DNA of 42,256 bases from Bdellovibrionales bacterium Ga0074139 (GTDB lineage: Bacteria; Bdellovibrionota; Bdellovibrionia; Bdellovibrionales; Bdellovibrionaceae), in the NCBI GenBank assembly GCA_001464795.1, contig LNEB01000009.1:1-42256 (forward strand). The letters are read 5' to 3'. The translations under genes were made by a program, and so were the position numbers. The notes beneath the pieces are model-generated. The model saw nothing but the letters and a program-made list of their open reading frames with translations. It ran no database searches and had not been told where the DNA came from. This document shows, in pieces, positions 1 to 42,256 of this stretch; the stretch's first letter is position 1, and each line of letters begins with the position of its first letter.

Positions 1-792
1 TACGCAAGCCGCAAAAGCTGCATTATCCAATGAACATTCATAAGTTACAACCGTAGGCCCAGAAAAAACTAAACTAGCCGTGGTTTGATTTGTTAAAGCG
101 GCTGGAGAGCTAGAAATAGTGACCACAGGAATTGTTAAATTAACAGTCCAAATGATTTCACTGACAAGACTTAGGTTGTTGATTCTGTCATAGGCACGGA
201 CTTTTAAGTTCTGATTCCCAGCCACTAAATTAGTTAAATTCACAGGCATGGTGCACAAAGAATAAACTTCTGAATTAAAAGCACACTCGAAGCGCTCCAC
301 TCCTGATAAATTATCCGTAGCATTTACTAAAATTGAAGCTGACGTTTGATTATTCACCGCAAGGGGTACCGGAGCTGTAGAGTCTTTTCGAAAAATTCTT
401 ACGGTCTCCCCGATCATTCCAGAAACGGTTTCAACCACAATTCGTACTCGGTGCTCACCATCGACAAGTTGATTCAAAACAAGTGACCTGCTGGAGCAAT
501 CAACGACCGGCTGTTGGTTGAACTGACACGTAATACTTCTAACTTCAGAGTCTTGCACATTTGCCACTCGGAATGGCAAAGTGTAAGTGGGAGTATTAAT
601 CAAGGTTGGAGTTGTGCTTTCAAAAGTAACAGACGGCGTTTGTACAGATGATAAAGACGAAAGATCTGACGTTTCGGTATTGACTTGAAACTGAGTGCCA
701 CAATTTTGAAATGAGAAAAGTAAAACTAGTGAAAAGAACCCACTTAAGACAAATCGTGAACCGAATCTTTTCGAAAAAAAAGACGTACCCAT
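1..792 (-). CDS. Lipoprotein with repeated Cys-pair Ig-like modules, partial
   Basis: The frame is open from an ATG at 792 to the left edge (264 codons, no stop), so the C-terminus is missing. The start is supported by GGGGGA four bases upstream (797-802). A basic N-terminus and hydrophobic stretch end in LLFSFQNC, giving a lipidated Cys at residue 31. Downstream are repeated beta-rich modules of roughly 70-80 residues, each with a Cys pair about 10 apart (ITCQFNQQPVVDC, FECAFNSEVYSLC, YECSLDNAAFAAC). This is the ECSLDG-type repeat seen in bacterial surface proteins with Ig-like modules. Likely an envelope-anchored, surface or periplasmic adhesive or structural protein. The QNC lipobox and the ribosome site are shared with the lipoproteins at 1387-3237 and 23462-25819, but the mature domains differ. 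Specific function unknown. Confidence 0.85.
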   Translation of the reverse strand, partial: MGTSFFSKRFGSRFVLSGFFSLVLLFSFQNCGTQFQVNTETSDLSSLSSVQTPSVTFESTTPTLINTPTYTLPFRVANVQDSEVRSITCQFNQQPVVDCSSRSLVLNQLVDGEHRVRIVVETVSGMIGETVRIFRKDSTAPVPLAVNNQTSASILVNATDNLSGVERFECAFNSEVYSLCTMPVNLTNLVAGNQNLKVRAYDRINNLSLVSEIIWTVNLTIPVVTISSSPAALTNQTTASLVFSGPTVVTYECSLDNAAFAACV

Positions 793-879
793 GGATTCCC
801 CCAAAGCTCTATTTTCTAGTAGGTATCATGGCGAATCAAGCTCACATCTCTTATTGGTACAGTCATAAAACAAGAAAGC

Positions 880-896
880 GTTTTCAAACTGAAAAC
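880..896. promoter_or_regulatory. 17-bp palindrome between divergent genes
   Basis: GTTTTCA-AAC-TGAAAAC is a perfect inverted repeat with a 3-base centre. It lies in the divergent region between the lipoprotein starting at 792 and the small secreted gene starting at 1020, about 88 bases before the former. Its form fits a dimeric-regulator operator. The regulator is unknown. Confidence 0.4.
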
Positions 897-1019
897 ACGT
901 ATCACAATAGACTGAAAGGTTGAGAATTCACCTTTTTACCTGTCAAAAATGAGAACACTGTTTATCAATGTTCTTTTCAATTAGACTACGCCCCGATTCA
1001 ACAAACACCAGGAGAACCC

Positions 1020-1379
1020 ATGAAATCTTTATTACTCGTATTATTTGCTCTCAGCACGGCCTATGCTCAGCAAAATTCAAACGTAAAATTCGTTCAATGT
1101 ACATTTGAAGATTACAATTTTATCGGCGAAATGCTTAGGGTAAAGCCAGTAAAACAAGGCGCAGCACTTAAAAATGAGTTCATATCGGTTCTATACCAAG
1201 AAATGGGACCTGTTTGTGTTAAAGTCGTGCAGACTCGACCCACAATGGGAATACCTGGCGAGAAGCTTACGACCTATAAGCTACAAACTGGTGATAAGAC
1301 TTATACTTTTGTAGACGTCAGCACGCGCATTAACGTTTCAAGAAACGTTATTAATTTATTTGTTGAACAAAATCGGTAG
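1020..1379 (+). CDS. Small secreted protein of unknown function
   Basis: 119 residues. The ATG follows GGAGAA by a few bases. Residues 1-16 form a classic signal peptide ending AYA before QQ. The mature part is about 100 residues with two Cys (in VQCTF and PVCVKV) that could form a disulfide, and a basic, beta-prone composition. A weak promoter is possible upstream (CTGTCA, 17 bases, TATCAA, near 937-965). The gene converges on the chimeric lipoprotein at 1387; only seven bases separate the stops. I do not recognise the family. It is probably periplasmic or released. Confidence 0.75.
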   Translation: MKSLLLVLFALSTAYAQQNSNVKFVQCTFEDYNFIGEMLRVKPVKQGAALKNEFISVLYQEMGPVCVKVVQTRPTMGIPGEKLTTYKLQTGDKTYTFVDVSTRINVSRNVINLFVEQNR

Positions 1380-1392
1380 CCTTGAACTACCG
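1374..1392. terminator. Hairpin across two convergent stop codons
   Basis: CGGTAG-ccttgaa-CTACCG forms a 6-bp stem with a 7-base loop. Each arm contains the TAG stop of one convergent gene (plus gene ending 1379, minus gene ending 1387). No T-run follows on the plus strand and only ATTTTG follows on the minus strand, so termination efficiency is doubtful. Confidence 0.35.
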
Positions 1393-3237
1393 CATCTGCC
1401 AAACAGGCGGTGGCTGATAACCATTTGTTAAAATGTGTGAGTTATCATTTGTTGTCCATGTGGTCTGCCCAGTGAGAAAACCTGCGTTTGTTACACTGTT
1501 GGGGGCCACCGTTCGATTGCCCGTGGCCGTCAGGTTTCTTGTTCTTGGATAACCAGTCACGATAACAGCACCGTTACCACCCGTCAGCGGGTAGAGATAA
1601 TTATCTATAAACCACAGGCCGTTGAGTGGGTAAGCAGCGGCGTTTGCATTATCGCGCCCCTCTGTTCTGAATGGATTATTGCCCTCAATTTGATTTCTAG
1701 CGAAGTAGCCATTTTCCTGTGAGGCCTCAAATCGCACCACCACATTTTGTAAAGCACGGAACCTGGAATCCATAAACACCGTGCGCACATGGGGAGGCGT
1801 GGAGCCCTCTTCCCACCAGCGCATCGCCCAGCCATTATTAGTGCCTTCAGGGCGATTACTAATAATCTCAGTATTGGCAACGATGAAATCATTGTAACCA
1901 CCCGTTGCACCTCCAGTTAAAGCAGCAGTGATGGATGAACTGAGAAGCAAAATTCTTTCATTGGTAGGATTGCCTGTGTAAATAATAAAAGCAGAATCAA
2001 GCGCGTTCAGGCGCAATCTTTCGATCCGAATGTCTTGAACCGTGCCCACGGGAAATCCCCAAGGACCCGTCGTCGTAAGATTCGCCCCTTCGATCCAGAT
2101 ACGTTGAGCATTGAACACCGAGAATGCCGACAAAGACATTCTAGCTCCCGCCTGAAATACGATGTGTTTGTTGTTCCCACCCACCGTGATGCTTTCAAAA
2201 CGGTAGTCTCCAGGCGCAATAATAGTTCTTCGTCCGTTCACAGCTAGAGATGCTAAAATCTCAGCCTCAGTTCTGCAAATCACTTCACTTGTAATAACAG
2301 GATTTGCTGGTAGCTGAACATTAAACGGCACTCGGGCCACAGCGGCAGATAAATCGTAACCACCGGTTGAAGGAGGTGGCGGCGGAGGTGGTGGTGGTGC
2401 AACAACGGCACAGCTTTGATACCTAGTTTGTGCAACAACGGGACTGAACAATCCACTACTGGCTTGGCAAGTGGAAGTTACTCGGGCCGCATTACACTCG
2501 GTTTGTGAACCAGAAGACCTTGTAAAATAAGTATAAACAGTATTTTGTGTGACAGGCTGGCTAGAATCAGGATGCAAACATCTTTGCTCGCAAGTCGTGT
2601 ACAGTGGAGTTGATCCACTCCATAGACCCGTCGCCTGGCAGGTTCTTGTGACTTGGCTTCCGCACAGGGTAGGTGATGTGGCCGATTGTGCAGTAAATCC
2701 TGCGACAGTGGCTCCGGTCATATTTCCAGTTGGTACTGAGAGTCCAGGACCATTTGCATAAGCACAAACTTGACCTTGAACAAGGCAGGCGGAATGCAGA
2801 CCAAGTGCCGGAGTGAAAAGTCCAGAGAGTTGGTTACAAGTGCTTTGAACTCTGGCTGCGTTGCAAAGCTCTTGAGTGGCCGCCTGTGCGACAGAGTAGG
2901 AAGTTAAAGTTATTCCAGGGGCCGCGGCTTCATTAGTCACTGGGTGCCTGCAAAGTTGTTGGCAAGTGGGAACCAATTCTTCAGTCCGGTCCCATTGGCC
3001 ATCGATGCAGTTTTTTGTGATGAGGCTTCCACATAACTGAGGCTGCAAAGCTGTGGACATTATGTATCCAGTTTGAGTTGAGCCTGAAGTGCATACAGCG
3101 GTGTTAACAGAATTATTTAATGATTCAAGGGTTTGATTATTATCAACTTGAAACCCTTCCGTACAATTCTGAGAAAAAAGAAGTATCCCAAGTAGAGACA
3201 CGTGAATGAATACTTTTTTAACAGTATTGCGTTGCAT
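1387..3237 (-). CDS. Chimeric lipoprotein, Cys-rich N-half plus beta-helix C-half (copy 1)
   Basis: 616 residues from the ATG at 3237. This start was chosen over one 30 bases upstream because GGGGGA lies four bases before it and the paralogue at 23462 has the same layout. Signal LLGILLFSQNC gives a lipidated Cys25. Residues ~45-277 hold two copies of a two-part Cys-rich module (LCGS..TKNC..G.W...C..LC, then ELCNAARVQSTC..LSGLF). A run of nine prolines at ~279-290 leads to a C-terminal ~320 residues rich in short beta repeats (ITVGGNNKHIVFQAG, IWIEGANLTTT), resembling a pectin-lyase-type right-handed beta-helix. By hand the N-half differs at only about 25 of ~230 positions from the paralogue; the C-half is unrelated. 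Likely a surface protein with an exchangeable binding or catalytic tip. Confidence 0.85.
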   Translation of the reverse strand: MQRNTVKKVFIHVSLLGILLFSQNCTEGFQVDNNQTLESLNNSVNTAVCTSGSTQTGYIMSTALQPQLCGSLITKNCIDGQWDRTEELVPTCQQLCRHPVTNEAAAPGITLTSYSVAQAATQELCNAARVQSTCNQLSGLFTPALGLHSACLVQGQVCAYANGPGLSVPTGNMTGATVAGFTAQSATSPTLCGSQVTRTCQATGLWSGSTPLYTTCEQRCLHPDSSQPVTQNTVYTYFTRSSGSQTECNAARVTSTCQASSGLFSPVVAQTRYQSCAVVAPPPPPPPPPSTGGYDLSAAVARVPFNVQLPANPVITSEVICRTEAEILASLAVNGRRTIIAPGDYRFESITVGGNNKHIVFQAGARMSLSAFSVFNAQRIWIEGANLTTTGPWGFPVGTVQDIRIERLRLNALDSAFIIYTGNPTNERILLLSSSITAALTGGATGGYNDFIVANTEIISNRPEGTNNGWAMRWWEEGSTPPHVRTVFMDSRFRALQNVVVRFEASQENGYFARNQIEGNNPFRTEGRDNANAAAYPLNGLWFIDNYLYPLTGGNGAVIVTGYPRTRNLTATGNRTVAPNSVTNAGFLTGQTTWTTNDNSHILTNGYQPPPVWQMR

Positions 3238-3288
3238 TTCATCCCCCAAGACGAACGAGCAGAACACTCATTGCTATTATATTGATTA

Positions 3289-3304
3289 TGCAATGACCTT
3301 GCCT
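3289..3304 (-). promoter_or_regulatory. Sigma-54-type -24/-12 promoter
   Basis: On the minus strand AGGCAAGGTCATTGCA matches the RpoN consensus TGGCAC-N5-TTGCA, with GG and GC separated by exactly 10 bases. The predicted transcript start is near 3278, about 40 bases before the lipoprotein ATG at 3237. The same element lies at 23406-23421 before the paralogue. Confidence 0.6.
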
Positions 3305-3324
3305 GCTTAGATCGTCTAAGGCGT

Positions 3325-3338
3325 TATCGGCTGATGAA
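3325..3338 (-). promoter_or_regulatory. Conserved upstream element TTCATCAGCCGATA
   Basis: This 14-mer lies 20 bases upstream of the sigma-54-type core and is identical at 23372-23385. Between it and the core sits an inverted repeat TTAGA-CGA-TCTAA. Possible activator site. It is close to the core for a classical enhancer. Confidence 0.4.
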
Positions 3339-3469
3339 GAACTCGACATGAATAAAAATGTGACAGTTTTCTATTTATTCAAAGATTGTCTTATCACCAC
3401 TGATGCCTAATGGTTTCTATAAGTATTTTTATATGCTGGAATTGATGTTTGAAGTGTTATTAACATCCA

Positions 3470-4288
3470 GTGAAAAAAGCTATTTTTATTCTTTTATTGA
3501 GCCTTAACGTCTTTGCCCAAGAATTAGAACTTAATTCAATGGCTCAGATCGCACAGCGCTGCGATCTCAAGCAAAATACACAGCCTTTATATTCAAATGA
3601 TTTTAGTTGGGGGTACGATTTACTAGATCTCATATCGAAGTTTTACGAAATCTACTTCTCAAATAAAAGGCTTCCTTTAAAAGCCTACTGGGACAAATCT
3701 GAAAAAAAGCTTCTTTTGCCCATTCGTGAAGGATGGGGAGCTCCCGTCGAGATCAATGAAACCTTTGTTCAATCCATATCTAGGCATATCGAGCGTGCAT
3801 TTGAATTAAAAGTGATCGAAGGCGTTTTCTTCCCTGACATGGGGCACTCCCATCTTTTAATACCCGAGCAGCATTATAATACAAATTATAAACATTTTGA
3901 AGTTAGCGAGTTCTCTAAGGTCTACAAAAATTTTTTCAAAGACCCACAAATCAAAGTTTTATATCACACAGCTGAGCAACTTAAAATGCTCGATGAAGCC
4001 AATCAAGTAATACCAAATCCACAAGTTCAGTTTCGACACAAAACAAGAAATATTGTGGGAGAACTTCACCCCGATTCTGATCTCACATTTATCTACAATT
4101 CTGAAAGTCCTGCTAATACAGCAGGTGCACCTACAGGTTATGTTTGGTGGGGTGGCGGTTTTAATTTGAGTGCAAATCAAGATGGTTGCTTTGCTTACAA
4201 AAAGAACGGAAGAGTTTTTTATTTTGATATTAGCTTATTTGATCTCGAATACGATCCTAATCAAAACGTAGTCTACAGTAACTTCTAA
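3470..4288 (+). CDS. Secreted protein of unknown function
   Basis: 272 residues from a GTG codon at 3470. No clear ribosome binding site precedes it, so the start is chosen because residues 1-16 (MKKAIFILLLSLNVFA) form a good signal peptide followed by QE. The mature protein is mixed alpha/beta with two Cys (in AQRCDL and DGCFAY). It contains PDMGHSHLLIPEQHY and a GYVWWGGGFN segment, suggesting a compact periplasmic domain. The histidines in GHSH and QHY could bind metal, but no known metalloenzyme signature is present. It is flanked by a lipoprotein and another small secreted gene. No family recognised. Confidence 0.7.
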   Translation: MKKAIFILLLSLNVFAQELELNSMAQIAQRCDLKQNTQPLYSNDFSWGYDLLDLISKFYEIYFSNKRLPLKAYWDKSEKKLLLPIREGWGAPVEINETFVQSISRHIERAFELKVIEGVFFPDMGHSHLLIPEQHYNTNYKHFEVSEFSKVYKNFFKDPQIKVLYHTAEQLKMLDEANQVIPNPQVQFRHKTRNIVGELHPDSDLTFIYNSESPANTAGAPTGYVWWGGGFNLSANQDGCFAYKKNGRVFYFDISLFDLEYDPNQNVVYSNF

Positions 4289-4390
4289 TGTTAACAAAAA
4301 ACGGCGGATCTCATTTTGAAACATATGAAGTAAAACCTATTTGATATAAACCTCGAAACCTCGGGTCCAATTTTGCAAATTTCAAATATC

Positions 4391-4816
4391 ATGAAAACAA
4401 CATACTTTGCAATCTTAGTTACATTAGTATCAACAACGGCCTTTTCTGGGACAATCCAAACAGTCAGAACCACATCCAAATTCACTGAGTATTACACAAA
4501 AAAGGGTTCTGATGCTGGTTTAAAATTTGACCGCACAGATATTGAAATTGGAAATCGGTTGGAAGATCAAGAGCCCAATGAACAATCAGTACAAACTAAA
4601 ATAATTCAAAGTAAAAACAAGCTAACAAAAAGTAATCAACTAAAAATGGTAAAACTGAACGCTGAAAAAATGGGAAATTTTAACATTAATAACGTAGATG
4701 AAACTCGCTACTCAGATAAGCATTGCACAACGTCACCAAAAGAAAAGATTTGTTACTACTCAATTGATATTGAAATGACCGTACAAATGACTCAGCCGGA
4801 AGAAATAAAGCTTTAA
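4391..4816 (+). CDS. Small secreted protein of unknown function
   Basis: 141 residues from the ATG at 4391. An upstream in-frame TTG (4373) would put six polar residues before the signal peptide and is less likely. Residues 1-19 (MKTTYFAILVTLVSTTAFS) form a signal peptide. The mature protein is strongly polar and Lys/Asn/Thr-rich, with two Cys near the C-terminus (KHCTTSP, KICYY) probably paired. No ribosome site is obvious. No family recognised. Followed after 37 bases by an NTF2-like gene. Confidence 0.65.
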   Translation: MKTTYFAILVTLVSTTAFSGTIQTVRTTSKFTEYYTKKGSDAGLKFDRTDIEIGNRLEDQEPNEQSVQTKIIQSKNKLTKSNQLKMVKLNAEKMGNFNINNVDETRYSDKHCTTSPKEKICYYSIDIEMTVQMTQPEEIKL

Positions 4817-4853
4817 AATCAAGATTACTATTTGATGTCACGGAGATTTTACA

Positions 4854-5201
4854 ATGAAAAAAGAAGAAATGCTTTTACTCACTCAAAAGCAATTTGAAGC
4901 TTACAACAATAAAGATATTGAAGCCTTTTGTTTATGCTTTCACCCCGAAGTCATTACCCATAATTTAGTCACAGGTGCCACTGGATCAGTAGGAATAGAA
5001 ATATTCAAACAGAACTACCGTAAACTATTTGAAAATAACCCTAACCTTCACTGCGAAGTTAAAACAAGAATCGTCCACGAGTTTACAGTTTTTGATGAGG
5101 AATTCATTACTGGAGTCAGCAAGTATCCCAATGGACTGCATGGATCAGCTGTTTACGCATTTCGAGACGGTCTCATCGACCGCGTTTGGTTTCTATTTTA
5201 A
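4854..5201 (+). CDS. NTF2-like (SnoaL-type) protein
   Basis: 115 residues. The ATG follows GGAG (CGGAGATTTTACA). No signal peptide, so cytoplasmic. The order is helix (EEMLLLTQKQFEAYNNKDIE), FHPEVITHNL, a glycine-rich turn, helix (FKQNYRKLFENNP), then strands (LHCEVKTRIV, VFDEEFITGVSKYP, GSAVYAFRDGLIDRVWF). This is the cone-shaped NTF2/SnoaL fold of about 110-130 residues. The ending DGLIDRVWF is typical. Members include steroid isomerase-like enzymes, polyketide cyclases and non-catalytic binders; the ligand cannot be told from sequence. Its end overlaps the convergent dehydrogenase gene by nine bases. Confidence 0.8.
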   Translation: MKKEEMLLLTQKQFEAYNNKDIEAFCLCFHPEVITHNLVTGATGSVGIEIFKQNYRKLFENNPNLHCEVKTRIVHEFTVFDEEFITGVSKYPNGLHGSAVYAFRDGLIDRVWFLF

Positions 5202-5921
5202 ATCATTGATGTTTAAATCAATAAAGTTATCAAAATTATTTTGAATGATAAATGCACCCAAAGCAGTCCCGACATCCTCGGCTGATTTGAGTTTATTATC
5301 AATCTTGTAACTTTTAAAAATTCCAACTTCAGGAAAATCCATTTCTGTGATTTCTCGTATGCGGGCCTGCATCCCAGTGTCAATAATCCCAGGACTAAAA
5401 TTCATAATTTTAATTCTAGGATTGTTGGCAAATTCTTTTGCTAAAGACTGGGTAAAGGAATAAAGCCCTGCTTTAGCCGCTGAATAGCAGGCCCAACTTG
5501 CGATGGGACGAGACGCAACACCAGAGGAAATATTTGTGATCAAACGAGTTCCTTTAAAATTTTCTGTGAACTTCAAAAAAGTAGCTGTTAAAGCAACGGG
5601 TGCCATTAAGTTGACTGTAAAATTTTTTGAGATGGCAGTTTGATCTAAATTTTTAATCGACGTAATTGGATCAATGATGCTTGCATTGTTGATCAGTGTG
5701 ATCCTATTAAACTGATCAATGGAATATTCAGTAAAAATTTTTTTCAACAAAGCTTCATGAGAGTCAAACGAATTCAAATCAAAGGAAAAATGCTTAATTC
5801 TATTATGCATTACACCTTTTGATCGTGATATGTTCACAACTTCATCATTTTGATTGGCTAAATACTGTGCCAATGCGGCACCCAATCCTTTTGATGCACC
5901 AGTAATAATATGTAAATTCAT
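5193..5921 (-). CDS. Short-chain dehydrogenase, sepiapterin/benzil reductase-like
   Basis: 242 residues from the ATG at 5921. That ATG overlaps the upstream stop (ATGA), so translation is probably coupled and the longer in-frame extension is unlikely. Classical SDR features: NAD(P)-binding TGASKGLG at residues 7-14, SRS near 32-34 (suggesting NADPH), NNAS at 78-81, catalytic Ser about 132-133 (ISSGVASRP) and YSAAK with Tyr146 and Lys150. The N-terminus MNLHIITGASKGLG resembles the benzil/sepiapterin reductase subgroup, such as Bacillus YueD. Cytoplasmic oxidoreductase; substrate unknown. Last gene of an operon with the helical-repeat and S9 peptidase genes. Confidence 0.88.
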   Translation of the reverse strand: MNLHIITGASKGLGAALAQYLANQNDEVVNISRSKGVMHNRIKHFSFDLNSFDSHEALLKKIFTEYSIDQFNRITLINNASIIDPITSIKNLDQTAISKNFTVNLMAPVALTATFLKFTENFKGTRLITNISSGVASRPIASWACYSAAKAGLYSFTQSLAKEFANNPRIKIMNFSPGIIDTGMQARIREITEMDFPEVGIFKSYKIDNKLKSAEDVGTALGAFIIQNNFDNFIDLNINDLK

Positions 5922-6589
5922 TTTTTTAGCTCTTGTTGAATAAGTTGATATAATTTTGCAAATTCTTCGCACTTCACCGAACGGTTGCTAAGTTTGGCTG
6001 CTCTTTTTAGATGGACGAGAGCTTTTTCGGGTTGACCTAGAATAGTCCAGGACATGGCCAAATTATAAAATGGAAAATAGTAAGTCTCTGTTCTGAGTCC
6101 GTATTTGTTCCAAAGATTCACAGACCTGCTAGCCCACTGCTTGGCTTGAGATTGATAACCTTTGGTTAGCTTTTCTTCAGCGAATAGACCAGCCCCAAGA
6201 GCTTGAGCATAATGACCTAATTTTTTATCAGTCTTTACGAACCTTTTTCCATACTTGTACATACTATGGAATGAGTGGGTTTGATAATAATAGTTCAGGC
6301 ACACCCCGCACCGCAGACTAGATGGTTGACCTGATAATTTACGAGTCAATGGTTTTAGAATTTTGGCAGATTTCACTTTTAATACTTTTTGCTGCCTGGT
6401 GGGCAAATCATCAGCCCAATCACCCAATAGTTTTGCATATTGATAAGAAAAATAGAAATCATCAGGGTAAGACTTTAAAATTTTTTTGGCCAGTTCCGAG
6501 CCCTTTTTATACTGACCCTTCAGCACAAGACCTCGTAACTGAGCTGCAATAGTATCTACATTGGGAACTTTTGACTTAATCTTATTCAT
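5918..6589 (-). CDS. TPR-like helical repeat protein
   Basis: 223 residues, no signal peptide. Alpha-helical hairpins resemble tetratricopeptide repeats: LKGQYKKGSELAKKIL near residues 23-38 and NLAMSWTILGQPEKALVHLKRAA near 177-199 are the clearest units. It is basic (many Lys) with a CGVC pair in the middle (~residue 100). Likely a protein-interaction scaffold in the cytoplasm. It starts 12 bases after the S9 peptidase stop and overlaps the dehydrogenase start by four bases. No strong ribosome site is visible. No more specific family recognised. Confidence 0.7.
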   Translation of the reverse strand: MNKIKSKVPNVDTIAAQLRGLVLKGQYKKGSELAKKILKSYPDDFYFSYQYAKLLGDWADDLPTRQQKVLKVKSAKILKPLTRKLSGQPSSLRCGVCLNYYYQTHSFHSMYKYGKRFVKTDKKLGHYAQALGAGLFAEEKLTKGYQSQAKQWASRSVNLWNKYGLRTETYYFPFYNLAMSWTILGQPEKALVHLKRAAKLSNRSVKCEEFAKLYQLIQQELKK

Positions 6590-6601
6590 TATTTAAAATG
6601 C

Positions 6602-8575
6602 CTACTGCAACGTCGTAATCATTTTAGCTGATGAATTTTTAACATCAGCTTCAATGGGTTCTAGTCTACCTTTTAATATTTTTTGTAAAAAACTTTCCTG
6701 AATTGCGTTAGCTGCACGGTTGTTCTGAGATTTATAAAATCCGTGGCCCTCGTCTGGAAACAAAACATACTCAACTGGAATTTGTTTTTTCATCATGGCA
6801 TTAAAAATCTGATCACTTTCTGCTTTTTTAACCCTAGGGTCATTGGCACCTTGTAAAATTAAAAGTGGCCTTTGGATTTGATCTACAAAGTTTAAGGGGG
6901 ATCTTTCTTTTAAGATTTTAAGACCCGCTTCAGTCGTGGGATCCCCCACCCGACGATAAATGGTCGTTTTAAAACTTTCCCAATAAGGTGGAATAGTGGC
7001 GACCAAAGTTTCTAAATTTGAAGGTCCTACAATATCAATAGCTGCAGCAAACGTAGTTGGTGAAAAAGTAAGCCCAGCGAGAGCTGCATATCCACCGTAA
7101 GAGCCACCCATAATCACAACTTGATTGGGATCTGTAATGTTATTATCAATGGCCCACTTCACAGCATCTAGTAAATCATCATGCATTTTACGACCCCACT
7201 CGAGATCACCTGCATTCGTAAACTTTTTCCCAAGTCCTGTTGAGCCGCGAAAATTAACACTTAAAACATGGTACCCACGGTCTGCTAACCACTGATGATA
7301 AGAGTTGTAACCAAAAGTATCACGGGCCCAGGGGCCACCATGAACAAGTAGCACTAAAGACTTACCGACGGGATCTTTAGGCCGAGTCAAATAAGACACT
7401 AACTGATAGCCATCACGGGAGGGAATCTCGATGGCTTCCATCGGCTGCAAGCGATTTTGATACTGAACAAGATCAGGACGACTGACGATGGGTTCACTAA
7501 TGGCTTGAGTCACGGTATCATAAAAATAATAGGCGGCGGGCATTGCGGGTTCGTTGGTCGCGATCACCCATTTGGTTGCATCTTGGCTGGTTGAAACCAG
7601 ATTAAAATTTTGCTGAATTTGAGAAGAAATTTTATCAAAATGACTTTTTGTTACTTCATCTAAAAAAACCAATTCATTTTTAAGATAATGAAAACTGACA
7701 GACAAAACTTTTTCAGTCACAGGATGAATAAAAGCGTTGGTGACATCAGATTTAGGACTTTGTGCTAATATTATTTTTTGATCTGTTACCAAATCCCAGT
7801 CAATTAAGGCTGAAGTGTTCGAGTCTTTAGAATCTAATATATAAAGTTTTTTACCATCAACTGAAACATAAAAAATAGATGTGGAAAGACTGTCTTCAAA
7901 ACTGACCGTGGATTTTTTTATAAACTTTCTTTGCTGAAGGTTCCAAAGATAGAGATCTTGAGAGGCATCCTTGTTAGATTTCACAGCAGCCACAGGACGA
8001 TATTTTTTATCGAAATAAACTTGTCCAAATTCTTCCTCGTTAGAGAAAAGAAGAGCTTGCTCTTTTGTGTCTAGATTAAGGATTTTGTAATTAAAAAATC
8101 GTGGATCCTTATCATTAGTCGTAATTAAAATTTCATTGGGACGCAAGTGACTGGTATCTGCCACGCTAGATGTGAATCGACCTGGTTTTGTGATCTCAGT
8201 CACTTTGTTTGATTTTACATTTAAAGTGTAAATTCCATAGTTTTCATCGCCAAGTCGGTCTTGAACATAAACCAAGGTGTCTGGTTTATAGGTCCATTGA
8301 TAATTAAAAATTCCTCTGGATTGATCTTGAGTGACTGGTCTAGCAGATTTAGGGTCTCCTAATTTTTGCACCCAAATATTAAGTACATTTTTATTTTCTG
8401 CTAAATAAGCAATTTGTTGACCATCAGGACTGATTCTGACCATGGTCATCTTCGGATTTCCAAATAGAACTTTTCGAGGAATATAATCTTGTGTCACTTC
8501 AACCTTCGCTAATTTAGTTTGGCAGGCCGTCATCAAAAAAAGACTTAAGAATAAATTTAAGTTTAATATTTTCAT
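6602..8575 (-). CDS. S9 prolyl-oligopeptidase family lipoprotein
   Basis: 657 residues from the ATG at 8575. Longer in-frame starts would bury the lipoprotein signal MKILNLNLFLSLFLMTAC. Residues ~40-390 form a seven-bladed-type propeller (RISPDGQQIAYLAE is a typical blade start). The C-terminal alpha/beta hydrolase domain has the HGGPWARD oxyanion region and a complete triad: Ser492 in GGSYGG, Asp579 in GANDPRV, His611 in DEGHGF, with spacing typical of S9C-type acylaminoacyl/dipeptidyl peptidases. It probably degrades peptides in the periplasm or at the outer membrane. A promoter at 8585-8614 implies a transcript start about three bases before the ATG, which fits the missing ribosome site. 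Confidence 0.92.
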   Translation of the reverse strand: MKILNLNLFLSLFLMTACQTKLAKVEVTQDYIPRKVLFGNPKMTMVRISPDGQQIAYLAENKNVLNIWVQKLGDPKSARPVTQDQSRGIFNYQWTYKPDTLVYVQDRLGDENYGIYTLNVKSNKVTEITKPGRFTSSVADTSHLRPNEILITTNDKDPRFFNYKILNLDTKEQALLFSNEEEFGQVYFDKKYRPVAAVKSNKDASQDLYLWNLQQRKFIKKSTVSFEDSLSTSIFYVSVDGKKLYILDSKDSNTSALIDWDLVTDQKIILAQSPKSDVTNAFIHPVTEKVLSVSFHYLKNELVFLDEVTKSHFDKISSQIQQNFNLVSTSQDATKWVIATNEPAMPAAYYFYDTVTQAISEPIVSRPDLVQYQNRLQPMEAIEIPSRDGYQLVSYLTRPKDPVGKSLVLLVHGGPWARDTFGYNSYHQWLADRGYHVLSVNFRGSTGLGKKFTNAGDLEWGRKMHDDLLDAVKWAIDNNITDPNQVVIMGGSYGGYAALAGLTFSPTTFAAAIDIVGPSNLETLVATIPPYWESFKTTIYRRVGDPTTEAGLKILKERSPLNFVDQIQRPLLILQGANDPRVKKAESDQIFNAMMKKQIPVEYVLFPDEGHGFYKSQNNRAANAIQESFLQKILKGRLEPIEADVKNSSAKMITTLQ

Positions 8576-8584
8576 AATGTGTAG

Positions 8585-8614
8585 ACTATAAAACTTTGCT
8601 GCTTTGATTGACAA
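8585..8614 (-). promoter_or_regulatory. Sigma-70-type promoter giving near-leaderless mRNA
   Basis: Minus strand TTGTCA (8614-8609), 18-base spacer, TATAGT (8590-8585). Nine bases then separate the -10 box from the ATG at 8575, so transcription should start about three bases before the start codon. Confidence 0.55.
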
Positions 8615-8762
8615 CCTTTGAGGTGGGCGCTGGCCTTGTGTGTCGACTAACAGATCTCGCTCAGCCCCCACTTAAGATCATAAAAAATTAACAATTAAAA
8701 AATGATTTGAGGTGCTGTTTATAAAAACCTGCTAATACCCCCTTATACCGGAGGATTCATCC

Positions 8763-9446
8763 ATGTTACAACTTCAAGTCCTATTAATCACAGTTTTTTC
8801 CCTGCAACTGCAAGCCAAAGTGTACCGCCCTATACTGAACTCAAGCTCCTCCACTGGAGTCACCTTTTCAATCCCCTACACGGCTGGAACCCATGACGGA
8901 TTTTCTAGCAAGATCGATGGACTTGTGGAAACCGATAATAATGATCAATTGAGATCCGCTCAGTTTATGGTTCCCATCAATTCACTTACCACTTCTAACA
9001 AAACCAGAGATTGTCATATGCTTGAGGCTTTGGGTTTAGATTACAAAACCTCTCAGTTTCCAGAAAAACATGTTTGCAACTCACAAGATCGACTTCCTAA
9101 CTCAGGAGTGAACTCGGTTGTTTATCCAAATATTGCTTTTCAATTTCAAAGCTTTACACAAGTGCCTGCAGTTCCCCTTCAGGTGGGGGTGCCCACAAAA
9201 GCTATTGTTCGAGCTGTTTTGCAAATTCACGGAGTGACAAGACAACTGAACGCCCTTCCCATTCAGGTTACAAAATCAGTTGTACGTGGCCAAACGGTAC
9301 TACGAGTTCAATCTCGCTTTCAGCTTTCACTTCAAGATTACCAAATCATTGTTAAACCTGTAAAAATTGGCCCCTTTTCTTTTGGGGTGGGTGACACTGT
9401 TTCTGTTAATTTAGATTTAAGTTTGAGGGAACTAGTTGGTAAGTAA
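8763..9446 (+). CDS. YceI-like lipid-binding-fold secreted protein
   Basis: 227 residues. The ATG follows a strong GGAGG (CCGGAGGATTCATCC). A short signal peptide ends at about residue 18 (LQLQAKVYRP). The YceI pattern is present: early strand (STGVTFSIPYTAGTHDGFSSKIDGL), a variable middle with two Cys (DCHMLEALG, HVCNSQ), then IHGVTRQL at about residues 157-164 and the closing strands FQLSLQDYQI and FGVGDTVSVNLDLSL. YceI proteins form a lipocalin-like barrel binding isoprenoid-type lipids in the periplasm; the ligand here is unknown. It is followed by the PagP-domain gene after about 100 bases. Confidence 0.82.
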   Translation: MLQLQVLLITVFSLQLQAKVYRPILNSSSSTGVTFSIPYTAGTHDGFSSKIDGLVETDNNDQLRSAQFMVPINSLTTSNKTRDCHMLEALGLDYKTSQFPEKHVCNSQDRLPNSGVNSVVYPNIAFQFQSFTQVPAVPLQVGVPTKAIVRAVLQIHGVTRQLNALPIQVTKSVVRGQTVLRVQSRFQLSLQDYQIIVKPVKIGPFSFGVGDTVSVNLDLSLRELVGK

Positions 9447-9515
9447 CGACCATTTTAAGGCAAGTGTCTCATCATTAAACACTCATTGCTTAATAAATAA
9501 TAGGTAGAGCCGGAG

Positions 9516-9535
9516 ATCAATTTGCATCAATTGAT
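9516..9535 (+). promoter_or_regulatory. Inverted repeat abutting the PagP-domain ribosome site
   Basis: ATCAATT-TGCATC-AATTGAT is a perfect 7-bp inverted repeat ending just before GGCGGAGG (9536-9543), the ribosome site of the gene starting at 9548. It could be an operator or an RNA hairpin affecting translation. Confidence 0.4.
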
Positions 9536-9547
9536 GGCGGAGGCTTT

Positions 9548-10552
9548 ATGAAAAAACTAAGTGGGATGATAGCACTGACAATCTTGACATTGGTCGGACA
9601 GTCACAGGCTCAATCTTTAAGCCCTTTGAACCTTTCTTTAGACCGCAAAGCTTTAGAGCTAACAAATAGTTATAAATCCATTAATTTTTCATCTCGGTTG
9701 AGCCCTGATGTGTGTGGACAGGTTTTACAGCAGCTCACTGAGCTTGGGATCAATAAAACTCAAGACAGCGACCTCAATCAAATCTTAAACTCAATAGCTG
9801 TTGAGTGTGGACTCAGTCAGTTCGAGTCTAGTATTCAGTTCGCCCCCGTATATTACCAATTTGCTAACTCTGACCTTAAAATTCTATGGGACGGCAAATC
9901 TGTTTCAGTGAATGAAAAAGCAGAACTCACATTGAAATACACAATGCCTGGATCGTTTAACAATGTTGTTCAACTTACCCAAAGCCAACTTCAGCCAAAA
10001 GAAGAAATCATAGATACAACAGATACCAAAACTGTCGAGAGTACAAACTTAGGCATTCTTGATCGCTTGACTTTAACAACGAGCACCGTGATGAATAAAA
10101 TGAAGCTTTTAGCTCGTGATGGTCAGACCCATGTGATTTGGTCGGGCATTGCCTACCATGATCGTGGTACATACAGTGCTGAAAAAATTAAAACTTTAAA
10201 TGAAAAAGCTTGGGGAATCGGTTTTGAAAGTGTGAAAATAAATGAAAATGGAAATCGTGAAGCTGTAGCCGCAATGGTTGTTCGTGATTCCCACTTTGAT
10301 CCTCAGTTGTCCATAAGCTATGAGTGGCAAACAGGCCTTCGAATTTCAAAAAATATTAAACTGTGGGGTGGATATACTGCAGGTTTAATCTCGAGATCAG
10401 ACTTCAGCTATATCCCAATTCCCTTTGCACTGCCATCTGCAGGAATTTCCATTGGTAAACTCAATTTAAAAACTGTTTTCATTCCGAGCTTAACTGGCGT
10501 GAGCAATGGAAATGTGCTTTTTATTTTTGCAAGTGTTCCATTAAACAAATGA
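9548..10552 (+). CDS. PagP-type lipid A palmitoyltransferase with long N-terminal extension
   Basis: 334 residues. The ATG follows GGAGG; the signal peptide ends near residue 22 (QSQAQS). Residues ~193-330 align by eye with E. coli PagP: IAYHDRGTYSAEKIKTLNEK with AWGIGFE, MVVRDSHFDPQ, LWGGYTAGL, YIPIPFALPSAGI and FIPSLTGVSNGNVLF. The catalytic His (His204) and Asp-Ser pair (Asp247, Ser248) of PagP are kept. PagP is an outer-membrane barrel moving palmitate from phospholipid to lipid A. Usual PagP is about 160-190 residues. Here ~170 extra residues precede the barrel, with two Cys (56, 87), and are not recognised. The symbol is left blank because the architecture is new to me. Confidence 0.82.
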   Translation: MKKLSGMIALTILTLVGQSQAQSLSPLNLSLDRKALELTNSYKSINFSSRLSPDVCGQVLQQLTELGINKTQDSDLNQILNSIAVECGLSQFESSIQFAPVYYQFANSDLKILWDGKSVSVNEKAELTLKYTMPGSFNNVVQLTQSQLQPKEEIIDTTDTKTVESTNLGILDRLTLTTSTVMNKMKLLARDGQTHVIWSGIAYHDRGTYSAEKIKTLNEKAWGIGFESVKINENGNREAVAAMVVRDSHFDPQLSISYEWQTGLRISKNIKLWGGYTAGLISRSDFSYIPIPFALPSAGISIGKLNLKTVFIPSLTGVSNGNVLFIFASVPLNK

Positions 10553-10576
10553 AATCATAATTATTAAGTTTTATAC

Positions 10577-12094
10577 TTGTATTCTTTTGAATTTCTCATA
10601 AGGTATAGCTTAGAGGTATATATTAAAGACGACAAGGATCAAATTCATAATTTGTTCAAAAAACCTGAATTTTGGATCATCATCTGTGCCACTGTTATTG
10701 CCACGTTCATGAGAAGTATTGGACTTGGCGATCTCAGTTTATGGTATGACGAGGGCTTTTCGTCTTGGTCTGCTCGCCTGAGCATCATTGAAACATTGCG
10801 CTTAAGCTTTTCAGTTGAACCTAATCCACCACTCTACCCGATTTTTCTGCGCTTTTGGAGCACCCTGTTCGGAGATAGTGAGTGGGCTTTGCGCTTTCCC
10901 TCGCTGATATTTTCTGGACTCTGCATCGCAGCAGTGGGTTGGCTAGGATGGCGCTTCGTTTCACCTCGCGTCGGCACAGTCGCAGCACTTTGGACAATGG
11001 CCAGTCCCATTGTGATCGAATACTCCCGCGAGGCCAGAGTGTATTCGAGTTTTTGTTTTTTCTCTTTGCTTGCGATGGGTTCCATGCCTGTTTTAGGAAA
11101 ACCCTGGAGCCGAAGCATGAGATGGCTTCATATCATTGCTACAAGTGCTGCCTTATGGCTTCACGCCTATGCATTCTTTCTTATTCCCGCACAAATTGTT
11201 TACATCCTAGGACAATATCTTTATTCCAAAAAAACAGGTTTTGCCTCAACCGAAGCCAATCAGTTGTTAGAGCAAGCCATCAGATCCTTTACAACAATCG
11301 GACTGCTCACTTTTTGGTGGTACATGGCTGTTGTTCTTAATTCTTCAGATTATATTGATCGTTTTTCCTGGATAGATGGTTTGGATCCGGTGCTACCTAT
11401 GTTTATTGATGCTTATTTTCAGTTAACACAATGGACTCCAGGCTTTGTTGTCCTTTCGATTTTTGCTTTATCTTTTTTATACTGGTTAAGAAATGGAATA
11501 TTTTTAAAGTTTGTGACTTATCCAGCCTGGGCCTTAGCCTTGTTCACACTTTTTAGTTTAGCACTACCATTAATCATTGGTCATTTTTGGCAACCTATTT
11601 TCGTGCCTCGATACGCAATGGCAGCGGTTGCTGTCGCACATATCTGGCTGCTTGTTCCTTTGGCCACCCTACTTGATCGTCAGCGTATTTTGTTTGTGCT
11701 GTTATGTGGAGGCCTTAGCCTGTCAGCAGCTTCAACCACTTACTATCAAATCACAAACACACGTAAAGAAGAGTGGCAGCTTGCCATTCAATCTTTAACA
11801 AACGAAGAACCAGGAACACTTCTTCTTGTGACACCAGCCTACTACGCCTACACATCGCCAGACTATTACCTTCGAAAATTGGGCTTAAACAAGCAAATCA
11901 TAACATCCTATCCAAAGGACAAAAATGAGTTCTCGAAATTGATTACAAAATACCAACGTTTATGGCTGGCCATGGTGAACTCTTCAGGAGACAGCGACAT
12001 AAAGCCAGAATGGTTAATGGAACAAAATTTTAGGCCAGGTCGAGAGGTCACATTCCACAAGATACAATTAAAAGAATTTATTCGCGAAGAGTAG
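10577..12094 (+). CDS. GT-C glycosyltransferase, GT39/ArnT/RgtA-like membrane protein
   Basis: About 505 residues with 10-12 hydrophobic segments. Near the N-terminus LSLWYDEGFSSW carries the acidic DE of the first periplasmic loop that binds the polyprenyl-phosphate sugar donor in GT-C enzymes. NPPLYPIFLRFWSTLFGDSEW and ALRFPSLIF follow the family pattern. Such enzymes add sugars to lipid A, glycans or proteins on the outer face of the inner membrane. Its place after the PagP-domain gene suggests lipid A or surface glycan modification (inference). The start is uncertain: TTG at 10577 lacks a ribosome site, and TTG at 10652 (after AAGGA) is an alternative. The end overlaps the convergent gene by 17 bases. 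Confidence 0.8.
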   Translation: MYSFEFLIRYSLEVYIKDDKDQIHNLFKKPEFWIIICATVIATFMRSIGLGDLSLWYDEGFSSWSARLSIIETLRLSFSVEPNPPLYPIFLRFWSTLFGDSEWALRFPSLIFSGLCIAAVGWLGWRFVSPRVGTVAALWTMASPIVIEYSREARVYSSFCFFSLLAMGSMPVLGKPWSRSMRWLHIIATSAALWLHAYAFFLIPAQIVYILGQYLYSKKTGFASTEANQLLEQAIRSFTTIGLLTFWWYMAVVLNSSDYIDRFSWIDGLDPVLPMFIDAYFQLTQWTPGFVVLSIFALSFLYWLRNGIFLKFVTYPAWALALFTLFSLALPLIIGHFWQPIFVPRYAMAAVAVAHIWLLVPLATLLDRQRILFVLLCGGLSLSAASTTYYQITNTRKEEWQLAIQSLTNEEPGTLLLVTPAYYAYTSPDYYLRKLGLNKQIITSYPKDKNEFSKLITKYQRLWLAMVNSSGDSDIKPEWLMEQNFRPGREVTFHKIQLKEFIREE

Positions 12095-13325
12095 ATTCCA
12101 AAAATCCAAAATAGATTTTGAAAATCTCATTCATCGTAGTTTTTCGCTCAGTGGGATCTGGAATTCGCTCTGCTAAGTCTAAAACGTTATGATCAAAAAA
12201 ATCATTGGGGTTTACGAACTTGGGGTCAATTAATAGCTTTGCTTTATATTTATTTAACACTTCTCTGACCTTATCCGCATTGCTGATGGCATCCGTTGGC
12301 GAGAAGGCTTCGAGTGTTGTGAATGCAGTTCTGGGCACCTCATGGAAATAGATGTGATGAAGCAAGTGCAGTAGTTCTAACTGTTTTCCTGAATATTGAG
12401 AATTTATGATCTGATCATAAATAGCATTTTTAATCGGATCGATGTGCTGCCTGGTCAACTGACTACTAATTCGAAGATTCTGAAAAGGGTTAGGCCTGTA
12501 GTCGAAAAAATAAACCACAGCATGAAGTAAGTCATGAATCGGCATGTGAAATTCTGAGTAGTCCACACCGTCTACATATTGGGGGGTTGTTGCAAGCCCA
12601 ATGGGCCAAACTCCATTTCGAGACATGGCATTCATAGATTCAATGCTTAGATCACCTAAGGCTGGAAGCATGGGTGCTTTTTCAAAATTTTTCATCACTT
12701 TATAAACCAAAACCCAAACTGAATAATTATTGGCTGCATCATCAGACAAATCTTTTTCTAGAATTCCACGTTCTTTGTGGAATTCAACGTATCCGTCATA
12801 AGCTGATTTGATCAGTTCTTTGAAGCTTTCATGGGAAGCATAGTTGGCGTCGATGTAAGCGGATGGCACCTTCACTCGATTTTCAGAGACCCGGGACATA
12901 TTGTATTGAATCGTGTTTTCCATGTCTAGCAAAGCTCCCATCCTAAACGGTAGGGCAAAGATATATTCATAGGTGAGATTTTTATTTTTAATTCTATCAA
13001 GAGTTTCTTGAATCACTTGCTCAACCAGCACTGACCTGTCAGCATGGTAAAGCTCATCAGCTTTAAATGGTAATTTACGTTTCACTTCAGTTGTGATTTT
13101 TAAAACCATGGGTACAAGTCTGGCCAGATGAGTCTTTTCAGGGTCAATATTTTTGATATTATTTGCTAACCAGTGACTTGCATGAACAAGGTTTCGGTTG
13201 AATGACTCAGTTTGAAACTGTTTAGAGCCTTTGCCAATTACCGTCCTGCAACTGTTCTGAGCATGAACAGGTGAAAAGCTTAAAAAACTGATAAATAGGC
13301 TAATAAGTAGTAAATATTTTTTCAT
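12078..13325 (-). CDS. Secreted protein of unknown function
   Basis: 415 residues. Residues 1-22 (MKKYLLLISLFISFLSFS then PVHA) form a signal peptide before QN. The mature protein is mostly alpha-helical. A His-rich middle is notable: FHMPIHDLLHAVVYFFDYRPNPF and, about 60 residues on, LLHLLHHIYFHEVPRTAF. Spaced His and Asp/Glu in helices could form a metal site, but no known motif such as HExxH is present. A single pair of Cys is not evident. No ribosome site precedes the ATG. The end overlaps the GT-C gene. No family recognised; periplasmic or released location inferred. Confidence 0.7.
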   Translation of the reverse strand: MKKYLLLISLFISFLSFSPVHAQNSCRTVIGKGSKQFQTESFNRNLVHASHWLANNIKNIDPEKTHLARLVPMVLKITTEVKRKLPFKADELYHADRSVLVEQVIQETLDRIKNKNLTYEYIFALPFRMGALLDMENTIQYNMSRVSENRVKVPSAYIDANYASHESFKELIKSAYDGYVEFHKERGILEKDLSDDAANNYSVWVLVYKVMKNFEKAPMLPALGDLSIESMNAMSRNGVWPIGLATTPQYVDGVDYSEFHMPIHDLLHAVVYFFDYRPNPFQNLRISSQLTRQHIDPIKNAIYDQIINSQYSGKQLELLHLLHHIYFHEVPRTAFTTLEAFSPTDAISNADKVREVLNKYKAKLLIDPKFVNPNDFFDHNVLDLAERIPDPTERKTTMNEIFKIYFGFLESTLRE

Positions 13326-13414
13326 ACAAACAATGAGTGCAGTTTAAATACCAATAGCACTGATTCAATTTGAGACAAAAGATGCGGTCCCAACATTGCA
13401 TTAAATTTTCTATT

Positions 13415-14593
13415 ATGTGGATAAAAAAATGGATGGCTTTGATTTTTGTTTCATTAGTGCTTGTAGCTCAAGCACAAGCTGTCACTTTTTTTTCTGTAGG
13501 TCAGGATTCACAAATTCAAAAATTGATTGATCAGGCCTACATTGAAATTTTTCGCTCCCCGCTTAACAACCGACTTTGTGCCATTTCCAACAAAGCTGAC
13601 TTTTGGAAAACTTATTTAGGTGTCACATCAACGGCTGCTGAAAAGATATCAAGCCAGTGTGGATTTCAGCTCTTCAATCAATTTCCAAGGCCTAAATATG
13701 AAATTCCCAACGGCTTTCCTAGTTTCCCCTTTCATGGAAAATTACAGCCAAAAAGTTATTTCGTTTCCTGGGATGAAAACCAAGTGTCCGCTGTACAAAG
13801 TTGGACCGATTCAGCCAACGCGACGTACTTGTTCTTAGACAGCAAAACATCCCCTGATGAATTGAAAATGATGCTGGCTCACGAACTTGCCATTTCTTTT
13901 GATTCAAAAAATAATTTAAACTTTATGGCCTTTTCTTACCTGGAAGGCGTGGGTCCTACTTATGAATTTTTTGACTACACAGGCCTTAATATTAAAAATG
14001 CCAATGAAGCCATTCCCTACATTGGAAAGCTATCCTATGCATTGAACTCTCTGGCTGTGCAGAAGTATGTGCAAGTAACAGCTGTCATGAGAGCCAACAA
14101 CATCGAGCGTTTACTTATTGGTCAAAAACCGATCACAGCCTTGGATCCTGCCGCTTGCAAAAAAGAATTTTTAGAATTACTGACTTTCTTTAAAAAATTT
14201 CCTGAAAAAACGATTTCAGAAAATGATCTGTCTTTATGGGAGTCCTATTCCAAATCCTTTGATGATAAGTACAAACTTAAATCGGAAGAGGAAGAAAGCC
14301 AACTCCTCGATTTAGTTTTTAACTTCCAACTTCCTTTGAAAAATCAGCCTGATCTATGTCTCTACCTTGCTACACCTTTGTTAGACGGAGTTCGTAACAA
14401 TTTGTTTACTTCAGGACCCAGACCAAGGGTTACTGGGGGTACAGGATCATCAAATGAATCAGTACTGAAATCACTATCAACAGACATCGATAATAAAACT
14501 ATATTAGAGAAAGATAATTTTAAAAGACCTTACAGACTGGATAACTTTTTAAAAATAGAAACACCTCTGCCTCAAAAAGGGCTTAAGCCATGA
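13415..14593 (+). CDS. Secreted protein of unknown function
   Basis: 392 residues from ATG 13415. This start gives a compact signal peptide (WIKKWMALIFVSLVLVAQAQA). Upstream in-frame TTG 13370 and ATG 13382 would add a hydrophilic leader, and ATG 13433 is also possible. None has a good ribosome site. The mature part has an MLAHELAISFD segment resembling the active helix of zinc peptidases but lacking the second His. Four or more Cys are spread through it (RLCAIS, SQCGF, AACKKE, DLCLYL). The stop overlaps the next start (ATGA), so this gene and the helical-repeat gene are coupled and may act together. Family not recognised. Confidence 0.65.
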   Translation: MWIKKWMALIFVSLVLVAQAQAVTFFSVGQDSQIQKLIDQAYIEIFRSPLNNRLCAISNKADFWKTYLGVTSTAAEKISSQCGFQLFNQFPRPKYEIPNGFPSFPFHGKLQPKSYFVSWDENQVSAVQSWTDSANATYLFLDSKTSPDELKMMLAHELAISFDSKNNLNFMAFSYLEGVGPTYEFFDYTGLNIKNANEAIPYIGKLSYALNSLAVQKYVQVTAVMRANNIERLLIGQKPITALDPAACKKEFLELLTFFKKFPEKTISENDLSLWESYSKSFDDKYKLKSEEEESQLLDLVFNFQLPLKNQPDLCLYLATPLLDGVRNNLFTSGPRPRVTGGTGSSNESVLKSLSTDIDNKTILEKDNFKRPYRLDNFLKIETPLPQKGLKP

Positions 14594-15804
14594 GCTCAGC
14601 CGCCAGACAAGAAAAGCATAAGATTGGCGTTTTATTGATGTCTCAAGGAAAACATTTAAAGGCCCTTGAGGTTTTAACCAATGCTTACAATGATCATGGA
14701 AGTTATATTTTGCTGCTCGGTGATCTGATCGCTTGCCATTATGTACTGGGCCAAAATTTAGAAAGCTCTTACTACCTGAATAAATATGAAAATGAACTTC
14801 AAACCATCGAAGGCCTTTTGTCTTCGCAAGTTTTGGCAAAGGCCCTTGTTTTCCTAGGTAAAATGCAAGAAGAGCACGCCCTGCTTGATCAAGCTTTTAA
14901 ATCCTACAGCAAAGCCGTTGATAGCCAGTCAAACCTATGGACCAACTCGCAACTACTCAGATTTCAGGCCGTCTACGGAATTCATAAGAACCTGGAAAAA
15001 CTTTATACTTTTTGCACTGAAGTTTACCCCTTGAATGATAATGAATACTTCGAAGCCGAGCATGCTAGATTGCTTGCAGAGCTTCACTTATTTGGAATTG
15101 AAAAAGCCTTTGTTCATTTAAAAAATCTTTTATCCAATGCTAAAATTCAACCAGCTGATCAACGACTTCTTTATTTTGATTTTTTAGAATTTGTCTTGCA
15201 AAAAAAGGATTCAAATTTAAGTGACTTAAAAGATCTTTTAATAAAATTAAACCTCACTGAACTAGATCCCTATGAAGCTTGTTTGGAAAAAATTCTTATG
15301 GATTCTGAGTATAAATTAAATCCAGTAGAGCTTAATCGGCTTTCACAAACTGTTTCACTCTTATCCACTTTTCGGCTCAGCAGGCTAGCCAACTATCAAA
15401 ATACTAATCCAACGACTGACATTTCAGTAAAAAATAAGAAGCTACTTTTGATGCAGTGGAGATCTCCAGTGGCTAAAAATCCATTATCCATTCAACTTTG
15501 CCTGTCAACCGGTCGCTTTTCTTTTGGTGAAAAAGTTCACTTCGTAAAACCTTTTTCACTGAACATGATCATTTTAAAAACATTTACTGAAATTAAGTCC
15601 ATTGATACAGAAGAATTTATTAAAAATGTTATAGAAAAGCATGAACTGAATGAATACACCTATGACACTGTTAAAAAGGCTGTATCGCGAGTGAATCTTC
15701 TTATTTTTGAATTAGTTGGCAAAGAAAAAGCTTTTAAACTTAATCAACATAACCTCACGCTTAACCATCAAATTCAGATTTCTGTTAAAACAGGCCATGG
15801 GTGA
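14590..15804 (+). CDS. TPR-like protein coupled to the upstream secreted protein
   Basis: 404 residues, no signal peptide. Residues ~5-230 are helical hairpins of TPR type (KIGVLLMSQGKHLKALEVL, and DQAFKSYSKAVDSQSNLW). The C-terminal ~110 residues (from about MQWRSPVAKNPLSIQL) switch to mixed alpha/beta, ending VNLLIFELVGKEKAFKLN, reminiscent of a winged-helix-like fold but not assignable. Its ATG overlaps the stop of the upstream secreted-protein gene by four bases. Likely cytoplasmic scaffold or regulator. Function unknown. Confidence 0.65.
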   Translation: MSSAARQEKHKIGVLLMSQGKHLKALEVLTNAYNDHGSYILLLGDLIACHYVLGQNLESSYYLNKYENELQTIEGLLSSQVLAKALVFLGKMQEEHALLDQAFKSYSKAVDSQSNLWTNSQLLRFQAVYGIHKNLEKLYTFCTEVYPLNDNEYFEAEHARLLAELHLFGIEKAFVHLKNLLSNAKIQPADQRLLYFDFLEFVLQKKDSNLSDLKDLLIKLNLTELDPYEACLEKILMDSEYKLNPVELNRLSQTVSLLSTFRLSRLANYQNTNPTTDISVKNKKLLLMQWRSPVAKNPLSIQLCLSTGRFSFGEKVHFVKPFSLNMIILKTFTEIKSIDTEEFIKNVIEKHELNEYTYDTVKKAVSRVNLLIFELVGKEKAFKLNQHNLTLNHQIQISVKTGHG

Positions 15805-15880
15805 AATTGGTTACGAAGACTACCAATGTCCTTCTTTAATGGCCATGTTGAATCAAACGAATCAATGAAGTTTAGCTACC

Positions 15881-17095
15881 CTATTTGTTACTGTCCTCTA
15901 GGGAAATTGGAGGTTCTGGGAAGGCCTTAGGCACCGCCACAGAAAACCATTTGAACCAATCTTTATTCAAATCAACATTTTCCGTTAAAATTTTGTAATC
16001 CTTCAGTAACTCAGCCACTTTATCAATCGTCATTAGTGAATCTGCTAATTTCAAACGTTTTGCGATGCTAATTGAAATTAAGACTCCCGTTTCAATAGGA
16101 ACATACAGGCCACCCGTTGCGATTGTGAAAAAAATCGAAACGGTTGCCATCGCACGGTCCACGGGTTTGAGTCGTTTTCCAGTGAACATATTTTTATTGT
16201 AGTAGAGTGCATAAAAATCCTGAATCAAAGAAGTCGCTGGATTCAGACCAGTAATAAATCCTGCAATGTCTCCAGCCAAGTCCTGCAATTCTGCTGCTGT
16301 GAGTTCATCATTAGCAATAGCATAATCCAGACTTACCTTGGTGACCGCGGTACCCATATTTTTTAGATCGGCTTGAATTTTAGTCCTAGGTACGTATCTA
16401 TCAAAAGTTTCTAAAAGGTCCTTTCCTCGTTTTGCTAATTCAGGATTCTTTATGGCAGAAAATTTTTCTGTGTATTTTTCAACATTAAAGTCAGGCTCGG
16501 CAGCAATTTCATCCCTCGCTTCAGCTAAAATATCTGAAACTGATTGGAAAGCCTGGGAACCTAACTTCAGAACGTCCTGATTGATGGAATTTAACTCAGC
16601 CTGTGACTCAGCAAGTTTTCCTAGGGCATCCTCATATTCCTGCTTGGCCTGAGGATCTGGCTTCGTAATTTCTCCGACAATGTAAATGGCAGCACCCTTG
16701 GCTGCTCCCACGCCTGCACCTCGGAGGGCTCCATCCAACGAAGAACCTCCTGGGCTTCCTGAACGTGTCCCTTGTTGACTCGTTGGTGTCTGTGCAGCTT
16801 TTGTCTCACCGGTAGAATTCGCAGTCACATTGGAAATCTGAGCTTTACTGAGAAACACAGAACCTTCGAAAAAGTAGTCCTTCTCTCCATTTGTGTTGAT
16901 GACAATTTTTTGTAACGTACCTACGTAAAGGTTTCTGTCGGAACCAAGAAAGACCACATTTTCAGCAGGCAACTTGAGATCAGAAAACCTAGCTTCATCA
17001 ATGGCTGAGACACCACCCATATACTTAAATTCTCTGCTTTGGGCATGCAAAGATAAGGCAGAAAAGAAGACCAGAAGAAATGTTAGATAATTCAT
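15881..17095 (-). CDS. Exported protein with pre-toxin-TG-like segment (third of three-gene operon)
   Basis: 404 residues; signal peptide MNYLTFLLVFFSALSLHA before QS. Order: an N-terminal beta-rich ~85 residues; a low-complexity Ser/Thr/Gly linker; a glycine/alanine hydrophobic helix (GALRGAGVGAAKGAAIYIVG); a coiled-coil helix region (~150-270); then a segment GLNPATSLIQDFYALYYN with MFTGKRLKPVDRAMATVS and a hydrophobic hairpin to ~365. The TGKRL..DRA pattern recalls the PT-TG (pre-toxin TG) domain before toxin tips of polymorphic toxins, a weak by-eye likeness. About 40 polar residues follow, with no known toxin domain. The ATG overlaps the stop of the preceding gene. Could belong to a secreted effector or pore complex. 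Confidence 0.6.
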   Translation of the reverse strand: MNYLTFLLVFFSALSLHAQSREFKYMGGVSAIDEARFSDLKLPAENVVFLGSDRNLYVGTLQKIVINTNGEKDYFFEGSVFLSKAQISNVTANSTGETKAAQTPTSQQGTRSGSPGGSSLDGALRGAGVGAAKGAAIYIVGEITKPDPQAKQEYEDALGKLAESQAELNSINQDVLKLGSQAFQSVSDILAEARDEIAAEPDFNVEKYTEKFSAIKNPELAKRGKDLLETFDRYVPRTKIQADLKNMGTAVTKVSLDYAIANDELTAAELQDLAGDIAGFITGLNPATSLIQDFYALYYNKNMFTGKRLKPVDRAMATVSIFFTIATGGLYVPIETGVLISISIAKRLKLADSLMTIDKVAELLKDYKILTENVDLNKDWFKWFSVAVPKAFPEPPISLEDSNK

Positions 17096-18240
17096 TTACT
17101 CAATCCTTTAAGAATTTGAATATTTTTGATGAGACTCGGATAAAGAGGACTGTTTTGATTCGACTGATCCAAGCAGGGTTCAGAAAAAAAGAATCTTAAT
17201 TCTTGCCTGAATGAAGCCTCATCCATTTTTCCTAAAACATCAGCGATTTCTAGACTGACAGGAAAATCATGTTCACCCATCATCACTTTTTTTCTGACCA
17301 AATTAAGAGATTTTGTGTAGCAGGCGTTGATAAAGCTCTCCTGTATATCAGGCAGTCCTTCATAATTAGCTGTTTCGATCGCTTTTTCATAAAGCATTCG
17401 TGAATAGCCCGCTAGAAAAACTTGAATTTTATCTTCAGCCACCGAAGCCTTTAGCTTTATGCTTTTGATTTCGTCTCTGTATTGAATGAGATCAATTTTG
17501 TTATCTGCAAAAAATTTTTCACGGTCGAATGCGAGGGTTTGAAATTCTAGTAGATATTCACTAAGTCTGGCTATTGTGTTCAGCGCAGCTGCAACATGAA
17601 CCACTCGGGCCACACAAAATTTCAAAATGACTCCTGTGTCAATTTTATCTTCACGGGAGCAATGCTGAGATATTTCTTCATTAATAGTTTTGTAAGCCTC
17701 CTTGGCCTCAATCAACATAGTAAGTGTTGTTTCCATTCTTGCTATATCTGACTTTGCAAAGGAGATGTGAATATTTTGTATTCCTCGGTAATGGTCTGCG
17801 ATGATTTTCTGAATTTTCATCGTTTCCTCAGCCGCCTTCGCATCCAAGATTCCATCCGCTAGGCTTGTTACAAATATCACAGCACTTACAATGGCTCCGA
17901 CTGGTGGATTCACCAGGGTGATGTAGCTGTTAGCAGCTCTTGCTCCAGCGTAGAGCTTACCTTTATCTGTTTCAGACTTAATGGCATCATCAGCCGCCAT
18001 TGCAAAATCAACCACAGCCAATGCCGTGGAACCGGCTCCATTCGGAACAGCTTCAGTCCCACCAAATTTGATGAAAATGACCTGATTCACCTTACTTTTT
18101 ACATAGGGCCTCAGAGTTTCATTGGCGACACCTTTAAGAGCCTCTTTTAGCATGATTTCACTAGCGTCATTGGATTGCTGGGCCAGTGAAAGACTCACAG
18201 GAAAGCAAAACATCACTAGAGCAAGTAAAAAAGTTGACAT
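17092..18240 (-). CDS. Exported alpha-helical protein (second of three-gene operon)
   Basis: 382 residues from ATG 18240. An in-frame start 33 bases upstream would overlap the preceding gene and extend a good signal peptide (MSTFLLALVMFCFPVSLSLA before QQ). After an amphipathic helix (~20-45), a hydrophobic stretch near residues 95-130 (SYITLVNPPVGAIVSAVIF) could insert in a membrane or form a helical hairpin. The rest is long helices (YRGIQNIHISFAKSDIARME onward) with paired Cys in the middle (QHCSRED, LKFCVA) and at the end (NACYTK, EPCLDQ). No family recognised. Translationally coupled to the third gene. Confidence 0.65.
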   Translation of the reverse strand: MSTFLLALVMFCFPVSLSLAQQSNDASEIMLKEALKGVANETLRPYVKSKVNQVIFIKFGGTEAVPNGAGSTALAVVDFAMAADDAIKSETDKGKLYAGARAANSYITLVNPPVGAIVSAVIFVTSLADGILDAKAAEETMKIQKIIADHYRGIQNIHISFAKSDIARMETTLTMLIEAKEAYKTINEEISQHCSREDKIDTGVILKFCVARVVHVAAALNTIARLSEYLLEFQTLAFDREKFFADNKIDLIQYRDEIKSIKLKASVAEDKIQVFLAGYSRMLYEKAIETANYEGLPDIQESFINACYTKSLNLVRKKVMMGEHDFPVSLEIADVLGKMDEASFRQELRFFFSEPCLDQSNQNSPLYPSLIKNIQILKGLSK

Positions 18241-18241
18241 A

Positions 18242-19090
18242 CTAGTTAGCAAACCTTGAGTTATTACGCTCAAATTTTTCAGCTTTCATCCTTAAGTGTT
18301 TTTCAGAGTTATATTTTTCTTCGGCTGCTTTTTCTTCGGCTATCAGCTTTTCCTGCTCGGATTTCGCATCAGCTGCTTCTTTATTCATTGCTGCAACAAG
18401 GGCGTTTAAAGATTTTGTATCAGTGGCAATCTTAATTTCAAATTTATTGATTTCATCCTGATTTTCTTGAATGATTTTTTGGAGCTGAGGGAGAATCACG
18501 GTGATTTTTTTATAAAGCTCATTCAGATTTTCACGGTTTATTTGTGATAATTCAAAAGTGCTAGCTATATACTCTTCAAGTTGAAGACCGCGGTCATTTG
18601 CTACATTCATCATAAGATCTAAAACTAGCTTCTGACGAGTCGGAATTGTTATGTGATCAAGCAGCGCAGAAAGTAGCTTGAAGTCGGACTGCTGCTCTTT
18701 TAAAGTTGCCCTTGAATTCTCGGATTGGTTTTGGATACGAACAGCACCAGAGAGCTGCATCTCAAAAGCTTTATTGATGTCTTCTAAAGTTGCGTAAAGT
18801 GCCAAATTTGAGTTTCTGATCTTTGTAAAGCCAACACTTGCCTCACTAGCGATGCCTATGACTTCATTCAATTTTGCAACCTCGCTTTGCCTACGCTGAA
18901 TCGCTTCTTGACGACGAAGCTGAGCAAGCTCTAATTGTTTTCTATTGAATTCGCGGTCCTTTTCACGGCCGTATTCGCCCAATGAATAGATATTAGCATA
19001 AGCTCGACCGAGCTTGCCGAAATCCAAAAAAGCGTAGGAAGACTGAGAAGCGAGAAGGGTAAGACACAGAAGTAGAAGTTGTTTAATCAT
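18242..19090 (-). CDS. Exported coiled-coil protein (first of three-gene operon)
   Basis: 282 residues from ATG 19090, chosen over an upstream GTG because AAGG lies eight bases before it. Signal peptide MIKQLLLLCLTLLASQSSYA before FLDFGK. The mature protein is almost entirely helical and highly charged: a coiled coil at ~35-75 (EKDREFNRKQLELAQLRRQE), another at ~185-270 (LQKIIQENQDEINKFEIK, then Lys/Glu-rich repeats). No Cys in the mature part. It ends one base before the next gene starts. Its charged coils suggest it oligomerises with the two downstream products. No family recognised. Confidence 0.65.
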   Translation of the reverse strand: MIKQLLLLCLTLLASQSSYAFLDFGKLGRAYANIYSLGEYGREKDREFNRKQLELAQLRRQEAIQRRQSEVAKLNEVIGIASEASVGFTKIRNSNLALYATLEDINKAFEMQLSGAVRIQNQSENSRATLKEQQSDFKLLSALLDHITIPTRQKLVLDLMMNVANDRGLQLEEYIASTFELSQINRENLNELYKKITVILPQLQKIIQENQDEINKFEIKIATDTKSLNALVAAMNKEAADAKSEQEKLIAEEKAAEEKYNSEKHLRMKAEKFERNNSRFAN

Positions 19091-19114
19091 TTTTGACACC
19101 TTATTTAAGGCATT

Positions 19115-19130
19115 AACTAATAGAACTAAT
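19115..19130 (-). repeat. Direct repeat AACTAAT upstream of the three-gene operon
   Basis: AACTAAT occurs twice, separated by AG (19115-19121 and 19124-19130), flanked by TTAAC and GTTAA. It lies about 25-40 bases before the ATG at 19090. It may be a regulator site. Just downstream, CCTT-AAAT-AAGG in the mRNA could pair and cover the ribosome site. Confidence 0.25.
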
Positions 19131-19156
19131 GTTAAATAATTAAAAGTAGAATGGGT

Positions 19157-19182
19157 GGCATGGAAAAGTCTTTCAACATGCC
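19157..19182. other. Inverted repeat in divergent intergenic region
   Basis: GGCATG (19157-19162) and CATGCC (19177-19182) enclose 14 bases with an inner AAAG/CTTT pairing, forming a possible extended hairpin. It sits in the 235-base region between the three-gene operon and the small secreted gene at 19326. Apart from this and the AACTAAT repeats I see nothing else clear in that region. Confidence 0.3.
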
Positions 19183-19325
19183 TAAAAGTTGCACAATTAA
19201 AAAAGTGCTGCTTACCATTCAGGGCAACTGTCTAAAGCTTGTACGACTAAAGATAACAGAATCATTTTGATCAGGCTTCAAAAATTGCAAGGTTTTTTCA
19301 TGGATATCTTTGAAAGGACTTCTGT

Positions 19326-19628
19326 ATGAAAAAATTTTTTATCACTTCACTAATCGTTTTAAGCTCACTTTCCAGCCAAGCTGAAAGCCCTACATTCAAA
19401 GTCCAATGCTTTGAAAAGATCGCAAACATGCAAGAAACCCATAAAAATAACAGCACAGCATTTATGTCACTATTTATTCTTAACAATAGTTTAACGATAT
19501 TTAACCAAACCACTGATCTAACAAACAAAAGTAAGTCGCTAGTCGTGGCCCAGGCTTCCTACAAAACTCTTGCTGAAGAGCTGCCAGTTAGCGATGTCTT
19601 AAAACTCGTTCAAGCATGCTCTTGGTAA
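19326..19628 (+). CDS. Small secreted protein of unknown function
   Basis: 100 residues. AAAGGA precedes the ATG by eight bases. Signal peptide MKKFFITSLIVLSSLSSQA before ES. The mature ~80 residues are helical with two Cys, one near the start (VQCFEK) and one at the end (QACSW), likely joined by a disulfide. The 3' end overlaps the start of the esterase gene by 13 bases, so the two are probably co-transcribed and coupled. No family recognised. Confidence 0.7.
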   Translation: MKKFFITSLIVLSSLSSQAESPTFKVQCFEKIANMQETHKNNSTAFMSLFILNNSLTIFNQTTDLTNKSKSLVVAQASYKTLAEELPVSDVLKLVQACSW

Positions 19629-20332
19629 TTAAGCTTTTATTTTTTGTAATCACTCAACTGAGCTTCGCAAGCGAAGAATTCCCAACCTATGAAGTTGTAG
19701 GACCCGCTAATGCCATCGTCCATAAGGGTTTACCTGACTCACCTACCGTTATTTACTTGCACGGCTATGGTGGCATCGGACTGACAGCCTATGAAGATAT
19801 GCAGGATGAAATTAATAAAAATAAACTATTAAAATCCTACAACTGGATTTTTCCTGACTCACCCAGAGGTGGTTGGTTTTCCATCATGTCAGAAAACCAC
19901 CAGGTGTGGCAGCAGGACTTAAAAAACACAAGAAAGTATCTTGATAAAATCGTAAAGGCCACAAAAGCTGATCCAGCAAAAATCATCTGGGCTGGATTTA
20001 GTATGGGTGCCATCACAGCTGTAGATTATGTTCTTCATTCTAAATCCAGACCCTTAGCTCTAGTTGTGGACAGCGGAATGTATTTTGATTCCAAAGATTG
20101 GAAAAGAAAAAGCCCCCACTTACAAGGCCTTCCCTTTTTCATGACCCATGACACCAGTGATGAAACTTTGCCTTTTGAAGAAGCTTTGAAGTTAGAAAGT
20201 CTTTTGAAAGATAATGGCCTATCTGGAAAGCTTAATAAAAATCGCAGATCCCACAATGTTGACAAAGGCTTTTTCACAAAAGTAGCCAAACAATTATCAA
20301 ATCCCCAAACATGCTTGGCAATCATTAAATAA
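19616..20332 (+). CDS. Exported alpha/beta hydrolase, esterase/phospholipase-like
   Basis: 238 residues with signal peptide (MLLVIKLLFFVITQLSFA before SEE). Alpha/beta hydrolase features: oxyanion region YLHGYGGIG (~48-55), nucleophile elbow GFSMG with Ser129, acid Asp in THDTSDETLPF (Asp179 or Asp182) and His213 in RRSHNVDKG. This is the carboxylesterase/phospholipase layout of the PF02230 type. It is likely periplasmic or released and acts on ester bonds of lipids or acylated polymers. Substrate unknown. The start lies inside the end of the preceding gene. Confidence 0.82.
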   Translation: MLLVIKLLFFVITQLSFASEEFPTYEVVGPANAIVHKGLPDSPTVIYLHGYGGIGLTAYEDMQDEINKNKLLKSYNWIFPDSPRGGWFSIMSENHQVWQQDLKNTRKYLDKIVKATKADPAKIIWAGFSMGAITAVDYVLHSKSRPLALVVDSGMYFDSKDWKRKSPHLQGLPFFMTHDTSDETLPFEEALKLESLLKDNGLSGKLNKNRRSHNVDKGFFTKVAKQLSNPQTCLAIIK

Positions 20333-20408
20333 AGCTCTGACATAGTTGACCCCACAGCCCTTCCACGAGTAGCTTCATTTTTAAGTCTATTTAAAAAAGG
20401 CAGGCTGT

Positions 20409-21932
20409 ATGATCGTGGGAATTCCTAAGGAAACCTTTTTAGGTGAAAAAAGAGTCGCTGCAACACCTGAAACCATCGAAAAATTGATTAAATTAGGTTT
20501 TGAAGTTCACGTGGAACCTGGTGCAGGAATTGAAGCCAATATCAACGATGAAGCTTACTTAAAAAGTGGAGCACAAATTGTTTCTAATATTTCGGGCTCT
20601 GATATTTTCCTTAAAGTCCGTGCCCCCTCGCCTGCTGAAATTGAAAAATTAAAGCCTGGATCCACATTGATTAGTTTTATTTGGCCTGCACAAAACCCCG
20701 CGCTTCTAAAGCTTTTGTGCAATAAAAAAATCAACACCATTGCCATGGACTCAGTACCAAGAATTTCTCGGGCGCAAAAGTTAGATGCTTTAAGTTCAAT
20801 GGCTAACATTGCAGGTTACCGAGCTGTGATCGAAGCGGCTCACCATTTTGGACGATTTTTTACCGGGCAAATCACGGCCGCTGGAAAAGTGCCACCCGCA
20901 CAAGTGTTTGTCATCGGAGCCGGAGTGGCAGGACTTTCTGCTATCGGAACAGCGACCTCACTGGGTGCCATTGTGAAAGCCAATGACACCAGACCTGAAG
21001 TGGCTGACCAAGTGAAATCCATGGGTGGAAGTTTTGTGAATGTGAAAGTTCAAGAATCCGGATCCAGTCAAACAGGTTACGCTGTTATCATGAGTGAAGA
21101 GTATCAAAAGGCTCAACGAGTGGTTTTCGCTAAGCAAATTTCTGAGGCTGACATCGTCATCACCACAGCTTTGATTCCTGGCAGGCCAGCACCCAAATTG
21201 ATTACCACTGAGATGGTACAATCCATGAAACCTGGCTCTGTGATTGTGGATTTAGCTAGTGAGCAAGGTGGAAACTGCGAACTGACGGTGCCAGGCGAAG
21301 TGATTAAAAAGCATGGGGTCACACTGATTGGTTATACCGATCTTCCAAGCCGCTTAGCTAAGCAATCCAGTCAACTTTACGGAACGAATTTATTTAGGTT
21401 CTTAGAAGAAATGTGCGCTCAAAAAAATGGTGTCATCCATCATAATATGAATGATGAAGTGATCCGAGGCGCCACAGTGACTTTTTCAGGTGAGATCACT
21501 TGGCCCGCCCCCGCAGTTGCTATCAGTGCAAAGGCTTCAGAGGCAAAGCCTGAAGCCAGCACAAAAGAGGCCCATAAAAAAACAGAAGAGAAAGCAAACC
21601 CATTTGTGTTTATTATAGCAGCTCTTTTGCTGCTTCTTGTGGGGCTTTATGCACCTGCAATTTTTGTGACTCAAATCACTGTTTTTATTTTGGCTTGCCT
21701 GATTGGTTATATGGTGGTGTGGAACGTGACTGCTTCTTTGCACACCCCACTGATGAGTGTCACCAATGCCATCAGTAGCATCATTATAGTGGGTGCTCTT
21801 TTGCAAACTTCATCTGAAGATTTCTGGATTCAAATTCTATCTGGCTTTGCTGTGCTTCTGACGTCGATTAATTTGTTTGGTGGATTCGCTGTTACGAAAC
21901 GCATGCTTGATATGTTTAAGAAGGGATCTTAA
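20409..21932 (+). CDS. pntA: NAD(P) transhydrogenase alpha subunit
   Basis: 507 residues, close to E. coli PntA (510). N-terminus [20 protein letters not shown] is the alanine dehydrogenase/PNT N-domain hallmark. Domain I has [20 protein letters not shown] and the NAD site [18 protein letters not shown], then a helix-rich linker and four C-terminal membrane helices from about residue 395. With PntB it forms the inner-membrane pump coupling proton entry to hydride transfer from NADH to NADP+, supplying NADPH. AGGCAGG precedes the ATG. A weak promoter (TTGACC at 20346, 18 bases, TAGCTT) may drive the pair. Confidence 0.97.
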
Positions 21933-21934
21933 AT

Positions 21935-23341
21935 ATGACACAAAATTTAACTTCTATGATTTACTTGGGTTCTGCCGTTTTGTTTGTTTTAAGTCTTTTA
22001 GGACTGAATCACCCCGATACGGCCAGACGTGGTAATTTTTATGGCATGATCGGAATGGCGATGGCCTTAGCGGCGACTCTGTGGGCAGCAGGAGTGACCA
22101 ATTGGATTATGATTTTGGCAGCCCTTTTGGTCGGTGCAGTTATAGGACTTTTCGCTGCAAAAAAAGTGAAGACCACTCAACTGCCAGAACTCGTGGCACT
22201 GATGCACTCTTTGGTGGGACTGGCAGCTGTGCTGGTGGGTCTTTCTAGTTTCTTAGATCTCACAAAAGTTTTAGTAGGAGCAGAAAAAACCATTCATGAC
22301 GTGGAAGTCTACATTGGTATCATGGTGGGAGCCGTGACTTTTTCAGGAAGTTTGATTGCCTTTGGAAAACTTTTAGGATCGATCTCAGGCTCTCCGTTGT
22401 TATTGCCGGCCAGACATTGGCTGAACTTAAGTGTGCTAGTGGGAATCGCAATCTTGGGCTATCAATTTTTAAATGTGGATCATGATCAAGCACTGCTTTA
22501 TTTATTTGCCATGATTGTTCTTTCTTTATTCTTAGGTATTCACATGGTCATGGCCATCGGTGGTGCTGATATGCCAGTGGTGGTTTCCATGTTGAACAGC
22601 TACTCAGGTTGGGCCGCGTCTGCTACGGGCTTTATGCTGAACAATCATTTGTTGATCATCGTGGGAGCTTTAGTGGGATCCAGTGGTGCCATTTTATCAT
22701 CGATCATGTGTAAAGCCATGAATCGAAAATTTCTACATGTCATTGCTGGTGGCTTTGGCACCGACACAAAAAAAGCTTCAACAAATCCAAGTCAAGTTTT
22801 AGCTGGTGAAACAACGGCCATTTCATCTTTAGAAACAGCTGAGTTATTAAAAGATGCAAAGTCTGTAATGATCATTCCTGGTTACGGAATGGCTGTGGCA
22901 CAAGCTCAGCATACTGTTTTTGAAATCAGTCAGATTTTATCTAATGCAGGGGTGAATGTCAGATATGCTATTCATCCAGTGGCGGGACGAATGCCTGGGC
23001 ACATGAATGTGCTTTTGGCAGAAGCCAAAGTTCCTTACGATCAGGTTTTTGAAATGGAAGAAATTAATGAAGACTTTAAAAATGTGGACGTCGCGATCAT
23101 CATCGGCGCTAATGATATCGTAAATCCTGCAGCTCTTGATGACCCGAGTAGCCCCATTGCGGGAATGCCAGTTCTTGAGGTCTGGAAAGCCAAGACCTCC
23201 ATTGTTATGAAGCGCAGTATGGCCTCTGGTTATGCGGGTGTGGATAACCCACTCTTTTACAAAGATAACAACAGAATGTTATTTGGAGATGCAAAAACAA
23301 AGCTTGATGAAATTTTGCAGGCTTTGAAAGCAAATCTATAA
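21935..23341 (+). CDS. pntB: NAD(P) transhydrogenase beta subunit
   Basis: 468 residues (E. coli PntB 462). The first ~270 residues contain eight or nine membrane helices forming the proton channel, including MHSLVGLAAVLVGLSSF and GGADMPVVVSMLNSYSGWA. The C-terminal domain III binds NADP(H): PGYGMAVAQAQHTVFEI, YAIHPVAGRMPGHMNVLLAE, GANDIVNPAA, and KRSMASGYAGVDNPLF. All expected blocks are present, so the enzyme should be functional. It starts two bases after the pntA stop. The conserved element of the following lipoprotein promoter begins about 30 bases after its stop. Confidence 0.97.
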   Translation: MTQNLTSMIYLGSAVLFVLSLLGLNHPDTARRGNFYGMIGMAMALAATLWAAGVTNWIMILAALLVGAVIGLFAAKKVKTTQLPELVALMHSLVGLAAVLVGLSSFLDLTKVLVGAEKTIHDVEVYIGIMVGAVTFSGSLIAFGKLLGSISGSPLLLPARHWLNLSVLVGIAILGYQFLNVDHDQALLYLFAMIVLSLFLGIHMVMAIGGADMPVVVSMLNSYSGWAASATGFMLNNHLLIIVGALVGSSGAILSSIMCKAMNRKFLHVIAGGFGTDTKKASTNPSQVLAGETTAISSLETAELLKDAKSVMIIPGYGMAVAQAQHTVFEISQILSNAGVNVRYAIHPVAGRMPGHMNVLLAEAKVPYDQVFEMEEINEDFKNVDVAIIIGANDIVNPAALDDPSSPIAGMPVLEVWKAKTSIVMKRSMASGYAGVDNPLFYKDNNRMLFGDAKTKLDEILQALKANL

Positions 23342-23371
23342 ATCTGTCATCTTTTTCTTCATGTCTATAAA

Positions 23372-23385
23372 TTCATCAGCCGATA
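23372..23385 (+). promoter_or_regulatory. Conserved upstream element TTCATCAGCCGATA (copy 2)
   Basis: This 14-mer is identical to 3325-3338 (opposite strand). It sits 20 bases before the sigma-54-type core, with a near-palindrome TGAAA-CAC-TTTGA between, in the same position as TTAGA-CGA-TCTAA at the other locus. Possible activator site. Confidence 0.4.
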
Positions 23386-23405
23386 GAGCCTGAAACACTT
23401 TGAAC

Positions 23406-23421
23406 AGGCAAGCTCATTGCA
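23406..23421 (+). promoter_or_regulatory. Sigma-54-type -24/-12 promoter (copy 2)
   Basis: AGGCAAGCTCATTGCA fits the RpoN pattern with GG and GC 10 bases apart. Predicted start is near 23432, about 30 bases before the ATG at 23462. Only one base differs from the core at 3289-3304. Confidence 0.6.
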
Positions 23422-23461
23422 TATTTGTTTATATGCTGCCTTGTCTGATCTGGGGGATCCG

Positions 23462-25819
23462 ATGGCGATGAATTTTGTAAAAAAATTAGCCATTCATATG
23501 TCTCTTCTTGGGACACTGCTTTTTTCTCAAAATTGTACAGAGGGCTTTAAAGTTGATAGCAGCCAAAACATTGATTCACTGAACAGCGTAAACAGTGCTG
23601 TCTGCACATCAGGTGCAACGGAATCAGGATATTTAATGTCCACAGCTCTGCAGCCTCAGCTGTGCGGAAGTTTAATCACAAAAACCTGTATTAATGGTCA
23701 GTGGGACCGCTCGGAACAATTAGTTCCGACATGCCAACAACTTTGCAGACACCCCGTCACCAATGAAGCAGCCGCTGTCGGTATCACTTTTATTTCTTAT
23801 TCGGTAGCTCAAGCCGCCACTCAAGAATTATGTAACGCTGCCCGAGTGCAAAGTACTTGTAATCAAGTTTCAGGACTCTTTACCCCAGCACCAGGACTGC
23901 ATTCTGCTTGCCTCGTGCAAGGTCAAGTTTGTGCCTATGCCAATGGCCCTGGATTATCGGTGCCAAGTGGAAATATGACCGGAGCCACAGTGGCAGGCTA
24001 CACTGTACAATCCGCCACATCCCCTACACTTTGTGGGGCTCAGGTGACAAGAACTTGCCAAGCCACGGGTCTTTGGAGTGGAACCACACCTTTGTATACA
24101 ACTTGCGAGCAAAGATGTTTGCATCCTGATTCTAGTCAGCCTGTCACACAAAATACTGTTTATACTTATTTTACCAGAGCTTCAGGATCACAAGCAGAAT
24201 GTAATGCCGCACGCGTGACTTCCACTTGCCAAGCCGGCAGTGGATTGTTTGCTCCTGTTGTAGCAGCCACTAGATTTCAAAGTTGTACCGTTGTTGCAAC
24301 ACCTCCGCCACCAGGAAATAGCACTGCAGTTGTTCCTGCCGCTCAACTGGAATTTATTGATGCGAGTGGGGTCAGACAAAATGTGAGCGTGGTCGATGGA
24401 CAAACACAAATCACAGGGACAGCTCCATTTTTAGTGCAAATCGATGCCTCGGGAACTCGGGCTCCCGTCGCATTCGCAGCGCAAACTTTAAATACCGATG
24501 CTGACGCCTACTCGTTTCTGATGGTGGGATACCGTCTTCATTTTGGAGAAAATTTGAGTGGATTTTGGCGATACCCTGAAACCTTGGCTTATTCAAAAAA
24601 TGAAGAAACAGGACCTCCACTTTTTTCACGAGTTTACACAACTGTTGGCACCCATAACGCTAGATTAAAAGTTCGAGATGTATTAGGCAATGAATCCGTT
24701 CTTCGCTTCACTGTGAATGTCACAGCACCACCTGCTGCCACAAATATTCCCGTGTCAGCAGGCTCATGGCCCACTTTTCAAAGTGGTCGACGCTATACTT
24801 TGCAAGCAGGCGCTGATTACCGATCTTTTGGAACTTTAGAACTTGGTGGATTGCACAATGTGATTATTGAAAAAGTAGGCACTGGAGCTGATCCTCGAAT
24901 TGCAAATTTCAGTCCTGATGGTCGCAGCAAGTTCAACGCTACACAAAGATTTGAAGCCAGAGGTAGCCATCTTCGGTTGATTAACATCGATATCCAGCAC
25001 TTCACGGAAGGTCAAAGAGGTTTTGATTATGTGGCCGTGATCGGTGGATTGGTGAGACAGTTTTCTTTCGGCATTCAGAATTTTGCATGGGCCGAGGGCT
25101 CTGAAATTGTAAGAACAAATTGTAGATATTCACGAGGACTCTTTTTCCAAGATACCGAACTTCACAGCACGGCAGCTGGTAGTGGTTACGTCATGTTCGG
25201 CACTTACCATGGCTTTCACGCAAGAGGCACTCAGTTTGTTCACCGTGAAAATGGACCTACGACCTATTCCATGCTCAGACTCTATGGGCGTATGTTTTCA
25301 CTTCGCTTCAATAATTGGAGACTGGATGTGGACGGTAATGGAGCCAATGGAATCATGAATGGATTTTTTGCTTTGGGCGGCGCCACGCAAACCACCTGGC
25401 GCGACGACGATATGGCAGGACCTTTAAGTGCAACCTCTTATGATCAACACTATGGATTTGTTGGGGACAAAATGTTTCTGCAAAACAATCAGTTTTACGG
25501 GCAAAACTCTTTTCTGACGAATGCTCATAACACCTTGGGCGGAGGAAATCCCACAGCCACTAATTTAGTTCGCCCCCGACTTGTGGGAGCTGAAGATAAT
25601 GTGTTTTTCCCTTCTGGCAATGTGGCAAGATCCATTCAAAATGCTGAGATTGCAGGCCAACATAATTTTTGGCGTAACAACCGAAAGAATATGGGACTTG
25701 GTGAATTCGTTACAGCCACATCAGGAGCCCCCAACAGAGGCGTTGGTGATTCAGTGACGTTCCATGGACCCTATCATTTCAGTGACCAAAATCCACGCCC
25801 TGTACCGACTGGGTTTTAG
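23462..25819 (+). CDS. Chimeric lipoprotein, Cys-rich N-half, PKD-like and beta-helix C-half (copy 2)
   Basis: 785 residues from the first ATG after GGGGGA (23452-23457). Signal LLGTLLFSQNC gives lipidated Cys25, the same position as in the copy at 1387-3237. Residues ~45-278 carry the same two-fold Cys-rich module (about 89% identical by hand count). A short proline linker (PPPP at ~281) leads to an Ig/PKD-like domain (~295-425: PFLVQIDASGTRAP, VYTTVGTHNARLKVRDVLGN). Then ~350 residues of beta-repeat sequence follow (YRSFGTLELGGLHNVIIEKV, LRLINIDIQHF), probably a right-handed beta-helix of polysaccharide-binding or lyase type. Catalytic residues cannot be assigned. Likely surface-exposed. 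Confidence 0.85.
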   Translation: MAMNFVKKLAIHMSLLGTLLFSQNCTEGFKVDSSQNIDSLNSVNSAVCTSGATESGYLMSTALQPQLCGSLITKTCINGQWDRSEQLVPTCQQLCRHPVTNEAAAVGITFISYSVAQAATQELCNAARVQSTCNQVSGLFTPAPGLHSACLVQGQVCAYANGPGLSVPSGNMTGATVAGYTVQSATSPTLCGAQVTRTCQATGLWSGTTPLYTTCEQRCLHPDSSQPVTQNTVYTYFTRASGSQAECNAARVTSTCQAGSGLFAPVVAATRFQSCTVVATPPPPGNSTAVVPAAQLEFIDASGVRQNVSVVDGQTQITGTAPFLVQIDASGTRAPVAFAAQTLNTDADAYSFLMVGYRLHFGENLSGFWRYPETLAYSKNEETGPPLFSRVYTTVGTHNARLKVRDVLGNESVLRFTVNVTAPPAATNIPVSAGSWPTFQSGRRYTLQAGADYRSFGTLELGGLHNVIIEKVGTGADPRIANFSPDGRSKFNATQRFEARGSHLRLINIDIQHFTEGQRGFDYVAVIGGLVRQFSFGIQNFAWAEGSEIVRTNCRYSRGLFFQDTELHSTAAGSGYVMFGTYHGFHARGTQFVHRENGPTTYSMLRLYGRMFSLRFNNWRLDVDGNGANGIMNGFFALGGATQTTWRDDDMAGPLSATSYDQHYGFVGDKMFLQNNQFYGQNSFLTNAHNTLGGGNPTATNLVRPRLVGAEDNVFFPSGNVARSIQNAEIAGQHNFWRNNRKNMGLGEFVTATSGAPNRGVGDSVTFHGPYHFSDQNPRPVPTGF
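24101..24174 (+). repeat. 74-bp near-identical patch shared with 2522-2595
   Basis: This stretch matches the reverse complement of 2522-2595 at 73 of 74 bases, whereas flanking parts of the two lipoprotein genes differ at many third positions. It encodes TCEQRCLHPDSSQPVTQNTV and the next few residues. It looks like a gene-conversion tract. Confidence 0.7.
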
Positions 25820-25914
25820 TCAATCATGTAAATTTGACTTGACCAAAAACTTTTCGACAAATGAGCAAATTCATTCATGTATACTCCTTTTGAACTAATC
25901 AAATAGGAGTTTAT

Positions 25915-26253
25915 ATGAAAAGTGTTATTTTAATGTCATTAATTTTCGCATCAGCTAGTGCCATGGCAAACTCACTTGACGGATTATCTTACTGCCGAAC
26001 AGTGATGTCAGAGGGTCACTTTGGACAGCCAAAGGGTGAAAGAAAGCATTGCATTACTTTTGCTAATGGATTGGCCTCAGATAATTCAAGCACTTTTTTT
26101 GGCAATCCCCCACAACGTAAAGCTTATGCTGTTAACGGTTTAAAGGTCATTTTCGGTAAATCTTCTTATTACCTATCAGCGAACAAAACGATGCTAAAGT
26201 CAGAGAATGGTTCTGCAGTACGTGGTACTGTTTTTGTCCTAGAAAACAGATAA
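25915..26253 (+). CDS. Small secreted protein of unknown function
   Basis: 112 residues. AGGAG precedes the ATG by five bases. Signal peptide MKSVILMSLIFASASAMA before NSLDG. The mature ~94 residues are beta-prone with two Cys (SYCRTVM, KHCITF), probably paired, and a basic patch. It lies about 95 bases after the chimeric lipoprotein and heads a run of three small exported genes with similar AGGAG sites. No family recognised. Confidence 0.7.
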   Translation: MKSVILMSLIFASASAMANSLDGLSYCRTVMSEGHFGQPKGERKHCITFANGLASDNSSTFFGNPPQRKAYAVNGLKVIFGKSSYYLSANKTMLKSENGSAVRGTVFVLENR

Positions 26254-26270
26254 CACTCGGTTACTATTTT

Positions 26271-26296
26271 GCAGCCGTATTGATCTATGCGGCTGC
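26271..26296 (+). promoter_or_regulatory. Hairpin holding the start codon of the next gene in its loop
   Basis: GCAGCCG (26271-26277) and CGGCTGC (26290-26296) form a perfect 7-bp GC-rich stem. The 12-base loop ends with the ATG at 26287-26289. It lies 17 bases after the previous stop and is followed by a loosely T-rich stretch. It could act as a weak terminator, a translation control element, or both. Confidence 0.45.
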
Positions 26297-26850
26297 TCAT
26301 TCTTATTTTATCCCTAACCCTCGCTCAAATAAGTCCTGGCATGGATCTATGCCGAGATGTTGTTCAGCCGTCTGACAAAATCCGTCACTACAAAACACTC
26401 ATAGAGTCATTGGACCAAACAAGCACCCGCTGGAGTTGCCGAAGCGGTCTGTGCCTTTCCCTGTCCCAGCAACTGGCAACAGCTTTACAAAGCATGGGAA
26501 TGCCTGCCGAGAGAGCGGGGGTGAGCTCTATTTACCCACAACAGGACCCCTTACTTCCAAAGTATGGAGGCTTTCACTTTTTTGTGATCGATCGATCCAA
26601 CCCAAACACAGAGATCATCATCGATTCAACCTATAAACAATTTTTTATTAAAAACATACCAGAGTCTGAAATTTTCGTAGGCACCAGGGAAGATTTAATT
26701 CAAATTTTTACCCGCTATAAAAAACTGATTCGTTTGCAGGATGGTGGTGATCCTAAATATCTAGACCCTGCAGGTATTGTGGAAACTTACTACGGATTTG
26801 GCCGGGCCGAGCTCAACAAATTTAATCGCCCCTCACGAGTTAAGCCTTAA
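26287..26850 (+). CDS. Exported papain/transglutaminase-like candidate cysteine enzyme
   Basis: 187 residues. Signal-like N-terminus MRLLILILSLTLAQISPG. Cys56 sits at a helix start (SGLCLSLSQQLATALQSMGM), His97 on a strand (GGFHFFVIDR) and Asp113 on the next (IIIDSTYKQFF). This is the Cys-His-Asp order and spacing of transglutaminase/papain-like and C58-type folds, so a protease, acyltransferase or amidase role is possible. I cannot assign a family. The ATG lacks a clear ribosome site and lies in the loop of a 7-bp hairpin. It is followed after 28 bases by another secreted gene. Confidence 0.6.
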   Translation: MRLLILILSLTLAQISPGMDLCRDVVQPSDKIRHYKTLIESLDQTSTRWSCRSGLCLSLSQQLATALQSMGMPAERAGVSSIYPQQDPLLPKYGGFHFFVIDRSNPNTEIIIDSTYKQFFIKNIPESEIFVGTREDLIQIFTRYKKLIRLQDGGDPKYLDPAGIVETYYGFGRAELNKFNRPSRVKP

Positions 26851-26878
26851 AATTTATAAACCAAAATAGGAGTACTTT

Positions 26879-27406
26879 ATGAAAATTCTAGCTGTCATCA
26901 TGCTACTACCCACCCTGGTTCTTGCCAGTCAGCTGAACACAGAAATCAACATTGGAAATCCAGCCGACAAAATTAAACAGCTGGAAAAAAACCAGTATCT
27001 AACGGGCCAAAGCATCAAATGTCAGGGCGTTGATGCCACTCAAAAAGTTTTAGGCGCCGAGATCAATGACATCGTAGTCACAAGTGCTTTTGGTGAAGCA
27101 AGCTTAGTGATTACAACACAAAGCAGTCGCTTGCTGTTATGCCGAAGAGCTGCCATTTTCGGTATGTCAGGACGAGCACGGACCACAGATATGACTAAAG
27201 ACCTGATCGTTGAGTGTGAAAATAATGGCCGTGGAAATGATTTTGGCTCATCCAGGTTTGGCAATTACTCGGTTGTTTTAAGAAGAATCACAAATACACA
27301 GTTCGCTGGAGATTTTAGAATCACGAACCTGAACCACGGTGGCACAGTCGGTGGTATCGTATTTGACCCAGCAGGCAAAGTACAAATGCGCTGTGAGTTT
27401 AAATAA
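26879..27406 (+). CDS. Secreted protein of unknown function
   Basis: 175 residues. AGGAG lies seven bases before the ATG. Signal peptide MKILAVIMLLPTLVLA before SQLN. The mature part is beta-rich with four Cys (IKCQGV, LLCRRA, VECENN, MRCEFK at the very end), suggesting two disulfides. It contains GNYSVVLRRITNTQFAGDF and ends in a strand with the last Cys, consistent with a small beta-barrel or sandwich. No family recognised. Last of three small exported genes after the chimeric lipoprotein. Confidence 0.7.
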   Translation: MKILAVIMLLPTLVLASQLNTEINIGNPADKIKQLEKNQYLTGQSIKCQGVDATQKVLGAEINDIVVTSAFGEASLVITTQSSRLLLCRRAAIFGMSGRARTTDMTKDLIVECENNGRGNDFGSSRFGNYSVVLRRITNTQFAGDFRITNLNHGGTVGGIVFDPAGKVQMRCEFK

Positions 27407-27420
27407 ACTTTATTTTAAAA

Positions 27421-27765
27421 TTAAGTTATTGAACTAAAATTGACGTATTTGAGCTCTGTTTTTTCAGAAAAGGCATCCACAATGAGATGAATACGCTGCT
27501 GATTTGAAGCGTTCACCACCCCATGGGGCTTGCGATTTCGCAGTTGATAAATTTTTTCCGCTTCCATGACTTCATGAAGACCTGAGGTTTGACTAATAAA
27601 GTAGACCTCGGGATTCGTGAGAATTGGAATGTGCAAACGGAAGTAGTTTTCAAAATAGGATCCCACATCAGTATGCAAGGGAACTTTTCCACCAGCCGCT
27701 AATCGTACAACCATGATTCGTCCCAATCGAGTGACTTGAAATTCATTGATGACCCAGGGTGATTG
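27421..27765 (-). pseudogene. 5'-truncated Asp/Asn beta-hydroxylase-like oxygenase remnant
   Basis: The open frame resembles the C-terminal part of aspartyl/asparaginyl beta-hydroxylase-type 2-oxoglutarate oxygenases: iron motif HTD in GGKVPLHTDVGSYFENY, a second His and Arg in RNRKPHGVVNAS, and RIHLIVD. Family-like sequence (PWVINEFQVTRLGRIMVVRL) continues upstream to an in-frame TAA at 27766-27768, with no ATG before it except one just ahead of the iron site. No further coding sequence was found upstream. I read it as the 3' end of a broken gene; use of TTG 27726 as a start for a short protein cannot be excluded. Confidence 0.6.
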
Positions 27766-27864
27766 TTAGCTATTTAAATACCAATGCGTAGCTCAACCTA
27801 TTAGTTGTAAACAAATAAAAGTGTAGCAAAAGTTTACACAGTGACTTTCTTGAATTGTAAATTT

Positions 27865-27887
27865 AACTGTCAAATAATGTGACAGTT
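27865..27887. promoter_or_regulatory. Inverted repeat AACTGTCA-N7-TGACAGTT
   Basis: Perfect 8-bp arms with a 7-base spacer, 20-42 bases upstream of the extended -10 promoter of the gene at 27922. Spacing of half-sites is about 1.5 helical turns. Suits a dimeric regulator. The segment 27766-27921 otherwise shows only AT-rich DNA. Confidence 0.45.
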
Positions 27888-27906
27888 TCTATCTCAATCT
27901 TCCAAG

Positions 27907-27915
27907 TGATAGAAT
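27907..27915 (+). promoter_or_regulatory. Extended -10 promoter giving leaderless mRNA
   Basis: TGATAGAAT is an extended -10 (TG at 27907-27908, TAGAAT at 27910-27915). Six bases then precede the ATG at 27922, so the predicted transcript begins at the start codon. No good -35 is seen. Confidence 0.5.
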
Positions 27916-27921
27916 TCGGCT

Positions 27922-28653
27922 ATGAAAAACATAATTAAATTCTTAATGCCTTTTATATTCTCTTATAACGCTAATGCCCTTTGTACAGAAAACTGGAATC
28001 AAAAAGTTCAAGTCGCTCAAGGGATGACACAAAGTTATTTTGCAGCTTCCAATCATATAACTGAGATTTATCAAGATGCACAAAATCTTAGCCAGGTCTC
28101 ATCATCCATAGCCATCGCTTCTGGAAGTTTAATGCTTTCAGGAAGCTTAGCAGCTTATTATTTTAAATTAAATCCAGGTCTTATCGGAAGTATTGTTACG
28201 TTTCTTAGACTTCCACAAGGAGCTGTAGGAACTGTTGCTGCTTTAACTGTGGCAGAGCTTTTGAAATTGAATGCATTATCAACGGGTCTTTATAATTCGA
28301 CAGTTGTAGCACTATCAGTTTCCTCTGCCCATATCGAGTCTGTTTATTTAATTGGCAGAGGAATTTACGAACTAACCAGTCAGTCAGGAGAATTAAAAGT
28401 TCAGGTCTCTTTACCAGAAATGAAAAAAGACTTAAAAACCATTCAAAATGCACTGTTAAAAACTCAATTTGAAATTGAAAGTCATTTAAACTCTGAACCT
28501 TCACGATTAAAAAATGGACTAACGTTAGGTGGAGCCAATGTTAAACATTTTGCACGTCTTGCAGAATTAGCTCAAACCCGCGCACTGCTATCAGAACAAA
28601 TATATATTTATCTTAAAGCACAGAAAAATATGGCAATGGCTTATTGCCAATAA
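27922..28653 (+). CDS. Exported helical protein with hydrophobic hairpin
   Basis: 243 residues. Signal peptide MKNIIKFLMPFIFSYNANA before LCTEN. After a polar helix (~25-60), a long hydrophobic region (~62-135: ASGSLMLSGSLAAYYF, GAVGTVAALTVAELLKL, VVALSVSS) could form two or three membrane helices or a buried hairpin. The C-terminal ~90 residues are amphipathic helices. Two Cys at the ends (LCTEN, AYCQ) may pair. Layout recalls helical pore-forming or membrane-disturbing proteins, but no family is recognised. The promoter suggests a leaderless mRNA. Its stop directly abuts the end of the convergent MFS gene. Confidence 0.65.
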   Translation: MKNIIKFLMPFIFSYNANALCTENWNQKVQVAQGMTQSYFAASNHITEIYQDAQNLSQVSSSIAIASGSLMLSGSLAAYYFKLNPGLIGSIVTFLRLPQGAVGTVAALTVAELLKLNALSTGLYNSTVVALSVSSAHIESVYLIGRGIYELTSQSGELKVQVSLPEMKKDLKTIQNALLKTQFEIESHLNSEPSRLKNGLTLGGANVKHFARLAELAQTRALLSEQIYIYLKAQKNMAMAYCQ

Positions 28654-30171
28654 CTAAGCCTCATCTTCCAGTTTCACATCACGAAGCTGAATGACTACAA
28701 GTACAGCTATGGATAACAAAACAGAGCACGACACGAGCATCACAACTTCAAAGGACTGAATATAAGAAGTGTGAACCAGTTCTAATAGTGAACTCGATTT
28801 ATTTTCCACGTAGCGGATGGCATTTTCCAAAGTTCCTAATAAGGCTGTTTGTAAACCTGAGTCAGTCGACGCCAGAGGGGACTGAAATAGTTTCTTGTGG
28901 TACAGATAAGTGCCTAAGCTTCCAAGCACTGCGATTCCCAAAGCACCACCCAATTCATTGCTGGTTTCTGATATGGCCGCAGCAGCCCCCGCTTTTTCTG
29001 GAGGTGCACTATTAATTAACATTCCGGTTGTAAATAGCAAAACGGGCGAGCTTCCAAGAGAAAACAAAAAAGTCCCCCATCCAAGTTGCATAATGTCTGT
29101 AACACCGTTAACTTGAGAAACAAATACGAATCCTGTGGCCCCAAGGATTAGACCGGCTGCCATAACAAAGGCAGGTCTAATAAATCTAACAATAATGGGA
29201 CAAAGCAAAGAGCTAATAATAAAACCAGCTGAAAAAGTCATGGACCACAAGCCTGCTTTTAAAGGACTTAATCCCATAATGAGCTGCATGTATTGAGCTG
29301 TAAAAATAAAAGTTCCAAACACCACAAACATGGTAAAGAAATTAGTCGCCATCAGAGAATTAAATTTTTTGTTATTGAATAAATGAAGATCAATTAATGG
29401 ATCTTTTAGCTTTTTTTGTCGGTGAATAAATAGGTAAGCCATTAAAATTCCAACGAGTAAATAACTGATTGGCATTGTTTGCAAACCACTTTCTGCAATA
29501 CTTTTTAAACCCAGTACAATCAATAGCACAGCTAGCAAAGAAAGAGCTGCACTGGTCAGATCCAACTTCCCTGCTTTGGGATCTTTAAACTCAGGAAGCA
29601 AAAGGGGGCCTAAGATAAGCATGACAATCATCACGGGGACATTAATTAAAAAGACCGAGCCCCACCAAAATTTTTCAATGAGTAATCCGCCGACAAGAGG
29701 TCCGATCAGACCACCCACAGAAAAACTGGTGCCCCATAGAGCAATGGCAATGGATCTTTGCTGAGGGTTTCGAAAAAGCACTCGGATCAATGAAAGAGTA
29801 GAAGGCGCTAAGGTGGCCCCTGCCATTCCTTGCAGAGCCCTTAAAATAATGAGCATTTCAGAAGAATGAGAGAAAGCTGCGACAGCCGATACTGTGCCAA
29901 ACAAAGCCCCACCAATCATCAGCATTTTTCTTCGTCCGATACGATCACCCAGGGTTCCCATGGTGATCAATGAACCAGCTAAGAAAAAACCATAAATGTC
30001 GACGATCCATAAAAGCTGTGAAGGCGTGGGATTCAAGGCCCGGCTAAGCTGGGGGACGGCTAAATTAAGAACCGTCAGATCCATCGAATAAAGCATGCAA
30101 GTAAGAGCAAGAACGAAAAGACCCATCCACTCTTTTTGAGTGGCTTTAATCGATAGACTGTCGTTATTCAT
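28654..30171 (-). CDS. MFS drug:H+ antiporter, DHA2 (14-TMS) family
   Basis: 505 residues with about 14 hydrophobic helices. MFS motif A GTLGDRIGRRKML lies after the second helix. DHA2 markers include SMDLTVLNLAVPQLS in helix 1 (the D of motif D1), RALQGMAGATLAPSTLSLI, and antiporter motif C GGLIGPLVGGLLIE. The closest known types are QacA/SmvA/EmrB-like pumps exporting cationic dyes, biocides or drugs across the inner membrane by proton exchange. Substrate unknown. Its start overlaps the end of the small exported-protein gene by eight bases, so it is probably translated from the same mRNA. Confidence 0.9.
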   Translation of the reverse strand: MNNDSLSIKATQKEWMGLFVLALTCMLYSMDLTVLNLAVPQLSRALNPTPSQLLWIVDIYGFFLAGSLITMGTLGDRIGRRKMLMIGGALFGTVSAVAAFSHSSEMLIILRALQGMAGATLAPSTLSLIRVLFRNPQQRSIAIALWGTSFSVGGLIGPLVGGLLIEKFWWGSVFLINVPVMIVMLILGPLLLPEFKDPKAGKLDLTSAALSLLAVLLIVLGLKSIAESGLQTMPISYLLVGILMAYLFIHRQKKLKDPLIDLHLFNNKKFNSLMATNFFTMFVVFGTFIFTAQYMQLIMGLSPLKAGLWSMTFSAGFIISSLLCPIIVRFIRPAFVMAAGLILGATGFVFVSQVNGVTDIMQLGWGTFLFSLGSSPVLLFTTGMLINSAPPEKAGAAAAISETSNELGGALGIAVLGSLGTYLYHKKLFQSPLASTDSGLQTALLGTLENAIRYVENKSSSLLELVHTSYIQSFEVVMLVSCSVLLSIAVLVVIQLRDVKLEDEA

Positions 30172-30568
30172 CTTGGCAGTACTTGAGTTCAGGCAAAGCT
30201 TCAGTTTCGAAATCAGTTGCCAATGTTTTTACCACTGCATTTTCACTAATAAAGGCATCTGAATTATAAACATTACGGTAAAGATTTTGATTCAGAAGTA
30301 AGTTGTTAACACTGACAGAAATTTTGCCATTACTTTCAGGAATCACTAAATACATATAATCTGCGTCTTGAGCTTGCAAAGGCCCTGACACAGCATAAGC
30401 TTGATTATCTTTGTTTACTTTTTTTAAAACCTGATCAAAAGCTTTGGTCATTTTTTGTATAATAGGACTTCCAGGCTGATTTTTTAACACATAAAGTGCA
30501 ACTTCACAGCTGGCCTGAGCGGCTGTAACAGTCAAATTGATTGCTAATGCTAAAAGAATAATTTTCAT
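30164..30568 (-). CDS. Small exported protein upstream of the MFS pump
   Basis: 134 residues from ATG 30568. AAGGGAGA lies a few bases upstream, so the longer in-frame start is rejected. Signal peptide MKIILLALAINLTVTAAQA before SCEVAL. The mature protein has Cys near both ends (SCEVA, KYCQDE), probably paired, around an alpha/beta core. The end overlaps the MFS gene by eight bases, suggesting shared regulation. A role beside the pump is inference only. No family recognised. Confidence 0.7.
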   Translation of the reverse strand: MKIILLALAINLTVTAAQASCEVALYVLKNQPGSPIIQKMTKAFDQVLKKVNKDNQAYAVSGPLQAQDADYMYLVIPESNGKISVSVNNLLLNQNLYRNVYNSDAFISENAVVKTLATDFETEALPELKYCQDE

Positions 30569-30641
30569 AAAATCTCCCTTATTAGCAAAATTGTTTAGCA
30601 CAAAACTGTGATAAATGTAGAATTAAAAATCGGCCTCTGCT

Positions 30642-31484
30642 TTATCTTTTTGCACAAAGAGCAAACACTTCAGCCCGTGCATTTTGCAATCTTGGGGTAT
30701 CGCAAGATAATGTCCACCCAAGGTTATCGGCGGTTGGTTGAGAGGCTCTAATAAACATAAATCCTGTGCCGGGAGGCCCCAGACTGATACAGCCTCCACC
30801 ACCTGAAACTAAATACTCATCAGCTTGGCAACTGACTGAGGCCGTTGGCCACCGCCAAGCCGTCACACTGTTAGGTCTTCGGGTCACCGTCAGCGCTGTG
30901 GTGCTAGCACCCATGCAACTAGTAATACTGGTGCTTGTTGGAATAGTAATATCACCCGCCATCACTGTCTGAATTCGCACGGGCTTTAAAGCCCTCACCA
31001 TACCTGCAGGATTCAGTGCAATTTCCCAGTAACCTTTAAAATTTCCTGCACTACCTTCTGTAATGACAAGTCTAATGGAATCAATGGTCAGTGAATTGGT
31101 TGCGGGTGAAATTCTCTGCCCCACCTGAGCAACGACAGGGCCTGGCACACCTGATCTAACTCCAGCATATAAGGGGGTTGAGGGCGTCAACACAGCAGGC
31201 GTGGTGCTTGTTATGGTTGTGGAGTTAAATGTCAGTGGTGCTGGATTATTTAAAACATGCTGGCAAGTGGAGCCATCAGAAAGAGCTGAGATTAGTAATT
31301 TTTCAAAATCAAGAATAGCTATTTTTTCGTTTAATGCTTTCATTTCTTTCATTTGATTAACTTGAGACTGAGCAAAAAAAGCAATCATCATGGACATGAT
31401 ACCGATGGCTACAAGGGCTTCGATGATACTTAAGCCAGATTGATTTTTGATGAGTCGATAACTCAAGGCTGCATCCACATACAA
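30642..31484 (-). CDS. Type IV pilin-like protein with Cys-rich C-terminal domain
   Basis: 280 residues. Prepilin signal: basic leader ending in Gly17, then LSIIEALVAIGIMSMMIAFF with Glu at mature position 5 and a hydrophobic helix, the class III prepilin peptidase signature (type IV pilins and pseudopilins). The last ~75 residues (VSCQADEYLVSGGGGC to NLGWTLSCD and EVFALCAKR) resemble a small disulfide-linked domain often found at the tips of pilin- and fibre-associated proteins. The start overlaps the fibre-like gene; ATG 31484 or TTG 31466 (TTGA overlap with the stop) are both possible. Likely a minor pilin or adhesin at the envelope. Confidence 0.75.
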   Translation of the reverse strand: MYVDAALSYRLIKNQSGLSIIEALVAIGIMSMMIAFFAQSQVNQMKEMKALNEKIAILDFEKLLISALSDGSTCQHVLNNPAPLTFNSTTITSTTPAVLTPSTPLYAGVRSGVPGPVVAQVGQRISPATNSLTIDSIRLVITEGSAGNFKGYWEIALNPAGMVRALKPVRIQTVMAGDITIPTSTSITSCMGASTTALTVTRRPNSVTAWRWPTASVSCQADEYLVSGGGGCISLGPPGTGFMFIRASQPTADNLGWTLSCDTPRLQNARAEVFALCAKR

Positions 31485-32680
31485 CTATAGGTTGTGTTGA
31501 TTGTGTTGGTGACTGTGGTGTTACACACAACTTGATTGGCAGTTCCCGAGGCTCTACAGAAAACACTATTCGTATTAGCTGATGATAGAGCGGCAGCAGG
31601 AGAGCAGTAAACGGCCACTCCGGTGCTTGCAGGAATTCCTGTGCAAGTTCTGGTTGTGGCAGTCCTTGTGATCACAGATGAGGCGATGGTACAAGCTCCC
31701 ATGCCCGTCACAGCTGTGCCGGTGGCACCGATTCTAACTTTTCCAGTGCCCGCTTGAACGATTGTCGCAGAAGTAGTGGCCGTATTACCGATAGTTGTTG
31801 TGGTACCAGCCGCGTTTGAAAAAGTGCTAGCTGTGATGACATTGGCTGCAAAATTTCCTGTGGCATCTCGAAGGACAAGCCGGCTGGCGGTGTTGGTACT
31901 AACAGCATCCGCAATGTTTGCTGAAACTAAAGTGCTTGGTACCCACTGCGATAAAGCATTGTTCCAAACCAAAACTTGGGAATTGGTGGGAGCTGTTGTT
32001 GAAATATTTTGTCCTCTCAAAGCAGTGACCACAGTTGCACTTTGAGTTCCTGACACGTCCCCGCTCAAATTTCCTGAAAAATTAACTGGTGACGGTACAG
32101 CACCAAAAGTTCCATCTCCCAAAAGCACATCGGTGGCAACCCCGCTGGTGTTCACCGCAGAAACAGAGCCTAAACCTAAATTGGTTCTGGCACCAGCAGC
32201 TGTTGTTGCGCCAGTGCCGCCACTGCTAATCGGTAAAGTGATTGATAAAGATTTTGCCACTTCGGCAAGATTGGCATGTATGGCCAAAGGCGAGGGAACA
32301 AGATCTATTCCTGCAAATGTGGCATCATCCGCTCCGCCGAAGCCATCTTTATTGACGTCAACCACCACATCCACAATAAAATTATCACTGTTAAGACTAT
32401 GATTAAACAAACTGGCTTCTAAAGTGTTCGATAAAGCCTGACAGTTGGAAGTACCCGCAAGTAAACTCGAAAATATTCCCGAGATCACAGGCACGTTAGC
32501 TGCAGAATCTTGGCACCAGATCACAGTGGAATTTCTTTTAATTAAAAACCGCATGGGATAACCAGAAACATCATTAACTGCCGTGGTCCCCACTTTTAAA
32601 AAACCCTGCACGGAAAGTTTATTATTAAAAACCTGGGCTTGTGAAAAACATGAAATAAGTAAAATGAACAGAATTCTCAT
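31463..32680 (-). CDS. Secreted phage-tail-fibre-like protein
   Basis: 405 residues, signal peptide MRILFILLISCFSQAQ. N-terminal domain (~20-140) follows the surface-fibre pattern QGFLKV...YPMRFLIKRNSTVIWCQ...GIFSSLLAG, with a possible Ca-binding loop DVNKDGFGGADD at 108-119. ITLPISSGGTGATTAAGART then NLGLG (~148-171) is the tail-fibre signature of phage receptor-binding proteins. Thr/Ser/Ala-rich repeats and a C-terminal Cys-rich section (TRTCTG, VYCSPA, VFCRAS, VVCNTT, YSCMWMQP) follow. It probably forms trimeric surface fibres for attachment. Overlaps the lipoprotein gene by four bases (ATGA) and the pilin-like gene. Confidence 0.75.
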   Translation of the reverse strand: MRILFILLISCFSQAQVFNNKLSVQGFLKVGTTAVNDVSGYPMRFLIKRNSTVIWCQDSAANVPVISGIFSSLLAGTSNCQALSNTLEASLFNHSLNSDNFIVDVVVDVNKDGFGGADDATFAGIDLVPSPLAIHANLAEVAKSLSITLPISSGGTGATTAAGARTNLGLGSVSAVNTSGVATDVLLGDGTFGAVPSPVNFSGNLSGDVSGTQSATVVTALRGQNISTTAPTNSQVLVWNNALSQWVPSTLVSANIADAVSTNTASRLVLRDATGNFAANVITASTFSNAAGTTTTIGNTATTSATIVQAGTGKVRIGATGTAVTGMGACTIASSVITRTATTRTCTGIPASTGVAVYCSPAAALSSANTNSVFCRASGTANQVVCNTTVTNTINTTYSCMWMQP

Positions 32681-33345
32681 GGGCTCATCTCTTTCACAAT
32701 GCTTGGAAACCCAACAGTTAAACGAAAAGACGTATTTCCTGTTGAAGCCACTGAAGTCACAGTACTATCACTCACTGAAAACTGTCTGGAATCAAGAGAC
32801 CCACCCACTAAACTGGATGATGAGGCAGATCCAGCGGAGGTTCTAAAACCTGGGCTAGGATACAGAGGGTGACCAAATGCCAAGGACCTAAGCACGGCTG
32901 AAATGGAAATTGAGAAATTAAGGCTGTCACTGGCCTGTCCATCTGGTGATAAGGCCGCAAGGCTGACCGCGGTACTACCAACACTTAAACAAGTTCTGAT
33001 AGTAAAGGTTCCAGCCGAGAGCTGGATATTTGATACAGCTGGGCCAATGACTCGTAAACTAGAAGTGGTCGCAAGTTCATAGGTTCCTATGAAAGTGACT
33101 TCCGCTTCGTTAAGAAATGATAAACAAATACCAGTGCTCAAATCCGGCTGAAAACTAAGTGCGGCTGCAAAGGGGGCCGTGAGGTTGACCGGTGATCCAT
33201 TCGCCACATAGGAAATAGCGGTGAGTTCAAGTGCCGCTGGTTTTTTATCATTGCCTTCGATTAATTTTCCAGCTTCAGGTGGAGCTCCACAACCTTGTAA
33301 AATCAGCAGTAAAAATGTGAGGGAAACCAACCGTGGTAGCGCCAT
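32677..33345 (-). CDS. Lipoprotein heading the fibre-pilin operon
   Basis: 222 residues. Signal MALPRLVSLTFLLLILQGC, a canonical lipobox with Cys19, unlike the QNC type elsewhere in the window. The mature part is beta-rich and Ser/Thr/Val/Ala-rich with two Cys (TGICLSF, IRTCLSV), like an Ig-type envelope domain. It is the first gene of a coupled set with the fibre-like and pilin-like genes (four-base overlap at 32677-32680), so it may anchor or assemble the fibre. No family recognised. Confidence 0.75.
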   Translation of the reverse strand: MALPRLVSLTFLLLILQGCGAPPEAGKLIEGNDKKPAALELTAISYVANGSPVNLTAPFAAALSFQPDLSTGICLSFLNEAEVTFIGTYELATTSSLRVIGPAVSNIQLSAGTFTIRTCLSVGSTAVSLAALSPDGQASDSLNFSISISAVLRSLAFGHPLYPSPGFRTSAGSASSSSLVGGSLDSRQFSVSDSTVTSVASTGNTSFRLTVGFPSIVKEMSP

Positions 33346-33401
33346 ACAGACTTATCGGTTGGTTCCATGATTTCTAAAGGTTTTCTCAAAATGATACGAT
33401 T

Positions 33402-36188
33402 TTAATCAAGTTCCGAATCAACAAAAATCAATTGATCGTAATCTTCACTGTCAGTCAGCATCAGACCACCTTTGTAGTAATAAGAGCCAATAAATTCACC
33501 TGGCATAATGTGGGTCACCAAAGGCTCTGATTTTTGAGGATTAAAAAGATGAAATCCTTCCCCATCCGCTTTTTTAACAGCCACCAACTGCGCACTGATC
33601 GGTAAAATTTGATGAGCTTTCATTAAAATTTGATTGGTTTTTCGCTCGATCAGATGATTGAAAGAGCCCACTTTTTTCACCGTGTAGTTTTCATTAACCC
33701 AAAGAGTAGTGGAATCCGTGTTCATCAATTCAAGTTTGCCATTTTTTATTTCATAAATGGAATTTCCGAAACTAAAACAGCTGACATAAATAGAAAAATT
33801 AAGACCACAGTATTCATTAATAATCTGATCATTACTGATTTGAAAGTTGTCATCAAAATGCAAAAACCGTGATCCAGGTTGGCCTCCATTGTTGGATCCA
33901 AACATGGTGAACATGATAAGTCTTTTGTCTAAATCCGTATCGAAAAGAGTAAACAAATCAGTCTCAAAAAGAAATTTTCTTTCTCCTGATAGACGGCTCA
34001 CAATATAAGTTTTTAAGTTCACCTTATAAGTAAAAAAATGATTCGTAACCTGCATCACATTATAGGCTATTCCAGGTTCATAAAATCGATCCCAGGCCAC
34101 GTCATAAATTTGACCTTCCACACCAATAAAATCTTCGTTGATCACTTGCCCAGGAGTTGAAAAACTTTTTACTTTTTCAAATTTTACAAGATCAGCATCC
34201 AATTGCCAAACATGAACCTGGTCTTGAAATGTGACCATTTTATCGTTGAAAGTATGACTCTCTTGTAAAGAGACATAATCAAACTGAGGAATAGGCTGAA
34301 GATGATTGGTTTTAAGTTCATAGGTAAAATAGCGTCCTTCAGATTTAATTAATAAAACAGGAGCTCCGTTAAAAGCTAATATCAGCTGCCCAGGCAAATG
34401 CACTTTTTCATTTGTGGTATAATCGATGACCGATTGATGACTGACATTGATCAGCCACCTTTTAAAATAAATTTTATCCGAAGGAGATTTCAAAGCCACC
34501 AGCATGACCTTCTTACCAATGGCCCATTGGTCCCGAAGGCTTGCATTGGGTGACGAACTCCATTGATGCCCCAAAGTTAACAATTTATTAATTGTGATGG
34601 ATTCCTTTTCCACAGAGAATAATTCTTGATTGTTATTCTGGCTTAGCAGCTGTTGAATTTCTTTTGGAAGCAAGTCTCTTCCATTTTTCATGTAGTTGAT
34701 TTGATTCAAAATCTTTCGGTCAATTTCATGGCTTCCTAACAGGTCCCAATTTTTTGATGAAAAATCACAAGCCTCTTTTTCACAAATGATTTTAGCAGAT
34801 GTCAGTTTTTCGAAGCGTTGGCTAAGCAAGCTTTCAATAAAACTAACCTGATGATTCAGCCAAGAGTTGTAACCGGCTCCCCATCGCTCGATGGGTGTAA
34901 CACGTGGATCAGAATTAAACTTTTTATGCTTCCAATTCCAAACAATGGCCATACTTGACCATGCTAAACCTTCAAACTGAACCACTACCTGAGAATCAAA
35001 ACCTGCACCGTAGCTAGTATTTGAACCTGAAAGGGCCTCTAACATTTCAATTTTTGCTTTGATTCGGGAATCTCGGCTTGGCGTACTATAATTTTCCCAA
35101 GCCTCGGTACCAGGCTGGCAATCTAAGACCTGACATTTTTCATAGCCCTCATCGACTATGGATTTTCGAATTTGAAACTGTTCGCTTAAATCCCTCGCTA
35201 AAAAAGCAATGATAGATTGTTCTCCACCTTCGTAGCCTAATTTTTTCAGTAAATCTGTCAGATACTGATTGGAATCTGAAGCAAAAGAAAATTGTTCCAA
35301 TGAATAGTCATACATATCAGCGGCATTAGCTAAAACCACACCATTTTTCGTTTGCACAGCCCAGCGAAATTTTAAAAATGCATTTTGTTTTGGCTTGGGG
35401 ACATATCCAGAGTAAATGGTCTCTGATAAACTTCGAACAGCTCGGGGAACCGTTGAATTGAGAGTTATAAAGGGCGATTGATTATCACTTCCTAACCACT
35501 TAACTACTTGTGTATGTCCAGAACCTCCATCCAAACTTAAGTGATAAACTCCAGATAAAAAATACTTCCGATCAAGCTTGATGGGATAGGAATCATCCCA
35601 CAAAGTGTGAGTGTAGGTCATAGTTGTCACATAGGTCAGGGCCGCCATAAATCTTTGATCTTTGTGCCAGACAGGATCCGTGGGAAGCACGGCCCACTGA
35701 GGCCTCACCGTTTCGTTGGTCATCAAAGTATTTAAAGATCCTAACTTTGAAGCCATGGGTAAGCTGTTGATCCTGGCAAAAATCCATCTCAAAGAATAAG
35801 CCACGTCCGCACAGTCCGTGGGAATTTTGTAATCAAGAAAAAAATTCTTCGAGACATTTTTTTCAATCCATTCGGAGTATTTTTGCTCCCACTCGTAAGA
35901 CCATGCATTTTGTGGCGTCCAAAGATTGACTTGGGCCATTTGAGGTCGCACAAACATTCGGTCACTGGTGAGGTCTGGCAAAGTCTCTTCCAATTGAATT
36001 TTCTTATCCAAAGCCATTTCTTGTGTGGGATAAGTCGACCGTTCTTTGATTTCAGGCCACCCGTCCGTGGATTCCTGAATCACTTCCACAATCCATCTTG
36101 ACTCTTCACTTCGCACATCCACGAAACTGGCGGCCCATGTTGAATTATAAAAACACAAAAAGATTAAACTTGAGATAATTGATTTCAT
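33402..36188 (-). CDS. Large exported protein: transglutaminase/papain-like N-half, propeller-like C-half
   Basis: 928 residues from ATG 36188 with signal peptide (MKSIISSLIFLCFYNSTWA before AS); a longer start would overlap the regulator gene. Residues ~118-250 hold the order Cys126 (PTDCADVAYSLRWIFARIN), His225 (GGSGHTQVVKW) and Asn244 (ITLNST), as in transglutaminase-like or NlpC/papain-like cysteine enzymes. The C-terminal ~370 residues are repeated beta strands ending in acidic turns (LLIKSEGRYFTYEL, MVTFQDQVHVWQLD), consistent with a beta-propeller. A promoter TTGACT-N17-TTGAAT (36198-36226) is possible. Probably a periplasmic peptidase, amidase or crosslinking enzyme; substrate unknown. 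Confidence 0.7.
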   Translation of the reverse strand: MKSIISSLIFLCFYNSTWAASFVDVRSEESRWIVEVIQESTDGWPEIKERSTYPTQEMALDKKIQLEETLPDLTSDRMFVRPQMAQVNLWTPQNAWSYEWEQKYSEWIEKNVSKNFFLDYKIPTDCADVAYSLRWIFARINSLPMASKLGSLNTLMTNETVRPQWAVLPTDPVWHKDQRFMAALTYVTTMTYTHTLWDDSYPIKLDRKYFLSGVYHLSLDGGSGHTQVVKWLGSDNQSPFITLNSTVPRAVRSLSETIYSGYVPKPKQNAFLKFRWAVQTKNGVVLANAADMYDYSLEQFSFASDSNQYLTDLLKKLGYEGGEQSIIAFLARDLSEQFQIRKSIVDEGYEKCQVLDCQPGTEAWENYSTPSRDSRIKAKIEMLEALSGSNTSYGAGFDSQVVVQFEGLAWSSMAIVWNWKHKKFNSDPRVTPIERWGAGYNSWLNHQVSFIESLLSQRFEKLTSAKIICEKEACDFSSKNWDLLGSHEIDRKILNQINYMKNGRDLLPKEIQQLLSQNNNQELFSVEKESITINKLLTLGHQWSSSPNASLRDQWAIGKKVMLVALKSPSDKIYFKRWLINVSHQSVIDYTTNEKVHLPGQLILAFNGAPVLLIKSEGRYFTYELKTNHLQPIPQFDYVSLQESHTFNDKMVTFQDQVHVWQLDADLVKFEKVKSFSTPGQVINEDFIGVEGQIYDVAWDRFYEPGIAYNVMQVTNHFFTYKVNLKTYIVSRLSGERKFLFETDLFTLFDTDLDKRLIMFTMFGSNNGGQPGSRFLHFDDNFQISNDQIINEYCGLNFSIYVSCFSFGNSIYEIKNGKLELMNTDSTTLWVNENYTVKKVGSFNHLIERKTNQILMKAHQILPISAQLVAVKKADGEGFHLFNPQKSEPLVTHIMPGEFIGSYYYKGGLMLTDSEDYDQLIFVDSELD

Positions 36189-36234
36189 ATAGATAAAATT
36201 CAACTGCCACTGGGCTATGAAGTCAAAATGATAA

Positions 36235-37041
36235 TCAAAAATTTTCGATTTTACCGAACACATTAGAGATCGACGGAATCAGATCGTTATCTTTTTCCAC
36301 AAGAGTGTAACCCAATGTCACAACGGCCATTTTAAGATCTGATTTCTTCTTGGCCTTAGTTTCTAACCTGGAAAGATCTGAGTATTTTTTAAGCAAAGCC
36401 TCTTGCTCGCTTTTGAATTGCAAAAAAGTCTCCTGCGACAGATCGATGGCCATGGTGGAAAAAGATGTGGCTGATTCTGTTGTTTGTTTCGTAAAGCCTT
36501 TTAAAATATGCGCTTTAAAGAAGTGAGCAGTAGTGTCAATCAAGTTAGAGAAGTATTTTCGGGCGAGCTTTCCAGAACCCAAATCTGGCATTTCCATGAT
36601 GGGCTTAACTTTTCCACTTCGTGAGACCTTGATGAGTCCTTGGTTTTCCAAATGTATCAAATATTTATCAGTAGATTTCTGATTCAAGCCAAATTGTGTG
36701 GCGATAGATTTGGGCGTTTCATCTGCCATTAATTGCAAGAGGTAGGCAAAGTGACTAGGGTTTTTAACCAAAAACTCATTTTGCTGCTCACTAAATGAGA
36801 CCGTGTTGGGTGTGGTACTTTTAAGAAGCTGGGCCAAATCTGAGAACTCAATATCCACGATTTTACATAAGTCCAGCAGACGACTCAATGTGAGCTCTTC
36901 ATCTCCAAGTATGCGATTCACAGTCGGCAGAGAACATTGAAGTTCCTTTGCAAGATCACTGTAGGTCAGATCTTTTTTCTTGATCTGATCTTTGATTGCT
37001 GCTTTGATTTTATTGATTTGGTAACTTTGTTCAGTTGTCAT
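36235..37041 (-). CDS. DNA-binding regulator, XRE-type HTH with DUF4423/TIGR02147-like layout
   Basis: 268 residues, AAGGAGC before the ATG. N-terminal XRE helix-turn-helix: LTYSDLAKELQCSLPTVNRILGDE (~25-48). A second, winged-helix-like domain follows at ~100-150 (TPKSIATQFGLNQKST and GLIKVSRSGKVKP). A helical C-terminal part (~155-268) has the TIGR02147/DUF4423 flavour common in Bdellovibrio and Fibrobacter. Likely a transcription regulator in the cytoplasm; targets unknown. Its own promoter (ATGACA-N17-TATCAT) is overlapped by a palindrome, suggesting autoregulation. The downstream large exported protein gene is a plausible target. Confidence 0.75.
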   Translation of the reverse strand: MTTEQSYQINKIKAAIKDQIKKKDLTYSDLAKELQCSLPTVNRILGDEELTLSRLLDLCKIVDIEFSDLAQLLKSTTPNTVSFSEQQNEFLVKNPSHFAYLLQLMADETPKSIATQFGLNQKSTDKYLIHLENQGLIKVSRSGKVKPIMEMPDLGSGKLARKYFSNLIDTTAHFFKAHILKGFTKQTTESATSFSTMAIDLSQETFLQFKSEQEALLKKYSDLSRLETKAKKKSDLKMAVVTLGYTLVEKDNDLIPSISNVFGKIENF

Positions 37042-37108
37042 AAATGCTCCTTGTTGTTCACTCTTTTTGACTTCGAAAACAAAAACCTACAAGCTAAATT
37101 CATAAACT

Positions 37109-37145
37109 ATCATAATATGATATAAAAAGATTTTATTTATGTCAT
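37109..37145 (-). promoter_or_regulatory. Promoter of the XRE regulator with palindrome over the -10
   Basis: Minus strand ATGACA (37145-37140), 17 bases, TATCAT (37122-37117). A 13-base palindrome ATCATA-A-TATGAT occupies 37109-37121, covering the -10 and the predicted start region. Typical of autorepression. Confidence 0.5.
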
Positions 37146-37163
37146 TTTTTGAATATCAAGGAT

Positions 37164-38246
37164 TTAATTCGCTGATTTTTTACGTTGCTTAAAATGCCAG
37201 TCTTGGATTTTTCTCATCAAAAGGGAATCAGAATCTTGGGTTTGGGAGTTAATGAACTGGGTGACACTGGTATTTTCTGGAATTTTGATTTGCAAAAGAT
37301 TTTCAATTTCAGCTTTATAAGCAACATTATGCCGCTGACTCCAGCTTACCATTTCATCAACGGAGAGTGTTTGAGACACATCATTAAATCTCCAATGAAT
37401 ATTTCCACTATCCACGTGCACTGTGGATTTCACGCCCCAGCTTCCATTCAACATGTCCCGGTCCACGAAAGCTTCAAGCCCTATGGCTTCCGCAATGTCC
37501 ATAATCAGATGGGACTCGGCTAAATCTCGCCACACCAGCCGTCCCGTGGGCTTCATTTGTGGATCCAATTGAATCAGAAAATTTTGTGGAATCACGGCTC
37601 GAACTTCCATACCGTGTCGAATCAAGAGCCTGGCTTGAAAGCGACCTAAGCTTTCAGCCCAATGTTTTTCCCAGAATTGACTGAAAGAAATATTATTTTG
37701 CTGCGCAATTTCTTTTCCCACATAGGGAAGGATATGGGCTGGCAAATAGTAATTTCCATCTTCAAGTAAAGATAAATCTCTGATTAAAAATCCATTTTTT
37801 GTGGTCTTATCAATGACGGCTGCAATTTCTTTTTGAATCAATAAAAAATTGTCCGGTCCTAATTCCGCATCAATGTGCTGAATGGCCTTGGTTCTGGCCA
37901 CTGAGTACTTGAGATCCGCATTCATATTCACTTTGTTTTTTTGCATTTCTTTACTAGGTCCGAAGGGATGGTCTGTGGGCATTTTGATGGCCACTTTTCT
38001 GCCATTAAGGGTTGTGACTATGGTTCTTGAAGCTGTGTGATGGGCCTGAAGGGTTTTATTAGAAGACTTTTCAAAGTGCGGGACCGTTGAGTCTTGATTG
38101 TAAGGGTGCTTAAACCAAGAAATTTTTGAGCCTGTTGGTTTTAAGAATTTTTCTAAACCTTTAATGTCAGTTCCGCTTGAAGTTTCGATGTAAACAGAGT
38201 TTTTATCAATGGATACCTCAGCCAAGCTTTCTTGACTGAGGTACAA
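37164..38246 (-). CDS. Short IucA/IucC-like (NIS synthetase-like) protein
   Basis: About 360 residues. There is no ATG: an in-frame TGA sits just upstream and TTG 38246 (after GGA) is the likeliest start. By-eye likeness to IucA/IucC siderophore synthetases: TASRTIVTTL with KVAIKMP (N-terminal ATP-site pattern SxRT...K) and LLIRHGMEVRAVIPQNFLIQL followed by RLVWRDLAE (compare E.H.QN....RD). NIS synthetases are normally about 580 residues, so this is much shorter and may be a divergent adenylating or amide-forming enzyme. Function in iron uptake is inference only. It follows the FAS1 gene after 40 bases. Confidence in family is low, in coding is high. Confidence 0.5.
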   Translation of the reverse strand: MYLSQESLAEVSIDKNSVYIETSSGTDIKGLEKFLKPTGSKISWFKHPYNQDSTVPHFEKSSNKTLQAHHTASRTIVTTLNGRKVAIKMPTDHPFGPSKEMQKNKVNMNADLKYSVARTKAIQHIDAELGPDNFLLIQKEIAAVIDKTTKNGFLIRDLSLLEDGNYYLPAHILPYVGKEIAQQNNISFSQFWEKHWAESLGRFQARLLIRHGMEVRAVIPQNFLIQLDPQMKPTGRLVWRDLAESHLIMDIAEAIGLEAFVDRDMLNGSWGVKSTVHVDSGNIHWRFNDVSQTLSVDEMVSWSQRHNVAYKAEIENLLQIKIPENTSVTQFINSQTQDSDSLLMRKIQDWHFKQRKKSAN

Positions 38247-38286
38247 TATTCATTCCAAAAAATTGTCTTAATTTGAGACTTAAGTC

Positions 38287-38814
38287 TTACAGCTTTACAT
38301 CAGGAGGTAAAACAACTGTGTCGATGATGTGAATCACGCCATTTGTTGCTTTGATGTCCGTTTTTGTGACCGCAGAAGTCCCGTTAATCTTAACGCCGCC
38401 CACTGTTGTGATGTTAAGGTCAGATCCTGCTACCGATTTTGCTGGTCCTGCTTTTACGTCTTTTGCCATAATTTCTGCACCCACCACATGGTAAGTTAAG
38501 ATTTTAGCAAGAGTGGCTTTATTTTCAGGCTTCAAAAGTTTTTCCAATGTTCCTTTTGGAAGTTTTTTGAAAGCATCGTCAGTGGGAGCAAAAACTGTAA
38601 AAGGTCCGGCCCCTTTTAAAGTGGTGACTAAATCAGCAGCCGTTAATGCAGCAGCTAAAGTTTTAAATTGTCCTGCGCCAACCGCCGTGTCTACGATATC
38701 AAGTGTTACAACAGGTGCTGTAGGTGCCACTTTTTTCATTTCCTTAGTGCCGTAAGCTTGAACTTGAGCTGTGAAAGCGAGCGTCATCACAAGCGCTATA
38801 ATTACTGATTTCAT
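38287..38814 (-). CDS. Exported fasciclin (FAS1) domain protein
   Basis: 175 residues from the second in-frame ATG (38814), six bases after AAAAGGAG; the first ATG abuts the ribosome site. Signal peptide [20 protein letters not shown]. One FAS1 domain (~40-175): [21 protein letters not shown]1 motif [26 protein letters not shown], and H2 motif [19 protein letters not shown]1 proteins mediate adhesion or periplasmic binding. It is divergent from sodB across a shared palindrome. The stop lies in a 12-base palindrome AGACTTAAGTCT (38276-38287). Confidence 0.92.
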
Positions 38815-38872
38815 TTGCATCTCCTTTTAAAAGATTTGTTGTGTTACCTATCAAGAATGCAAAGTGAATGAG

Positions 38873-38919
38873 GGTCAAGTCATGAAATGACTTGCTTGTT
38901 AAGATTCATACTTTATCAT
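38873..38919. promoter_or_regulatory. Divergent FAS1/sodB promoters sharing a 19-bp palindrome
   Basis: CAAGTCAT-GAA-ATGACTTG (38876-38894) is a perfect inverted repeat. It overlaps the -35 of the sodB promoter (TTGCTT 38892-38897, 16 bases, TATCAT 38914-38919) and a leftward -35 (TTGACC, 38878-38873) towards the FAS1 gene. One regulator could control both. Confidence 0.5.
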
Positions 38920-38957
38920 GATGGCAACCGACAAAACTGCTAAACCAAGGAGTCTTT

Positions 38958-39581
38958 ATGTTTCGCTTACCCGAACTTCCCTACCCAAAAACTGGCCTAG
39001 CCCCTTTCTTAAATGAAGAACAAATGTCTTTTCATTTTGATAAACATCACAAGGCTTACATCGATAACCTCAACAAATTTATTGATACTGATGCATCATT
39101 AAAAGGCAAATCCTTAGAAGAAATCGTTGTCTCTTCTTCGGGTGGTATTTTTAATAATGCAGCACAAATCTGGAATCATACTTTTTATTGGTTCGGTCTT
39201 TGCCCTCAAGGTAAAGGTGGAAAACCCAGCGATTCTTTGATGGCTGCCATCACAAAAGATTTCGGTGGCCTTGATCAACTCAAAGAAAAGTTCATTGACG
39301 GCGGAATGAAAACCTTTGGCTCGGGCTGGATTTGGCTATGTGCCGATGCAGCTGGTAAACTAAGCTTGGTTTCCACTTCCAATGCGGCCGTGCCATTCAC
39401 TGGTGGTGGACCGCGTCCTTTATTAACGGCTGATGTTTGGGAACATGCTTATTATGTGGATTACCGCAATGCTCGACAAAAATACCTAGAAACTTTTTGG
39501 GGTCACATTAATTGGAAATTTGTTTCTGATAATTTTGAATCTAATCAAGTTTTAAGCCTCACAAAATCAATGACCGCTTAG
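38958..39581 (+). CDS. sodB: Superoxide dismutase, Fe type
   Basis: 207 residues; AAGGAG precedes the ATG. It follows E. coli SodB closely: LPELPYPKTGLAPFLNEE, FHFDKHHKAYIDNLN, NNAAQIWNHTFYW and DVWEHAYYVDYRNARQKYLE. Metal ligands His26, His74, Asp159 and His163 are present. AAQ before the second His region and the overall fit favour iron over manganese. It converts superoxide to oxygen and peroxide. No signal peptide, so cytoplasmic. A small FTGGGPRP insert sits before the Asp/His region. Transcription ends at a strong hairpin just downstream. Confidence 0.96.
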   Translation: MFRLPELPYPKTGLAPFLNEEQMSFHFDKHHKAYIDNLNKFIDTDASLKGKSLEEIVVSSSGGIFNNAAQIWNHTFYWFGLCPQGKGGKPSDSLMAAITKDFGGLDQLKEKFIDGGMKTFGSGWIWLCADAAGKLSLVSTSNAAVPFTGGGPRPLLTADVWEHAYYVDYRNARQKYLETFWGHINWKFVSDNFESNQVLSLTKSMTA

Positions 39582-39594
39582 ATTAAGTCACTAC

Positions 39595-39627
39595 GCCGCA
39601 GTTGATTAAGACTGCGGCTTTTTTTTA
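39595..39627 (+). terminator. Rho-independent terminator of sodB
   Basis: GCCGCAGT (39595-39602), 8-base loop, ACTGCGGC (39611-39618), then a run of eight or more T. Perfect 8-bp stem. The clearest terminator in the window. Confidence 0.9.
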
Positions 39628-39636
39628 TTTAGTGTT

Positions 39637-39665
39637 TTGAAAACTGCAAATATTGGGTCTATAGT
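39637..39665 (+). promoter_or_regulatory. Sigma-70-type promoter giving leaderless mRNA
   Basis: TTGAAA (39637-39642), 17-base spacer, TATAGT (39660-39665), then six bases to the ATG at 39672. The predicted transcript start coincides with the start codon. Confidence 0.6.
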
Positions 39666-39671
39666 TGAAAA

Positions 39672-41012
39672 ATGATTATAAAATTTTTTCTGCTTATTTT
39701 AGTTTCAAGTTTGAGTTTTGCAAAAACGTCAGATCCCATTTTTGATTCTTATTTCAATCAAGTTTTCTCACCGCAAAAAATTTCTTTAGCTGAAGCGACC
39801 AAATTTAAAACTCTAGTCAATTCTAAGATTTCGACCCTCACGGAAAAAACATATAAGGAAAATATTTACCAGTCCGTCCAACTTATTATGCTTTTAACGG
39901 AAATCGAAAGCCAGTTTCCAAAAGATAAAACATTTTCCGATACCCAGTCTTTATTAGCACGTGTGCTACAGTTTCCTCGAGGCCCTCAGAATGCCCAGGC
40001 TGAAGATGACTATTATCATAAACTTTTAGCCAAACTGGGACCTCTTAAAACAAATGATATTTTAGAAAAATACAAATCGACCCTCATCAAAATGAAAAGA
40101 ATAGATCAAATAGCCAATGTGACGAACAGCCAGTGCAGTCTGTATTCGGATCTTTTTTTAACAGCCAAGTTTGAAAAGTGCATGGCTGAACTGAAAACCT
40201 TGATTCCTGCCACCGAGCAAGCCCTTCTACTGACTCACAGCTTCGCTTTTTTACAGCACTATTATTACGCTTCACCTAATTACACAAACAAAGCTCAAGT
40301 TATCAAAAATGAAGTTATTAAAAGTGATATTGTGAAAAGAGTGAATTCTTTACTGCAGTTGCTGAACCTGTCCCATGATCTTTTATCAATGAAGTGGAAT
40401 GAGCCCAAGATTAAAGAAGCCTTACAGTCCACCGATAAAATCCTAGCTCTGAATCTTCCAGAAAATTTCGCCAGACTTAAACTCAGGTACTCTAAAATTA
40501 AATCTGTGCTTTTATTAAAACAAGGACTGTATCCACAAGCAAAAACCGAAATCGATGCAGTTTCCAAGCTCTATTCCAGACTTCCAGAAGGCTACGATTC
40601 CAATTACATCAATAATTTATTATTCAAGATGTACATTCAGTATAAGCTAAAGACATTTGTCCCTGAATCCATTGTTTTAGTTCAGCGGGATTTTTCGGTT
40701 AAACCAAAAGTGTGCACCACTGGGCTTTCTTTTGATCTTTCATTGGTGGCCTTTATGAAGTTAGCTGGCTTCAATCAGAACATAAGCAAAAATTTAAGCC
40801 AAACTTTAAGCGACTGCAAAAAATATGTGGGTTTACCAGGTCAAGATTCTGTGGCTTTCAATATGCTAACTTTAGCTGAGCTATTAAATAAAGAAAAAAT
40901 AGATCCAAAAATGAAGCCTGTTATCATCGAGAAGTACAACCTACTGAAGAATGATTTGCATTTGGTGGGTCACTTGGATTTATTTTTAGATGAAGTGATC
41001 ACTAAGCTTTAA
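39672..41012 (+). CDS. Exported helical-repeat protein of unknown function
   Basis: 446 residues. Signal peptide MIIKFFLLILVSSLSFA before KTSDP. The mature protein is nearly all alpha-helical with TPR-like pairs (RLKLRYSKIKSVLLLKQGL and YPQAKTEIDAVSKLYSRL near residues 275-305). Four Cys (NSQCSL, EKCMAE, KVCTTG, SDCKKY) could form two disulfides. Likely a periplasmic scaffold. There is no ribosome site; the promoter -10 box is six bases before the ATG. Its end lies one base from the end of the convergent gene. No family recognised. Confidence 0.72.
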   Translation: MIIKFFLLILVSSLSFAKTSDPIFDSYFNQVFSPQKISLAEATKFKTLVNSKISTLTEKTYKENIYQSVQLIMLLTEIESQFPKDKTFSDTQSLLARVLQFPRGPQNAQAEDDYYHKLLAKLGPLKTNDILEKYKSTLIKMKRIDQIANVTNSQCSLYSDLFLTAKFEKCMAELKTLIPATEQALLLTHSFAFLQHYYYASPNYTNKAQVIKNEVIKSDIVKRVNSLLQLLNLSHDLLSMKWNEPKIKEALQSTDKILALNLPENFARLKLRYSKIKSVLLLKQGLYPQAKTEIDAVSKLYSRLPEGYDSNYINNLLFKMYIQYKLKTFVPESIVLVQRDFSVKPKVCTTGLSFDLSLVAFMKLAGFNQNISKNLSQTLSDCKKYVGLPGQDSVAFNMLTLAELLNKEKIDPKMKPVIIEKYNLLKNDLHLVGHLDLFLDEVITKL

Positions 41013-41013
41013 T

Positions 41014-41418
41014 TTAGCTTTGCCAAAAATGACCGTAGGATGTTTTCACTTTGAAGGAATATCCTAATTTTACAAGCTGGCTGTGATTGTTCTTTGTTAT
41101 ATTGGCTGCTAATTTTTCGTAAGCCATTAGTTTTTCTAATGTCTCTGCTTTAACTTTAAACGTGACAACTCCGTTGAAGTAGGAAGTCAAATGCCCTTGG
41201 ATAAGCTGAGTCCGCTTGGCCCACGCCAGAAATTCTTTGAAGTTATCAGTGTTTTGAATCCATTGGGACCGATCGGATCGGTAGTCTTTCAGACTTTTTC
41301 CTTCAGGAAAATACACAGTGGTCGTACGCGTGTAGGATCGAGAAAAAATAAATTTACTTAGAAATGCAGACCCCGAGATACCAACGAAAGCTCTTAAAAA
41401 ATTTTTACGTGTCATCAT
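41014..41418 (-). CDS. Small exported protein with Tat-like signal
   Basis: 134 residues. N-terminus MMTRKNFLRAFVGISGSAFLSKF has the TRKxFLR pattern of a twin-arginine signal with Arg-Lys in place of Arg-Arg, so Tat export is possible but not certain. The mature part is basic and beta/alpha (TTVYFPEGKSLKDYRSDRSQ, GVVTFKVKAETLEKLMAYEK), without Cys. There is no ribosome site; the promoter at 41427-41455 implies a near-leaderless mRNA. No family recognised. Convergent with the helical-repeat gene. Confidence 0.65.
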   Translation of the reverse strand: MMTRKNFLRAFVGISGSAFLSKFIFSRSYTRTTTVYFPEGKSLKDYRSDRSQWIQNTDNFKEFLAWAKRTQLIQGHLTSYFNGVVTFKVKAETLEKLMAYEKLAANITKNNHSQLVKLGYSFKVKTSYGHFWQS

Positions 41419-41426
41419 GATGGTTT

Positions 41427-41455
41427 ATAATATGACTAAGGCTCTGAAACAGCAA
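41427..41455 (-). promoter_or_regulatory. Sigma-70-type promoter giving leaderless mRNA
   Basis: Minus strand TTGCTG (41455-41450), 17-base spacer, TATTAT (41432-41427), then eight bases to the ATG at 41418. Predicted transcript start is one or two bases before the start codon. Confidence 0.6.
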
Positions 41456-41584
41456 CTGAGCGCTTCAAAACAGAACATTTCTGGACGCCACATTAAACTC
41501 AATTAATAGCGATCAGAATCGATCAAGTGAATCTGGATTTCTTCCGAAATAGTCAATGCGCTAAAGCATAAAGGGGTCAATCAG

Positions 41585-42073
41585 ATGCCAACAAAGATTT
41601 TAATGATAGATGATGAAGTGGATTTACTTGAATCTCTGCATGGCATCTTAAGTGATGATCACTGCGAAATAAAAATTTGCTCAACTCCTTTGCAAGCCTA
41701 CGAAGAATGCATGACTGGTAGCTTTGACTTGATTATTTCAGATCACAATATGAAAGATCTCAATGGCCTCGAACTTCTTAAGGTTTTACGCTCTGAAGGA
41801 ATGATGACACCCTTTATACTTCTTACTGGTTGTGCATCGAAAGACATCGCCATCAATGCCCTTAGGCTTGGGGCCTGTGATATTTTAGAAAAACCTGTGG
41901 ATTTAACACAAATTAAGCTCTCTATTGCAAGATCCCTGGAACTGGAAAAAAGTCGGCATTTATTTTATAAAAGTATGAGTCCAGAAAATCAGGACTCTAA
42001 GGTCGCAAGGTCTCAATTTTCGTCTCGTCTTGGGAATCTATTGGCCTCGACTAAAATTGAGAAAGCAAGCTAG
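41585..42073 (+). CDS. Single-domain CheY-like response regulator
   Basis: 162 residues; AAGGGG lies nine bases before the ATG. Receiver domain ~4-120: acidic pair Asp9-Asp10 (MIDDE), phospho-acceptor Asp53 (LIISDHNM), Thr81 (ILLTG) and Lys103 (LEKPV). The EKP..L..L ending resembles receivers of NtrC/PilR-type and hybrid systems. A ~40-residue polar tail follows with no output domain, so it probably acts by protein contact or as a phosphorelay part. No histidine kinase lies in the window. Cytoplasmic. Confidence 0.9.
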   Translation: MPTKILMIDDEVDLLESLHGILSDDHCEIKICSTPLQAYEECMTGSFDLIISDHNMKDLNGLELLKVLRSEGMMTPFILLTGCASKDIAINALRLGACDILEKPVDLTQIKLSIARSLELEKSRHLFYKSMSPENQDSKVARSQFSSRLGNLLASTKIEKAS

Positions 42074-42168
42074 GCTTTTTCCAATTTTAATACACTTTTA
42101 TCTAGTTTTTTTACAAAATCCCCCAAGCACTCTTATGTGAATATCACTTTCCACCGATAAGTCCTTAA

Positions 42169-42204
42169 GAATACATGTGTATTCTAAAAGACCGAAAGGT
42201 CTTT
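42169..42204. other. Two tandem inverted repeats near the right edge
   Basis: GAATACA-TG-TGTATTC (42169-42184) is followed by AAAGACC-GAAA-GGTCTTT (42187-42204), a 7-bp stem with a GNRA tetraloop and no T-run. The first looks like an operator, the second like a structured RNA leader of a gene beyond the edge. 42074-42168 holds only AT-rich DNA. Confidence 0.4.
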
Positions 42205-42256
42205 GGGATGTTTTAAGGATGATCTTGAGCCACCGAATTTTATTAGTTCTATTTTT

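What the first reader, a model, noticed from the sequence alone, without database searches (positions are those of the whole stretch)
23462..25819. Domain-swapped lipoprotein pair: constant N-half, variable C-half
Residues 1 to ~280 of the products at 1387-3237 and 23462-25819 differ at only about 25 of ~230 mature positions and reach the proline linker at the same residue. After the linker the proteins are unrelated (beta-helix of ~320 residues versus PKD-like plus beta-helix of ~500). DNA in the constant half differs at many silent sites, so the protein is under strong purifying selection. This looks like a modular surface display platform with exchangeable tips.
Basis: partly seen in the sequence, partly recalled or inferred. 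Interest (0 to 1): 0.8.

Follow-up and report, generated by a model that had tools for sequence, protein, structure and literature searches.

The report
Shared lipoprotein stalk, unrelated tips
One bacterial genome carries four secreted lipoproteins that share a conserved cysteine-rich membrane-proximal half but end in four unrelated domains, which looks like a reusable stalk onto which evolution has fitted different working parts; a similar trick is already reported for other proteins of predatory bacteria.

Summary
The two proteins (1387-3237 lies on the minus strand) share residues 1-280 at 86% identity, with 25 differences in 232 positions after Cys48, 92 silent codon changes there, dN about 0.07 and dS about 1. 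They lose all similarity at the proline linker. The N-half is a lipobox cysteine plus 16 cysteines in four ~55-residue modules (a-b-a-b). The genome holds two more proteins with nearly the same cysteine spacing but other tips: a DUF1595/1592/1588/1585 (PSD/PSCyt) domain and a weakly alginate-lyase-like domain. PSD homologues with readable N-termini in related genomes have a similar lipobox without the modules, so the cassette was inserted there. Single a- or b-modules also precede other domains in two related genera. The two-unit N-half was not found outside this species among 369 phylum genomes. Best reading: a disulphide-rich stalk cassette that tethers varied extracellular domains to the envelope. 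Bdellovibrio MAT fibres already show the same logic with unrelated proteins.

The parts
23462..25819 (+). Lipoprotein A (P0001, 785 aa): constant N-half plus PKD-like and long C-terminal tip
   Evidence: N-half 86% identical to B
23462..23536 (+). Signal peptide ending in a non-canonical lipobox FSQNC (Cys25)
   Evidence: sequence; QNC-type lipobox in the paralogues and family relatives
23603..23920 (+). A, repeat unit 1 (modules a1+b1, 8 Cys)
23927..24295 (+). A, repeat unit 2 (modules a2+b2, 8 Cys)
24299..24313 (+). A, proline linker TPPPP where similarity to B ends
24389..24715 (+). A, PKD-like stretch (residues 310-418)
   Evidence: 29% identity, E 6e-8 (pairwise), to a stretch of a G037 lipoprotein that overlaps its Pfam PKD match (PF00801 E 2.7e-6)
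24743..25771 (+). A, C-terminal region, beta-helix proposed but not shown
   Evidence: no Pfam or credible PDB match; AF2 pLDDT under 50
1387..3237 (-). Lipoprotein B (P0002, 616 aa): same N-half, different tip
2776..3093 (-). B, repeat unit 1 (a1+b1)
2401..2769 (-). B, repeat unit 2 (a2+b2)
2371..2397 (-). B, proline linker
1390..2370 (-). B, C-terminal tip (about 327 aa), beta-helix proposed
   Evidence: no homologue in 148 related genomes; AF2 strands at about 21-residue spacing near residues 336-390 but pLDDT only about 50
23322..23423 (+). Upstream stretch of A alignable with upstream of B (likely shared promoter/leader)
   Evidence: local alignment score 100 against a shuffle maximum of 43
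3287..3384 (-). Upstream stretch of B alignable with upstream of A; contains the dyad TTAGACGATCTAA (3307-3319)

Best explanation
A and B are two of four lipoproteins of this species built on one N-terminal cassette: signal peptide, lipobox cysteine, short flexible stretch, then four cysteine-rich ~55-residue modules (a-b-a-b). Shown: the architecture, the near-invariant cysteine spacing, purifying selection on the cassette, and its junction to four unrelated C-terminal domains. Inferred: the cassette is lipid-anchored in the outer membrane and works as a stable, disulphide-stiffened spacer (stalk) that holds extracellular domains, probably carbohydrate- or polymer-acting ones (alginate-lyase-like, PKD-containing, cytochrome/PSD), away from the membrane. 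New tips, or the cassette in front of existing tips, were exchanged by recombination at the linker. For A and B the duplicated unit included about 100 bp upstream, so promoter, signal and stalk probably travelled together.
For: Four members in the genome with 17 cysteines each in the N-half and near-identical spacing. Tips do not match each other. C4 tip passes Pfam cut-offs for PSCyt3, PSD5, PSD2 and PSD4, and its neighbour for DUF1552. Homologues of that tip in 26 of 66 family genomes; those with a readable N-terminus have lipobox then domain without the modules. C12 tip resembles an alginate lyase (6kfn, E 0.0027). G040 has one a-module plus Kelch-like; G007 has one b-module plus another large domain. 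dN/dS about 0.07-0.09 over the N-half. Module tree puts M1/M2 duplication before the gene duplications. Shared upstream of A and B.
Against: Surface location, lipidation and disulphides are untested; the lipobox has Asn at -1, which is not the textbook form. No close relative of the full N-half outside this species, so exchange was not watched across lineages. The N-half could be a binding domain rather than an inert stalk: 86% identity at dS about 1 is stronger conservation than a mere spacer needs.
Confidence: 0.66

Rival explanations
1. The constant half is not a spacer but a functional module: it binds one partner (an envelope polysaccharide, an export or sorting machine, or another cell) and so addresses four different domains to the same place.
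For: 86% protein identity at dS about 1; the modules carry conserved non-cysteine motifs such as YFTRASG and HPD in the b-modules; a weak complement-type signature (Sushi E 0.0057, HRM 0.0058; complement C2 0.007), and such modules often bind ligands.
Against: No ligand known and no shared partner gene next to the loci; Sushi and HRM scores are below curated cut-offs; related PSD lipoproteins do without the modules.
Confidence: 0.25
2. Plain history: A and B are old duplicates of one gene, one of which had its 3' part replaced once; there is no platform.
For: A and B are only 20 kb apart and share upstream DNA; tips and downstream DNA are unrelated.
Against: Two further members with other tips and the same cassette, single modules with yet other domains in related genera, and a domain family in which the cassette is clearly an added piece.
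Confidence: 0.07
3. Recent gene conversion keeps the two N-halves alike.
For: One stretch of 12 identical codons near residues 226-237.
Against: Silent differences are spread along the whole N-half and average dS about 1.
Confidence: 0.02

Closest known systems
Mosaic adhesive trimer (MAT) fibres of Bdellovibrio bacteriovorus (PMC10769870)
   Same: Shared N-terminal part with exchanged C-terminal tips: Bd2133 and Bd1334 are 75% identical in the fibre and unrelated at the tip, and the authors conclude that tips are swapped in evolution.
   Different: MATs are trimeric beta-helix fibres, many with an S74 chaperone; here the shared part is a cysteine-module lipoprotein cassette, with no S74 match; the word lipoprotein does not occur in the main text of that paper.
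CLFNG-type four-cysteine repeats of related genomes (e.g. G037 L013, G034 L028), without a Pfam match above cut-off
   Same: C-x-NG-G-x-V-x-AY-C-RTC-x-G-x-GS-C pattern like module a; A4 profile hits L013 at E 3.7e-4.
   Different: Those occur as long homogeneous arrays, not as an a-b-a-b cassette joined to other domains.
PSD/PSCyt (DUF1595/1592/1588/1585) lipoproteins with DUF1552 partner
   Same: The C4 tip and its neighbour pass the Pfam cut-offs.
   Different: Homologues with readable N-termini lack the cysteine modules.
Sushi/CCP or hormone-receptor (HRM) modules of animals
   Same: Four cysteines per module, R-x-C...G-x-W...C signature.
   Different: Scores below curated cut-offs and no structure.

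Membership tests
Bacterial lipoproteins | Signal peptide followed by lipobox cysteine | tested here: inconclusive
   Hydrophobic N-terminus then FSQNC; Asn at -1 is atypical but the QNC/QNC-like form recurs in the paralogues and in many family proteins
MAT superfamily | S74 chaperone (in the S74 group) | tested here: not met
   No Pfam hit to it
MAT superfamily | Trimeric beta-helix fibre | not testable with these tools
   Models of both proteins had pLDDT near 30
Sushi/CCP | Pfam Sushi score at or above the gathering cut-off | tested here: not met
   17.5 against 20.7 bits for the C4 N-half
Sushi/CCP | Disulphides C1-C3, C2-C4 | not testable with these tools
   No reliable model
PKD domain (tip of A) | Pfam PKD above cut-off | tested here: inconclusive
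   A itself has no hit; its homologue L022 does, 27.7 against 23.5 bits
PSD/PSCyt (tip of C4 paralogue) | DUF1595, 1592, 1588, 1585 above cut-off | tested here: met
Alginate lyase (tip of C12 paralogue) | Clear sequence homology and catalytic residues | tested here: inconclusive
   E 0.0027 to 6kfn over about 117 residues; catalytic residues not checked
Right-handed beta-helix (tips of A and B) | Predicted coil structure | tested here: inconclusive
   Low-confidence models; no convincing hydrophobic periodicity

The most novel reading that the evidence does not exclude
An undescribed display cassette of bacterial, complement-like cysteine modules that a possibly predatory lineage has joined to functionally different extracellular domains, giving them a common anchor and address; the a and b modules would be a new domain family.
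Probability: 0.3. Interest if true: 0.6.

Novelty: new variant of a known kind. Interest (0 to 1): 0.4.

Why it matters
It gives a clean natural example, within one genome, of one secreted scaffold joined to at least four unrelated domains, with homologues of one tip that lack the scaffold. It also points to an unannotated family of four-cysteine modules. If the N-half alone fixes location, it would be a ready-made anchoring part and a way to find this bacterium's surface proteins.

Tried and rejected
Two genome-contig scans gave no named relative of the N-half; the second, with a CLFNG-repeat protein, only re-found the G037 protein, an unnamed MAG. Viral contigs scanned with the second repeat unit, PHROGs scanned with whole A, B and C12, phages searched with the tip of A, and plasmids searched with B: all negative. 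Hydrophobic periodicity of the tips was not convincing. A shared dyad TTAGACNNTCTAA upstream of B and the C4 paralogue was followed: three perfect sites in the genome, two of them upstream of family members, but the pattern was picked post hoc, its reversed control has twice as many sites, and the third site is near unrelated genes. Gene conversion was rejected on dS. Dating the A/B duplication by orthologue dS was not done: the one protein tried, PntB, gave no match in genus mates, and that search had no positive control.

Full report
Observation. The products of 23462-25819 (+) and 1387-3237 (minus strand) align over residues 1-280 with 86% identity, E 2e-171, and then stop matching. From Cys48 on, 25 of 232 positions differ while 92 further codons differ silently. 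dN is 0.07-0.09 and dS 1.0-1.2, with silent changes spread along the whole N-half. Tip DNA and downstream DNA score no better than shuffles, and tip proteins show no significant match. If the tips had diverged from one ancestor while the N-half kept 86%, some similarity should remain, and A has a PKD-like stretch for which B shows no sign; the tips were therefore most likely exchanged (inference).

Anatomy of the constant half. It holds exactly 17 cysteines: the lipobox cysteine and 16 in four ~55-residue modules with four cysteines each, arranged a-b-a-b. In the module tree the second units form one group (support 94/93), and the first units of C4 and C12 resemble each other (72%) more than their own second units, so the tandem duplication is probably older than the gene duplications. 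Module a resembles the CLFNG...RTC.NG.LSGS repeat that occurs as arrays in related genomes. No Pfam or NCBIfam family passes its cut-off on the N-half; the best are Sushi (17.5 against 20.7 bits) and HRM, and complement C2 in the PDB at E 0.007. I treat the complement resemblance as a lead only.

Other members. The genome (2.9 Mb, 15 contigs; the window is the whole of contig 9) holds two more. The C4 protein (L007 5988-9041) carries a cytochrome-like stretch and DUF1595/1592/1588/1585 domains, next to a DUF1552 gene. The C12 protein (L008 6337-8475, minus) has a tip with a weak match to an alginate lyase. Cysteine spacing is the same in all four apart from the first repeat unit, where A and B have shortened loops.

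Relatives. The two-unit N-half was not found in the other genomes searched (148 relatives, 66 of the family, 369 of the phylum), including two of the same genus, one of them only 67% complete. Single modules recur: G040 has one a-module before a Kelch-like domain, and G007 has one b-module before a large domain with only a sub-threshold Pfam hit. The PSD domain of C4 has matches in 26 of 66 family genomes, some of them only to its cytochrome-like start. Where the N-terminus could be read from the fetched loci, several of these run from a similar lipobox straight into a cytochrome-like stretch and the domain, with no cysteine modules; one instead has a long N-terminal extension of Ig-like appearance (L038, my reading by eye). 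The cassette is thus an added piece in C4. The PKD stretch of A matches a G037 lipoprotein-like protein whose PKD is confirmed by Pfam and which lacks the N-half.

Promoter region. About 100 bp upstream of A and B are alignable (score 100 against a shuffle maximum of 43), which suggests that promoter, signal and stalk were duplicated together.

Mechanism. Most likely the cassette is a lipid-anchored, disulphide-stiffened spacer to which different extracellular domains are joined. Shown: anatomy, selection, four tips, insertion relative to PSD homologues. Inferred: lipidation, outer-membrane or surface position, and the spacer role. A binding or addressing role of the N-half is the main rival.

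Known context. Bdellovibrio MAT fibres already show a conserved N-terminal part with swapped tips, including a 75% identical pair with unrelated tips (PMC10769870). This family works like that but is not shown to be one: the S74 feature was tested and not met, and the trimeric fibre fold could not be tested. That the source is a Bdellovibrio relative is my inference from protein style and genome sizes; no named relative was obtained.

Noticed in passing
window 20409-23341: pntA/pntB-like transhydrogenase genes directly precede lipoprotein A; PntB gave no match at E 1e-20 in four related genomes including two of the same genus (no positive control in that search).
   Followed up: partly
window 3307-3319: Dyad TTAGACGATCTAA upstream of B; perfect TTAGACNNTCTAA sites occur at three places in the genome, two of them upstream of family members (the other such one at C4:81890).
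   Followed up: yes
window 1-804: Another QNC-lipobox protein, with a weak DUF7743 match, cut off by the contig end on the minus strand; no match to the constant half was reported there.
   Followed up: no
window 30642-33345: Cluster of small secreted or prepilin-like proteins on the minus strand, including one with a lipoprotein-like N-terminus.
   Followed up: no
L007 9044-10453: DUF1552 (HXXSHH) gene directly after the C4 paralogue, with an SRREFLK twin-arginine-like N-terminus.
   Followed up: partly
L025 1288-3186 (G007): Lipoprotein with one b-module followed by a large domain with only a sub-threshold match to a PcRGLX N-terminal domain.
   Followed up: partly
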